A DNA stretch of 64,000 bases from Tachypleus tridentatus (Eukaryota > Arthropoda > Merostomata > Xiphosura > Limulidae), in assembly GCF_004210375.1 (NCBI RefSeq), contig NC_134827.1, forward strand, positions 99,108,672 through 99,172,671, in the 5' to 3' direction. The notes beneath the pieces were generated by a model. It made no database searches. It was given only the letters and a program-made list of their open reading frames with translations, and was not told the DNA's origin. The position numbers and the translations under genes are program-made. How positions within the stretch are numbered: the stretch's first letter is position 1; each line of letters starts with the position of its first letter. Below are positions 1-64,000 of the stretch, piece after piece.

Positions 1-2384
1 TATATAGTTACTATTCAGAAATAAATTATTAAACTTATTTTTCTTAAAATATAGAACAACAAATCAAGAAGTAAAAAAGCAAACTATTCTCTTCTTGCTA
101 TGACCTTTGAACTCAGTTGTTGCTGGACATAGGTTGCTAAGCCTTTTAAAATTTTGCATGTGGAGGGAGGGATATCAATTTTGTGTATATATACAGTTAA
201 ATAACAAGAAAAAAAACAAAAAACAGATACCATAAATTCCATTATAATTTATTAAGCTTACTAAGTAAGATTTATTTACATTTTATAAAAAATATGAAAC
301 CTCGAGGAGATTAAAGACCCAACCTACCCCCTTGAATTCTTGGTTAGAAATAATATGGTTATCTTTCCACAGATTAAAATGACTGAGAAAACCATTCTGT
401 TGATTGGTTATTCACATGTCATATATTGAAGTAAGTGTAAATAAGGGACAATTTCCAAAAATAAAAAGAGGTGGCCAGTACCTAAGCCATATCTCAGCAA
501 AATAAAAAGATACAAGGGTTTTATTTCATATTCTAGTTTATTAATATTAGTAATTTAAGTTCCTAACTTATACAAAACTATAGACTTAGTATTTTGACAT
601 CACAAACATCTGATTTTAAAAAGTGCTGCATTCAACATACCACATGACTCACGAACATCTATATTTAGATGTGTTCTTTTAATATTTACTTTTAAATTAG
701 GAAATTAACTTGTATATATTACTTATAGTTTGAATTATGACCTATAATTTGATTCAAAACTGATTGACATAAATTCATAAAATAGTAGTTCAATAAAATT
801 TTTGGATGCAAGTCAATAACCACGATGACATGGCCTTTGACCCATTGCAAAAGGGTTAATTGCAATTCAAATAAGATATTTAGAATGTAAAAAGTAAATG
901 CAACATTTTCTAAGTTTACTGTTTGTTGGAACATATTTTTCATTTGTTTTGAAAATGAAGATAAAGAAAAATGGGCCTACGTTTGCTCCAGAGAAGATGC
1001 TGACACTTTTATATCTTTACTGGCCCTGTTAGTTCTCACTATGATCTTGTCAGTATTCACAAACATAGGCCCATTTTTCTTTATCTTCATTAGTATCCAG
1101 TTTTTCTGAATACATGGTGATGTCAGTAATCGTGAGACAAGTTTGCTGAGACTGCAGCTGTGTTCGTCTGCTCTGGTTCCATCACAGCTGTACCAATTCC
1201 ATACATGGACTATGGTCCTGTATTGAAAGCTTGGCTTCTCACCAGTTGGCAATCGACTTGGAGTTAGCAACGTGATAACAAGATTTTTGAGATCAAACCT
1301 TCTATTATTCTTTGACTGTCTTGTTTCCATAAGGACAAGAAGGAAGAAATTATCCTAACAAGGCTACACATTGGTCACAGTTTTTAATTTTTTTAAATCA
1401 TCACTTTCTTTTATCTGGGACTGATCCACCAATGTGGGGTCTTTGTGACACTCAAGTAACAATAGCCCACATTTTACTTTGTGCCATCATTATGACCCTG
1501 AGTGATGGCATCATTATAGACACTTGTTTTGCAAGAATTTAGCCATGACATTGGATGGTGTCATTGATGATGGTGACTCTGTCCAACTGGATTGTATTTT
1601 TAAATTTTTACAAGCCATTGGCCTTTTTAATTCTGCTTGACTTTTGAACGTTATTTAGTTTTAACTCAATTTATTTTGACATTTTGCTTTTGTTTTTACT
1701 AGTTATTTTTGCTCAAACAAATGTGTTAAACAACAACAACAACTACAGAGAAGTTAGATTTTTTTTTATCTTTACGAGTTATCCAGAGCTTACATACAAC
1801 TGGTTTGTCCAAAGTTCTCTCTTCCCCCCTCCCCATACAGTCATTGGTATTATCACCACATAAGTGGAGTATTTGCACAGAAAACAAACATTAAGTTTTT
1901 ATAAACATACATGAGGTTACATTTCTGAGTGTTGTGCATTTCAGTTATTCTAACTAATAAATAACACTAATATTTACATCTTATATCCATGTAATGTAAA
2001 AATACCAGGTTTTCCGAATATATACTTAAAACAACCCTGATGCTTAACAGATGTAATAAGATTGACAGTGAAAGATATTAGTGCAATAATACATTTTCAT
2101 TCTTATTTGATTTGTGTAATTAGCAGTCTTGTTATATTTGAATTATGTGCTAAATAGACAAGCCAACTCTCCCTTTATTTCATGGAAAATTCCTTCTTTT
2201 TAACTTAAAATTTCTGGTATTGTAAAAATAGTAACTGTTTGTTGTTAAGCAGTGTTGATTATAACAGAGAAAACAGTCTTTTTTTCTTTTCTATGTAAGA
2301 GAAATTCTGTGTGATTGTAGGGTTTTTTTATCCAGTTCATTGATAAGAAGTACTAGTAGAATCTGACGTTTCATTATCCTTTAG
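1..2384 (+). other. SCaMC intron (upstream part)
   Basis: The first visible SCaMC exon begins with an acceptor, so everything before it should be intron. Apart from the LINE tail at 954-1731 I see only AT-rich unique sequence. Confidence 0.6.
954..1731 (+). mobile_element. 5'-truncated I/Jockey-like LINE with inverted 5' end
   Basis: From about 990 the plus strand encodes a broken RNase H and C-terminal tail that aligns by eye with the better copies at 37.6-38.5 and 53.0-53.9 kb, including the H-T-W-T-M-V-L-Y segment near 1200. Multiple stops and frameshifts make it a relic. The 3' end is a short AAC-type tail at about 1715-1731. Bases 954-985 are an inverted copy of 1060-1091, lying at the 5' junction. 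Confidence 0.75.
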
Positions 2385-7631
<5,247 letters not shown>

Positions 7632-7960
7632 TACCTATTCAAATTATCGTTGTAGAATAATAAATTGCCACTATCCGAAAGATAATCTCTAAGGCATCTG
7701 CATTCTTTTGAAGTAAAGCCGCAAACAACAGACTATGTATAACGTACTTTATGGTTTAATTATATCTCTAAATATTTTGTGTTTGATCTGATCTGCTACA
7801 CACATAATATGTACTTTTCCAACAACTATTGCTTTTAAAGCAATTGGTGAAATGATAAATCATTATCAGCATGGAAAATTCTGTACCATTTAATTACTGT
7901 GCATTTCATTTTGTTATATATGTGCATGTCTGTGAATAAATTTGTATATTAGTTTAGAAT
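7632..7960 (+). other. SCaMC 3' UTR with polyadenylation signals
   Basis: AATAAA occurs at 7659-7664, only 28 nt after the stop, and again at 7935-7940. The second is the more plausible end of the transcript. The 3' boundary is inferred. Confidence 0.5.
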
Positions 7961-8374
7961 GAATGAAATTCATGCTTACATTTTATATTTTTATTCAAGC
8001 CTAGTTTTAGGAACAACTAGGTTTAAATTAACCCTACTAAATATGGATGCTGACGTCAACATCTTCACCAGTATGAAAGAGTAGGTTAGAAATTAATATA
8101 AACCACAAATTGTTAGTATTACTTTAACATAAAATGTTGGGAAAATTATATATACCAGCCTTTGTTTTTCTGAATATCCTTAAGCCTAGTTAATATTTAC
8201 TCTAGATTTATTACAAGTGTTTACATTATTCTTGTTAGTTTATTGTATGTTATTTTTCATACATTTGACTTAATGTTATACAGTATTTTTAGTAAAAAAT
8301 ATATTTAAATCATTTGTTAAGAGTTATTTCTTTTATCAATCCAGTTATGTGCATTTTTTGTCATTGCTTGTTTG

Positions 8375-8833
8375 CAGGGGTGTAGATCCTGGGGGGTATA
8401 CATCCCCCCCTTCATTTTAGGTGGGGGGTATGGTGCATACAATCATCCCCCTCTTATAGTTTGGTCTGTTGAATTGTTTTATTGCATCACAGGCCTACAA
8501 ATTGTGTGTTTGTTCTTGTGATTCTCGTGTTCTTACCAATCGAATTACATAATTAGGCCTAGATGTAGGCTTTATCAGTAGCTGAAATGTACATCTTTAA
8601 TATAGGTGTGCTTCTAAGCTTTTCGATCTAAGTTATAGTTCGTAACTTCGTAAGTATCAGTCAGTAGGCCTAAGTATACATCCAAGTATCGTGGCAACAA
8701 GATTACTCTGTGACTGCATGTTTACAGCTTTCAGGTTTACGTAATCAGAGATTACCAACTTGCAAATTGAACAGTCCACATAAGTGGTTGCAAAAATCAT
8801 CCTCCCATCGGGTGTAAAAAATCTACGCCCCTG
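8375..8833. mobile_element. hAT-type MITE, 459 bp
   Basis: The ends are inverted repeats, CAGGGGTGTAGAT on the left and CAGGGGCGTAGAT (read inwards) on the right, a pattern common in hAT elements. Flanks are an 8-bp duplication with one mismatch: CTTGTTTG (8367-8374) and CCTGTTTG (8834-8841). There is no transposase coding capacity. Confidence 0.75.
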
Positions 8834-9153
8834 CCTGTTTGTGTAAATGGAAATTTTCTGTATGTTTTCTTGACAGTATATCAACTGTTCCAGTACTCTT
8901 GTCATAATTATTTACTTACGCAGTTACTTCTTTTGGTGCAGTTGAATATGTTTGTTCTTCTAATCATGCTGAGCTTGTTATGAAAAGCTACACAAAACGA
9001 CGTGTAGCTTTTGGTATGTGACGTGTTTATGAACGAAAATTACAGAATATAACACAAATTTGTTCCTGGATAGTATGTGTTATTTCTTAATTGCTTACGT
9101 TGTAAAAGTACAGAAAATGATCATTATTCCTTTCAAACTTTGCTTTTGTGACC

Positions 9154-9435
9154 GGGCCTGGCATGGCCAAGCGCGTAAGGCGTGCGACTCGTAATCCGAG
9201 GGTCGCGGGTTCGCGCCCGCGTCGCGCTAAACATGCTCGCCCTCCCAGCCGTGGGGGCGTATAATGTGACGGTCAATCCCACTATTCGTTGGTAAAAGAG
9301 TAGCCCAAGAGTTGGCGGTGGGTGGTGATGACTAGCTGCCTTCCCTCTAGTCTTACACTGCTAAATTAGGGACGGCTAGCACAGATAGCCCTCGAGTAGC
9401 TTTGTGCGAAATTCCAAAACAAACAAGCAAACAAA
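9154..9435 (+). mobile_element. tRNA-derived SINE, family 1, complete young copy
   Basis: A tRNA-like head carries an A box (TGGCCAAGCGCG, 9164-9175) and a B box (GGTTCGCGCCC, 9208-9218). A conserved body of about 130 bp follows, then a CAAA-rich tail. A perfect 11-bp TSD, CTTTTGTGACC, flanks it at 9143-9153 and 9436-9446. GC-rich CpGs in the head are still intact, suggesting recent insertion. It would be transcribed by RNA polymerase III and moved by a partner LINE (family knowledge). Confidence 0.93.
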
Positions 9436-9595
9436 CTTTTGTGACCTGAATAATGAAATTTAGAAATTAACCTATTTTCTATGTAAAAATGGGCAAATAT
9501 GCACATTTTCACTTGCATAAGATGCAAATAAAACAACATATGAATCAAGATTTACATGTATTTATACTAAAGTTATACAAAAATGAACAAAAATA

Positions 9596-10677
9596 CAGTG
9601 GAACGCCATTAAGCCGCGGACCAGTAAACCGCGAAATCGTTTAAGCCGCTGTAGCAAGTCTTGTGAGCGAGGATTAACGCGGCTTACGAATTTAATCCTG
9701 GCTTTATAACTTCAAGGGCATATTTAAAAAGGATTTGCAAGGGGATATTTAAAAAGGATTTGCTTTAATGTGGGAAATAAATAAAATATATTACAATAGA
9801 AATCGACCGTTAATCTACCTTATCCGCTTTCTATGTCAGCTTTATGGAGGCCGCCATTGTTACCGAATCACACCTCTCCATACATTAAAGTTAATCCGCG
9901 GTAAATCCGTGAAAAAAGTGATCAATAATTAAAGTATTATTTTTAATTCGATAATTCGATATTTTTATGGAATTGTATAAATATTGGCCACAAACCCAAT
10001 AGAAATCACTTCAGTTTCTGAATTAATAGTGAGCATATCATATTGACAAATTCCTACCCCATGAGTACCAAAGGTAAATATGCATCGTATGACGTTCAGC
10101 AAAAGCTGAATGTCATAGAAAGAATACGAAACGGCGAAACTCGCGCTAAAGTTAGTAGAGAGTTAGGCATACCTGAGTCTACATTGCGTGGGTGGATTAA
10201 AGATAAGAATAAATTAAGAGCATTTCTTGATGAACTTGATGAGGGTGGTTTGAAACGCTAGAACAGCACAATGCATTTTGTGAAGCCAGAAACAATGGAA
10301 TTCCCATATCTGGACCAGTTATTCAAGCACAAGAACTTCATGGCTCTAATGCAGATCCAGAGTTTACTGTTTCAAGTGGTTGGTTAAGAAGGTGGAAGCA
10401 GCGACACGGCATATTGGAAGTAAAAATCAACGGCGAGATCAATTTATTAAAAAGGGGAAAAGCGAACCATCGCAATGCATTGGTCGTTTGTGTTAAAACG
10501 GCACTTGTCAATTGTATCTGAATAGTCTATACATTAATATTATAATGATCACGCAATGGCCCCGGATGAGGCTCCTCGGCGGATCTGTTGGCGACTTCGG
10601 CTTTTCAGTCACAAAGGTTTAAGCCGCGGTTAAGCAGGTTGAGCCCCCAAATACCGCGGCTTAACGGCGCTCCACTG
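9596..10677 (+). mobile_element. pogo/Tigger-type DNA transposon, internally deleted
   Basis: TA dinucleotides (9594-9595, 10678-10679) flank inverted ends: CAGTGGAACGCCATTAAGCC on the left and CAGTGGAGCGCCGTTAAGCC read inwards on the right. Between them is the start of a CENP-B/pogo-like transposase and then a short run of unrelated-looking sequence; the DDE catalytic domain is missing. Subterminal repeats of AAGCCGCGG motifs occur near both ends. Confidence 0.88.
10043..10500 (+). pseudogene. Tigger/pogo transposase N-terminal fragment
   Basis: The intact 72-residue start has the psq-type helix-turn-helix: YDVQQKLNVIERIRNGET, then V-S-R-E-L-G-I-P-E-S-T-L-R-G-W-I. That is the DNA-binding module of pogo/Tigger transposases and CENP-B. 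The frame stops at 10261. In a shifted frame the next domain continues to about 10500 with P-E-F-T-V-S-S-G-W-L-R-R-W, the second CENP-B-type helix-turn-helix. The DDE nuclease is absent, so it could at most bind the element's ends. TAG at 10259-10261 closes the first frame. Confidence 0.8.
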
Positions 10678-10679
10678 TA

Positions 10680-11731
10680 TTTAGAAGTGAGTAGTTTTTT
10701 GAGATTTGTGACTGTAATGTAAATCACTTTCACGTATCAGCCCCCAAATATAGTCTCACATCATGTTTTCGTTGTACGCTCCCAGCTCACAAAAGCAAAG
10801 TTTGAAAAGAAACATAGGTCTTTTCCATTTATGGTATAAGCAATTGTGAAATAACATTTTCTGCCCAGGAACAAGAAAAAGTAAAAAAAATTTTACATAG
10901 TGTTATTTGATGCATTTAAACTGTGGCATTTCTTTATAATTTACATTGTAAATTTGTACTGTAGTTATCCGACTAAAATGATGCTTTTAAAGAAAAGTAA
11001 TTTTATATTTGTGTTTAGTTAATGGTGTATAAATAATTCTGCACTGTTTTTATTGTTGTTGTTTTTTAATGTTGAAGCTTCAGTACACTGAATAAACAAG
11101 TAATATATATTTCCAACTGTATGAAGTTAAAATTACTATTCTAATGAATAAAAGAAAATGGAAAATATTTACCCTATTTTACAGACGCTTAAAAATTGCT
11201 TATAGGACACTGAGAAAATTGGAAAAAATACCATAAAGATTGAAAAACATCAGTAGTAACTCCAATATATTGAGGTAATGACTCCAAAAATTAACATTTT
11301 TTACTCTCGGTGTATTTCTTGACCAAACCAAACAAGTTCTAGTTGTACAATAAATAATTGTAACATCAAATATGGCACTTTTATACTCGTAAATTAACTT
11401 AAATAGACAAGTCTATAAACCTGGTGCCAAAATATTCATTTTTTACGTACCCACTGTACATAGTTGAGATGTACTGCTGTTAAGGATGAAATGTTTGAAA
11501 CTGGTCATGTATTTCAGTACTAGGTTATCTCTGGTATGTTTAATCCTGCTGATAAATTACACAATTGCCCCTGATAAATAGCAGGTATAAAAATTTGAAC
11601 TAAGTTAAAATGTATAATTTTTAGTCCTGCACTACTTTTTATGGAATTGTACTTAATTTTCTGAACAATCAGTTCATGTATTTGTGATTGGAAGAGACTT
11701 AATGGAGTATACATAAGTGTTTCATGTAAAC
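10680..11731. other. Intergenic, nothing recognised
   Basis: AT-rich sequence without coding or repeat signatures that I can support. Confidence 0.5.
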
Positions 11732-11742
11732 AATTGCCATGT

Positions 11743-11880
11743 GTACTTCAGGATGAGACAACCTGAAGATGACCTGAGAGTGTTGAAACATTGTTCTCTG
11801 CTTTATTAGTAAAAGTGTTAATACCCATACCAGCTGTCCTGAGATGTATTTTTACTTCAGGTGGGTTTCTTGTCATCACA
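11743..11880 (+). mobile_element. Retrozyme-like Penelope-derived unit, 138 bp
   Basis: Bounded by a perfect 11-bp duplication AATTGCCATGT (11732-11742 and 11881-11891). It contains a hammerhead-like core (CTGAAGA at 11763-11769, GAAAC at 11785-11789), then AAAGTGTTAATACCCATACC and the terminal block GTGGGTTTCTTGTCATCAC. The terminal block also ends the larger Penelope-like copy at 34727 (minus). No coding capacity. Confidence 0.7.
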
Positions 11881-12129
11881 AATTGCCATGTATGATTTTC
11901 AGAACTCAAAGAGAATTATTTTACAATATACTTGAACAAATCAGCATGCTGCCACATTTGGAAATGTTCATTGTTCAAGCTAAAACAGTTGTCTTTATGG
12001 TGAGCTACAAACTAAATAAAGAAATTAAAAAAAAAAAATTATGGTGGTGTATAATTAATCAGGCCTGCAGGATGTTAATTATTAAAACAGTTCAGTTATA
12101 TATGAAGAATGTTTTTAAAAAATATTTTT

Positions 12130-12312
12130 TCCAAAATTTCTTGGTTAGTGTCATTGGTGATGGTGACACTGCCCTACTTAACTGTGTTTTTAAATATGTT
12201 CGAGCTATTGGCCTTTTTAATTCAATTTGAGTCTTTTATCTGACTCTGTTGTTTAGTTTTGCATGTTCTAGACTTTACTGGTTGTTTGGTACAGGTAGTC
12301 TAGCTCCTTTGC
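12130..12312 (+). mobile_element. LINE 3' tail fragment
   Basis: Matches the end of the I/Jockey-like LINE: the F-K-Y-V-R-A-I-G-L-F-N-S-I coding end, then the GTTTGGTACAGGTAGTCTAG tail block. Heavily truncated. Confidence 0.65.
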
Positions 12313-13492
12313 ACATCGGGTTGGGGTAGAGGTTCTAAACTAGTAAAAATTCACTATTGGGTGCTCTTAAGTGCACTTTTCAAACTAAATTGAAAAAAAA
12401 ATGATATTATCTCAAGAAGCTTTAAAAAGTAATAATTTTGATATTTTTGGTACATTTAGATAGAAAAAAAATTGTTTATAAAAAAAATAAATTGAACTGC
12501 AGTAGGTGGTTGTCACTGTGAACACTAAATATGTTGATATAGGCCTATTATCAACTAATCTGTTTTACAAGGAAGGCATTCGCTACCTTGATGATCAAAC
12601 TGAAAAACATAAATCAGATTACTGTTTTTAATATTGGGCACTATAAACATTTACAAAAAGTTAATATAGAAAACAATTTTGTCTTAACACTAAATGTTAA
12701 TTGTGTTGACATAAAACAGTTTGTTGTTTTTTTCCATTAAACTTCTCCATAATTTCTTCATAATTTGCCAACTGTTCTTTACCATTTGAAAAAAGAAAAT
12801 CTCAACTAATTTGAATGGAACATAGCATCCTTGTTTAAGGCCAGTTTCATGATAAAAAATGTATCAGGTACATAAAGTCCTAACAAATCTGTATAAAAAA
12901 TAATCTTAATGAAATAACTCGGTGATCCAAGTAATAATTTTACAATGAAAAGTGTAATATATATTCATGGTATGAGAAATATGCAGGTCAGAAAGGCTTA
13001 ATATAGAACTATACATGTCCTATACACTGAATATTTTTGAAAGGCAAACATTTCTTTGTTTATACCACCATTCCTAGTTTGCCCTTGAAGAAGGAAGGTC
13101 CACCTTTCCAAAGGTCTTAAGATTACAGGATTGTTATCATTTTATATTGAATTCAATGGATAGTTACTCATCTTTATGTATAAAATTTATACAATGGCCT
13201 GTAACAAATTTGTTTACATGCAGGAAATTGAAAGGTGTACTATTTATACATAATTTATACAAGTTGTTTTGCAAGCAGGTTCTAAAAGAATGTAAGTTGA
13301 GCCCATAGCATGTAAAACAGTACAGATTCTGGAGAATAATAATAAATATGACAAAAATATGGTGTCATTATGTGATGATGAGTAATACATTTACAATATT
13401 TTTATCATAATAAATTAATAAAAATTTACACCCACCTTACATTACCTATAGTAACTATTGGTGGAAAAGAAAAAAATCAATGGGAACACAGC
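12313..13492. other. Intergenic, nothing recognised
   Basis: AT-rich; no gene or named repeat seen. Confidence 0.5.
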
Positions 13493-13640
13493 AAAGTAAG
13501 GCTTATGAAACATTCTTTCAGTGTGTAATAAAGTAAGGCTTATGAAACATTCTTTCAGTGTGTAATAAAGTAAGGCTTATGAAACATTCTTTCAGTGTGT
13601 AATAAAGTAAGGCTTATGAAACATTCTTCCAGTGTGTAAT
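13493..13640. repeat. 37-bp tandem repeat, 4 units
   Basis: The unit begins AAAGTAAGGCTTATGAAACA. The first three units are identical by eye; the fourth differs slightly (TTCC for TTTC). Confidence 0.95.
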
Positions 13641-14906
13641 AATGTATTAACAACACTGATGTTTGTATAAATATATACAAAACTGTTTTAAGTTCTGTCG
13701 CTTAATAGAATTTTTTTTTTTTAAATAAAAATGTTTGCATAAATTCATGTATTGGTCAAATTATTCAATACATGTTGTGCAGATATATACAACTATCTAT
13801 GGCTGTTATCTGACTGAAGCATACAGGTGGACACTCACTTCTCTATCAATACTCAACAGATAATGTGCCCTTGTGCAGTAGAATTCCTTCAATATAAAAA
13901 CATTAAAAGTTTTGGTATAATACTTCTTATTCCAACTTTCAAATTTTATTTAAAAAATTATACATGTGTACAAAAATGGTATTAAAAGTAATATTTTGCT
14001 CTTTTGTATAAGGATATTCCATGCATGTGTAAAACTATATTTATATGCAACATCTTTCAGAATTAGCTTTTCTATTGTGTAACTGACCTAAACGTTAATT
14101 ACTTGTATCCATTCCTACTTGAACTTTTGCACAGTTTGTCATATGATCTACGTAAAAATATATTTTAAAATTGAAATACTTATAAGAAAAATAAATTCAT
14201 AATTGTCATGTTATCAGTAATTCAGTCAACATTTGTATTGACCATTGCTTCTAAAAATAAGTATTTTTGGATCAGATGTAGCCATTCTTAAGGGTCATGG
14301 AGTTATTTTCTCAACATATTATCTTCATTAAGAATTATTTTAGAAGCTGAATCAATACAGTACAGTCACCCCTGTCTGCAAAAGTTTGGCAAATGGGTTT
14401 TAATTTTGGTCTAACTTTTTATTGTTTTTTTTTTTTTCAAAAGTTTTGGCATAATGTTTAATGATATAAATAGTTTAGTAATTGAATTTCTTTTCATAAT
14501 CAGGTCAGATACTGTAACATTAGTTTGTACAATGTTTATCTGTAACTGTATATCTCGAAGCATTTTCATAGTTTCACTATAATAAATTAGATGTACAAAA
14601 AAACATGACAGCAGTAGTAGGTGATGAGCCATACAAGTTTACTAAATAATTGCCATGACTAACTTCACAATGAAATTAATTAAAGTAAGCAGTTGAAGCC
14701 TCAAATCTTGTTCTAAAGCTACATTCAGATAACTTATTTTTCGATTGTACTAATCAGTGTTCTTGTTATACATACAGGAAACACTCCTGGTAGGTTAGTA
14801 TCAAAACTGATTGGATCATTATTTCAATCTCGGAATGGAAAAGATTAATATAAACGATCATGCAATCATCAAGTCTGTAAGCAGTTTATGAAACTTGAGA
14901 TATATA
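13641..14906. other. Intergenic, nothing recognised
   Basis: AT-rich sequence; short open frames only. Confidence 0.5.
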
Positions 14907-15399
14907 TACGTCTTGACGTATACAGGACGCTACCATAACAGAATATGTAGGTAGACGTACATCTTGACATATACAGGATGTTGGTGTAAGAGAATACATA
15001 GTACATCTTGACATATACAGGATGTTAGTATAACAGAATACGTAGATACACATACATCTTGACATATACAGGACGCTACCATAACAGAATATGTAGATAC
15101 ACGTACATCTTGACATATACAGGATGTTGGTGTAAGAGAATACGTAGATACACGTACATCTTGACATATACAGGATGTTGGTGTAACAGAATACGTAGAT
15201 ACACGTACATCTTGACATATACAGGACGCTACCATAACAGAATATGTAGATACACGTACATCTTGACATATACAGGATGTTAGTGTAACGGAATACGTAG
15301 ATACATGTACATCTTGACATATACAGGATGCTACCATAACAGAATACGCAGATACAAGTACATCTTGACATATACAGGATGTTAGTGTAACAGAATACC
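14907..15399. repeat. 51-bp minisatellite, about 10 units
   Basis: Every unit contains ATCTTGACATATACAGGA or a close variant. There are two unit types: A (GGACGCTACCATAACAG) and B (GGATGTTGGTGTAACAG). The order is A B B A B B A B A B; the third unit is about 7 bp short. Because 51 is a multiple of three, long spurious open frames run through it on both strands. Confidence 0.95.
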
Positions 15400-15807
15400 T
15401 TGAGTTCTTCATCTCCCAAATGACTCAAAGGAGATGTAAAAAATTGATGAGGTTTATTCATTGTTAGGCTTACAGTGTTTACAGTCAGTAAATGTGAAAT
15501 TTTCTTGCTTAAGTTTAATCTTTTCTTCTTCAGAATGTAAGTAATGATATAACAATTGGAAGACATCATCATTTCCAATAATAAATTATCATCGGAACTA
15601 ATTAATTATACTTGTTATATGACATCAGTATTAGGCCTATTGTATTATTTAATTCTGCATTCTTTAACTTGTCCCTTAAGGATTTTCAATAATTAAAATT
15701 AAATACAATATTAAAAGTACTCCAACCACTCATTTGGCTCAATGCTTAGCTCATCAGGTGAGGTGAGACACAAGAAATACAGTATTCATTGAAACAGTAT
15801 TTTTACA

Positions 15808-16081
15808 AGCCATCTGGGCCAAGTGGTTAAGGCACTCTACTTATAATCCGAGGGTTGTGTGTTCGAATCTCCATCGCACCAAACATTCTCGCTCTTTCAG
15901 CGATGAGGGCATTATAATGTGACAGTCAGTTCCACTATTCGTTGGTAAAAGAGTAAGCCCAAGATTTGGCAGTGGGTAGTGATGACTAGCTACCTTCCCT
16001 CTAGTCTTACACTGCAAAATTAGGGATGGCTAGTGCAGATAACCCTCGTGTAGCTTTGTGTGAAATTCATAAACAAACAAA
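15808..16081 (+). mobile_element. tRNA-derived SINE, family 1
   Basis: The head includes GGCCAAGTGGTTAAGGC and a B box GTTCGAATCTC; body and CAAA tail match the 9154 copy with scattered transitions. No clean TSD seen. Confidence 0.88.
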
Positions 16082-16867
16082 ATCTTTTATAACTCGTGCT
16101 TCACCAGCTTGAAAAAAGGCATTCACATTACAAGTGTTTCATAAACCAACACATGTTGACATTATTTTAAACTTTCTATCTGCTTATCCTGCCTATATCA
16201 AATGAGAAATTGGTCAAATGCTAAAGAGAAGCTAAAAAAGGCCAATCACTGAAGAACAATTAATCATTTCACATTGAAAAAAAGGCCACTAACAAAGTTT
16301 CTTCCAAACAATCAAGAAAATGTATCCTTGTTTCAGATGTCAGTCTCTAACCAGATAAGAAACACTATCTCAAGATTGAAACTTATCTTCCTCACTCATT
16401 CCTATGGATCACCTTTAAAAGACAGGTTTGTACATCAATGCTTGACACCACCACCATCATGCCAAAAACCGACCTCAACACATGGGATGTCTGGCTGGCT
16501 TTGAATCAGGGAAGTAAGAACTAAAAGAAAAGTATTCCTATGGTGTTCATACAGTTGCTAAGCAATAAAGCTGATGACTAATACACTGATGGGATTCCAC
16601 TTTTAGATTAACATAAGATCAGTTTTGTTAAGGTTCTCACAGGTAATTGCAAAAACGTCATCACTGGTGTCACTGAAGATGATGCTGATAGAGAAATTAT
16701 CAAAGCAGTTACGATTAAGCAGAACTAGTTAATTGTAAACAAGAACAGATAGGGTTGGAAACTAATTTACTGATAATTTTTATTAATTTCAGTATTGTTC
16801 TTAGTAGTTAAGTACAATGGGGTTAGTTTCAGTAACATTATAATCTGAGGCAAAATCATTTATAAAC
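16082..16867. other. Intergenic, unrecognised
   Basis: Slightly less AT-rich sequence with a 76-codon open frame at 16274-16504 that has no recognisable motif. It could be an old repeat. Confidence 0.4.
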
Positions 16868-17227
16868 TTTTAAAGGGACAAAAAGGAGATTAGATCATCA
16901 CAAATGTCCCTTTCAGCTCCCAATTATAACCATCTTGCACTACTAATGTATTCATCCAATTTTTTTTTATTTTGAATTCACTTAGATTTTCTATCTCTGC
17001 CATCCTAAAAGGCAGCTCATTCCAAAAGCCAACCACCCTGTTTGAAAAAGTAATACTTTCTAAACTGCAGATGACTCCAATGTTGCCAAAAAATTAAATT
17101 TATTTCCCCTTGTCATATTGTTTTCACTGCTAAACACAAAAATCTTTCTTGGATCTCTATTATCAATACGTTTAATAATCTTAAACACCTCAGTCACATC
17201 CATCTCTGACCTTTCTCCTCTCTAGCA
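16868..17227 (-). mobile_element. CR1-like LINE relic, 3' part (left half of a split copy)
   Basis: Minus-strand translation gives DVTEVFKIIKRIDNRDPRKI, then T-R-G-N-K-F-N and L-D-E-Y-I. This is the conserved C-terminal end of many CR1/Rex-type reverse transcriptases. The copy is cut at 17227 by the LINE at 17228-19180 and continues at 19181. Confidence 0.7.
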
Positions 17228-19180
17228 TACCTCAGTGTGGATTTCTGTACGTGATGAGGGGACCTCCCAGAGAAGGTTCTGTTCTTTCAGTTTACCTCCT
17301 CTGGCATCTAAGCATCCACCCATGTGTTTGCCGTACATAGTGACCAGTAAAAGGATCATGGTGGTTGAGGGGGCCAACCTTAATGCACTGCTTTTGCCAT
17401 GAATTCCTGTAGATGGATGGCCTTGGTGTGATGCCCAGGGTAAATTGGCTGGTCCACTTATGCTAGGGTCAACCAAGTACCAGTGTTGAACGTTCTCAAT
17501 GGGTATTGTGACATTGTGTTTGCAAATACCTGGCATTGCTGCAATGTCTTTGTTTGGCATTGAAGTAAACATGAGGTTTATTGAGCAGCAGCTAGACTCC
17601 TCTCAATTGTTTACTGAAGTGGACCACAACAAAGTTTTAATTTTTCTCTCTCTAAAGCTGTCCTCATGCACTTTTACCATCAATGGGGTGTTTGCTACTT
17701 GTCGGTGAAGTTATATTTCCTGTGGTCCCTGAGGCAAAGTTCTTGGGGCTTATATTTGACCATAAACTGACCTTTATACCACACATCAAGTAGCTACAAG
17801 TCAAATATTCAAGGACACTGAACATCCTTCATGTCCTCTCTTCCACCTCTTTAGGAACAAATCAATGTTCTATGCTAAAGATCTATCATGCCCTCATTCA
17901 ATCAAAACTGGACTATGGGTCTCTGGTTTATGGCTCTGCCAGGACCTTGGCCTTGAAAATACTTGGCCCTGTTCATCATCAGGGGCTTTGGCTCTGCAGG
18001 GGCTTTTTGCACTTCAGCAGTCCAGCGTTTGTACACAGTCTTGAACCTCCTCCACGGTTTGCAACTGTCTTTACTCTATGCTTCAAAACTTCAATCTTTG
18101 TTATAGCATCCAACCTGGGTTGTGTTTTCTTCCATCAGTGGGCCATGCTTTTTTAGAACAAATGATCTGCTGTTGTTCCTTTCGGCCTTCATATCCAGGT
18201 GCTGTTGGGTCTGCCCTTGGATGACATTGCTATCCAACGGTCAGCCCATCTCACCGTGGCTTATTACCATTCCCAAGTGTGACCTTTCTTTGAGTCATCT
18301 TAGAAAGGTGAATACTCCCATTTGTAAATACAATCTTTACTTACAAAACATCTTTCAAACCATCCTTTTATTTCCACATATAGGGATGGTTTGAAATCAG
18401 GTGACTCTGCTGTGGTTTGTTATGGTTCAGCAGTTTCACACAGAAGCCCCTCTACAGTTTGTGTTCACTGCTAAACTATATGCCATTTCTCTTGGCCTAG
18501 ATCACAAAGAATCTAAGCAGTACTCAAATTGTACAATTTATACCGACTTAGTTATCTTCTGACTCTGGAATAGCTTCACATTAGTTCTTGCCAATATTCA
18601 AAACTGACTGGCCCATTTAACATCTACTTCTATCCAATACTTCTGAATACCAGGCCATATTGGTATTCATGGGAATGAACTCGCTGACCCCACAACTAAG
18701 TCTGTCTGCTCTGGTGCTATGACTTCCATGCCTGTTTCATACATGGACTATGGTCCTGTATTCAAGACTTGCCTCCACACCGGTTGTCAGTCGAAACATG
18801 CAAACAAGCTATTCCAGATCAAACCTTCTGTTGCTCTTTAGCCATCTTGTTTCCATAATGATTGGAAGGAGGATGTTATTCTGGTTAGGCTACACACTGG
18901 TCATCATTTTCTTTTATTTGTGACTGATGCACCCATGTGTGGTCTGCATGACACTCAAGTCACAATAGGCCACATTTCACTGTTGTGCCATAGTTACAAC
19001 TCTGAACGACAGCACCATTTTAAGACACGTTTTGTCCACAGGTTTACCCCTGATATTGAACAGTGTGATTAATCTTTTTAATGCTATTTAAGTTTGTTTT
19101 GTTTTAAAAAGATTTAATAATTATGCTTTATTTCTTACTTTTTACTGGTTGTTTTACACCATAAAACACCAACCAACCAA
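17228..19180 (+). mobile_element. I/Jockey-like LINE, both ends present, centre deleted
   Basis: The 5' leader begins TACCTCAGTGTGG, like other copies, and runs to about 17565. It then jumps directly to the RT C-terminal region (KTCLHTGCQ-type frames further on) and RNase H, and ends in an ACCAACCAACC-type tail. ORF1, endonuclease and the RT catalytic core are missing. An 11-bp TSD with one mismatch flanks it: CCTCTCTAGCA (17217-17227) and CCTCTCCAGCA (19181-19191). Confidence 0.85.
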
Positions 19181-19462
19181 CCTCTCCAGCAAAAACAAGT
19201 TTAGAGAATTTAGTCTCTCCTCAGAGGTAACATACTTTATTTTTTATGTAATCTAGATGTTTTTACACTTTATATCTCTCCTCACTAAGCACCAACATTC
19301 ATCTACCTAATATCACAGATGCTGTTTTTCCCACATTAATTCCATTTCAATACCCATCTCACATTTTATCAGTTCATTTACAATTTCTCTATATCTATCA
19401 TTTAAGACAACTGCTGCCCAAAACATTGTACCGTTTTAAAAGATAAATAGATGAAAACCAGT
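19181..19462 (-). mobile_element. CR1-like LINE relic (right half of a split copy)
   Basis: The minus strand encodes E-R-L-N-S-L-N-L-F-L-L-E immediately upstream of the 17227 half, so the two halves join in frame order once the inserted LINE and one TSD copy are ignored. Confidence 0.65.
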
Positions 19463-19782
19463 GTTATATACAAACTGAAGATCAATCTCATTACATAAAA
19501 ATTTCATTTTATCTCATCAATAACTTTAATTTAGACTTTCATAAACAAACATTTGATAAGTCTTGCTCTAGAATGACATATACCTAAACTATTTATATAA
19601 TTTGTTTATAGGCCCATGAGTTTATTATAAGGTCTAAGAAACTGTAAACAAAAAATATTATGAGGACTGCATATAATTTAAATCCCCCAAATTACTGCTG
19701 AATTTTATCTTATGTATCTTACATAAAAACACACGAGTGCTTTATATTAACTGTTGTAACAGGTAAAACATGAAATTAATCA

Positions 19783-19940
19783 TGATGACTTGTGGGTATC
19801 AACAGTGATTGATAAGCAGAGAACATTTTGACCTTTCTGAGTCATCTTCAGGTTAACAAAGACGACGACCTAAGAAGGTCAAAATGTTGTTCTCCACTTA
19901 TTAATAAATGTGTTAACACCCATACCAGCTGTTCTGAGGT
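19783..19940. mobile_element. Retrozyme-like inverted unit, 158 bp
   Basis: Two head-to-head hammerhead-like halves share a central GTTAAC palindrome at 19852-19857. The minus strand reads CCTGAAGATGACTCAGAAAG, then GGTCAAAATG. The plus strand reads GACGACGACCTAAGAAGGTC, then AAAATG. The unit ends with the ACACCCATACCAGCTGTTCT block. A candidate 15-bp TSD with two mismatches lies at 19768-19782 and 19941-19955. Confidence 0.6.
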
Positions 19941-19955
19941 ACATAAAATTACTCA

Positions 19956-22139
19956 ATGATACAAATGTGGACCCTACTTGTTGTGAACTGTATAAAAAAA
20001 AGTTGGTAATTTGGAGATTAACCCTTCAAACAGAGACAAAGGAGATTACCATCTGCTCAGCTAGGGATGGTCATTTATGCAACAAAAGTATCATAAACCT
20101 GTGTGTCCCTCTCAAAATCTATTAGAGTGATGTTAAATTTTACAGGTATTTCAGACAAAGAATAACATTATTCTGTCTTTCTAATAAAAATATTATCTGT
20201 GGCAGTTATCTGCTTAGACTGTTAAAATAGTTTGAGTGCAAGTCGATTTTCGTTTAAGTATAAAAACAGTTTTCATAATCTCTAAAACCTCCTAAATGAA
20301 TATCAAAGTATTTTGGAGGAAAATATTTTTATATTTTACTTTAAATTTTCTCTACTGTATCACTAACTCTAACTATTATGACCAATGTCCAATGAAATGA
20401 TTAGTTAGAAAACGAAAAACATACCTTTTAATGTTTTGTAGGATATCTTTACAGTTTACATTGTTGTTTTACTTATATTCATAATTTTGGGTTTCTTCCT
20501 TTCCATGTATTGTTAATTTTTGATGTTTTATTTTTCTTTCTTGTCCTTCACCACTTAATTGTTGATTTTGACAAAAGTTAATGGTGCCATTATGACGTAT
20601 CACAGTTTCCTTAGGAGATGTGCACAACCCTTTGGCAAAATTATCATAAAAAGCCTTGAAAACAAATGTAACGTGTGATGTATATTTAAAAGATGTTTAA
20701 ACCTTTTAAAATACATACACGTATACACTATAATACTACAGTCAGATACGTGTATCCTTGACAGCAACGTGTGCCAATTTCAAAATGAACTTTGTTAGAA
20801 TAGGGTATAAAATTATCTCTTTCTGATGATTATGCACGTGCAGATAACATCTGTATATAGGCCATAAAGCTCAAGCAAATGTGTTGAAGATGAACATGGC
20901 AGTTGTAACGGGGTGAAAAAGCTTGTTTCTCTTGTATTCATTCAGAGAACATTGAAATAAACGAGTCAAAATGTCATGTGAACATCTTATTGTCTAAGAC
21001 ATAAGTATTCAACTACCATTGTAATACTGAAGATAGTCAAAATAGAGAATTTTTATAGCTCGCTGGACATGTGACATCTGAAGTTAAATGTTTTTTTTTA
21101 AGGTTTCTTTTCAAATAATGGACTTAAAATTTAGATAACATAAGTCTCCAAATCCTTACATGCATTCAAGATTTAATAAAACACCTTTAATATCAATATA
21201 CGTGAATGAAATTAATTTTAACACAGTGGCTTATACAGAAAATAGGTACCCATCACAAGAGGGTTATAGTGGTTCTAAGTAAGTTTATCTGTTCTCAGTT
21301 ATGTTTCCTGTTATACAGTACTTTCTCTAGTTTTTATTATTCTGAGGTCACAGTGATAGGTTAAATGTAATTCAAGTGCTATCGTTTTCACTAACCTTCC
21401 TGTTATTCATTTCGAACATCTGATTAGTCACCATTTTTCTGTATTCTTATTTAACAGTAAGACTGTAGAGATGCTCCCAACCTTCTTCCAACTGAGAACC
21501 AGCCATTTCTGATCCCAAATGTCGTGGGCTATCTGTACAATATGAAATTCTTAAAGTTCTTTTTAAACTGCATTGTAAAACACTATATTTCAAACCTTTG
21601 TTGTTTTTCTCAATCAGCTGAAACTTCCCTGTGGACGAGCACTGGTCCATGGACCAAGGGTTGGGAACCAGTGTTCTTATTCAGAAAGTTAATTCTCTAG
21701 TTTTCTATCAAATTAAGTATTTAACAAAAACTTGCTAGTTTTAGAAACTGCATAATGTAAATCACTCGTGTGGATAGTTTATCACGTGGTTTTTAACAAC
21801 AGTCTTCCCAACTGCATCAGCAGTAAACTTTGATGGCCGGTAAGGTCTAAATTTGAGGTTCAATCCCTGCAATTGCACAACTTTGCATTTAACAAACAAA
21901 CCTAATTCTTGTTTTTGGAATATAAGGAAAAATAACTATAGTAAAACTTTCTCATTCTTTGAGCACCAAAATTGTGAATAAATGTCAGAATTAGAACTTC
22001 TGTTAGACTGGGTCTCCTCAATGAAGATTCAATTAGTTGTTCCCTGTTAACTGTTCTATATGGTTTTAAATTCTGTTGAAGAAACTCCAAGATTGTTGCA
22101 CTGGACATAATAACAACTTACTAATTAGAATAAATTTGC
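19956..22139. other. Intergenic, nothing recognised
   Basis: AT-rich; possible old tRNA-SINE debris near 21830-21895 (GGTTCAATCCC followed by AACAAACAAAC). No gene seen. Confidence 0.4.
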
Positions 22140-22412
22140 AAGAGTTGCTTTGTGGCACTCCAGCTGCAACAGCCCGTGTTTTACTGTTGTTACAACCTTA
22201 AGCAGAAGCACTGTTTAAGACACATCTTTCCTATGGATTAACCCCAGACACTGAACAGTCTTGTTGGTGATAGCAAAACTATCAACTTAATTGTTTTACA
22301 TATTTCCAGGCCATTGGCCTTTTTCAATTCTATTTAAGTTTTTTTACCTTGATTTATGTTTACCACTTGTTTGGTGCAGATAGCCTTGTTACTTTGTGCC
22401 TTAAAACAATAA
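22140..22412 (+). mobile_element. LINE 3' end fragment
   Basis: Carries the Cys-rich C-terminal region, the GGCCATTGGCCTTTTTCAAT block and a TTTGGTGCAGATAGCC tail of the I/Jockey-like LINE. 5'-truncated and frameshifted. Confidence 0.7.
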
Positions 22413-22822
22413 GAGGTTCCTCAGGAATCTGCTCTACCTTAAAAAACATCATATATTTACTTATTTATAAAATACTGCCATTTATCAATGTTTTTTTAAA
22501 TTGTTTTATGTGTGTTTCATTTATCAGTTAGTTGCATAATGTTTAATTTTATCTAACCCTCAAACTAGTTCTAGTATTCAGAGTTTCATCAGGTTTTCAT
22601 TCTCTGGATTGTGACATAAACATGTACTACCTCACCTTAGATAAAGTTTCCTTCACTTTAAATTGTACTAAATAGAAAACCAGCTCACTAAACAATACTC
22701 AGCGTTCTAACCTTTAGATAATGTTTGTTAATACCAAATTAACTTGGTTGATGGAAGCTCATCTGTGGCTTAAAACCACTGAAAATTAACCACACGTTTT
22801 AAAAGTAGACATTTACTCTATC

Positions 22823-22828
22823 TTTATT
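22823..22828 (-). other. Possible mRpS18B polyadenylation signal
   Basis: AATAAA on the minus strand, about 260 nt after the stop codon. No closer canonical signal was noticed. Confidence 0.4.
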
Positions 22829-23086
22829 GTCAAGACCTTTACAATCAGACGATTCTATGAAATATTATAATTTACAAAACAAATTTATGGACTCTAATAA
22901 ACTATACTTATCATATGATAAACTGAGAGTAAGGAAGGTATAATGAAATGAAAAATGCAGTAATTCTTCTTCACGTGTTACAACAGTAAAGACCAAACTC
23001 GGCAATGCTCCCCAAGAATCATCTCCCAGTAGTTTCTCATTAAACATCCAAGGCTGGTTTTAAGTATGGCTGTTAAAAGTCAACAG

Positions 23087-23169
23087 TTACGTTGTTTTAC
23101 TGCCTTGTAGGTCTGGATAATATTCACTGTAATCGTACTCTCGGAAAGGAACGTCAAACGTGATCAGCC
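23087..23169 (-). CDS. mRpS18B: mRpS18B exon 7 (stop codon)
   Basis: [20 protein letters not shown], then Q-G-S-K-T-T and TAA at 23089-23087. The family ending [11 protein letters not shown] is intact. Confidence 0.96.
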
Positions 23170-26100
23170 CTGCAGAAGCAAAAACTTGAATTTTTAAAAC
23201 CTGGATTATTTTACATGTATAAGAACATATGAAAAGCAGTTTGTTTAAAGAAACAAAAAACAGGTAAACTTTAAAATTCAGACTTTGACAAGTGTGCTCT
23301 CAGGAGTTAAACATGATCTGGTGAAATAACCCAGCAGATCATTTCTACTTGTTAATATCCTTAATTTCAAACATAACCAAATTAACTTAGATGAAAAAAC
23401 ACTATACCTTTCTAAGCTAATTGATATAAAACAGTACAGAAATAACTGTAAACATAGCAAAGAATAAAATTCTGAATCTATTCAAAATAATTGGACTTTT
23501 ACTGGCTATGAAAATAAAGATACATTTAAAATGTGGTTTTTTGCAGAGCTTTCAAGAATACTTCAAATCTTACATAAATTTTTGTAAAAATGTGGGTGAA
23601 TTTTTCTGTAAAGGTTTATACACATTTTGTACTGCTTGTAATAAAGTTGCAAAGTCAAAATGTTGTCCAGCAAATCCTTGTGGTGTAGGAAAGCTTTGAA
23701 ACAAAATATATGTTTATTTTTAATGCTTTCAGAACTTTGAACTATAGAATTTTATTTCTTCAAGAAAAACTACAATAAATGTGACACTAGAAAGTTATTA
23801 CCCTAGAGGTAAGATATGTAAAAAATTAATCATAGCTATTTGCAAAACAATTAAAGGTCACTGGAAGAACACTACAAGAACTAAGGAAAAAAAAAAACTA
23901 ACTATCAACTGTCTTCTTCAGGAATAATGTTTACCCTTTGTGTAAATTTGCTTACTATCCATGTTCAACGATGTAAGAATTTTTGTGGCTGACCATTTAA
24001 AATGTTGGAAGCAAAATGCTTGTATCATATGATGTTGACCTCAGGTTAAGGTTTAAACTTTAGTGAAACCCAACCTTTGTTTCTTAGCAAAGTTACTGAA
24101 GTCTCATTTTTTCTGAATTGCCAACCAGCAAAAAGGCAGTTGCCAATCCTTGGACTGCACTACACCAGTGAATAGTGAGATTAACCATCACATCATAACA
24201 CTCCATGGCAGAAGGGATGAGCATTTTTGACACTAGGTTTCAATCCTGCAACTCATTCATTGCAAGTCAAGTTCTTTTATAAACAATTATGCAAGCCTTA
24301 AGAAACTCAAACATTAACATCTGTATAGCCCAGTGATGTTTAGTTTATTCTAGTCTGTGTTTAACTGCACACCGTTTAGTACTGTAATTACTCTTTTCCT
24401 TTCGTTTTAACTTTACAAATAAAATCAACAAAAGCAAAGTAACTTATAATAATGAAAAGGTAAAAATAAATTTCTTGCATAAAGGAAGTTAAACTGATTG
24501 CAAAACTGTATCTTTAAAAATATATCTCTATATTTATTGAGAAAAAATCTTTCAGAAGAAAACTATATTATTATAATAAAAAACTAATTAACTTTGTATG
24601 TATCTCAGAATGGCTGGTGTGGGTATTAACACTTTTATTGATAAGGAGAGGACAACGTTTTGACCTTCCTAGGTCGAAACAATGTCCTCTCCTTATCAAT
24701 AAAAGTGTTACCCATACCAGCTGTTCTGAGATAAGTTTTTATCTCAAGTGTGTTTCTCATCATCGAGAATTAATTAACTTTGTAACAGAAATAAGTTAAA
24801 ATAGCACTGATGGATTGGCACTATTATTAAATTAAAAGAAAAGAAATCCAAATCATTGTATGAAGTTCATCTGAATCGATATTAAGCAAGAAAATGAAAA
24901 CTGAAGAAGATAAATTACTCACCCCAATCTTTTGCTTTCTCCACTGCCACAATCAACTCCTTTTGCTTTTTCTGACAAAGACCTGCATTTGTAAAACCAA
25001 CTTGTTAACGATGTCATTCTAATTTATTTTCGAAAACATTTCTTTATTGCACTAAATAATTTTTACCCAATTGCTATCACATTCTGTTAACTAAAATAAT
25101 GAAATATGGCCTCTTACAAAATGGCTATACCAAATGAAAACAACTTACCATAAATCAATAATAACACTACAATAGAAGAAACATGTCACATTTATTACAC
25201 AGGTTTCCTGTCTAATATTAATGTTTAATATTCCAGATGGAAGAAAAGCCGTTATTTGATGAATAGAAAACCTTATTTAATTTTGTTCATAATGTTAATT
25301 CAATGTTGATAAATGTATGCTAACCCTGTCAGAAAAGTTCAGATTAGAACTAATTCTTTCATATGGTAATATTACAAACATCTAAGATTTCCATACTAAT
25401 CTTAAGATGATGTTCCTTTTCTTCAGTTGTGAATATTTTGATTGTTTTTAATGCCTGACACAACTTGTTTCACCAAACATATGAAAACAATGACAACAAC
25501 AGCAGTCTAGCATTCTTAGTTTATAACAGTGACCCAGTTAATGATCTTGTTACTAGTTGCTGCCGATATCCCAACCATAATTAAGTAACAGTAGTATGTT
25601 CGTTTTTATACTACAATTTATGTAAAAGATATCACAAACGAAATATGCCACTCCACTTCTGATAAAGCAAAAGAACAGCTGCAACGTTTTCCTTTGCACC
25701 CTGTTTTATCTCCATTTCTATATTTTGTTTGATAGTTTCATTATAAGACTGCTTACATATACTTTAACTTTTAACTACAGATTGGGAAAATTCCTCTCTC
25801 ACAATTTTACAATCTCCAAAATTCTATTTCAGTGCAAAACTTTTTTTCTTACAACAGTGAAATCTCAAAGAGTTAAGCCTATTATAAAGCCATTTGGATA
25901 TGGTTCTCACATATTCAATAAAGGGCTTTTTACATGTTTTTGAAAATACCATAGAAATATTTTATCTTTTATTACCTGAATAACTTAGTCAGTGAACATT
26001 TTTATCTTGGAAATAATAATATTCTGTTAAATGGAATGTCATGTCATATTCCTTGTACACCAAAATCAGCAGCTTATACAATCCAGAAATGTTAGGCCTC

Positions 26101-29100
26101 ATAATACTCCACCAATTACCATACTCTTAAAGAAAATCCAATTTTAGCTTTGATTTTGGTATTACATTTTCCTGTGCCTTCTACCTAATATTTAAAACAT
26201 GTAAATTAATTCTTCACTAGTATGTTTGTCAAGTTAAAAGAAAATAACAGTTCCTACCTGTCTTATTTGCATCATAAACTTGACCCGTGTGAGGCGAAAT
26301 AAACTGTTCAAGTAGGTCTGTGTTCTGGGAAAAATAAAATCACTATACAATAAATTTCCTATTGATGGAAGAAAGGAACACAAGTTTTATCTCTTATATA
26401 TACATTTAAGAAACCTTTTGAAAATACTCCAATTCAGAACTGAAGTATATACAGTGTATTTCTTCATTATCATTTAGAAATTATTGGTATAAGCACTACT
26501 TGTGTTATTAACAGACTTAACAAATTTCTTGATATAACAGACAAAAAATAAAATTTAAGAAACAGATTTTAAAATCAGAACGTACACAGATTGGTAGTCG
26601 GACAGCCATAAATCTTTACGGTTAAAACACTACGGAACATCTTAAAACCACGTGCAACCATTATGCCGTACACCTTTGGTTACGAACGTAACACTGTCCT
26701 GACAACAGTAAAACTAAAATCAAGGAGATGCATGTTTTACATCATCGTAGGAACTATGTTCCAAGTTACTGTCCTTCTTTCATCCTCGAGACAAATAAAC
26801 ACACACTACAGTCGAGTACACTGCTCTGTTTTCAGTCACATATAATTTAAACAGCATAAAAAGCAATGTCGTTTTCTTTGAAATAATCAGATATTTGGAT
26901 TTTCCTTGTCATTTCCAATTCACTGAACTTGTTTCAGTAAAAATAATTTATAAAATTAAGTAAGTCAATAAAGTATAAATCACAGTATAAAATATATTCC
27001 TATTTTTGAAAAGTAGGAAGTTTCTGAAAGGTTGTAACACTCGGAGCATACTGGCATTACACGAAAGGTTGTAACACTCGGAGCATACTGGCATTACACG
27101 AAAGGTTGTAACACTCGGAGCATACTAGCATTACACACTAATACTATTTTTTTTGTCAAAATAACAAGATCCAAGGGAAAAAAAAGCTAAATTTGTTGTT
27201 TATCATTTTGAGAAAATTAAATACATTAAAAAAATGTGTGGAAATCTTTGTTGTTGTTTTTTTCAAACTAAATTTGTTTCCAAAATGTTAATTGTAATAA
27301 AATTATATAAATTACAAACATTACTTATATTCAACATAATGTCAGTTTTACCCAATTTCAGAAAGGTTAAGTTGCTAAACCAATGATATTTATTTTCACT
27401 ATTGCTTCCTAAATGTTATTTAAATTAGATTAGTTATGAGTAAATCAAATATGGAAAATATTCAATGAACCACACACCTGTCTTCCTATCTACACTAGTA
27501 AGACTAAATTACAAACAATATAAAAATAAAATGTACAAGGTTTTGTTCTTGCAATTCTATCAGCTTTGAAAAAAGTTAGTAATAACTTAAATATATATTT
27601 TTAAGATACTACTTAAGGAAAGTCCTCAAACTTCAAGTTTATTTAGTAATTATTTTAAGCTGCAACTCAGTTTCAGGCTAAAATATGTAGAAAAATCACT
27701 TTCAAACACATACAGGATATTTTATTGTGATAGGTAAGGAAAAAAGTCAAAGAAAAAAGTTTATACTTTTTAAAATACTTGAAAAGTTCTCAAATGTTTT
27801 ACATATATAAGCATCAGGGTGTCTGTTATTTCTTCCAGAAGTAATTCATAGGCTCATATTACATGATGCAAGTTTTAAATCCCTAGTGTTTATGACGTAA
27901 ATTCCAACATAACAGCCTTCATAAATAGGAACTGGTTTATGCAAAGTAGTAATTAGCAGATGATTTGTTTTATTAGTTACCAAATATAACATTATCCTGA
28001 CCTGAAAATTTGTTTAAAGCTGTTGATCACCTTTAAGCATGATAAACATATATTACCTCATGCCACTCCCATGAAGGTTTCTGTGCAAAGCTCCTGCCCC
28101 TGCGTGCACTAACATGCATTGTGCCAGCCTGTGATGTAACCATCATTAAGCTACAGCCTCCAATAACAGGAGATCAACACATCCTCCACGTAAAGTAACT
28201 CCCATGAACTTAATGAGGCAAAATAAGTACAGTGTAAGTGGGGAAGAAGAATGGGAGATGGTGCAGAGGGATAACTCTGAAATGCATTTTTAGGTTAAAA
28301 AAAGCATTAACTTCAGAGATATTTAAATACCTTTATAGAATAAAAATCTAAGATCCCACATTATAAAGATGGAAGGACTAATGCTTATAAAGATGGCAGA
28401 GGACCAGTGCATATAAAGATAGATGAGCTCCTTTATGAAACCAGATCATCAGAAAGGGAAAGCCCACAAACCATATGGCCCACAATGGAATAATAGCCTA
28501 GTGAGAAAATCACTAAGTAGGAAAATGCATCCATCTTAAGCAATGAATACTCTTTGTCCAATAAAGGTAAATGTGAAAGAACACGGTATTTTCAAAAGAA
28601 CCTTTTGTGTGGTTCCAAAGACTCGCACAGATTGCTGAAATGTAAGTTTGCTCAAACAGCAACTAATTCACAGGCAATTGGTTAAAAAGGATGTGAAGAA
28701 GTAGGCTGAGCATGCCTTAAATATGAAATTAGAAAGATCCCTAAATAAATGAGAAAAGGACAAAGGTAAAAACTGAATTGGAGAGTTGAACCAGACACTA
28801 CAAATGAAATGACACTCAAAAAAGAAAGAAATTTGCAACAGTGAATGAGCAAGTAAAGAATAAATGTCCATAAAGTAGTGAAACAGTAGGCCTTACAAAT
28901 GCAACCCCTGATCAAAAACTCTCCAAACCAAAAGGAACACATATAAGGCCATAGCAAACTTGAAGGAAAGATCTGTAAGTCAAGTGTTAAACCACTGTAG
29001 ACAAAATTAAGCAAGTAAAATGCAAATACTTAAATCAGGATTTAGGAAAAGCATACAACCCCTTGACCTGGATTATCTCCATCTTGGGAAAACACTGCAA

Positions 29101-32100
29101 AGCAAGAGAATCATCTATCTTGAAACATAGTAAGGCTAAAATCTGTTCATGTTGGATGGATCTATGACAAGATGCCATGCCATATTTTTGAAAATGACAC
29201 ACACGTTGTACATCAAGGAATTTTAATCAGGTGAGAAGGAGAGTAGAAGTTCAGGAAACAACATGGAGATAGCAAAGCCCACAGATGTACAAAGTTCTTA
29301 CCAAACTGGAGCCAAAGAGTGGCTCCAGAAATAGGTTCCCTCCAAGATCTACAATGACCAGACCTCAAGGAGAGGAAGCATTGAACAGTGGCTTGAAAAC
29401 TAGGAATGGGGAAAAAAAGGTAATTCCATAAACTTTTAAAGAGTGAGAAGCCTGATGAAACCTCCTCATCCAACAAAAGCTAAGCAACTGTCAGAAAATA
29501 AGGCTACCTGACAAAGTATATCCCAGAAACAAAGTTAATTGTGGCATGATGGAAGAGGAAATCAAGGGCAATATGAAAAGTATGTATGTGCAAGTTTCCT
29601 GAGTAATATTTACATAGTCATAATGTGAAGTTTCTAAAAGAAGTTGAAGCAAAGAAAGACAGCAATGTTGAGTAAGAAATGTAGATGAGTAGAAAGTGAG
29701 TCAGTGAGAAAATATGAGATTCACAGAACAGAATCAAATGATGGAGGTTCAAGCAACAAGAAAGCCTGAGATTTGGGCATAACAACAGAAGAAAGCAAAA
29801 GACATATACCTGTATAATACAAGACAACAATGAAGACATGCTTTGTTCTTATATTTACAAATTGGTAAAATGTTACAGTTCATAATTTCCACTCATCAAC
29901 TCTATAATCTCAAGACCATTTTATGAATAATAACTTGTTTTCTGAATATATTATTCAGTCACTTTTACGAATCACACATTAATGAAGTACAGTAGCAAGA
30001 CTCGGACAAATCTGTTACTACTGACCAACTAACTGTATGTTGGAAAATGCTTTAAGATATCTTGGGAATAACTACATGAATAAAAATTTAATGGACCAAA
30101 TACTTACTGAATAATGAAGAACAAGATATTCATCTCGACATATCGGACAAGGATTGCCTGTACTGATCCTTCTACTTCGCTAAATACAAAACACGGACAT
30201 AAAAGAATATATTTTTCAAGAGTTGTAAGTCAGATAAAACACATTCTTGACAATTAGTGCCTAGATATCTGTGTATTAACTCTATTTAAAAAAATAAAAC
30301 GATGCTCTTTCTGCAAAGTGAGACAAAACGTTAAATTCGAGGACCAGAAAAGTTAACATTTTCCTAAACTAAAAATGTATTTCCAATAACACTTCAAATT
30401 GCTGACAATACAACTTTCCTAAGATATCTGCCTTGGCTATCTTAACATTAGTCTCCTATGTTCCAGTCTCTTATACCCCACTTAAATGCCCTTAGCAATA
30501 TCTAATTTGCAAATTTCTCCTACTCATCACTGGGTCCTCTATCCTGGTACTCTATATTAACACTTCACTTAGATAATGTAATCACTTTTTTAAGATGTAC
30601 ATCAGTTCTTGGTAGGTAGTCAGGGCAGGAGAATAAAGTTTCAGTTTAGGAAAATGTTAACTTCTTGCCATAGCTATGCTTTGCTTTAAAAAAAGTTCAA
30701 TGAACCAACACTACGTCGAAGAATTAAACTTTTACTAAAAATTACAAGTATACAAGCATGTTATTTCTGTAAGATCAGGATTTATAATAAAAAATTTTAT
30801 TTTAAAGACTTCTCTATGAATTTACACAATCCATATGACTTTCACTTGTCTTTTTTATTGGTGAATTACAATCATTTAGCTTTAGAGCAGCTTTAAGGTC
30901 TTAACTTTATACAATTGGTTTTATCTCATTTGACTGTTTTATTGCTCTCCGAATTGTGTCTATTGAACATAAGTGCTGAATCACCCAGTGAAGTGAGAAA
31001 ATTTATGGTAAACAAGGTGTCAGGTTACCACACAACATACCTAGATCCTCATGGGTCCCTTGAGAATTACCACAAAAAAAATTACATCTTTTTTCATTTA
31101 AATTTTCTTGAATACTATAACAAGTTTTTAATTTTTTTTAAATATAGTTACTATTTAAAAATATGTCTTAATATATAAAAATAAATTCACCATCTACTAC
31201 TGTTTAAAGGTCTATAAACCTACACCACTCTAAGACCACTATTTTTATATTATTAATTGCCCAAAAGTAATTATGTAGATTTCAAATATTCAACTTAAAA
31301 CATAAGCAATACAATGCCCCAAAACTACTATAATTCATCTAGTTTTCTAGTGTTTTTTTTTAAATTTAATTACTCAACATAGCACTGAGTTTGTTCTATA
31401 TCCAATAACAAATCCTGAAGAAATGGCACCTTTTACCAAAGTAAATTAGCACAAAGACATCATAACCATATAGTTTACAAAATGGCCTTTCTGCTGGTTG
31501 ACATAAACCACTGACTTGTAAGCCTAAGTAAAGACGTGACTTCTAAAGTATGAAGACTTTCTGTGTTAGGTATAACAAGAATTTTGATGTCTCATAAAAT
31601 AAAGAGGGTAAAAGTTCTTATCTGAAATTCTGACCTGTCAATATCTAAAGTTGGTGCTTCTAACTGGTGAACATATAAAGAAAGAAAGGAAATTTAAAAA
31701 GGAAAATTCAGAGCAGAGAGACAACATGTGACACAAAGAATGATAGTTTATTTAAATATCTCATTTTTAAATTTTTAAATTAAAACATGTATTAAATTTT
31801 TAATTATAAACTATGCCCTTAAGTCAAATGTATTGACACACATTGATAATAAAATTTACTTGAACATGTGAATGTAAGAGGTCCTGACATGCACACTTTG
31901 ACCAAACCCATGTACACAGAATTAATCGATTACATTCACTTAAATATTTTTAAATACTTTTTAAACACTACTCTTTATTTGATACGGTAAACACTTTTGG
32001 TGATTTACCCGTCAGTTGTCATCTTCTTGTGTGCGTGTGAAAAATGAATTATTGTGGGGATTTGGGAGTCAATTATTCCCACATAAGACTTGAATAAATG

Positions 32101-35100
32101 GAATAACATTAATAATAAGAAACACTAGTTTTGATTAGTTGATTATTATCATGAGTCTGACACTGTTTAAGCTGAACAACTTTAATCAATAATGACAATA
32201 ACGAATCAAAGTAATAATTTCAATTACTTATTTTGATCCTATAGTTTTGATTAATCAATTATCTTATGTACCACTAATCAATGCACTTCATACTCAAAGT
32301 AATTTGTAATTGATTATATTAAGTTAATTTCCACCACTTGTACTACTGAATATACTTATTTATTAAATGATAAAGTCTGATAACTCCAATTATTATAAAG
32401 TCAAGATAAAATTGGGATCAACCTACCAATACCTCTAAACTGCCATACGCTGTACACCATTTCACTTTACAGAATATAAAAAATTACGTAGAAAGCTCAC
32501 ACATACATAAGATGAAAGTAAATAAATTCAATGCACATGTAACAGTGTACTTACAATACATGTTTTTCTAGTTTTAGAAGGAGGGTACTGTCCTTTGAAA
32601 TTCCTTCTGTAGTGAGTCCAAACTGGTTCAGAACCATACATTTCTTCATAAGCTGTAAAATTAATAATAAAGCATAAATAAAAGAATTAGATGTTAGACA
32701 CCTATAAAATGTTGAGTAACTACTATGTTAGTAACCTAATGAATTTAAAAACACTTTCATATAACAGAGAAAAAAGTTACAACACATGATACTGGTAATA
32801 TCATGTCACAATAAAATCAGAATAATTTTAAACTAAATATAATAGGCTGTGTGTGTGTTTTCTTACCTGCTGAATCCAGCAAGGGTAATCAAACCCATGA
32901 TTCTAGCATTGTAAATCCAAAGACTCACTGCTGTACCAGTGGGGAATAAATACAGTATGATATGAAGTGATTTTATATGGAAATATATGCAGAGTTACAG
33001 ATAAAAAAGTTGTAAACTCTACACCACAAAAATGAGAAAACTACTGAATCTTTCATTAAGATATAAATAGTGTGAACTTTAAAGATTAATCATGCTAATT
33101 AAAAGTTGTAGGTCTGAGAATGCATTTAAAAAAACTTATATTTGCATGAAATATTACTCTAAAGCTGTAATTTCAGATTTATTATTTAAATAAGAAAGTC
33201 ATCCCTGGCTCCAAACTGAAACAAATATTCTAGGTTAGTACCCACCCCTTGAGATGATTGGTTATTTTACATTCTTCCTTTTATTGAGGGACTATATTCA
33301 ATCTTTAAAGAGAAGTGTTTATTTTGTCTTTAATTTATGCTCTACAAGTAATTAAATAAAATGAAACCTTTGCAAAATATGATTGTGAAAGATTTGGTTA
33401 AGAAAAAAGTGTGCTATTATCATTAAAAATCTAAAATATTCCCTCCAACAAAATGTAAAATGTAGAAGTTTCTAAGGGAATAAATCTTTGTCCTAAATTT
33501 GGCTTGGACAAAGAATTAAAGGTAAATACTAACTAACTATGGTTAAAACTTCAATTACAGTCATTCTACTTTATATGTTCCATAAAGGACATAATTCAAA
33601 TTCAGCTTACTCTGAGAATTTGAAATGCACTAACAATTATAATCAAACAAATGCCATCAGTTTTAACCTGTTGACTGCAAGGTATTTCAGCTGCTACTAC
33701 AACTCTGAACCAAGTTCAAAATACAACTCTAATGCTTCTTCATTTTGTAACTTTTTTTCATGACGCCATTTTGGATCGAAAGTGAAACAATTTGTAAGTT
33801 GGTCAAATGCATGTATGGTGCTGACATCTATCGTTGAAATTAGGTATTAACTCGTCTGTGGCACTGTGTTACCGATCGGTTTGGATGAGTTATCTCATCT
33901 ACGGCACTGAACAGGTTAAATAAGAGCTGCACTACATTTCATTTTGACATTTTATCTTCTACTGTAAACTTATGTTATGCATAGTTGTCCTTCTATTAAG
34001 TTATATTAACTGTTAAAAATTATTCTAAATTAATTTTTAACCTATTATTTTAATGTAATTTAAGTGTAAAAAATTTAAGCCAGTAGTTCAATTTTCTGTA
34101 TTGCCCATAGTGACTTCTCTTCTGGTGATTGTTACAAAAGTAAATCTATCTTAGCCAAAGTTGACTTATACCCTGCTAAAATTCACATGCACGTACATCT
34201 CCTTGTCTCATCACTCTCACCATTAAATAAGAAAATTAATAATAATATACCAATTCTGTAAGTTCCTGTAAGAAGTTTGAACACCATAATCAGACCTCTC
34301 TGACTTCTTTTTTCATAAGAAGTCTGAAAGATCTTAATCTGGACCACAAACTTTTCATTCCAAGTATCGTCTTACTAGTCCTCCCTCTGACACCTTTCCA
34401 ACAATACAATGGAGACACACCAAGACTGAATGAAATATTCTGAATTAAACCTATCAAGTGGCTTTTACAGAGAAATGATAATATTTTTAGAATTTATTAT
34501 GTATTTCTGTAGGTATAACATAAAATCCTATTTGCCCTACCTCTAGCAACAGCACGTTTGGATGATTTAAAAGTTTGTTTTGTTTCTGAATTTTTGCAAA
34601 GCCACTCAAGGACTACCTGTGATAGCCATCCCTAACTTAGCAGTGTAAGACTATAGGGAAGGCAGTTAGTCATCACCACCCACTGCCAACTCTTGGACTA
34701 TTCTTTCACCAACAAATAGTGAGATTATCAGTGATGACGAGAAACCCACTTGTTGAGAAATTTATATGCAAAAAACGGCTCGTTTGGGCTGAGAAAACAC
34801 TTTACATAGAAGAGCAAACAACGTTTCGACCTTCTTCGGTCATCGTCAGGTTCACAAAGAAAGAGGTAACTGACCGGAAGCTGACCACATGTTTGAAAGG
34901 GGTTGTGTAACTGTGTGTCGAAATGTAGAGGGCGGTATTAGATGTTTGAATATATAATTTATTATATTAATATAGGTATAAAGGCGTTCCTTTATATTGG
35001 TTTATTTTGGGTTTAAGTTGTTGTATAAGTAAGGCTTCTTTAATTTTACGTTTGTTTATGTTTGTTTCTTTATTTAATATTTGAGTGTTTTCTATGGTTA

Positions 35101-38100
35101 TGTTGTGTTTATTTGACTTGCAGTGTTCAAAACGTGTGACGGTGACTTTTATGTTCTTTGAATCTGGTTTCCATTTTTCTACTTGTTTCTCCAATATAGA
35201 AGTCGTGGCAGTTATCACATTGTATTTTATAAATAATGTTGGTGTGGTGTTTGTCAGTGTAGTTTTACATAGTATAGACCTCAGTTTTGTGCGGGTTTTG
35301 AATAAATTTGGTATTAATTGGAATGTCATATTTTGTTACTAATTTTGCCAAATGTTGGTTATTTGTTTGCTGATGTCGGAATATATGGTATCTGGCAGTA
35401 TATGGTTTCGTGGTTTTTTGATTAAGTGAGCTGTATTTACTTTAGTTGGTTGATTTTGCTTTCTGTCTAGGTGTGTGCGTATAATGTTTTCTACGGTTTG
35501 TGGAGGAAACTTATTGATGTTGGTGAAGTATTGTTTTATTTTGTCTAATTCATCGTTAATTTTATCTGGTGAGCATAGTTTTATGGCTGTGTTTATTTGG
35601 TTTCTTAGTATGTTGAGTTTTTGTGTTGTTTCATGTGCTGAGTCCCAAGGAATGTATAGTCCAGTATGGGTGATTTTTTCGGTGGATTTCTGTTTGAAAT
35701 TGTGTATCAGTTCTTGTAATTTTGAGGTTAAGAAATGATATTTGATTGTTTTCTTCCTGTTCACATGTGAAGTTGATGTTGGGATGTATAGAGTTAATGT
35801 GATTGAAAAAATTAAGTATGTGTTCTGTAGATTTGAATCCATAACCGTGTCATCTACATATCTATACCAGTATAGTGGTGGATGTAATGCTGTGTTAATT
35901 GCTTGTGTTTCAACTTGTGTCATAAAAATATTGGCTAGAACTGGTGATACTGGGTTGCCCATGCTTAGGCCGTTTGTTTGTATATAGTTTTGGTTGTTGA
36001 ACATGAAGTTTGTCTTTATCGTGGTGAATTCTATGAGGGTTGCTAACTGGTTACTGGGAATTTCTATAGTTGGGTTAGGGTCTCGGATATAGAGTTCTAA
36101 GGCTATCTTGCAGGCTTCAGTGGTTGGAACTTCTGTAAAGAGGGATATAACATCGAAACTGGCCATTAAGGCTTTATGATTAAGTTGATTTAGATTAGAC
36201 TTGAAATTAAAAGAGTCTTTGATAAATGAGCTGGCTGATGTTACATATTTGGAGAATGCCCATGCTATGTATTTACCAAGGTTGTAATTAAACGATTCAT
36301 ATGTGGACATTATTGGTCGTAATGGACAATCTGGTTTATGAGGTTTGGGGATGCCGTATATTTGCGGTGTCGCGTGAGTCGGTTTTACGTGGGTAGGAAT
36401 AAAGTGTTTGTGAAATGGTGTTGGCTTTTTTCATTTGTAGTAGTAATTTGTTCAGTTGCGTCTCGTGTGTCTTTGTTGGATTTGTGTGTATTGGTTTAAA
36501 TAGTGAGATTGACCATCACTTTATAATGTCCCCACGGCTGAAAGGTAAGACCCTCAGATTACAAGTCGAACTCCTTGACCCACCTGGCCATGACAGGCCA
36601 ATTTAAAATTCTTCTCCTTCCATAAAAATGTTATTCCCATCAGAATTATAAACCACATGCAATACCTTACATCTAATATAACCAAAATGCATCTGCTATT
36701 TATTTGCCCAATTCACCAAGTGATCTAATTCCTTTTGTAAAGAAATAGAATTATCCTCATGACAGATACATGCATATTAATGTTACTGGTGACATTAATC
36801 TAGTTAAGATTGATTTCCATTTATAACAACACTCTGCTGTCTTCACTTCAGTCATTTTTAAGCCAACATGCTAACTTGTACTCCAAACCCATACAGACAA
36901 CTTTTAATTATCTTTTTATAGCACTTCACTAAATGTTTTCTTAAAATCCAGATACACCAAATCCACACTTTATCTTCATCTATTGCACTATTAGGTTTGG
37001 AATTTTACTACAAGTAGAACTGATGAAAAATGGTACACTAATTCCAAATTTCAGAAAAACCAATTTTGTTGGAATGAGATGAAAGCTGGCTTCTGTGAAT
37101 TGAACTAGAGTTGGGAGGGGATCTTGGATAGATGTGGGAAGCATTTAGGCAGAAATTAATATGCTTAAAGAACGTACATATTACCTACTAACATGAAAAA
37201 AGAGAAACAGAGAAGAAGCCAGTATTGTTTAAGTAAAGTTTAAGAGATCACATTGGTGATAAACATAATAAATTCAATAAATCTAAATTTACTGGAAATA
37301 ATGAGGACGTGGAACACTACAAGAAATCCAGAGAACTGGTTAAAAAGGATGTTAACTGACAGAGTTAACTTGAACAGTAAGGAAGTCTTTAAGTATATTA
37401 AGAGGAAACAAAATTTTAGGACAGGGATTGGAACTCTTAAAAATGATAGTGAAGAGCCAATACTAGAAGATTATGAGAAGGTAAGCTAAATAAATTATGT
37501 GCCCTCTTCAGTTTTTATGTAGGAAGTTGGTTGGTTGACATTAATTGGTGCAAAGCAACTAGGCTATCTTCCCCAAACTAGTAAGAACTTAAAAATAAAA
37601 ATAAATTAAAATATGTAATAAGAAATCATGTTGAAACAAAACAGTCCAATATTCAAATTAAAAACTTCAATAGAAGTAAAAAAACCAATGGCCCTTAAAA
37701 ATTTAAAAACACAACTGAGATGCAGAGTTCCACCATCAACAATGACGTTGTCCAATGTCAAAAGTGAACCAATGGTAAAAGTATGTCTAAAATGGTGCTG
37801 TAGCTCACAGTTGGCATGAAGGCACAACAGTAAAATGTGGGATATTCTGACCTGAGTGTCACACAGACCACACATTGGTGCATCAGTCCCAGATAAAAGA
37901 AAATTATGAGTTAAAAAAATTATAACTAATTCATAGCTTAGCCAGGACAACTTCCTCCTTCCGATCCTTACGGGAGCAAGACAGCCAAAGAACAACAGAA
38001 GGTTTGATCTGGAAAAGCTTGTTATCACATTGCTCAGTCCAAGTTGACTGCCAACTTAACTGCAGAGCCTAGCCTTGAATACACGACTGTAGTCCAATTA

Positions 38101-41100
38101 CAGAACAGGCAAGGCCGTGATAGCACCAGAGCAGACAAACTATGCAACAATGTCAGCAAGCTCTTTTACACACACACTAACTTGGCCCAGTATCCAAAAA
38201 ACTGGATAAAAATAGATGATAAAGAGAAACAGACCAGTCAGTTTTGAATATCAACAAGAACAGTGGAGAACTAACGTGAAGTGATTCGAGGTGCAGTAGA
38301 GAGTTAAACGAATCAGTATAAATAACACACAGCTTCTATGCGATCCAGGGCAAGAGAAATGGTGTACAGTTCAGCAGTGAACACAGAAACTGTGGAGGGT
38401 ATGTTGTGTATAACTACCAAATCACAATAAACCATGGCAGAGCCCACAGGGTCATCTGATTTTGAACCATCTGTTTTAATGGAAACAGAAGGATGGTTCA
38501 AGAGGTATTCAGCAATCACAAAACAGTACTTCTAATCCAGAGTATCTGCCTTCTTCAGATGGCTCAAAGAAAGGTCACATTTGAAGATGGTAATAAGTCA
38601 ACAAGTTGAGTTGGGCCAACCAGTGGAGACAGCAATGTCATTCAAGGACAAACCCAATTCATCCAACTGCACCTGGATACAAGGTCCAAAAGGAACAATG
38701 GCAGACCATCCATTCTAAAAAGCATGGCCTGCTGAGGAAGGATTGGTTAGTTGGTTGATTTAGTGTTTTATGGCACAAAGCAGCTAGGCTATCTACACCA
38801 AACATCCTGTAAAAAGTTGGAAGTAAATTTAGTAAAATTCATAAGAGGAAATTAGGGTAAAATAAAACAAAGTTTAAAAAACAAATACATAAATAGAATA
38901 AAACCAATGTTTACATCTAGTCCACAACATTAAGAGAAAAACTACAGTAATTCAAGTTGTAAAGGACTTTCTGTATCATAACTGTAATAATCATAACTCA
39001 CCAGGAAGACTAACAGGTAAGTACAAAAACCACTGTCACTCACCTGAAGTTGGCCTTTCCAGTCCTGGTTCTGAGTTATTTGACGCTATGGCCATTTTCG
39101 AACTGAGGAAGGAAACACAACCCCAGGTGGGATGCTGTGGTAAGGATAAAAGTTTTTCAGCATGCAGTAAAGCCAGTTACAAATGGCAGAGATGTAGAGG
39201 AGATTTACAAAACTCAGTGTACAAACTCTGGAACTGAAAAGTGTGCAAAGCCCCCATGCAGAGCCAAAGCTCCTGATGGTGAATAGGGTCCAACATCTTC
39301 AAGACCAAGGTCCTGGCAGAATCACAGACCATAGACCCATAGTCCAGTTTCGATCAAATGAAGGCACTATATATTTTTAGTATAGAACAGTGATCCACTC
39401 CCTAAAAGGTGGAAGAAAGGACACAGAGGATATTCAGTGCCCTTGTATGCCTGACACGTAGCTGCTTGATGTGTGGAATAATGGTCAGCTCATGGTCACA
39501 GATATGCCCCAAGATCCTTGCCTCAGGGGCCACAGGAAAAACAACTTCACCAAAACAGAGCTTGGGATCGGGAAGAATACCTTGTTGGTAGCAGAAGTAC
39601 ATGCTAACAGTTTTGGAGTGAGAAAAGGTAAAACCATTTGCTGTGGTCCACTTCAGTAAACAACTGAGGGCAGTCTGTAGCTGACATGAGATGTGGAAGT
39701 CGTCAACAAAGAGACCATTTGCAACAGTGGGAGGGAATTGTCCACTGATGGCATTAATCTATATAATGAAAAGTGTGACACTCAAGAAATAGCCCTGAGA
39801 AACTCCAAGTTCCAGTAGAAAAGAATGGGAACGTGTCAAACCCACATGGACTTGAAATTGTTGGTCCATTAAAACAAGTTTAATAAAAATTGACAACTGG
39901 CCACGTAACCTGTATGAGTGGAGGTCTTGCACGAAGCTATACCTCCACGTAGCATCATAAGCTTTCTCAAGATCAAAAAATACAGAAAAAAGATGTTGTT
40001 GCTCAAGAAAGGCTTCAAGTCAAATTAGGTGGCCCATGATGGAGTTCTATCATCAAAATTCACAGTGAGGGGGCAAGATGAGGTTGTTTGGTTCCTTGAA
40101 TCAAACAAGACAAGCATGAACCATCCTCTCTAAAATTTTAGAGACAGCTCAAAGTAATTTGACAGTAGTTTGAAGGAATCCTGGGATCCATCCCAGATTT
40201 GGAAAAAGGGAGGACAACAGCATAGCACCAAGCATTAGGAAAAGCATTCTCCTGCAAGATCCAATTAAAAACAACCAGAAGAACAGCAAGAGAGGCAGGA
40301 AAAAAATGATTCAGCATTTTGTAGTTAACATCATCAAGTCTGACTGATGTGCTGCCAGACCAATAAAAAGCAAGTTTGAGTTCTACTGACAATTATACTC
40401 AGAGACTGCCAGCCCAAAAGGAAAGAAGTGATTGCTCTACCCGAGCATTAATGGCTAAGAAGGTGGAGAATGTGGAAGTGCCAGATGCATGAGAAAAACT
40501 TTCACTGAGAGTATCTGCAATAATCTGAGTATCAGCAACTCCCTGGCCATCTGAGAGAAAGATTGAAAGGGGGGCCAAAACTTACTACTCAATGACTTTC
40601 TGAATTATGTCCCATATGACTTTGGAACTGATGGTAGAAGAGATGCTAGTGGTGAACTTAATCCAAGATTCCTTCTGGCTTTGACGTCTTACCTGCCATC
40701 AAAGTGCATGGGTCTATTGAAAAGCAACATGGTTTTAAAGTGGGGTATATACCTACAAAAGGTATCCCAGGCCTATTTTTAAGCCTTCCATGCCATGTGG
40801 CAGGCAGAATTTCACCATGGACAAAAATACCATGGAAAACATGTCACAATTTTAGAAATAGATTGAGCAGATGCTTGAATAACACTGTCAATTACTACTA
40901 CTGCACAATCATCTATCGATGGCTTAGTGATGATGACAAGATCAAGTTTTGAAAGAGCACCGAAAGAGGACCAGTTGGCCTTGTCCAGCTTCAACCTTGG
41001 TATGTATCAGGGGAAATCAAGAACAGCCAGTCTCCCTCAAAATGATAGGAAAATTATCACTACTCTGTGGGTCACTGTTAACCACCTAAAAGAAATGAAA

Positions 41101-44100
41101 TAAAAGTGAATGGGAGCAGATAGAGAGAAAAACAGCAGTAAAAGACTCACTAGGTGCATGAAATTAGGTACAAGTACCAGTATTGAAGAAGAAAAGTTAT
41201 GATCTAAGAGCATACACTCTACAGAACAACCCCTCCCATCAACACTCACATCACCCCAGAGGGGATTATGTCTATTAAAGTCCCCCAGGTATAAAAAGGA
41301 GAGACAGCAATTGTTCAATGAGAGCATCAAGGTCTGATTGATCCTACAACTATCCATGAGACAGGTAGAAAGAACAAACAGTGATGGTACAGCTCAAGGA
41401 AACACGGATGACTACGACCTCAATGGATGTATTGAGTGGCAAAGATAAAGCAAGTACATGCTTATCAACCACCAGTGCCATCCCTCCATGCACTCATCCA
41501 TCACACAACCTGTCACTTCTGTACAAATAAAACTGTCTGAAGGTAACTGTATCAGCAAATTTCAGAAAGGTTTCCTGTGAAGAAAGACATGCAGAATGGT
41601 AGTAATCAATCAGACCTTTGACGTCACCCAAATTATAATACAAACCTCAACAGTTTCACTGTATTAAAGTGGCCATTTTCACTTACACGAAGAAGAACTG
41701 GGCTCTTCTATATTCGACCACGTGATTTCTCTTTATTCTCTTTAATAGAAAAAGATCTGTCAACCCCCACAGATCCTGCCCCAGGCCGAGCGAGCAGGTT
41801 TCTGTCAGGAGATGAAGATTCTAGTGACTGAGGACGTGAATGTTTTTGCATATTTGAAATATACATGAATTTCTTATTAGATATCCAAGTTTGTGCAACT
41901 CAAAAGGCTAAGAAGAAAATATAAAATATTTTCAATCAAGCACAATCCACTCAAGAGTACAGAGAGTACTAGAAATATACAAATATATATTTGTTGTTTT
42001 TATATGCTTTTAATAAAATTAGCTATAATGTACAAATTAAATCTTTCAGTTTATCCTAACCAAATGTTTAAAAAAGCTTTAGCTGTTTCAAAATATTACA
42101 GTACATTACATTAGCTTTATGGGAAACAGTTCTATGAAAGAGAAAATATGAGATATAAAGTTTTACCACTAAAAGAAAAACACTTTAGAAGTTTATTTAG
42201 GACACTTTAGACCCAACGTAAATAAAATACAAAACCCTTAAGATAGGAGTAAGTGTTTTCAGTATAAATATATTAAAAAACATTCTTGTGCACGTTTATA
42301 ACAGACATGTAATGTTTAATAACAGTTTGACTGATTTTGTGAAGATACGTCTAAAATATTCAGTTACAGTTAGTACTGGATTAACTATATGCCACCTGGG
42401 CCCTGGTTACCCACATAACAAAACTGTGGTTCATAAAACTAGTAGAATAGAGGTAGAATGAGTTATTACCATTATTATTCTCGAGTATTACCTGGACCTA
42501 TAGTCCAGTAAACCTTAATCTGGCACTAATTAACCTGTACAGTTTCACAGTTCCAAGATTGAGAATAGGTTCTTATAGGATTATTGTTCACATACCTTTA
42601 CTCTTCATGTAACGTTTACTCGTTTCTGGAGGTATGACTTTTCTTCGATCCTTGGGATCATCTTCAGTGTTTTCATCGGAAGCAGTTTCAACTTCTCCTT
42701 CCTTCACTGGCTGTTCGTCTTCGTTTTGTTCTCCAAACAAACACCAACAAGTGTGTATGTCTCGATAGGGCTGAACAGATTTTTAATATTTATTCTTGTG
42801 CACATTTAATCTCAAAAGTTTGTTTTTTCTTATATCTTTATAAACTAGTTAACTGAGTAATATTACAACTGAATATTATTATTTAAATGTAAAAACATTT
42901 TTGATCAACTATTTAACACGGAATTTTCTTTGGTAACTTTTTCAGAGAAATGCACAAAACAGTGTTCGTCCTGCTATCTCACTTTTTCAGTAAAACTAAG
43001 TTAAACTTTTCATTCATAAAACTGATCAAATCTAGCAAGTTAATTACAACAACTAGTGCAAACCAAACAAACATTATTCAAAACCTACATGATTTATAAG
43101 AAATGCTTACATTTTAAAGAACATGCTTACAATATTTGTTGAGTCCAACTTTATGGGTTTTACAGGGTAACAACATTTCTCAATCTTTAAACTTTCAATG
43201 AATAAAAAGTAAACAATTTAACAATGCAGATACAAATAACATTTGTTCTACTGTGATACCAATTATCTTGTAAAGTACACAAACATTGTTACAGGTACCA
43301 ACTGAAAGTTTATAGTTTCTTCCATATGGCAAACTTACACAAAACAAATCAAAGAAATAAATTACAAATTTACTGTCTTTTGATTTTCATAAATAATTTC
43401 TAAGATTATGATTTTCAAGCACAAATTGAATTAGTTAACAATTATAAAAATTTTACAATGAAGAATAATGAAAATGTATGATAATAACCATCACTGAGAA
43501 CATACATAACTCAATACATATGCATAAAGTTATAATGATCACAATATAGCTTTAAGAAAAACATTTTAAGACTTTAAATTTAAGAAGCACAATAAATAAT
43601 TTATCAAATCCAGGAAATTAACAAAATAATAAAAAGGTTTTTCCCAAACCACATGAATGACTGAATCTAGGTAATATTTCCACAAAGTGTAGTGAACTTT
43701 CACTGAAATCAGTACACTGCACTTAAATACACAAAGCACAACAAATTTGAAAAAATAAACAAAAGCTACAACACTGAAGTCTTTAAAAACAAAAGTTGGG
43801 AGAAAAGATATTAAAGCCCTAGTTATCACAGAGATAACTATCTACCTTATTAATTCTATTTTTAAACATCTTAAGGGCTCCTTCTAAATACTACTAAACA
43901 TGTTAAAAAGATTATAAGTAATTTTAGTGATGACATTTATGTAAACCACCATATAACCATTTTTTAAGTATAGTAATTTTTAAAAACTACAGTACAACCC
44001 TTACAGTTCTCTTAAGTTGACTTCACATACTCAGACTATACTTTCACAAACTATAAAATCATCTGAAATTCATCAAGTTTAATATTTTTTCTACAAATAC

Positions 44101-45186
44101 ATAAAAAGAAAATTAGTATTCTGACAAACAGTAAGACCAACAAAAATCCAAATTTGGCTTACTAATGTGTTACATAGAATTTCCTTACACCCAGAAGATT
44201 TAAATATATTCATTATAATAATCTTGACTATTCATATCACCACTGGACACGTGGATTTAATTACTTTCGTACGTATTAGATATGTGATAAAACTCTACCT
44301 TGTAATCCTAACTGCTGATTTAACTGTTTTTCTTCATTTATATACCTGTGCTGCTGAGACAGAAATAAAATATATTTTACACCATGAAACTTGCTCTGCT
44401 ATTAGAAGGAAAAAATATAGCAGTCATTCCTACACCTAGCCTAAAAAGTTATATGGCAAGTCTACAAATGAAATTCCAGTAAGATATACAATCTTGCATT
44501 ATGCACTACTTGTGTTAACACACACACATATATGTATCTGATTTACAATTTTCAGCTTTTTTCTCTCTAGAACTATTAGTAACTTGCAAAATTTAATATT
44601 CTTTTTTTAATTTACTCTATTTCGTAGACATTGTGCTAATTCATTATTTTGTTTATTAATGTATTCAGTAACACAACAATATTTCAAAAATTCATGATTA
44701 AACACTTTCTCTCAGTCTAATGACTGTGGTAATATTTTTGTTTCACATCAATCACCATATAATAATAAACATATTAATTAAAATATTTACAAACATGAAG
44801 TATATACGGTTTCCTTTAAGACTATTGCTAATGTTGGTTAATTACATAAATCAGCTAAATCATTTATATTCTAAACTTACCGGTAATGTCGGAAATAGAA
44901 CAGAAGTTAACGTTTGTAGACCAAAACCACGACTGTAAATATTACTGCCAGACCCATAGTGAATCAGATTGTTTCTAAGCCATAAGGGAGGGATTGAGTA
45001 CCGATTTTTAAAACTGAAAAATACATTTTTTCTTGAAATTACAGTTTTATCGCTCAGTTTAATGTTTCCGATACACAATCCAACATAACGACATACGCTT
45101 GGTAAGCCTATTGTAATTTTATTGTTCGTGTTATTGAGCCTTACAAGAAAATCACAAACATATTTTAGACCAGTTTTTAAACACAT
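23087..45186 (-). CDS. mRpS18B: Mitochondrial small-subunit ribosomal protein mS40 (MRPS18B), seven exons
   Basis: A bS18-family protein of the mitochondrial ribosome small subunit. Exons in transcript order are 45186-44881, 42770-42596, 32652-32555, 30179-30108, 26324-26258, 24982-24923 and 23169-23087: 861 nt, 286 residues, all with GT/AG borders and matching phases. Residues 1-102 are poorly conserved and probably include the mitochondrial import sequence. Residues 103-160 form an acidic linker. The conserved core follows: [13 protein letters not shown] (about 166-178), [31 protein letters not shown], and the ending [13 protein letters not shown]. The cysteines of K-T-C and C-P-I-C are those expected for metal or Fe-S binding in this family. 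The ATG at 45186 is the only in-frame start supporting the first exon; 5' UTR not defined. Introns total about 21 kb and are full of transposons. Confidence 0.95.
24141..24285 (-). mobile_element. SINE family 1, heavily decayed copy
   Basis: Retains GTGAATAGTGAGATTAACCA, then a degraded B box (GGTTTCAATCC on the plus strand). Located in mRpS18B intron 6. Confidence 0.6.
24599..24770. mobile_element. Palindromic retrozyme-like unit, 172 bp
   Basis: A perfect 14-bp duplication TAATTAACTTTGTA flanks it at 24585-24598 and 24771-24784. Bases 24601-24732 form a long inverted repeat (arms about 64 nt, roughly six mismatches and one 3-nt gap). Each arm carries the 3' half of a Penelope-type hammerhead (GGTC then GAAAC or AAAAC) and the CCTCTCCTTATCAATAAAAG block. 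The right end has the TTTCTCATCATC terminal block shared with other copies. Lies in mRpS18B intron 6. Confidence 0.75.
24923..24982 (-). CDS. mRpS18B: mRpS18B exon 6
   Basis: [19 protein letters not shown] with split Gly codons at both ends. Donor G|GTGAGT. Confidence 0.95.
24983..26257 (-). other. mRpS18B intron 5
   Basis: AT-rich intron; no repeat or gene recognised. Confidence 0.7.
26258..26324 (-). CDS. mRpS18B: mRpS18B exon 5
   Basis: [22 protein letters not shown], then a phase-1 split Gly. Acceptor CCCAG, donor G|GTAGGA. Confidence 0.95.
26325..30107 (-). other. mRpS18B intron 4
   Basis: Holds the 37-bp tandem repeat at 27026-27136 and a purine-rich plus strand from about 28200 to 29830. 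Otherwise unremarkable. Confidence 0.7.
27026..27136. repeat. 37-bp tandem repeat, 3 units
   Basis: Unit GAAAGGTTGTAACACTCGGA followed by GCATACTGGCATTACAC. The units are identical apart from one G-to-A change in the third. Confidence 0.95.
30108..30179 (-). CDS. mRpS18B: mRpS18B exon 4
   Basis: 24 codons, [24 protein letters not shown]. Contains the C-P-I-C motif. Acceptor TTTAG, donor GTAAGT. Confidence 0.96.
30180..32554 (-). other. mRpS18B intron 3
   Basis: AT-rich; no recognisable gene or repeat. Confidence 0.6.
32555..32652 (-). CDS. mRpS18B: mRpS18B exon 3
   Basis: Encodes [20 protein letters not shown], then [12 protein letters not shown], the best conserved block of the family. 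Acceptor TTTTACAG, donor GTAAGT. Confidence 0.96.
32858..32945 (-). mobile_element. tRNA-derived SINE, family 2
   Basis: The minus strand reads CCCCACTGGTACAGCAGTGA (A box), then GGATTTACAATGCTAGAATC and a B-box relic GGGTTTGATTACC. Same layout as 48283-48402, with a Val-type TAC anticodon loop. Confidence 0.75.
33667..33915. mobile_element. piggyBac-type MITE, 249 bp
   Basis: Flanked by TTAA at 33663-33666 and 33916-33919. Inverted ends are CCTGTTGACTGC and, read inwards from the right, CCTGTTCAGTGC (10 of 12 match). No coding capacity. Confidence 0.7.
34814..34855 (-). ncRNA. Hammerhead-ribozyme-like motif in Penelope element
   Basis: Read on the minus strand: stem I strand GUGAAC, core CUGACGA, an extra U, stem II GACC/GGUC closing loop GAAGAA, GAAA, minimal stem III C-G-U, then U followed by GUUUGC pairing back to GUGAAC. 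This is the type I layout known from Penelope-like elements, where it processes the transcript. The extra U before stem II departs from the consensus, so activity is uncertain. Confidence 0.65.
34967..35329 (-). pseudogene. Penelope GIY-YIG endonuclease relic
   Basis: Encodes [15 protein letters not shown], then [15 protein letters not shown] and [11 protein letters not shown]. It matches the C-terminal GIY-YIG nuclease of Penelope-like elements and the copy at 46113. The Y-I-G and Arg segment is garbled by frameshifts here; the second copy keeps [11 protein letters not shown]. Confidence 0.8.
35339..36310 (-). pseudogene. Penelope-like reverse transcriptase relic
   Basis: 323 codons open. 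Shows [11 protein letters not shown] (motif A), [17 protein letters not shown] (motif B) and Y-W-Y-R-Y-V-D-D-T (catalytic Y-V-D-D). These are typical of Penelope/telomerase-related RTs, which copy RNA into DNA without LTRs or integrase. The catalytic aspartates are present. It is a pseudogene because the N-terminus is in another frame and a one-base shift at about 35345 separates it from the GIY-YIG domain. Confidence 0.9.
38743..39102 (-). mobile_element. 360-bp LINE 3'-tail insertion nested in a LINE
   Basis: An 11-bp perfect duplication CTGAGGAAGGA (38732-38742, 39103-39113) flanks a segment matching the 3' end of the LINE at 52427 onwards. The same position in the 54-kb copy has no insert. 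Either a 5'-truncated LINE or a SINE that uses the LINE tail. Confidence 0.85.
40138..40392 (-). pseudogene. LINE reverse transcriptase N-terminal fragment
   Basis: Encodes [27 protein letters not shown] and [12 protein letters not shown], the RT-0/RT-1 blocks of non-LTR elements. Continues in other frames to F-V-D-D near 39705. Confidence 0.7.
41037..41357 (-). pseudogene. LINE endonuclease fragment
   Basis: 107-codon open segment with [15 protein letters not shown], the G-D-F-N metal and catalytic motif of AP-type LINE endonucleases, which nick target DNA to prime reverse transcription. N-terminal strands are in other frames. Confidence 0.75.
42596..42770 (-). CDS. mRpS18B: mRpS18B exon 2
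   Basis: Begins [20 protein letters not shown] after AG at 42772-42771. It continues through an acidic stretch to R-Y-M-K-S-K and donor G|GTATGT. The P-Y-R-D start recalls mammalian MRPS18B. Ends in phase 1. Confidence 0.88.
42771..44880 (-). other. mRpS18B intron 1
   Basis: AT-rich sequence with short open frames; nothing recognised. Confidence 0.6.
44881..45186 (-). CDS. mRpS18B: mRpS18B exon 1 (start codon, targeting region)
   Basis: 102 codons from ATG at 45186 to L-F-P-T-L-P, then a consensus donor CCG|GTAAGT (GT at 44880-44879). Few acidic residues, many Lys, Arg, Ser and Leu: consistent with a mitochondrial presequence. Assignment rests on the phase-0 join to the next exon rather than on homology. 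Confidence 0.75.
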
Positions 45187-46112
45187 TATTTAAAGGAAAT
45201 TAAACTTTCAACTGTGAGGATACTAACAGTCTAATTAATAACTTAAGTGCTTGTGTTTTAAAACGTCACGTGTAGAAACAAGGCTCTCCAATTCAAGGTT
45301 ACTCTGTCGGTGGAAAATTAATTCACTCAAGAGCTTGTATATTTATACTAAATGAAAACGATTATTTATACCATTGCGCTAAAGAATCGACGACTTCCAA
45401 AAATATCTTAAATAGAGACGTTTGTAAAAACGTGGAATCACCTGACCATACACGACTACAAATAATAGAAAATCTGCCAATCCACAATACCGCCTGAAAA
45501 TCTATTGTCATTCCAACAACATACATGTAAGCTACGTCTATATCAAATATACGGTCATAAATAGTTTCAGCGTAATGCTTACTGGGTTTTGCTTTAAATT
45601 TAATTAGACATGTAAAAATAAATTGACTTTTCCCAACTACTTTTTCAGTGATTCCAGGTTTTGTAAATACCCTTATCTTATGATTATGGATGACATATTT
45701 TACTAGTAAGTTGTACCGTTCTATTAAAATTAGTAAACACAGTTGTCGAAAAAAGGTTTTTTTCAGTAAATCTCTGAAGATAAACTCTCGTTGACAATTA
45801 AACGAAAATAAACGTAACCTTTAATACTGTTGAATAGCTCTGTTAAAAATAACATTATGCTGTTATGATGACTTTTAAAAAGACGGTAATACCAAATATA
45901 TATTTAATACAAACATTTCGGAATTTGTCTTTAAATTCGATATCTCAAAAAAAAAGTTAGTTAATGACATTCGAATAACAAAAAACAACATTAGTATTGA
46001 GCGAATTTTTGTAGTTAATCGCAAGATTAGAAAGAACATATTTAAAAAACCTAAATAGAATTATTACTTCAGTATCCAAGCGTATATATTGTGGCAAAAG
46101 TTTGTTTGTTTC
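45187..46112. other. Region upstream of mRpS18B
   Basis: Should contain the promoter and 5' UTR of mRpS18B, but I see no clear TATA box, initiator or CpG island. Confidence 0.4.
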
Positions 46113-46462
46113 TTATTTGGCAAAAACTAGTAGCAAAATATGATATTCCAGTTAATACCAAATTTATTCAAAAACCAGGCACAAAACTAAGGTCTATAGT
46201 GTGTAAAAACTACACTGACAAATATCACACCAACATTATTTATAAAATACAATGTGATAACTACCACGACTTCTGTATTGGAGAAACAAGTAGAAAAATG
46301 GAAACCAGATTCAAAGAACACAAAAAGTCAACTTCACACGTTTTTGAACACTGCAAATCAAATAAACACAACATAACCATAGAAAACACTCAAATACTAA
46401 ATAAAGAAACAAACGTAAAATTAAAGAAGCTTTACTTATACGACAGCTCAAGCCCAAAATAA
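46113..46462 (+). pseudogene. GIY-YIG endonuclease fragment of Penelope-like element
   Basis: Keeps [11 protein letters not shown] (the G-I-Y strand), F-C-I-G-E-T (Y-I-G equivalent), the catalytic-type Arg in R-K-M-E-T-R, and E-H. It ends with the conserved [10 protein letters not shown]. It lacks its RT partner and is frameshifted at the end compared with L-I-Q-Q-L-K-P-K in the other copy. Confidence 0.8.
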
Positions 46463-46604
46463 ACCAATTACAAAGGAACACCTTTATACCCATATTAATA
46501 AATATAATCAAACATCTAAGCACGCCCTCTACATTCCGACATTCAGTTACACAACCCCCTCATACATGTGGTCAACTATCGGTCAGTTACCTCTTTCTTT
46601 CCTT

Positions 46605-46646
46605 GTGAACCTGACGATGACCGAAGAAGGTCGAAATGTTGTTCGC
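46605..46646 (+). ncRNA. Hammerhead-ribozyme-like motif, second copy
   Basis: GUGAAC, CUGACGA, U, GACC-GAAGAA-GGUC, GAAA, UGUU, GUUCGC. Stem I GUGAAC/GUUCGC pairs over six positions with one U-G wobble. Compared with the 34.8-kb copy, both stem I changes (U to C at 46644, U to C inside the loop side) keep pairing, while stem III changes C to U. Confidence 0.62.
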
Positions 46647-46698
46647 TCCTCTACATAAAAATGTTCTCAACCCAAACCAGTCGTTTTTACATATATAT

Positions 46699-46961
46699 TT
46701 GTTCGTTTCTGAATTTCGCGCAAAGCTACACGAGACCTATCTGAGCTAGCCGTCCCTAATTTACTGGTGTAAGATTAGAAGGAGGTCATCACCACCCACT
46801 GCCTTCTCTTGGGCTACTCTTTTACCAACGAATAGTGGGATTGACCGAACATAATAATGCCCCCACGGCTAAAAGAGCGAGCATGTTTAGTGTGACGTGG
46901 ATTCGAACCCGCGACTCATCAAATTACTGGTCGAATGTCTTAATCACCTGGCCATGCCGGT
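46699..46961 (-). mobile_element. SINE family 1
   Basis: Body and head match the consensus (GATTCGAACCCGCGAC on plus is the B-box strand). It has a small body deletion. Abuts the end of the Penelope-like copy. Confidence 0.88.
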
Positions 46962-48282
46962 CGTGGCAAAAGTTACGGTACTGGGCGCAACTTTTATTTG
47001 TAAAGACACATTTATATTTGATTTGGATGGCTGTCATTATAAGTGGAATGACTAAAATTGCTTTTATTAAGACATTTCACAAGTCCTATCTAAGTTATAT
47101 CGCGGGTTTTTAGTTAAAATTATATAGCTTCGATTAACAGTGATCCAATAATAAAAAATATACGTAAAGAATGAAATGTGCTTAGGGTGGCTAAACATCC
47201 TAATAACACTGAGATGGTTCCAGTTTTACCCTCCATACCACTTGTCGCTGTCAGAAATAGTAAAAGTATAGTTTTTTATGTACTTTAGTGTGAACTTTAT
47301 GTATGATTTATCAGCATATACTATATAATAGTACTATTTTATATTGCATTTTGGAAATCATCTGACAAAAATTGTAGCGCCCTCTATCGATCGACAGCAG
47401 TGATATCTGTGTTGAAAGAATCATTAGATGTGGTAATTCTCCCAAATGTATAAACACTGTGCTGTACCATGAATGCATTCAAGTTTTGTTTCTGTTTCTT
47501 ACAATGATAGCACCAACAAATGAAGACCACAGTTTTCTGTCTGAGTGCCAGTTTTATGCTCATGATCTGTAAATATGGTTATTTAGCTATTCACCTTCTA
47601 GCTCGAATGGTTATCATTACAGTAACAGAGATAAATATAACTGAAACCAGCAGAACAGCTAAAGTCACAGCCACTTTATCATATTAGAGAATAAATATAT
47701 ATCTTCCAGAACATCTGCAATCTCTAGCATATCGCGATAATTCAACAATAATGAAGATGAACCATACAAGAAGTGATAATTCTACATTCGCATGGCCAAT
47801 CAGGTACAGATTAACAATTGTACACTTGACAAATATGTTAATCGTGACTGAAATGGGTACCTACATGTGCGATAATGGAACATCACGTACCATTCTGTTG
47901 GTTGTTCTCCAAATCTGTGGAATGATATGATGGAAAATTGTAAGTTGAACATATGTTTCATCAAAGGATATATATACAATATATCATGTTATAGCCACTC
48001 AATTAGTGTAATTAATGATAGTTTGGTGGTTGAAATTTTAACAGTTGAAAGGATGTTACTACAACCCTTAATTTCGAAGTTATTGAGTGATATTTGGAGG
48101 GTGATGCTGGTATGAAATCTTATGATAACAACTAGGTCTATCTAACTGAGTTATAGTGGAATTTCTGCAGAGTAGGCTTCAAAGAAGTCGTCATACTTGC
48201 AGCTAAGATAGTTGAGATTGTTAAATGAAAACTTTAGAGAAAGTTGTAGTTCAACTAAACTGGTGATGGCTGAAGATGCCTC
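46962..48282. other. Intergenic, nothing recognised
   Basis: AT-rich sequence; no exon or repeat family that I can name. Confidence 0.4.
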
Positions 48283-48402
48283 CCGTTGGTACAGCGGTAA
48301 GTCTACAGATTTACAACGCTAAAATCAGGTGTTCGATTCCTCTCGGTGAGTCGCAGCAGATAGCCCGATGTAGCTTTGCTATTAGAAAACACACACATGA
48401 CT
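48283..48402 (+). mobile_element. tRNA-derived SINE, family 2
   Basis: GCCTCCCGTTGGTACAGCGG (A box), GATTTACAACGC (Val-type TAC anticodon loop) and GTGTTCGATTCC (B box), followed by TAGCCCGATGTAGCTTTGCT and an ACACACA tail. Too extended at the 3' end and too poorly paired in the acceptor stem to be a working tRNA gene. Confidence 0.78.
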
Positions 48403-48714
48403 GAAGGTTCTGAAAAATATAATAAAAAGGATTTTTTGGATTCATGGGCTTGAACTCAGTCGACATAATTTTGTGCTATGTTGCTACGCATGTTTGTGCC
48501 CAATGGTCTGGTTGATATATAAGTTTTCATAAAATTCTGAAGAAGGGACATACCATTCCTGAACAGTTCGTTCTGTTTGAAAAAAAAACAAAAACATTAT
48601 GGTGAGTTGTGGAAATCGACGCATTAGCATATGAACTATTTAGATTCAACAAACTATGTGAAACGAAAACTAACTATCCTAATAATATGAACTCTTGAAA
48701 TGTTTTAGAAATGG

Positions 48715-48832
48715 TGTGTTTTCTTATAGCAAAGCCACATCGAGTCATTTGCTGAGTTCACCGAGAGGAATCCAACCTCTGATTTTAGCGTTGTGAATCT
48801 GTAGACTTACCTCTATACTAGCGGGAGACAGT
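48715..48832 (-). mobile_element. tRNA-derived SINE, family 2
   Basis: Reverse-oriented copy with the same anticodon loop (ATTCACAACGC) and GGTTGGATTCC in place of the B box; about 80% like the 48283 copy by eye. Confidence 0.75.
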
Positions 48833-49739
48833 AATAATTAATATTGTTATCATCAGTATCCTGATATTTGTTTAGTGCTCAAGTAATACTGAATTACTTG
48901 TATTTTATGTTGTATCTATAAAAATATATCCAAAATTTAATAACGTAGTTTAACTCTTCTGGTTGCTAGTCTTTTTCCAACATGTCTTGCTCAAAGACAC
49001 AACAACATGATGCGGACCAATTTTCAACTCATAACTATCCAAGTCCAAAGCCACTTCATTTTCTTTGTTTATTCATATTTGACTTGTATCAGAAAGATGG
49101 GTGGTACTATGAAGAAACAAATTACAAAATCTTCCACGTGTTGAAAGCTTAGTTCATTAATTATCAATTCTAACACTCTCTTCCACTGGATCTGGGCTCT
49201 ATCTCTGTGACAACAATGTGACATTGAAGAACTCGTATACGTATAAGATTGTTCAACTTGTTGACGGATGTCATGGCCAGAATTGTGTGTTTGTACACAG
49301 TTCCATATAAAACTAAGCACATTTAATTTCCACTAGTACCTGAAACAAATGTGTTCTGATGTCATAGTTAAGAATTCCTTCACCATAAACACAATAAGGA
49401 ACGGTCTGAACTACACCTGTATTTACAGTGGTTGGACAAAAGAAAGTGTCTCCTCCTTGAAAATGTTGTTAATTTGTTACATCTTTTATTAGGTAACAGA
49501 AACATATATAAAACTATTTGGTGTTAGAATGCACTCGACGAACGAGATCTGTTCAAATATGATCTTATATCGTAATTTTAACACTGGCTTTCGTGAATAC
49601 CTGAACTTTTCACGATTTTAGTTACATTTTCTCATAAAAAGTGTTTGTCACCTGCTGTAAGTTCCTTATATCTTCTTGTTCAAATTAGCCTACAAAATGA
49701 TCAAACAGATTTCTCTGTAATTGTAGAGTAACTAAAAGA
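48833..49739. other. Intergenic, nothing recognised
   Basis: A CAGTGGTTGGACAAA sequence at about 49430 resembles a Tc1-type end, but no partner end was found. Confidence 0.4.
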
Positions 49740-49748
49740 TATCTTAGA

Positions 49749-49988
49749 AATTGGTTTGTTTTGAATTTCGCGCAAAGCTACACAAGGGCTATCTGCGCTC
49801 GCCGTCCCTAATTTAGCAGTGTAAAACGAGAAGGAAGACAACCCTTTTACCTACGAATAGTAGGATTGATCGTCACATTATAACGCCTCCACGGCTGAAA
49901 GGGCGAGCATGTTTAGTGCGACGGAAATTCGAACCCGCGACCCTCAGATTACGAGTCGAATATCTTAACCACCTGGCCATGCCGGGCC
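49749..49988 (-). mobile_element. SINE family 1
   Basis: Flanked by TATCTTAGA (49740-49748) and TATCTTGGA (49989-49997), one mismatch. The body has a deletion of about 35 bp relative to the consensus. Confidence 0.85.
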
Positions 49989-50974
49989 TATCTTGGAGAT
50001 AAAAGAACTGATGTTATGAAATGGTCAGGTCAATCACCTGATACACTCCGACTGAAGAAGTTATGGACTGTGTTAAGGCAGTTAACGAAAGATCGCAAGC
50101 CAAAAATATATCTTTAATTGAATTCGTTTAAATATTTTTCGTGCTTCTACTTGTAATATTTTCGTTACCCAGTATTTTAAGCATATGTTATCCTTTCTAC
50201 TACGGAGAAACATGCAAAAGCTATTTCTAGATGCAGACTGGATCGCCTGATAAAACCCTGCTAAGCCTCAAAGGAAAAACACGTAATATAATAGTTTAAT
50301 ACTAACATCATAAAACACAAATAATCCTCTTCTTACCATCAAATTAACATTTATTAATTCTATTCATAATGAAAAATACTTACGTTTTCTCCTATCTCAT
50401 GAATGACCCCCTGTTCTCAAAATTACTGATGGTGTGAAATATAAAAGATTTTATATTTTAACTTATATTAAATATACTTCTCAATTCCGTATTTTTGTTA
50501 TTTTTATCAGTCATCGCTAGAGTCGCGGTGTTCCAATTACTAAGTTAAAAGTCATAACAGTAGTAAATACCATTAGGCACTACTGAAATTATAGATTTAT
50601 ATTAAAATGCTATTGGATCGAATACCGAACTTTTGGGTTAGGCTGAATTATTGGCATCAAGATCTCATAGGCTTATTTATTAAAGCATGCAACCGGGTAA
50701 GCCTCCTTATGCCTAACCTCACTATGACATCGTTGTTACCGTTGGACTGTTTAGTCTTACAACTACGTGACATTGTTATAGGTTAACTCACTCACAAGTT
50801 TAGGCCTATTACAACAAAGTTAATATAGATTTAAATAGAGCTATTTAACGACTGTGTAATGGAATTACTTTGAACGTATCATCACTAAATTAGGACGTAA
50901 ATTATGCGTAAAACATGAATATCTCACATGTTCAACAACACGTATGACACGATGTGATGTATACTTCACTTCGG

Positions 50975-51251
50975 TTTGTTTGTTTGTTTGGAAATTTCGC
51001 ACAAAGCTACTCGAGGTCTATCTGTGCTAGCCATCCCTAATTTAGCAGTGTAAGACTAGAGGGAAGGCAGCTAGTCATCACCACCCACCGCCAACTCTTG
51101 GGCTACTCTTTACCAACGAATAGTGGGATTGACCGTCACATTATACACCCCTACGGCTGGGAGGGCGAGCATGTTTAGCGCGACGCGGGCGCGAACCCGC
51201 GACCCTCGGATTACGAGTCGCACGCCTTACGCGCTAGGCCATGCCGGGACG
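50975..51251 (-). mobile_element. SINE family 1, young copy
   Basis: Perfect 11-bp TSD CTTCACTTCGG at 50964-50974 and 51252-51262. Very close to the 9154 copy, including the atypical B box with GCGCGAACCCGCG on the plus strand. Confidence 0.93.
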
Positions 51252-51640
51252 CTTCACTTCGGAAAACCACTGATCAACTACATTAACATATTTCCTTCTT
51301 CTGTACAGTAATTCCCAAGTTTCAGTTTGGTGAATGTTCGTCCAGTAGTTTGAGTATTGAAATAAGAAAAAATCAAATTTTGTGTCCTACCATACAATAT
51401 ACGAGTATATATATATTAAATTAACGGGAATTCGTCCCGAAATGGAACTCTTACCTTTAACCCTTTTTCTGATATACGAAAATTCTTTGTCTGATGCAGA
51501 TGTGTTTGGAAGACTGTCTTTTCTTGTTCCAGTAAAGTTGGAAGATGTAATTAAACAAGCTAACACCTGCACATTACGTTATCAAATATTATAGTGAACG
51601 ATGGTTTTTGTTTATACCCACTTGTTTTTCGTTTAACATT

Positions 51641-51872
51641 CGTTTGTTTTAAATTTCGCGCAAAGCTACACGAAGGCTATCTGCGTTAGCTATCCCTAAT
51701 TTAGCAGCGTAAGACTAGAGAGAATGCAGCTAGTCATTACCACTCACTGCCAACTCTTGAGATACTCATTTACCAACGAATAGTGGGATTAACCGTAACA
51801 TTATAACGCCTCCACAGCTAAAAGGGGCAAGCATGTTTGGTGTGACGGAGATTCGAACCCGCGACCCTCGGC
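51641..51872 (-). mobile_element. SINE family 1, head-truncated
   Basis: Tail and body present; the tRNA head stops after CGCGACCCTCG. Confidence 0.85.
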
Positions 51873-52227
51873 TCACATTACTGAACATATATGTTGTGAT
51901 TACTGTATTTGATGACCTTAGACGATTACTCAATTGATTCCGTCATAATTTAACGATTACAAATTATATTCTATACTGTGAACGTTACATACGTTCCGAA
52001 ATGTTATCCTCAAGCAACTAACTTATAAACTCCCTTGAAAACTTTCAAAGGAGTTTCAATGTTAACATGGTACTCTACCTTATGTAGCCATGGCATTACA
52101 TAACATCCTCTCACACTTACTTTGTTATTTTCAGTTTTCCCCTGAAGAACAAATGTCTACCTTTTAAGTGTTTGGGTTACAGTAAATTGTTTTGTTGTGA
52201 ACTTCCAACAATGATACACGACGCTAC

Positions 52228-52390
52228 TCGCCATCACCATATTTGGCCAATTTATTTACCAATGAATGCTAGGATTGACCATATATTACATGGCTGAAAG
52301 GTCAAGCATATTTGGCGGGACACGGATTCAAACGAGTGACATTTAGACTGCGAGTCAAACGCTCTGACCACCGACCTGGCCATACCAATC
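52228..52390 (-). mobile_element. SINE family 1, decayed copy
   Basis: Traces of body (ACCAATGAATGCTAGGATTG) and head (CACGGATTCAAACGAGTGAC) remain, with much of the tail side lost. Ends about 25 bp before the left TSD of the LINE at 52427. Confidence 0.7.
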
Positions 52391-52999
52391 CCAGGGATAC
52401 AGTTTCTTACATTTGTTGAAAATGATTGGTTGGTTGATTTAGTGTTTTACGGCACATAACGGCTAGGCTATCTGCGCCAAACGTCCTATAAAAATAAAGT
52501 AAATGTAGTAAAATTCATAAAGGAAATGAAGGTAAAACAAAACAGCATTTAAAAACATAAATAGCATAAAACCAATGTTGACATCCAGTCTACAATGTTA
52601 AAAGAGAAACTACAGTAAGAGAAGTTGTAAAGGACTTTCTGTAGCATAATGGTAATTATCATAACTCGCCCGGAAGACTAACATGTAAGTACAAGAACCA
52701 CCGCCATCTGAAGTTGGCCTTTCCAATCCTTGTTCCGGGTTATGTACCGTTACGGCCTTTATCAATAGGTAAAGTTATAAAAGTTTTAAAGGACATGCAG
52801 CAAAATTGTAATAATAACTCGTCAGGATGATTAATGGGCAGCTCAAACAGCAGTGTTAGTCACCTGAAGTTGGCCTTTCCAGTCCTGGTGTCGTGCTACG
52901 GCCATTTTCTAATTTCAAATTGAACTAGAGAGATTGTGATTCTTAAAAGGAAACCACAATAAAAAAGGTTTAATGAATAAATATCAAACACTTAAATGG

Positions 53000-53900
53000 C
53001 ATTAAAAAGATTAATGGCCTTTAAAAAACTTTATCAAGGTGCACAGTATCACTGTCACCAACGACACTGTCTAACGTTATGGACAAACCTTGGGACAGAA
53101 CATGTTTAAAATAGTGCCGTCGTTGAGAGTCGTAACGATGGCAAGAAAGTAAAACGTGGCTTATTGTGATCTGAGTGTTACACAAACTACACACTGGTGC
53201 ATCAGTTCCAGATAAAAGAAAACGATGAGTTAAAAAACTGTGACCAATGCATAGTCTAGTTAGAACAACTTCCTCTTTCTGATCCTTGCGAAAGCAAGAC
53301 GGCCAAGGTCCAATTTAGGGTTCTTTTGGAAAAGCTTGTATTCGCGTTGCTCACTCCAAGTCGACTGCCAGCTGGCACGGAACCGAGCCTTGAATACAGG
53401 ACCATAGTCCATGTATGGAATAGGCACTGTGGTGATAGTGCCAGAGAAGATAGATTTAACTGCCGTGTCTGCCAGCTCGTTCCCGCGAATACCAACGTGG
53501 CCTGGTATCCAGAAAAACTGGATAAAAGTAGATGTTAATGAGCCAGTCGGTTTTGAATATTGGTGAGAACAGGGTGTGAACCAACGTAAAGCGATTCCAG
53601 AGCCAGTAGAGAACTAAGCGAGTCAGTATAAATTATGCAGTTGGAGTACTGCTTAGCTTCAACATAATCCAGGGCAAGAGAAATGGCGTACAATTCAGCA
53701 GTGAACACAGAAGCTGCAGAAGTAATTCTGCATGCAAGAATCGAACTGCAACAAACCATGGTAGGGCCCACAGATTCACCTAATTTGGAACCATCCATAT
53801 AAATTGGAATGGATAGATTGTTCGAAAGATGTTCAGTAAGTAAAAGACGGTACTTCCAATCAGGAGTATCTGCTTTTCTCAGATGACTTAAAGAAATGGC
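53000..53900 (-). pseudogene. LINE RNase H relic
   Basis: Frames 53535-53798 and 53256-53495 give D-G-S-K-L-G-E-S-V-G, F-T-A-E-L-Y-A-I-S-L-A-L-D and I-I-Y-T-D-S-L-S-S-L-L-A-L-E-S. These are the D, E and D positions of type I RNase H, which removes RNA from the hybrid during retrotransposition. A frameshift near 53520 breaks it before the Cys-rich C-terminal tail. Confidence 0.8.
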
Positions 53901-54703
53901 ACATTTGAGGACTGCAATAAGCTATGGTGGGATGGGCTGACCAGCAGATACTGCAGTGTTATTCAAGGAAAACCCAATCCATCCAACTGCACTTGGATAC
54001 AAAGGCCAAAGGGAGCAGCAACAAATCGTCTGTTCTGAAAAAGTATAGCCCACCAAGGAAGGAAAACACAACCCCAGGTGGGATGCTTTGGTAAGGAATG
54101 AAGTTTCGAAGAATATAGTAAAAACAGTTGCAGATAGCAAAGGTGCAAAGAAGGTTCACGAGACTGTATGTATAAGCTCTGAACTGGGAAGGTGCGGAAA
54201 GCCCCAGAGCAGAGCCAAAGTCCTTGACGATGAATGGGATCTAACATCTTTAAGGCCGAGGTTCTGGAAGAGCTGTAGACCAGTGATCCATATTCGAGTT
54301 TTGATCAAATAAGAGCATGATATATCTTTAACATAGAACATCGATCCGCTCCACAACTGGTGATAGAGGACACGGAGGATGTTTAGTGCTCTTGTCCATT
54401 TGACCCATAGCTGCTTAATGTATGGTACAAAGGTCAGCTTATGGTCAAAGATAAGCCCCAAAAACTTGGTCTCAGGTACCACAGGCAGCAAAACTTCACC
54501 AATACGGAGTTCACGATCAAGGTTAATATCCGGTTGGCAGCAAAAGTGCATGCAAATGGTTTTAGAAAGAGAGAAATTAAAGCCGTTTGCAACAGTGAGA
54601 GGGAGTTGTTTGGTGATGGCATTAATCTTTATACTGAAAAGTGTGACACTCAAAACACAGCCCTGAGGGACTCAAAGTTCTTGTAGAAAAGAACGGGAAA
54701 GTG

Positions 54704-55003
54704 TCAAACCCCCACGACTTGGAATCTCCTGTCCATTAAAATTTTTTTTATAAAAATGGGTAAATGGCAACGTAACCCATATATATGGAGGTCTCGCAAA
54801 ATGCCATACCTCCATGTTGTGTCATAAGCCTTCTCATTCTCAAAGAATATTGATACAAGATGTTGTTTGAGAAAGGCTTCTCTGATTGACGTTTCAAGTC
54901 GAATCAGGTGGTCCATGGTGGAGTGCTGTCGTCGGAATCCACATTGGGTAGGCGAGAGGAGGTTGTTTGATTCGAGGAACCAAACCAGATGAGCATTAAC
55001 CAT
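54704..55003 (-). pseudogene. LINE RT palm fragment
   Basis: Encodes N-N-L-L-S-P-T-Q-C-G-F-R-R-Q-H-S-T-M-D-H, then F-F-E-N-E-K-A-Y-D-T-T-W-R. That is RT blocks 2a-3 with the A-Y-D-T-W box; the first catalytic Asp equivalent survives. The neighbouring F-V-D-D box is deleted at about 54590. Confidence 0.8.
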
Positions 55004-56508
55004 CCTCTCTAAGGTCTTACAGAACAGCTCGTCAAAACAATTGGACGGTAGTTTGAAGGAATCTTGGGATCTTTCCCAGGCTTAGAGAAAGGTTAGATAA
55101 TAACCTGGTGCCAGACATTAGAAAAAAAATTCTCCTACCAGATCCAGTTAAAACAATTAGAAAGAGAAACAGGAGATAGATGGCGAAGCATGTCAGTGTA
55201 CATCATCTGGTCCAACAGATGTACTGCCAAACTGATGAAGAGCCAGTTTCAGTTCCACCAGTGTAGAGAGACGATTATAGTCATATAGACAATCAGTTTG
55301 AAAGGAAAGAGATAACCACTTTGCCCGAGTCTTGATGGCCAAGGTGGAGGAACAAGCATAAGTGTTAGATACCTGGCAAAAGTTTTCACCTAGAGTATCG
55401 GCGATGCTCCAGATATCAGCTACTTCTTGGCCATCAGAAAGTAAGATCGAGAGGAGGACAGAATTGTAGTGCTCACTGACCTTTCGAACCCTGTCCCATA
55501 TGACTTTGGAACTGATGGTAGAAGATATGCCAGTTGTGAACTTAATCCAAGATTCCTTCTGGCTTTGACGTCTTACCCATCTAGCATGTGCATGGGTCCG
55601 CTGGAAAGTGATGCAGTTTGAAAGTGTGGGATATCTATGGAAAGTATCTCAGGCCTTGAGTATTCCGTGCCATGTGGCAGGCAGGATTCCACCACAGACG
55701 AAGATATAGTGGAAAACGTATCGAGGTTTTAGGAATACATTGAACAGCTGCTTGTATAATACAGTCAGGTGTAACCTCAATAGGTATATCGCCAATTGCC
55801 TTTGAATTCAAGAGGAGTTCACTGTGTTGAGATGTGGATGTTTCCAGATCGAAACTTCTTTACTGACTTTGGAGAGCCAGCAAGTCCCTCCTAAATAAAA
55901 AAGGGGGACATTTGCCCTAAAGGTTTCTCTGAAAGAGAATGTAGGATGAGAAAATGAGGTACAACTGAAGGTACAGATGCTGAAGATTGCTGATCAGTCT
56001 TAAGACATGGTCGTTTACCTTTTGACTGTTTTTTTCACTATTTTATTTAAATTTTTACTAGGAGGATCCATAGGAAAAAAAAATTTGGTGCCCACTGACC
56101 CCACCCACCATGGAGCCCTATGAGGGGACGAACTACAATGTCAAGCAAGGACATTGCAGCAACGCCAGTGTTTCGTGAGCACTATATCCAAACACCAGCA
56201 TCAAACACAATGTCCACAACACCCGTTGAGAACTTCCAACACTGGTATTTGGTTGACTCTAGCCCAAGTGTACCAGCCGATTGACCCAAGGGGGCCACCT
56301 GTGTACAGGAATTCAAGGCTAAAGTGGTGTGTTAGGGTTGGACCTCTCAACCACCAGGATCCTATCTTTCCCTTCACGTGTCGCTACGCACGCAAACACG
56401 TGGGTGGATGTTTAGATCCCAGAGGAGGTAAACTGAAAGATCAGAACCTTCCCTGAGAAGTCCTCTCACCAAGTTCAGGAATCGACACCGAGGGGTGTTG
56501 AAAATTAT

Positions 56509-57779
56509 CTTTTTAAAACTCAATCTCAACGGTTGAAATGCTAAAAGCTTAAGAGAATGTACTAATATCTTAAAAACTTCAACCACAAGTAAGATTATGC
56601 TATTGAGCACTTCGTTGTTCTCAGTTACTAGTTATATTATACTACTGAGCACTTCCCCATTTTTTTCAGCTGCATTAAAACTAACAAAAACATCCACACT
56701 TGTTCCTTCCACTCCACCTATATTCCTACGTTATGAATAAGTCAACAGCTTAAATTCGTTATAATTACAATCTCTCGTCCCAGCTGTTCTGGGTAAAATA
56801 TGAAGAAATAAAAAACATTAGAATTTTCAGCCTTTCACCAACTCTTTAACTTAAGATTTAAACATAACAACAGGGAAAAAATAAAAATATTCATTGTAAA
56901 AATAAATTAATGAAACAAGAAGGACAAAACATAGTTAGCTAACAGCTTAATAACCAACTCAGAACTTCCGTCTACAGGCTTCCTTCTTCAGGTTGTTTAT
57001 TAATTTTTCTTTTTTATAACAAAACTTAAGAAGTTGGTTTCTTTCTGAAACACCGGTATTAAAAAATCCAAAGAATCATATATTGTACGTTAGTACAAAT
57101 GCATACTTAATCAGTATTGCACCAACATGAAATAGTGACCGATTATAAATTCAAAAATTGTTTATTTGCAAGTCGTATTATACCCATGTTTAGCGAGACC
57201 AGTATTTCTTCTATTCAGAAGGAAATATATATCAAAGGAATTCAGAGACTTCACTACATGATAATAAAACTAGCACTGCTTTTAATAAGACGTTTCACCA
57301 ACGCTCAAATCATAATGAAAGAAACTGTAGCACCTTACACACACCTCTAGCTTTGTATCAAGTTTATTGTAAAAACGAATCTTGTAACCATATTGATCAA
57401 ATTATGTGTACAATAAAATTATGATAATACGGATAATATTTAAATAGGCAAAAATACACGACAGGGTGTTGGTTGATACGAACAGCCTGAAGTTAAAACA
57501 GTATACAGCCACGATAATGTAGCTCGTGATGATGTAATATACGAGTCTCATTTTCATTTTCTAATTATAATTCTACCATACTTAAGTTGTATTTGAAACA
57601 TTGCATTTTTTTATATCCCAAAGTGCAGAAAAAAGTAACACTAGAGGGCAATATTCCACATGGTCTTTTTCCTTCACAAAAACATTTTTTCAACCGTTAA
57701 TGATTATGATGTTATTTGTCCAGCAACACCATCTAGGTGTTGATGGAATATTTAATAGACAACACTCTTTAACAAGGCC
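56509..57779. other. Intergenic between LINE and RpL5
   Basis: AT-rich. The minus strand at 57000-56935 reads CCTGAAGAAGGAAGCCTGTA, weakly like a second hammerhead family, but too poor to call. No gene. Confidence 0.4.
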
Positions 57780-57785
57780 TTTATT
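57780..57785 (-). other. RpL5 polyadenylation signal
   Basis: AATAAA on the minus strand, about 41 nt after the stop. A short 3' UTR is usual for ribosomal protein genes. Confidence 0.7.
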
Positions 57786-57825
57786 ATTGTTTGGTATTCG
57801 AAATGTTACACAATCTGAACCAAAC

Positions 57826-57931
57826 TTATTGTAACTGTTCATCTTGTTCTCCCAGTTTCTTCAGATAAGTTTTCTTCTTCTGTTCGACTCTATTTCTACG
57901 TTCTGAAAGACTCATCTTGGCTCTGTTCCAT
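57826..57931 (-). CDS. RpL5: RpL5 last exon
   Basis: 106 nt, [20 protein letters not shown], then [14 protein letters not shown] and TAA at 57828-57826. Acceptor TGACAG. Confidence 0.95.
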
Positions 57932-60900
57932 CTGTCAGAACAATGAAATTCCAAGTTATTGAGAGACACCACACACACATTTATCTGTAGTCAAATTAAT
58001 ATGAAAGACAAAAGCCAAATTAAAAAACATTTGTCATTGACATTGTTTTTCTTAAGTTTCAGCTATACATGTTTCACATATTGCACTGAATATTATTTTT
58101 CAAATGCATTTACTAAGCTTAGCTAACCCTACAGTTTTTTATTCAACTGTACAAACATATTAGAACTGGCACTGACTGTTCTTGAGTAAAACCTAATTTC
58201 AACAGTTTAGATGTAACACGTCTGAGATAATGTATTAATATTTAAATTTGGGAATATCTCATCCATTAATTGGATAACCAGTATGATAATGTTACCATGC
58301 ACTTCACCATTATTTGCCCACTTCACTGTTTCTTTATATAAAGTAATAAAATACATCATAAATACGTGTTGTGGCACAGTATAAGTGTGTATACAAGATA
58401 CCTCTTTTTCACAATATCGGTCTTAGGAGGTTTTGGCTTATGATCTGGATCAGCACGAATAGCAGCATGAGCCTTCTTGTATATTTCTTCAACCTATTTT
58501 ATTTTGAAAAATACAAATTTTTAATGAAACACAGAAAACATTTAACTTTTACACACTTTAATATTCAAACTGATAAGCAGTGAAAAACCAGCTTCCTTTG
58601 AACTTTGGATAAACAATGCCCTACTGTAAAAGTACCTGGACAACAGATCATAATGATTCTCTCACAAAATGTAGTATCAATTACTCTTGGCTTTTTCAAA
58701 CACCTTGAATTTAAGTGGTAGTGATTTTAGTGTTTTTTACAGCGACTGCAAACAATCAACTGCCTTACAAGTTCCAAATGTATATATCAGCACCACATTT
58801 AAAATGGTGTATTGTTACATATTTCGCTTTATTAAAATTTACTTTTTGTTCTTTTACAAATTCATTCAAGACCAAAAACAATCTATACAATTGTTTCACA
58901 ACAAAGAGTTATACCTGACAGTAGACTTTGAAACAGTTTTACATAAAACAGACAAATCCATCCTCTGGATAATATCATATTTTGAAATTTCAACACTCCT
59001 CAATCTATACAGAACATCAGCGAATGTTATTAATTACAAAAGCTACTCAGAATCTTGCTAGACTTTATTTCTCTTGAATATCTAAACATCACATATTCTC
59101 AGACCCCCTCTCAAGTTCAGCAGACATATTTTTAGTTGAAAGTTTTATAATTCAATAACTTTAACATGCTAGTAACACTACAAAACATACGTCATCTGGA
59201 GTTATCCCATGTTTGATGTATTGGGAAAACTGTCGTTTGTATGCTTCTTCGTCTTCATCCATCAACAGTGTCATGTATTCTGCCACATGTTGACCAAATA
59301 TATGCTTACGATGCACTTCTGCATTGAAGTCCTTGCTTTCGCTGTCATAGCCAGGAAATCGCTTATTGCTGAAAGAAACACAAAGAGTAGGATTTAATTA
59401 AGTTTTGAAACATACAAAAACTTTGTGAATAACATTTTCTCAATGCTGGAATAGATATCCTACTATAGAGCACACATTCACAAAATAAGTAACACTACTA
59501 CCAATTAATTTCTCAGTACTTAAATAAACTTAACACTCTTGCTGCATACTCAATTGAACTGGACAGCTTTGTGACCTTAAACTGTTTTCCTTTATATTTT
59601 CCACACTATAACTTCTGTTTCATGTATCTTCACAAAACTTTGCAAGTTTTCAGTAAGCATTAATATCAATTAGAGATAAACAAAACAAAAATTTTAATGA
59701 AGCATCCTCACCGAGTACATAGAATTGAAAGTGGAGTGCCTAATTTTTATTTTTTTTTCCACCAAGCTACACGATGGCTATCTGCACTAGCCATCCATAA
59801 TTGAACAGTGTAAGACTAGAGGGAAGGCAGCTAGTCATCCCCACCCACCACCAACTCTTTGGCTACTCTTTTACCAACAAATAGTGGGATTGACCATTAC
59901 ATTACAACACTCCCACAGCTGAAAGAGCAAGCATGTTTGGTGTGACAGAGATTTAAACTTGTGACCCTCAGATTACGAGTCAAGTGACCTAACCACCTGG
60001 CCATGACTCATTTGCAGTGAATTTTGTATGTTAAGATTAAAAAAAGTTTTTCATTTGAAAACTGCAAAATTTCATTTGTGTAATCTCTAAGCCCGTTGAA
60101 TAAATTTAAAATTGTTTCTATTAAAACTTTAATGCTATTTTTCCTACTCTTAACTTATGAGATCAGTCAAACTTTGTAACTACAATAAAAATACAAAATA
60201 AATTAATATTACCCCCTTATTTTTCCATAATGACTTCAATCTGTAACACAAAACTACATCTGTTTATCCTAAATAGCATAAAACTTGTACATTTGTTTGT
60301 CCTTATATTTTATTTTTCTCTGAATTGGGAATAAGACAAACAATTCTGTATACAGAAAACAATGTAATGTATAAAATGCTATTTAACGGATTACATTTTG
60401 GCTTTCCACTAGCTATAAATAATACAGCATTAAATGTCAGAGAAAACTACTTGTAAGTTGTAGAAAAAGAGGATTTGATAAACTGGGGTGGAAAGAGAGG
60501 CCTGATTTTCTAGCTTATAGTTCTGTAACTAAATAAGACTCAAAGCTATAAAAATTGTGCTTTACCTGAGTAATAACAACATTATAACAAATAAGCATTA
60601 AATTCCATATCTCTATGATGGTTGGTAAATAAATTAGAAAATAAGAAACATTTAGAAAGTAAATGTTACAATTTGATGAGTGGAATTGAATAATTTTTTT
60701 AAAATATCACTTTATAAAAGAAACAACTTAAAATTTGCATATTATTAAAATTTGGATTACTGGGTAAGTTTTGATGTTAAGTTTATTTGTATACCCTGCT
60801 AATAAAGCACTTCAATTAAATTCTGAATGTAACTCAGTAAAACTTCATGACGTGGAGAGAAGAATGCCTCTATGAAAGTTGTGTATAGCCAAAAGATAAT

Positions 60901-63347
60901 GACAAGTGATGCCAGTTTTGTCTAAATCAGAAAAATGGGCAAAAACAACACATAAACAAAGATTTTAAAATTATATGTATCACAAGAATAACTGAAGAGT
61001 TGGAAATAATTTAAAGAAACATGCATGTGATCCGAAGGGTATCTGTCCATCTCTTATTTAAAGATCTCTCTCAAATACCAAAGGTATAACAAATGCTTGT
61101 TTTTTAACTACAAAGACAAAGATTTACACCAGATTAATAGAATACTACTCATCTTTACCGTATTTAGTTCACTACCATCTGACTTACATTTGAGAACCTA
61201 TTAAACATTTACAATCAGCATCGGTTTATTATAGAACTTAAACTACATGAAGGTATTCGGTACCAGTGAGGTATGTCAATGCCTCCATCCACGGCTCCTT
61301 TCATTGCTCCAAAGACGCGAGCACCAGTGGAAGTGCGAGCTAGACCAACATCGAGATAGGCACGGAAAGCACCAGGTTGTCCGTCAATATCTTCTACGCT
61401 GTATTCTTCACCCGTTACTTCCTCACAACCTTTGTAGATCTCATCCATTCCAAACTTCCTAAGCAACTATTTAACAAGATGAATTTCATCAGAATCCATA
61501 TCGGACATCTTGTATTATACCTGAACAACAGACTTCTGCCTCAGCTATGGCAACAAAGCTGTTTGGAGGAACAAAGTTAGAATGCCGTGCAAAGAAAAAA
61601 TTAGCAAATTGTATCAAATCTTGGTAGAATGGAGTTTAACTTAAATAAAAAATAGGCAAGTTTGTCACCTCTATATAGACCTGCCACATAATAAGATAAT
61701 TGGTTTGTATGATATGCAACTGCCACAAGGTGCTCAATCTTGTACCAAAAACACTTTAAGAAGCCACTGACAGTTTGCATATTCACCTTGAACTGTTTAT
61801 TACAGTTAACCTGACAGTGTTTATTATATATTAACATTTCAACACACATACAGTGAATTGAAAGATTTTTTTTTCAAACATACTCAGAAAATACAAAAAT
61901 ACATCTACACCATTTCAACTGTCCTCGATAAGAAGTTTTGATAAACTACATTTTGATATACTGTAGGATAAACCAGTTATGGATTAAAAATGTCTTATCA
62001 CTTCTGTATGAACTTCTAGAACTAGCTGTAGCATTTCAGTGTACAAACAACACCTATACAAACTTTATCAGTTGAATTACAGAATGCACAGCAAAATGCA
62101 GGGTTCAGAAAAAATATGCTGACAGAAGTATTAATTATAGGTATTTAAAAGTTATTACATCATTAGAAAGAAGTCCAATTTAATTCATTAAAATAACTGT
62201 CTTTAACTGTACAAGATTCATGCATGTTGTTCAGAGTATTAACAAGATCTTTATCATGTATAGTTACAGAATGTAAGGATCTCATCATTCTGTCTGTAAT
62301 GTGTTGTATAGCTTCTATACTCTATATTCCACAAGCTATATGGACTAACCAACAACTCCACGAAATGTTATCCAACTTGTCTTAAAACCTATTCTGTTAA
62401 TTCATAATTAAGAGCAGATGATGCAAGTGTCACAACTGACCAACCACTAAAAGGATATTTTCTAGTTATTTTAAAATCTAAAGAGAAACAACAGATTATT
62501 CAACAGTACATACATTCTGGAAATATTTTACACAAATCTTTTGTTACCATCAGATTCTGAAATTGACGCCAAGTCCGAGTTTAACTTTGACAGTTTAGAA
62601 GATGAAAGTAGTCAAACTCAGGCTCAGCATCAATTTCAGTCAAAACTGACAGCTGTGAGTTTACGATACCTGTTTCATGCCATTATTTCAGTGGTAAAAA
62701 AAAACACAAAAAAACTGCTAAATTACACCACCAGTATACAGCCATATAACCAGAACATCCAGTAAATAACATACAATAGCCATAGAAGAAATAATTGCTC
62801 ATATGTAATAAAATGGCCATCCCATTTCAGAAATGTTCAAACAACATCAGGACAAGTTAACTCATCTTCCCCAAAAGAAATGCAACATGCAGAAGTCATT
62901 TTAACTTGTATTCATCAGTTAACAGGGTAAAATAAAGTGATATCTTCTAAAATATTATATGATAACCCTCTCCTAATCAAAGACGAGTCAATGATCTCTC
63001 CATATTTTCCTTCTCGCAAAAATATTGAGGTAAACTGTATGAAACTTAGTACAAACTTATCCAACACCATTTATTTTTGGTTTTAATATAACGTGATCTT
63101 GTATTTTTTTTGAAACAGTTTCAACACCTCAGTTTCCATCAACATTACCTAACTTTGTGACACGTATCAGTTTAATCTCATGACTGCAAACTTTGCAGAA
63201 AAGCTACTTACTCTCCTAGCCAGCAGAAGTCCAGTACAATACGATGCAGCATAATTGGCCAACCCGACCTTAATGCCATAGCGAAGGGAGTTCATGAGAG
63301 TAAGCAGCACACACAATCACATCCCCTTCAATTCTGGCATACGCTAT
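57826..63347 (-). CDS. RpL5: Large-subunit ribosomal protein uL18 (RPL5), last five exons
   Basis: RPL5 binds 5S rRNA and joins the 60S central protuberance. Exons in transcript order: 63347-63212, 61466-61264, 59368-59191, 58493-58402, 57931-57826. Apart from one extra base in the first, they encode 237 residues, matching residues about 61-297 of the usual 297. Landmarks: [71 protein letters not shown] and W-N-R-A-K-M-S-L. The basic tail T-Y-L-K-K-L closes it. The N-terminal exons with the 5S-binding start are outside the window. The intact later exons and introns argue against a processed pseudogene. Confidence 0.96.
58402..58493 (-). CDS. RpL5: RpL5 exon
   Basis: 92 nt, [25 protein letters not shown], then I-V-K-K. 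Acceptor AATAG, donor AG|GTATCT. Confidence 0.95.
59191..59368 (-). CDS. RpL5: RpL5 exon
   Basis: 178 nt, [20 protein letters not shown] through F-G-Q-H-V-A-E-Y-M to H-G-I-T-P-D-D. Acceptor TTTCAG, donor GAC|GTATGT. Confidence 0.96.
59741..60008 (-). mobile_element. SINE family 1
   Basis: Near complete, moderately diverged copy in an RpL5 intron. Body well kept; head has lost several CpGs. Confidence 0.88.
60009..61263 (-). other. RpL5 intron remainder
   Basis: AT-rich; no additional gene seen. Confidence 0.6.
61264..61466 (-). CDS. RpL5: RpL5 exon
   Basis: 203 nt, [20 protein letters not shown] to G-G-I-D-I-P-H. Acceptor AATAG at 61468-61467. The donor CTG|GTACCG is weak after position +2, and the split codon would be Cys where most animals have Ser. 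Confidence 0.94.
62554..62654 (+). CDS. Candidate orphan exon, antisense within RpL5 intron
   Basis: Bounded by TTGTTACCATCAG at 62541-62553 and GTGAGT at 62655, with 33 open codons between in a frame consistent with both splice sites. Encodes [20 protein letters not shown], then [13 protein letters not shown]: acidic, Gln-rich, composition quite unlike the surrounding AT-rich frames. I do not recognise the protein and see no partner exon. It could belong to a gene overlapping RpL5 on the other strand, be a displaced gene fragment, or be chance. Confidence 0.3.
63212..63347 (-). CDS. RpL5: RpL5 exon with one-base insertion
   Basis: Encodes [21 protein letters not shown], then a frameshift, then [17 protein letters not shown]. 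The exon is 136 nt; 135 would be in frame. The surplus A lies in GCGAAGGG at about 63284-63285 (plus strand). As written, the frame stops five codons later. Acceptor TTACAG, donor AGA|GTAAGT are good. Confidence 0.92.
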
Positions 63348-63601
63348 CTGTAAAACAAAATATAGATAATTAGAACCACTCAACTGTGCACAATAATAAA
63401 TCAGTTACTTGGTTTGAAACTAATGTACTAATTTATTTTTTCAACTGTTTTAAATCAGAGGCTACAACCCTTAAAATTAAGGGCTTTTAAAACCAAGACT
63501 ATACAATTTTTAAAAGATGTTAACTTCACTATTGTTGAACAGTCTTACAAAGCAGGAACTTTATCAAGTGCTCTTACTAATGTTCCTGTATGTTTTGAGT
63601 G

Positions 63602-63877
63602 TTTGCTTGTTTTTGAATTATATGCAAAGCAACATGAGGATTATATGCACTAGCTGTCTCTAATTTAGCAGTGTAAGACTAGAGGGAAGGCAGCTAGTCA
63701 TCACCACCCACTGCCAACTCTTGGGTTACTCTTTTACCAACGAATAGTGGGATTGACCATCATTTTATAACCCCCCACAGCTGAAAGGACGGGCATGTTT
63801 TGGTGCAACCGGGAGTCGAACCCGCGGTCCTCGGATTACGAGTCGAACGCCTTAACACACTTTGCCATGTGGAGCCC
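63602..63877 (-). mobile_element. SINE family 1
   Basis: Near complete copy in the RpL5 intron upstream of the 63347 exon. Keeps the B box (GTCGAACCCGCGG on plus). Confidence 0.9.
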
Positions 63878-64000
63878 AGTATGAAGTAAGAGTCCAGTGG
63901 AGCACATCCACTGAAAACATGAGATACTTTGGACTACCACATCCCATATTGAAAAATTACTGAGCTGTCGCTCCTGTTAATTGTGCACACTGTGTCCTGC

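Follow-up and report, generated by a model that had tools for sequence, protein, structure and literature searches.

A short palindrome in Tachypleus tridentatus DNA read as a head-to-head pair of Penelope-like element ends

The near-perfect 172-bp palindrome at positions 24599–24770 of the window (the whole stretch of 64,000 nucleotides of Tachypleus tridentatus DNA that was analysed) is, as judged from its sequence, a head-to-head pair of pLTR ends of a Penelope-like element (PLE), and represents a very short version of a Penelope-type insertion which is common in the host genome. One end carries a tail and the other does not; the same pattern was found in 44 of 45 resolved loci, and it makes a two-ended mechanism of insertion directly testable in vitro and in PLE-rich genomes.

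PLEs constitute a third class of eukaryotic retrotransposons, and their mode of insertion is still debated. Earlier views regarded the tails as optional and the inverted pLTRs as products of self-priming, and there is one in vitro system in which both strands were extended. Short palindromes hold both ends of an insertion in less than 250 bp, so that each copy records the start of both ends. The relatives described below nearly always have two differently built ends, which gives a hint as to the insertion of these still poorly understood elements.

Structure of the palindrome in the window

The two copies of TAATTAACTTTGTA are exact, with 172 bp between them (Table 1), and the segment 24601–24733 folds into a single hairpin of −104.4 kcal/mol, far below 200 shuffled sequences (mean −35.95, sd 3.94; z −17.4; 0/200 as low). 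The 14-bp duplication and the long hairpin of the original prediction were thus both recovered. Its further statements, i.e., that the element was inserted as a finished unit, that it is an inverted dimer and that it is linked to Penelope-type elements, agree with a palindrome which has its own target-site duplication (TSD), with two arms standing head-to-head, and with the correspondence of these arms to PLE pLTR ends.

The left arm has the inner, tail-less boundary at its outer end. Similarity between the arms is 84%, and the right arm has a 3-nt deletion relative to the left; the palindrome has therefore decayed since insertion. Its junction sits at a GACC/GGTC hairpin, and among 66 pairs from the host genome (see below) this junction recurs only in the similarity-selected set (L023, L043). 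When the joined flanks were searched for an empty site in the host genome, only the two flanks of the window itself were matched (1 candidate scored).

Table 1. Features in the window. Reference positions are those of a 121-nt reference made up of arm and tail, of which the right arm including its tail covers 19–121
Feature	Position	Strand	Basis or details
TSD, left copy, 14-bp TAATTAACTTTGTA	24585..24598	.	direct reading and repeat search
Left arm, inverted PLE pLTR end, tail-less, begins TGTATCTCAG	24599..24675	-	reference positions 10–87
Right arm, PLE pLTR end, from GGTC-GAAAC motif to GAGATA	24671..24735	+	reference positions 19–86
PLE tail, 35 nt, right arm only	24736..24770	+	alignment to reference position 121
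TSD, right copy, 14-bp TAATTAACTTTGTA	24771..24784	.	direct reading and repeat search
Coding PLE of a sister subfamily	34732..36430	-	RT frame 35339–36430, C-terminal frame 34967–35335, pLTR end 34732–34850

Two other copies were noted in the window. At 19793–19944 there is a second, older head-to-head copy (reference positions 1–65 inverted, 4–87 direct), whose outer left part looks deleted; at 11762–11878 there is a copy with a single arm and the greater part of the tail (reference positions 1–116), for which the window scan gave no partner arm. Overlapping minus-strand ORFs of the repeated peptide ILYMSRCTCI at 14886–15605 represent a tandem repeat read as ORF.

PLE ends in the host genome

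The host genome carries thousands of such PLE ends. In the 2.17 Gb searched, a 34-nt arm-end pattern was found at 9,607 places (≤2 mismatches) and a 41-nt tail pattern, which included 10 nt of the arm end, at 6,527 places (≤3 mismatches); the reversed control patterns for both gave 0 places. The same genome carries coagulin, a protein known from horseshoe crabs, with 19 PF02035 matches over the cut-off, against 0 of 14 control genomes. Copies of the palindrome itself, for which the original prediction had suggested a search, were found at at least 40 places, the window copy included (40 of 2,323 candidates scored). Exact matches to the hammerhead-like pLTR pattern were dense in C1:15371203–15958308, with 24 in 0.59 Mb and strand runs of 6 minus, 15 plus and 3 minus, which may be a dense cluster or a large duplicated block. 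Locus L081 contained eight 23-nt arm pieces at 1651–2506 with a regular spacing of 119 nt, a tandem array with part of a PLE end.

A sample blind to the tail was taken from all 63 exact arm-end places of C1, which gave 60 loci besides three that had been sampled before (59 remained when a duplicate was removed), and from 37 exact arm-end places of C2 among the matches listed (33 after removal of duplicates), which gave 92 distinct loci. The set of 66 pairs consisted of 34 similarity-selected, 9 tail-selected and 23 blind C1 pairs, with no C2 loci; L013 was left out, its left arm ending at position 71. Near-identical duplicates were removed (L015, L035, L042, L086, L102, L155, L170, L171, L180, L183). 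Score thresholds of 35 for a partner and 30 for a tail were set after the scores had been seen; the largest shuffled score was 30.

Among the 92 blind loci, 45 were head-to-head and showed both outer ends in the sequence examined, four (L127, L163, L193, L194) had a partner cut by the edge of that sequence and were left out, and 43 showed no partner in it. Exactly one tail was present in 44 of the 45 resolved loci, three of them with a short tail match (L129, L186, L195); no locus had zero tails, and L200, with two, was the sole exception. This regularity was first noticed on C1 (32/32) and then repeated on C2 (12/13). With independent choice of tails, about half of the pairs would be expected to have one tail (p about 1e-12). 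A cruder tail rule, applied to the 66 pairs, gave one tail in 63, two in L016 and none in L040 and L129. Tail-less partners ended at reference positions 82–92 in 18 of 23 cases and short of the inner boundary in five. The arms of the 43 partnerless loci were tailed in 24 and tail-less in 19 cases. In L111, L120, L147 and L168 (4 of 21 tailed partners) the tailed arm was little more than the tail itself, beside a longer tail-less arm; therefore the arms of these four were primed separately.

Of 65 pairs, 45 had TSD-like flank matches with a score of at least 6, among them 14 of the blind C1 pairs (23 in total), and 20 had none at this score; when flanks were swapped between copies, the value was 2.4%. 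With a score of at least 8 there were 29 of 65, compared to 0.4% after swapping, and these matches had a length of 8–14 bp and an A+T content of 72%. L040 was omitted from this test, and the orientation of L016 was picked by hand. The junctions differed between copies: 22 classes occurred among the 23 blind C1 pairs, 9 among the 9 tail-selected and 26 among the 34 similarity-selected pairs, or 52 among all 66, the largest class having 7 members. In the blind C1 pairs the longer arm was the tailed one in 11 cases and the tail-less one in 9, and in 3 the arms were about equal. Since junctions are varied and either arm may be longer, most palindromes were probably made anew; the pattern fits their formation whenever a PLE end inserts.

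Where the arms stop was evaluated for 86 arms (blind C1 plus tail-selected) from the alignment ends, which have an error of a few nt. The 20 nt immediately upstream of a CCTGAAG motif contained the stops of 28, and the following 40 nt those of 2; 20 arms extended further, and 36 stopped inside the arm. The boundary near TTAACCTGAAG suggests the 5' end of the RNA.

The two arms of a copy share source variants and mostly not later CpG decay. At the source-variable positions 39 and 47 they agreed in 49 of 62 (p 3e-6) and 55 of 67 copies (p 1e-5), and disagreed in 13 and 12, respectively; the mean arm distance was 0.105, compared to 0.1225 after permutation, and none of 20000 permutations was as low (65 pairs; first seen with 44). 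This would fit copying of both arms from one RNA, or from RNAs of one source locus. A strong later homogenising of the arms is not favoured, because CpG positions 73 and 74 were not clearly in agreement between arms (p 0.46 and 0.055), though CpG position 28 was (p 0.015).

Insertions with coding sequence were also present. Among 30 tail-selected loci, the pLTR end of the palindrome type was directly preceded by a C-terminal PLE frame in L094, L101, L105 and L107, and RT matches were found in L098, L099, L106 and L107. Several features of PLE insertions are represented in the host genome: pLTR ends linked with the reverse transcriptase frame of a PLE, pLTRs in inverted arrangement, variable 5' truncation, a TSD, and on some ends a tail, here of 35 nt, in the range of 30–40 bp. 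The RT frame of the sister-subfamily PLE in the window matched RVT_1 (E 9.2e-11); a PDB search with it yielded nothing at E 0.01. Pfam gave no match to GIY-YIG in the PLE frames searched; a stretch read by eye is taken by us to be GIY-YIG-like. This PLE is likely to represent the kind of enzyme source which the palindrome used, as a candidate rather than the demonstrated source of the window copy. A fragment of the same subfamily lies at 46055–46703 of the window, with a C-terminal frame (46055–46462) and a pLTR end (46610–46703) which stops about where the tail begins.

Thirty sister-subfamily loci were found by RT protein, and about 4 kb were examined per locus. A head-to-head pair was present in 10 of the 30, and 9 of the 10 pairs had one tailed and one shorter end, which in L058 extended slightly into the tail, to position 100. 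Shared flanks of 12–17 nt (control maximum 8) supported a single insertion in L057, L062, L069 and L079; they measured 8 nt in L058 and L064, 6 in L065 and 4 in L068, and L052 was too close to the edge for this test. L051 had two tails and shared flanks of only 4 nt. Therefore, a pair of ends like that of the palindrome can also bound insertions that contain an RT frame.

Probable double priming and other explanations

We consider the palindrome to be probably a doubly primed PLE insertion reduced to a very short form. The PLE protein complex, presumably a dimer, would cut both target strands about 8–14 bp apart. One exposed 3' end would serve as primer for reverse transcription from an outer start site on the PLE RNA, yielding the tailed arm, and the other from an inner start site, which lies about 35 nt further upstream, yielding the tail-less arm; that the tail boundaries are such start sites may be assumed by analogy with in vitro work on an anole PLE. 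Both cDNAs would extend towards the 5' end of the RNA, stop at various points and become joined, and gap filling would produce the TSD. If both stopped near the hammerhead-like region, a palindrome of roughly 150–220 bp as in the window would result; if they ran on, coding sequence would lie between the ends. The counts favour priming of each insertion at two starts, one outer and one inner. Several observations are counter to double priming: the two tails in L200, L016 and L051 (the last without shared flanks), the five tail-less partners short of the inner boundary, the 20 pairs without TSD-like match, the disagreement of arms at positions 39 and 47, the junction recurring in up to 7 pairs, and the 43 partnerless blind loci.

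Snap-back self-priming appears rather unlikely. A single cDNA would fold back at the stem-II-like hairpin, copy its own second arm and join the other target end; the turn of the window copy and a few others exactly at GACC/GGTC would agree with this, as would the source variants common to both arms, and self-priming on an antisense template was deduced from palindromic junctions in the available parts of PMC3846280. It leaves the stop of the second arm at the inner boundary unexplained, and for the four loci with a tailed arm of little more than tail it is impossible; self-priming alone thus fails there, and the window copy may still fit it. Improbable, too, is a palindromic non-autonomous family, in which the transcript of one master would be copied whole by PLE proteins. 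Constant outer ends, TSDs, high copy number and the one recurrent junction speak for such a master; for the sample as a whole its amplification was rejected because of the diversity of junctions, and either arm may be longer, and insertions with internal coding sequence have the same ends. For chance, or for an inversion or other local rearrangement, no supporting point was found, and the exact TSD, the fold and the many copies with constant ends render this exceedingly improbable.

The original prediction had proposed hammerhead halves and a retrozyme-like element, spread via circular RNA made by the hammerhead. A stem-II-like GACC/GGTC plus a GAAAC motif are indeed present in the window palindrome, yet Rfam gave no match at gathering score in the window, nor any hammerhead in six whole loci at E up to 10, both searches being without a known PLE hammerhead as positive control; a CTGATGA pattern joined to the arm occurs at 1 place in the genome. 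Animal retrozymes, according to the available parts of PMC7229834, are short direct tandem repeats with a working type I hammerhead and circular RNA. Small size, many copies, TSDs and a hammerhead-like motif are common to them and the palindrome, and the Penelope-type link would also be in favour; however, direct tandem repeats are absent here, the two arms being inverted, head-to-head, and the palindrome has no hammerhead recognised by Rfam. A retrozyme is therefore very improbable.

Returning to double priming, it is conceivable, with slightly less than even probability in our estimation, that PLE retrotransposition in general is an obligate two-primer reaction, using both target ends, one for each adjacent start site, probably on one RNA held by a dimer. 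If so, the tail would be the mark of one defined end per insertion and not optional, and inverted pLTRs would be the primary product.

Comparison with known systems

In twin priming of L1, both target ends prime reverse transcription, which leads to an inversion within the TSD, as in the PLE insertions here; in L1 a 5' segment is inverted, and the same sequence is not known to be repeated. The PLE ends start at fixed adjacent sites, and therefore the product is palindromic, unlike that of L1. In the literature consulted, mainly open-access and available in part, no statement was found that each PLE insertion carries exactly one tail, and the accessible parts of a description of the D. virilis mobilome (PMC12910113) contained no mention of tails or inverted pLTRs.

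In the rotifer Adineta vaga (PMC3846280, 2013, as far as the available text goes), Penelope insertions are alike in having head-to-head inverted pLTRs, TSDs of 8–10 bp, a 31-bp tail optionally on one pLTR, and palindromes at junctions. They comprise few elements, mostly with coding sequence, and were interpreted as self-priming, whereas the host genome studied here has copies without ORFs in very large number, with one tail in nearly all resolved loci. Frangieh et al. (2024; PMC11167929, available parts) showed in vitro that the protein of PAc, the Poseidon element of Anolis carolinensis, cuts both target strands and extends them, and that reverse transcription begins at two adjacent internal sites, the interval between them being the tail. 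No apparent difference in start site between the strands was reported in these parts, which is counter to a reading of two unlike ends per insertion, and the two ends of a single target were not followed there; the finished genomic insertions described here, by comparison, show one end of each kind.
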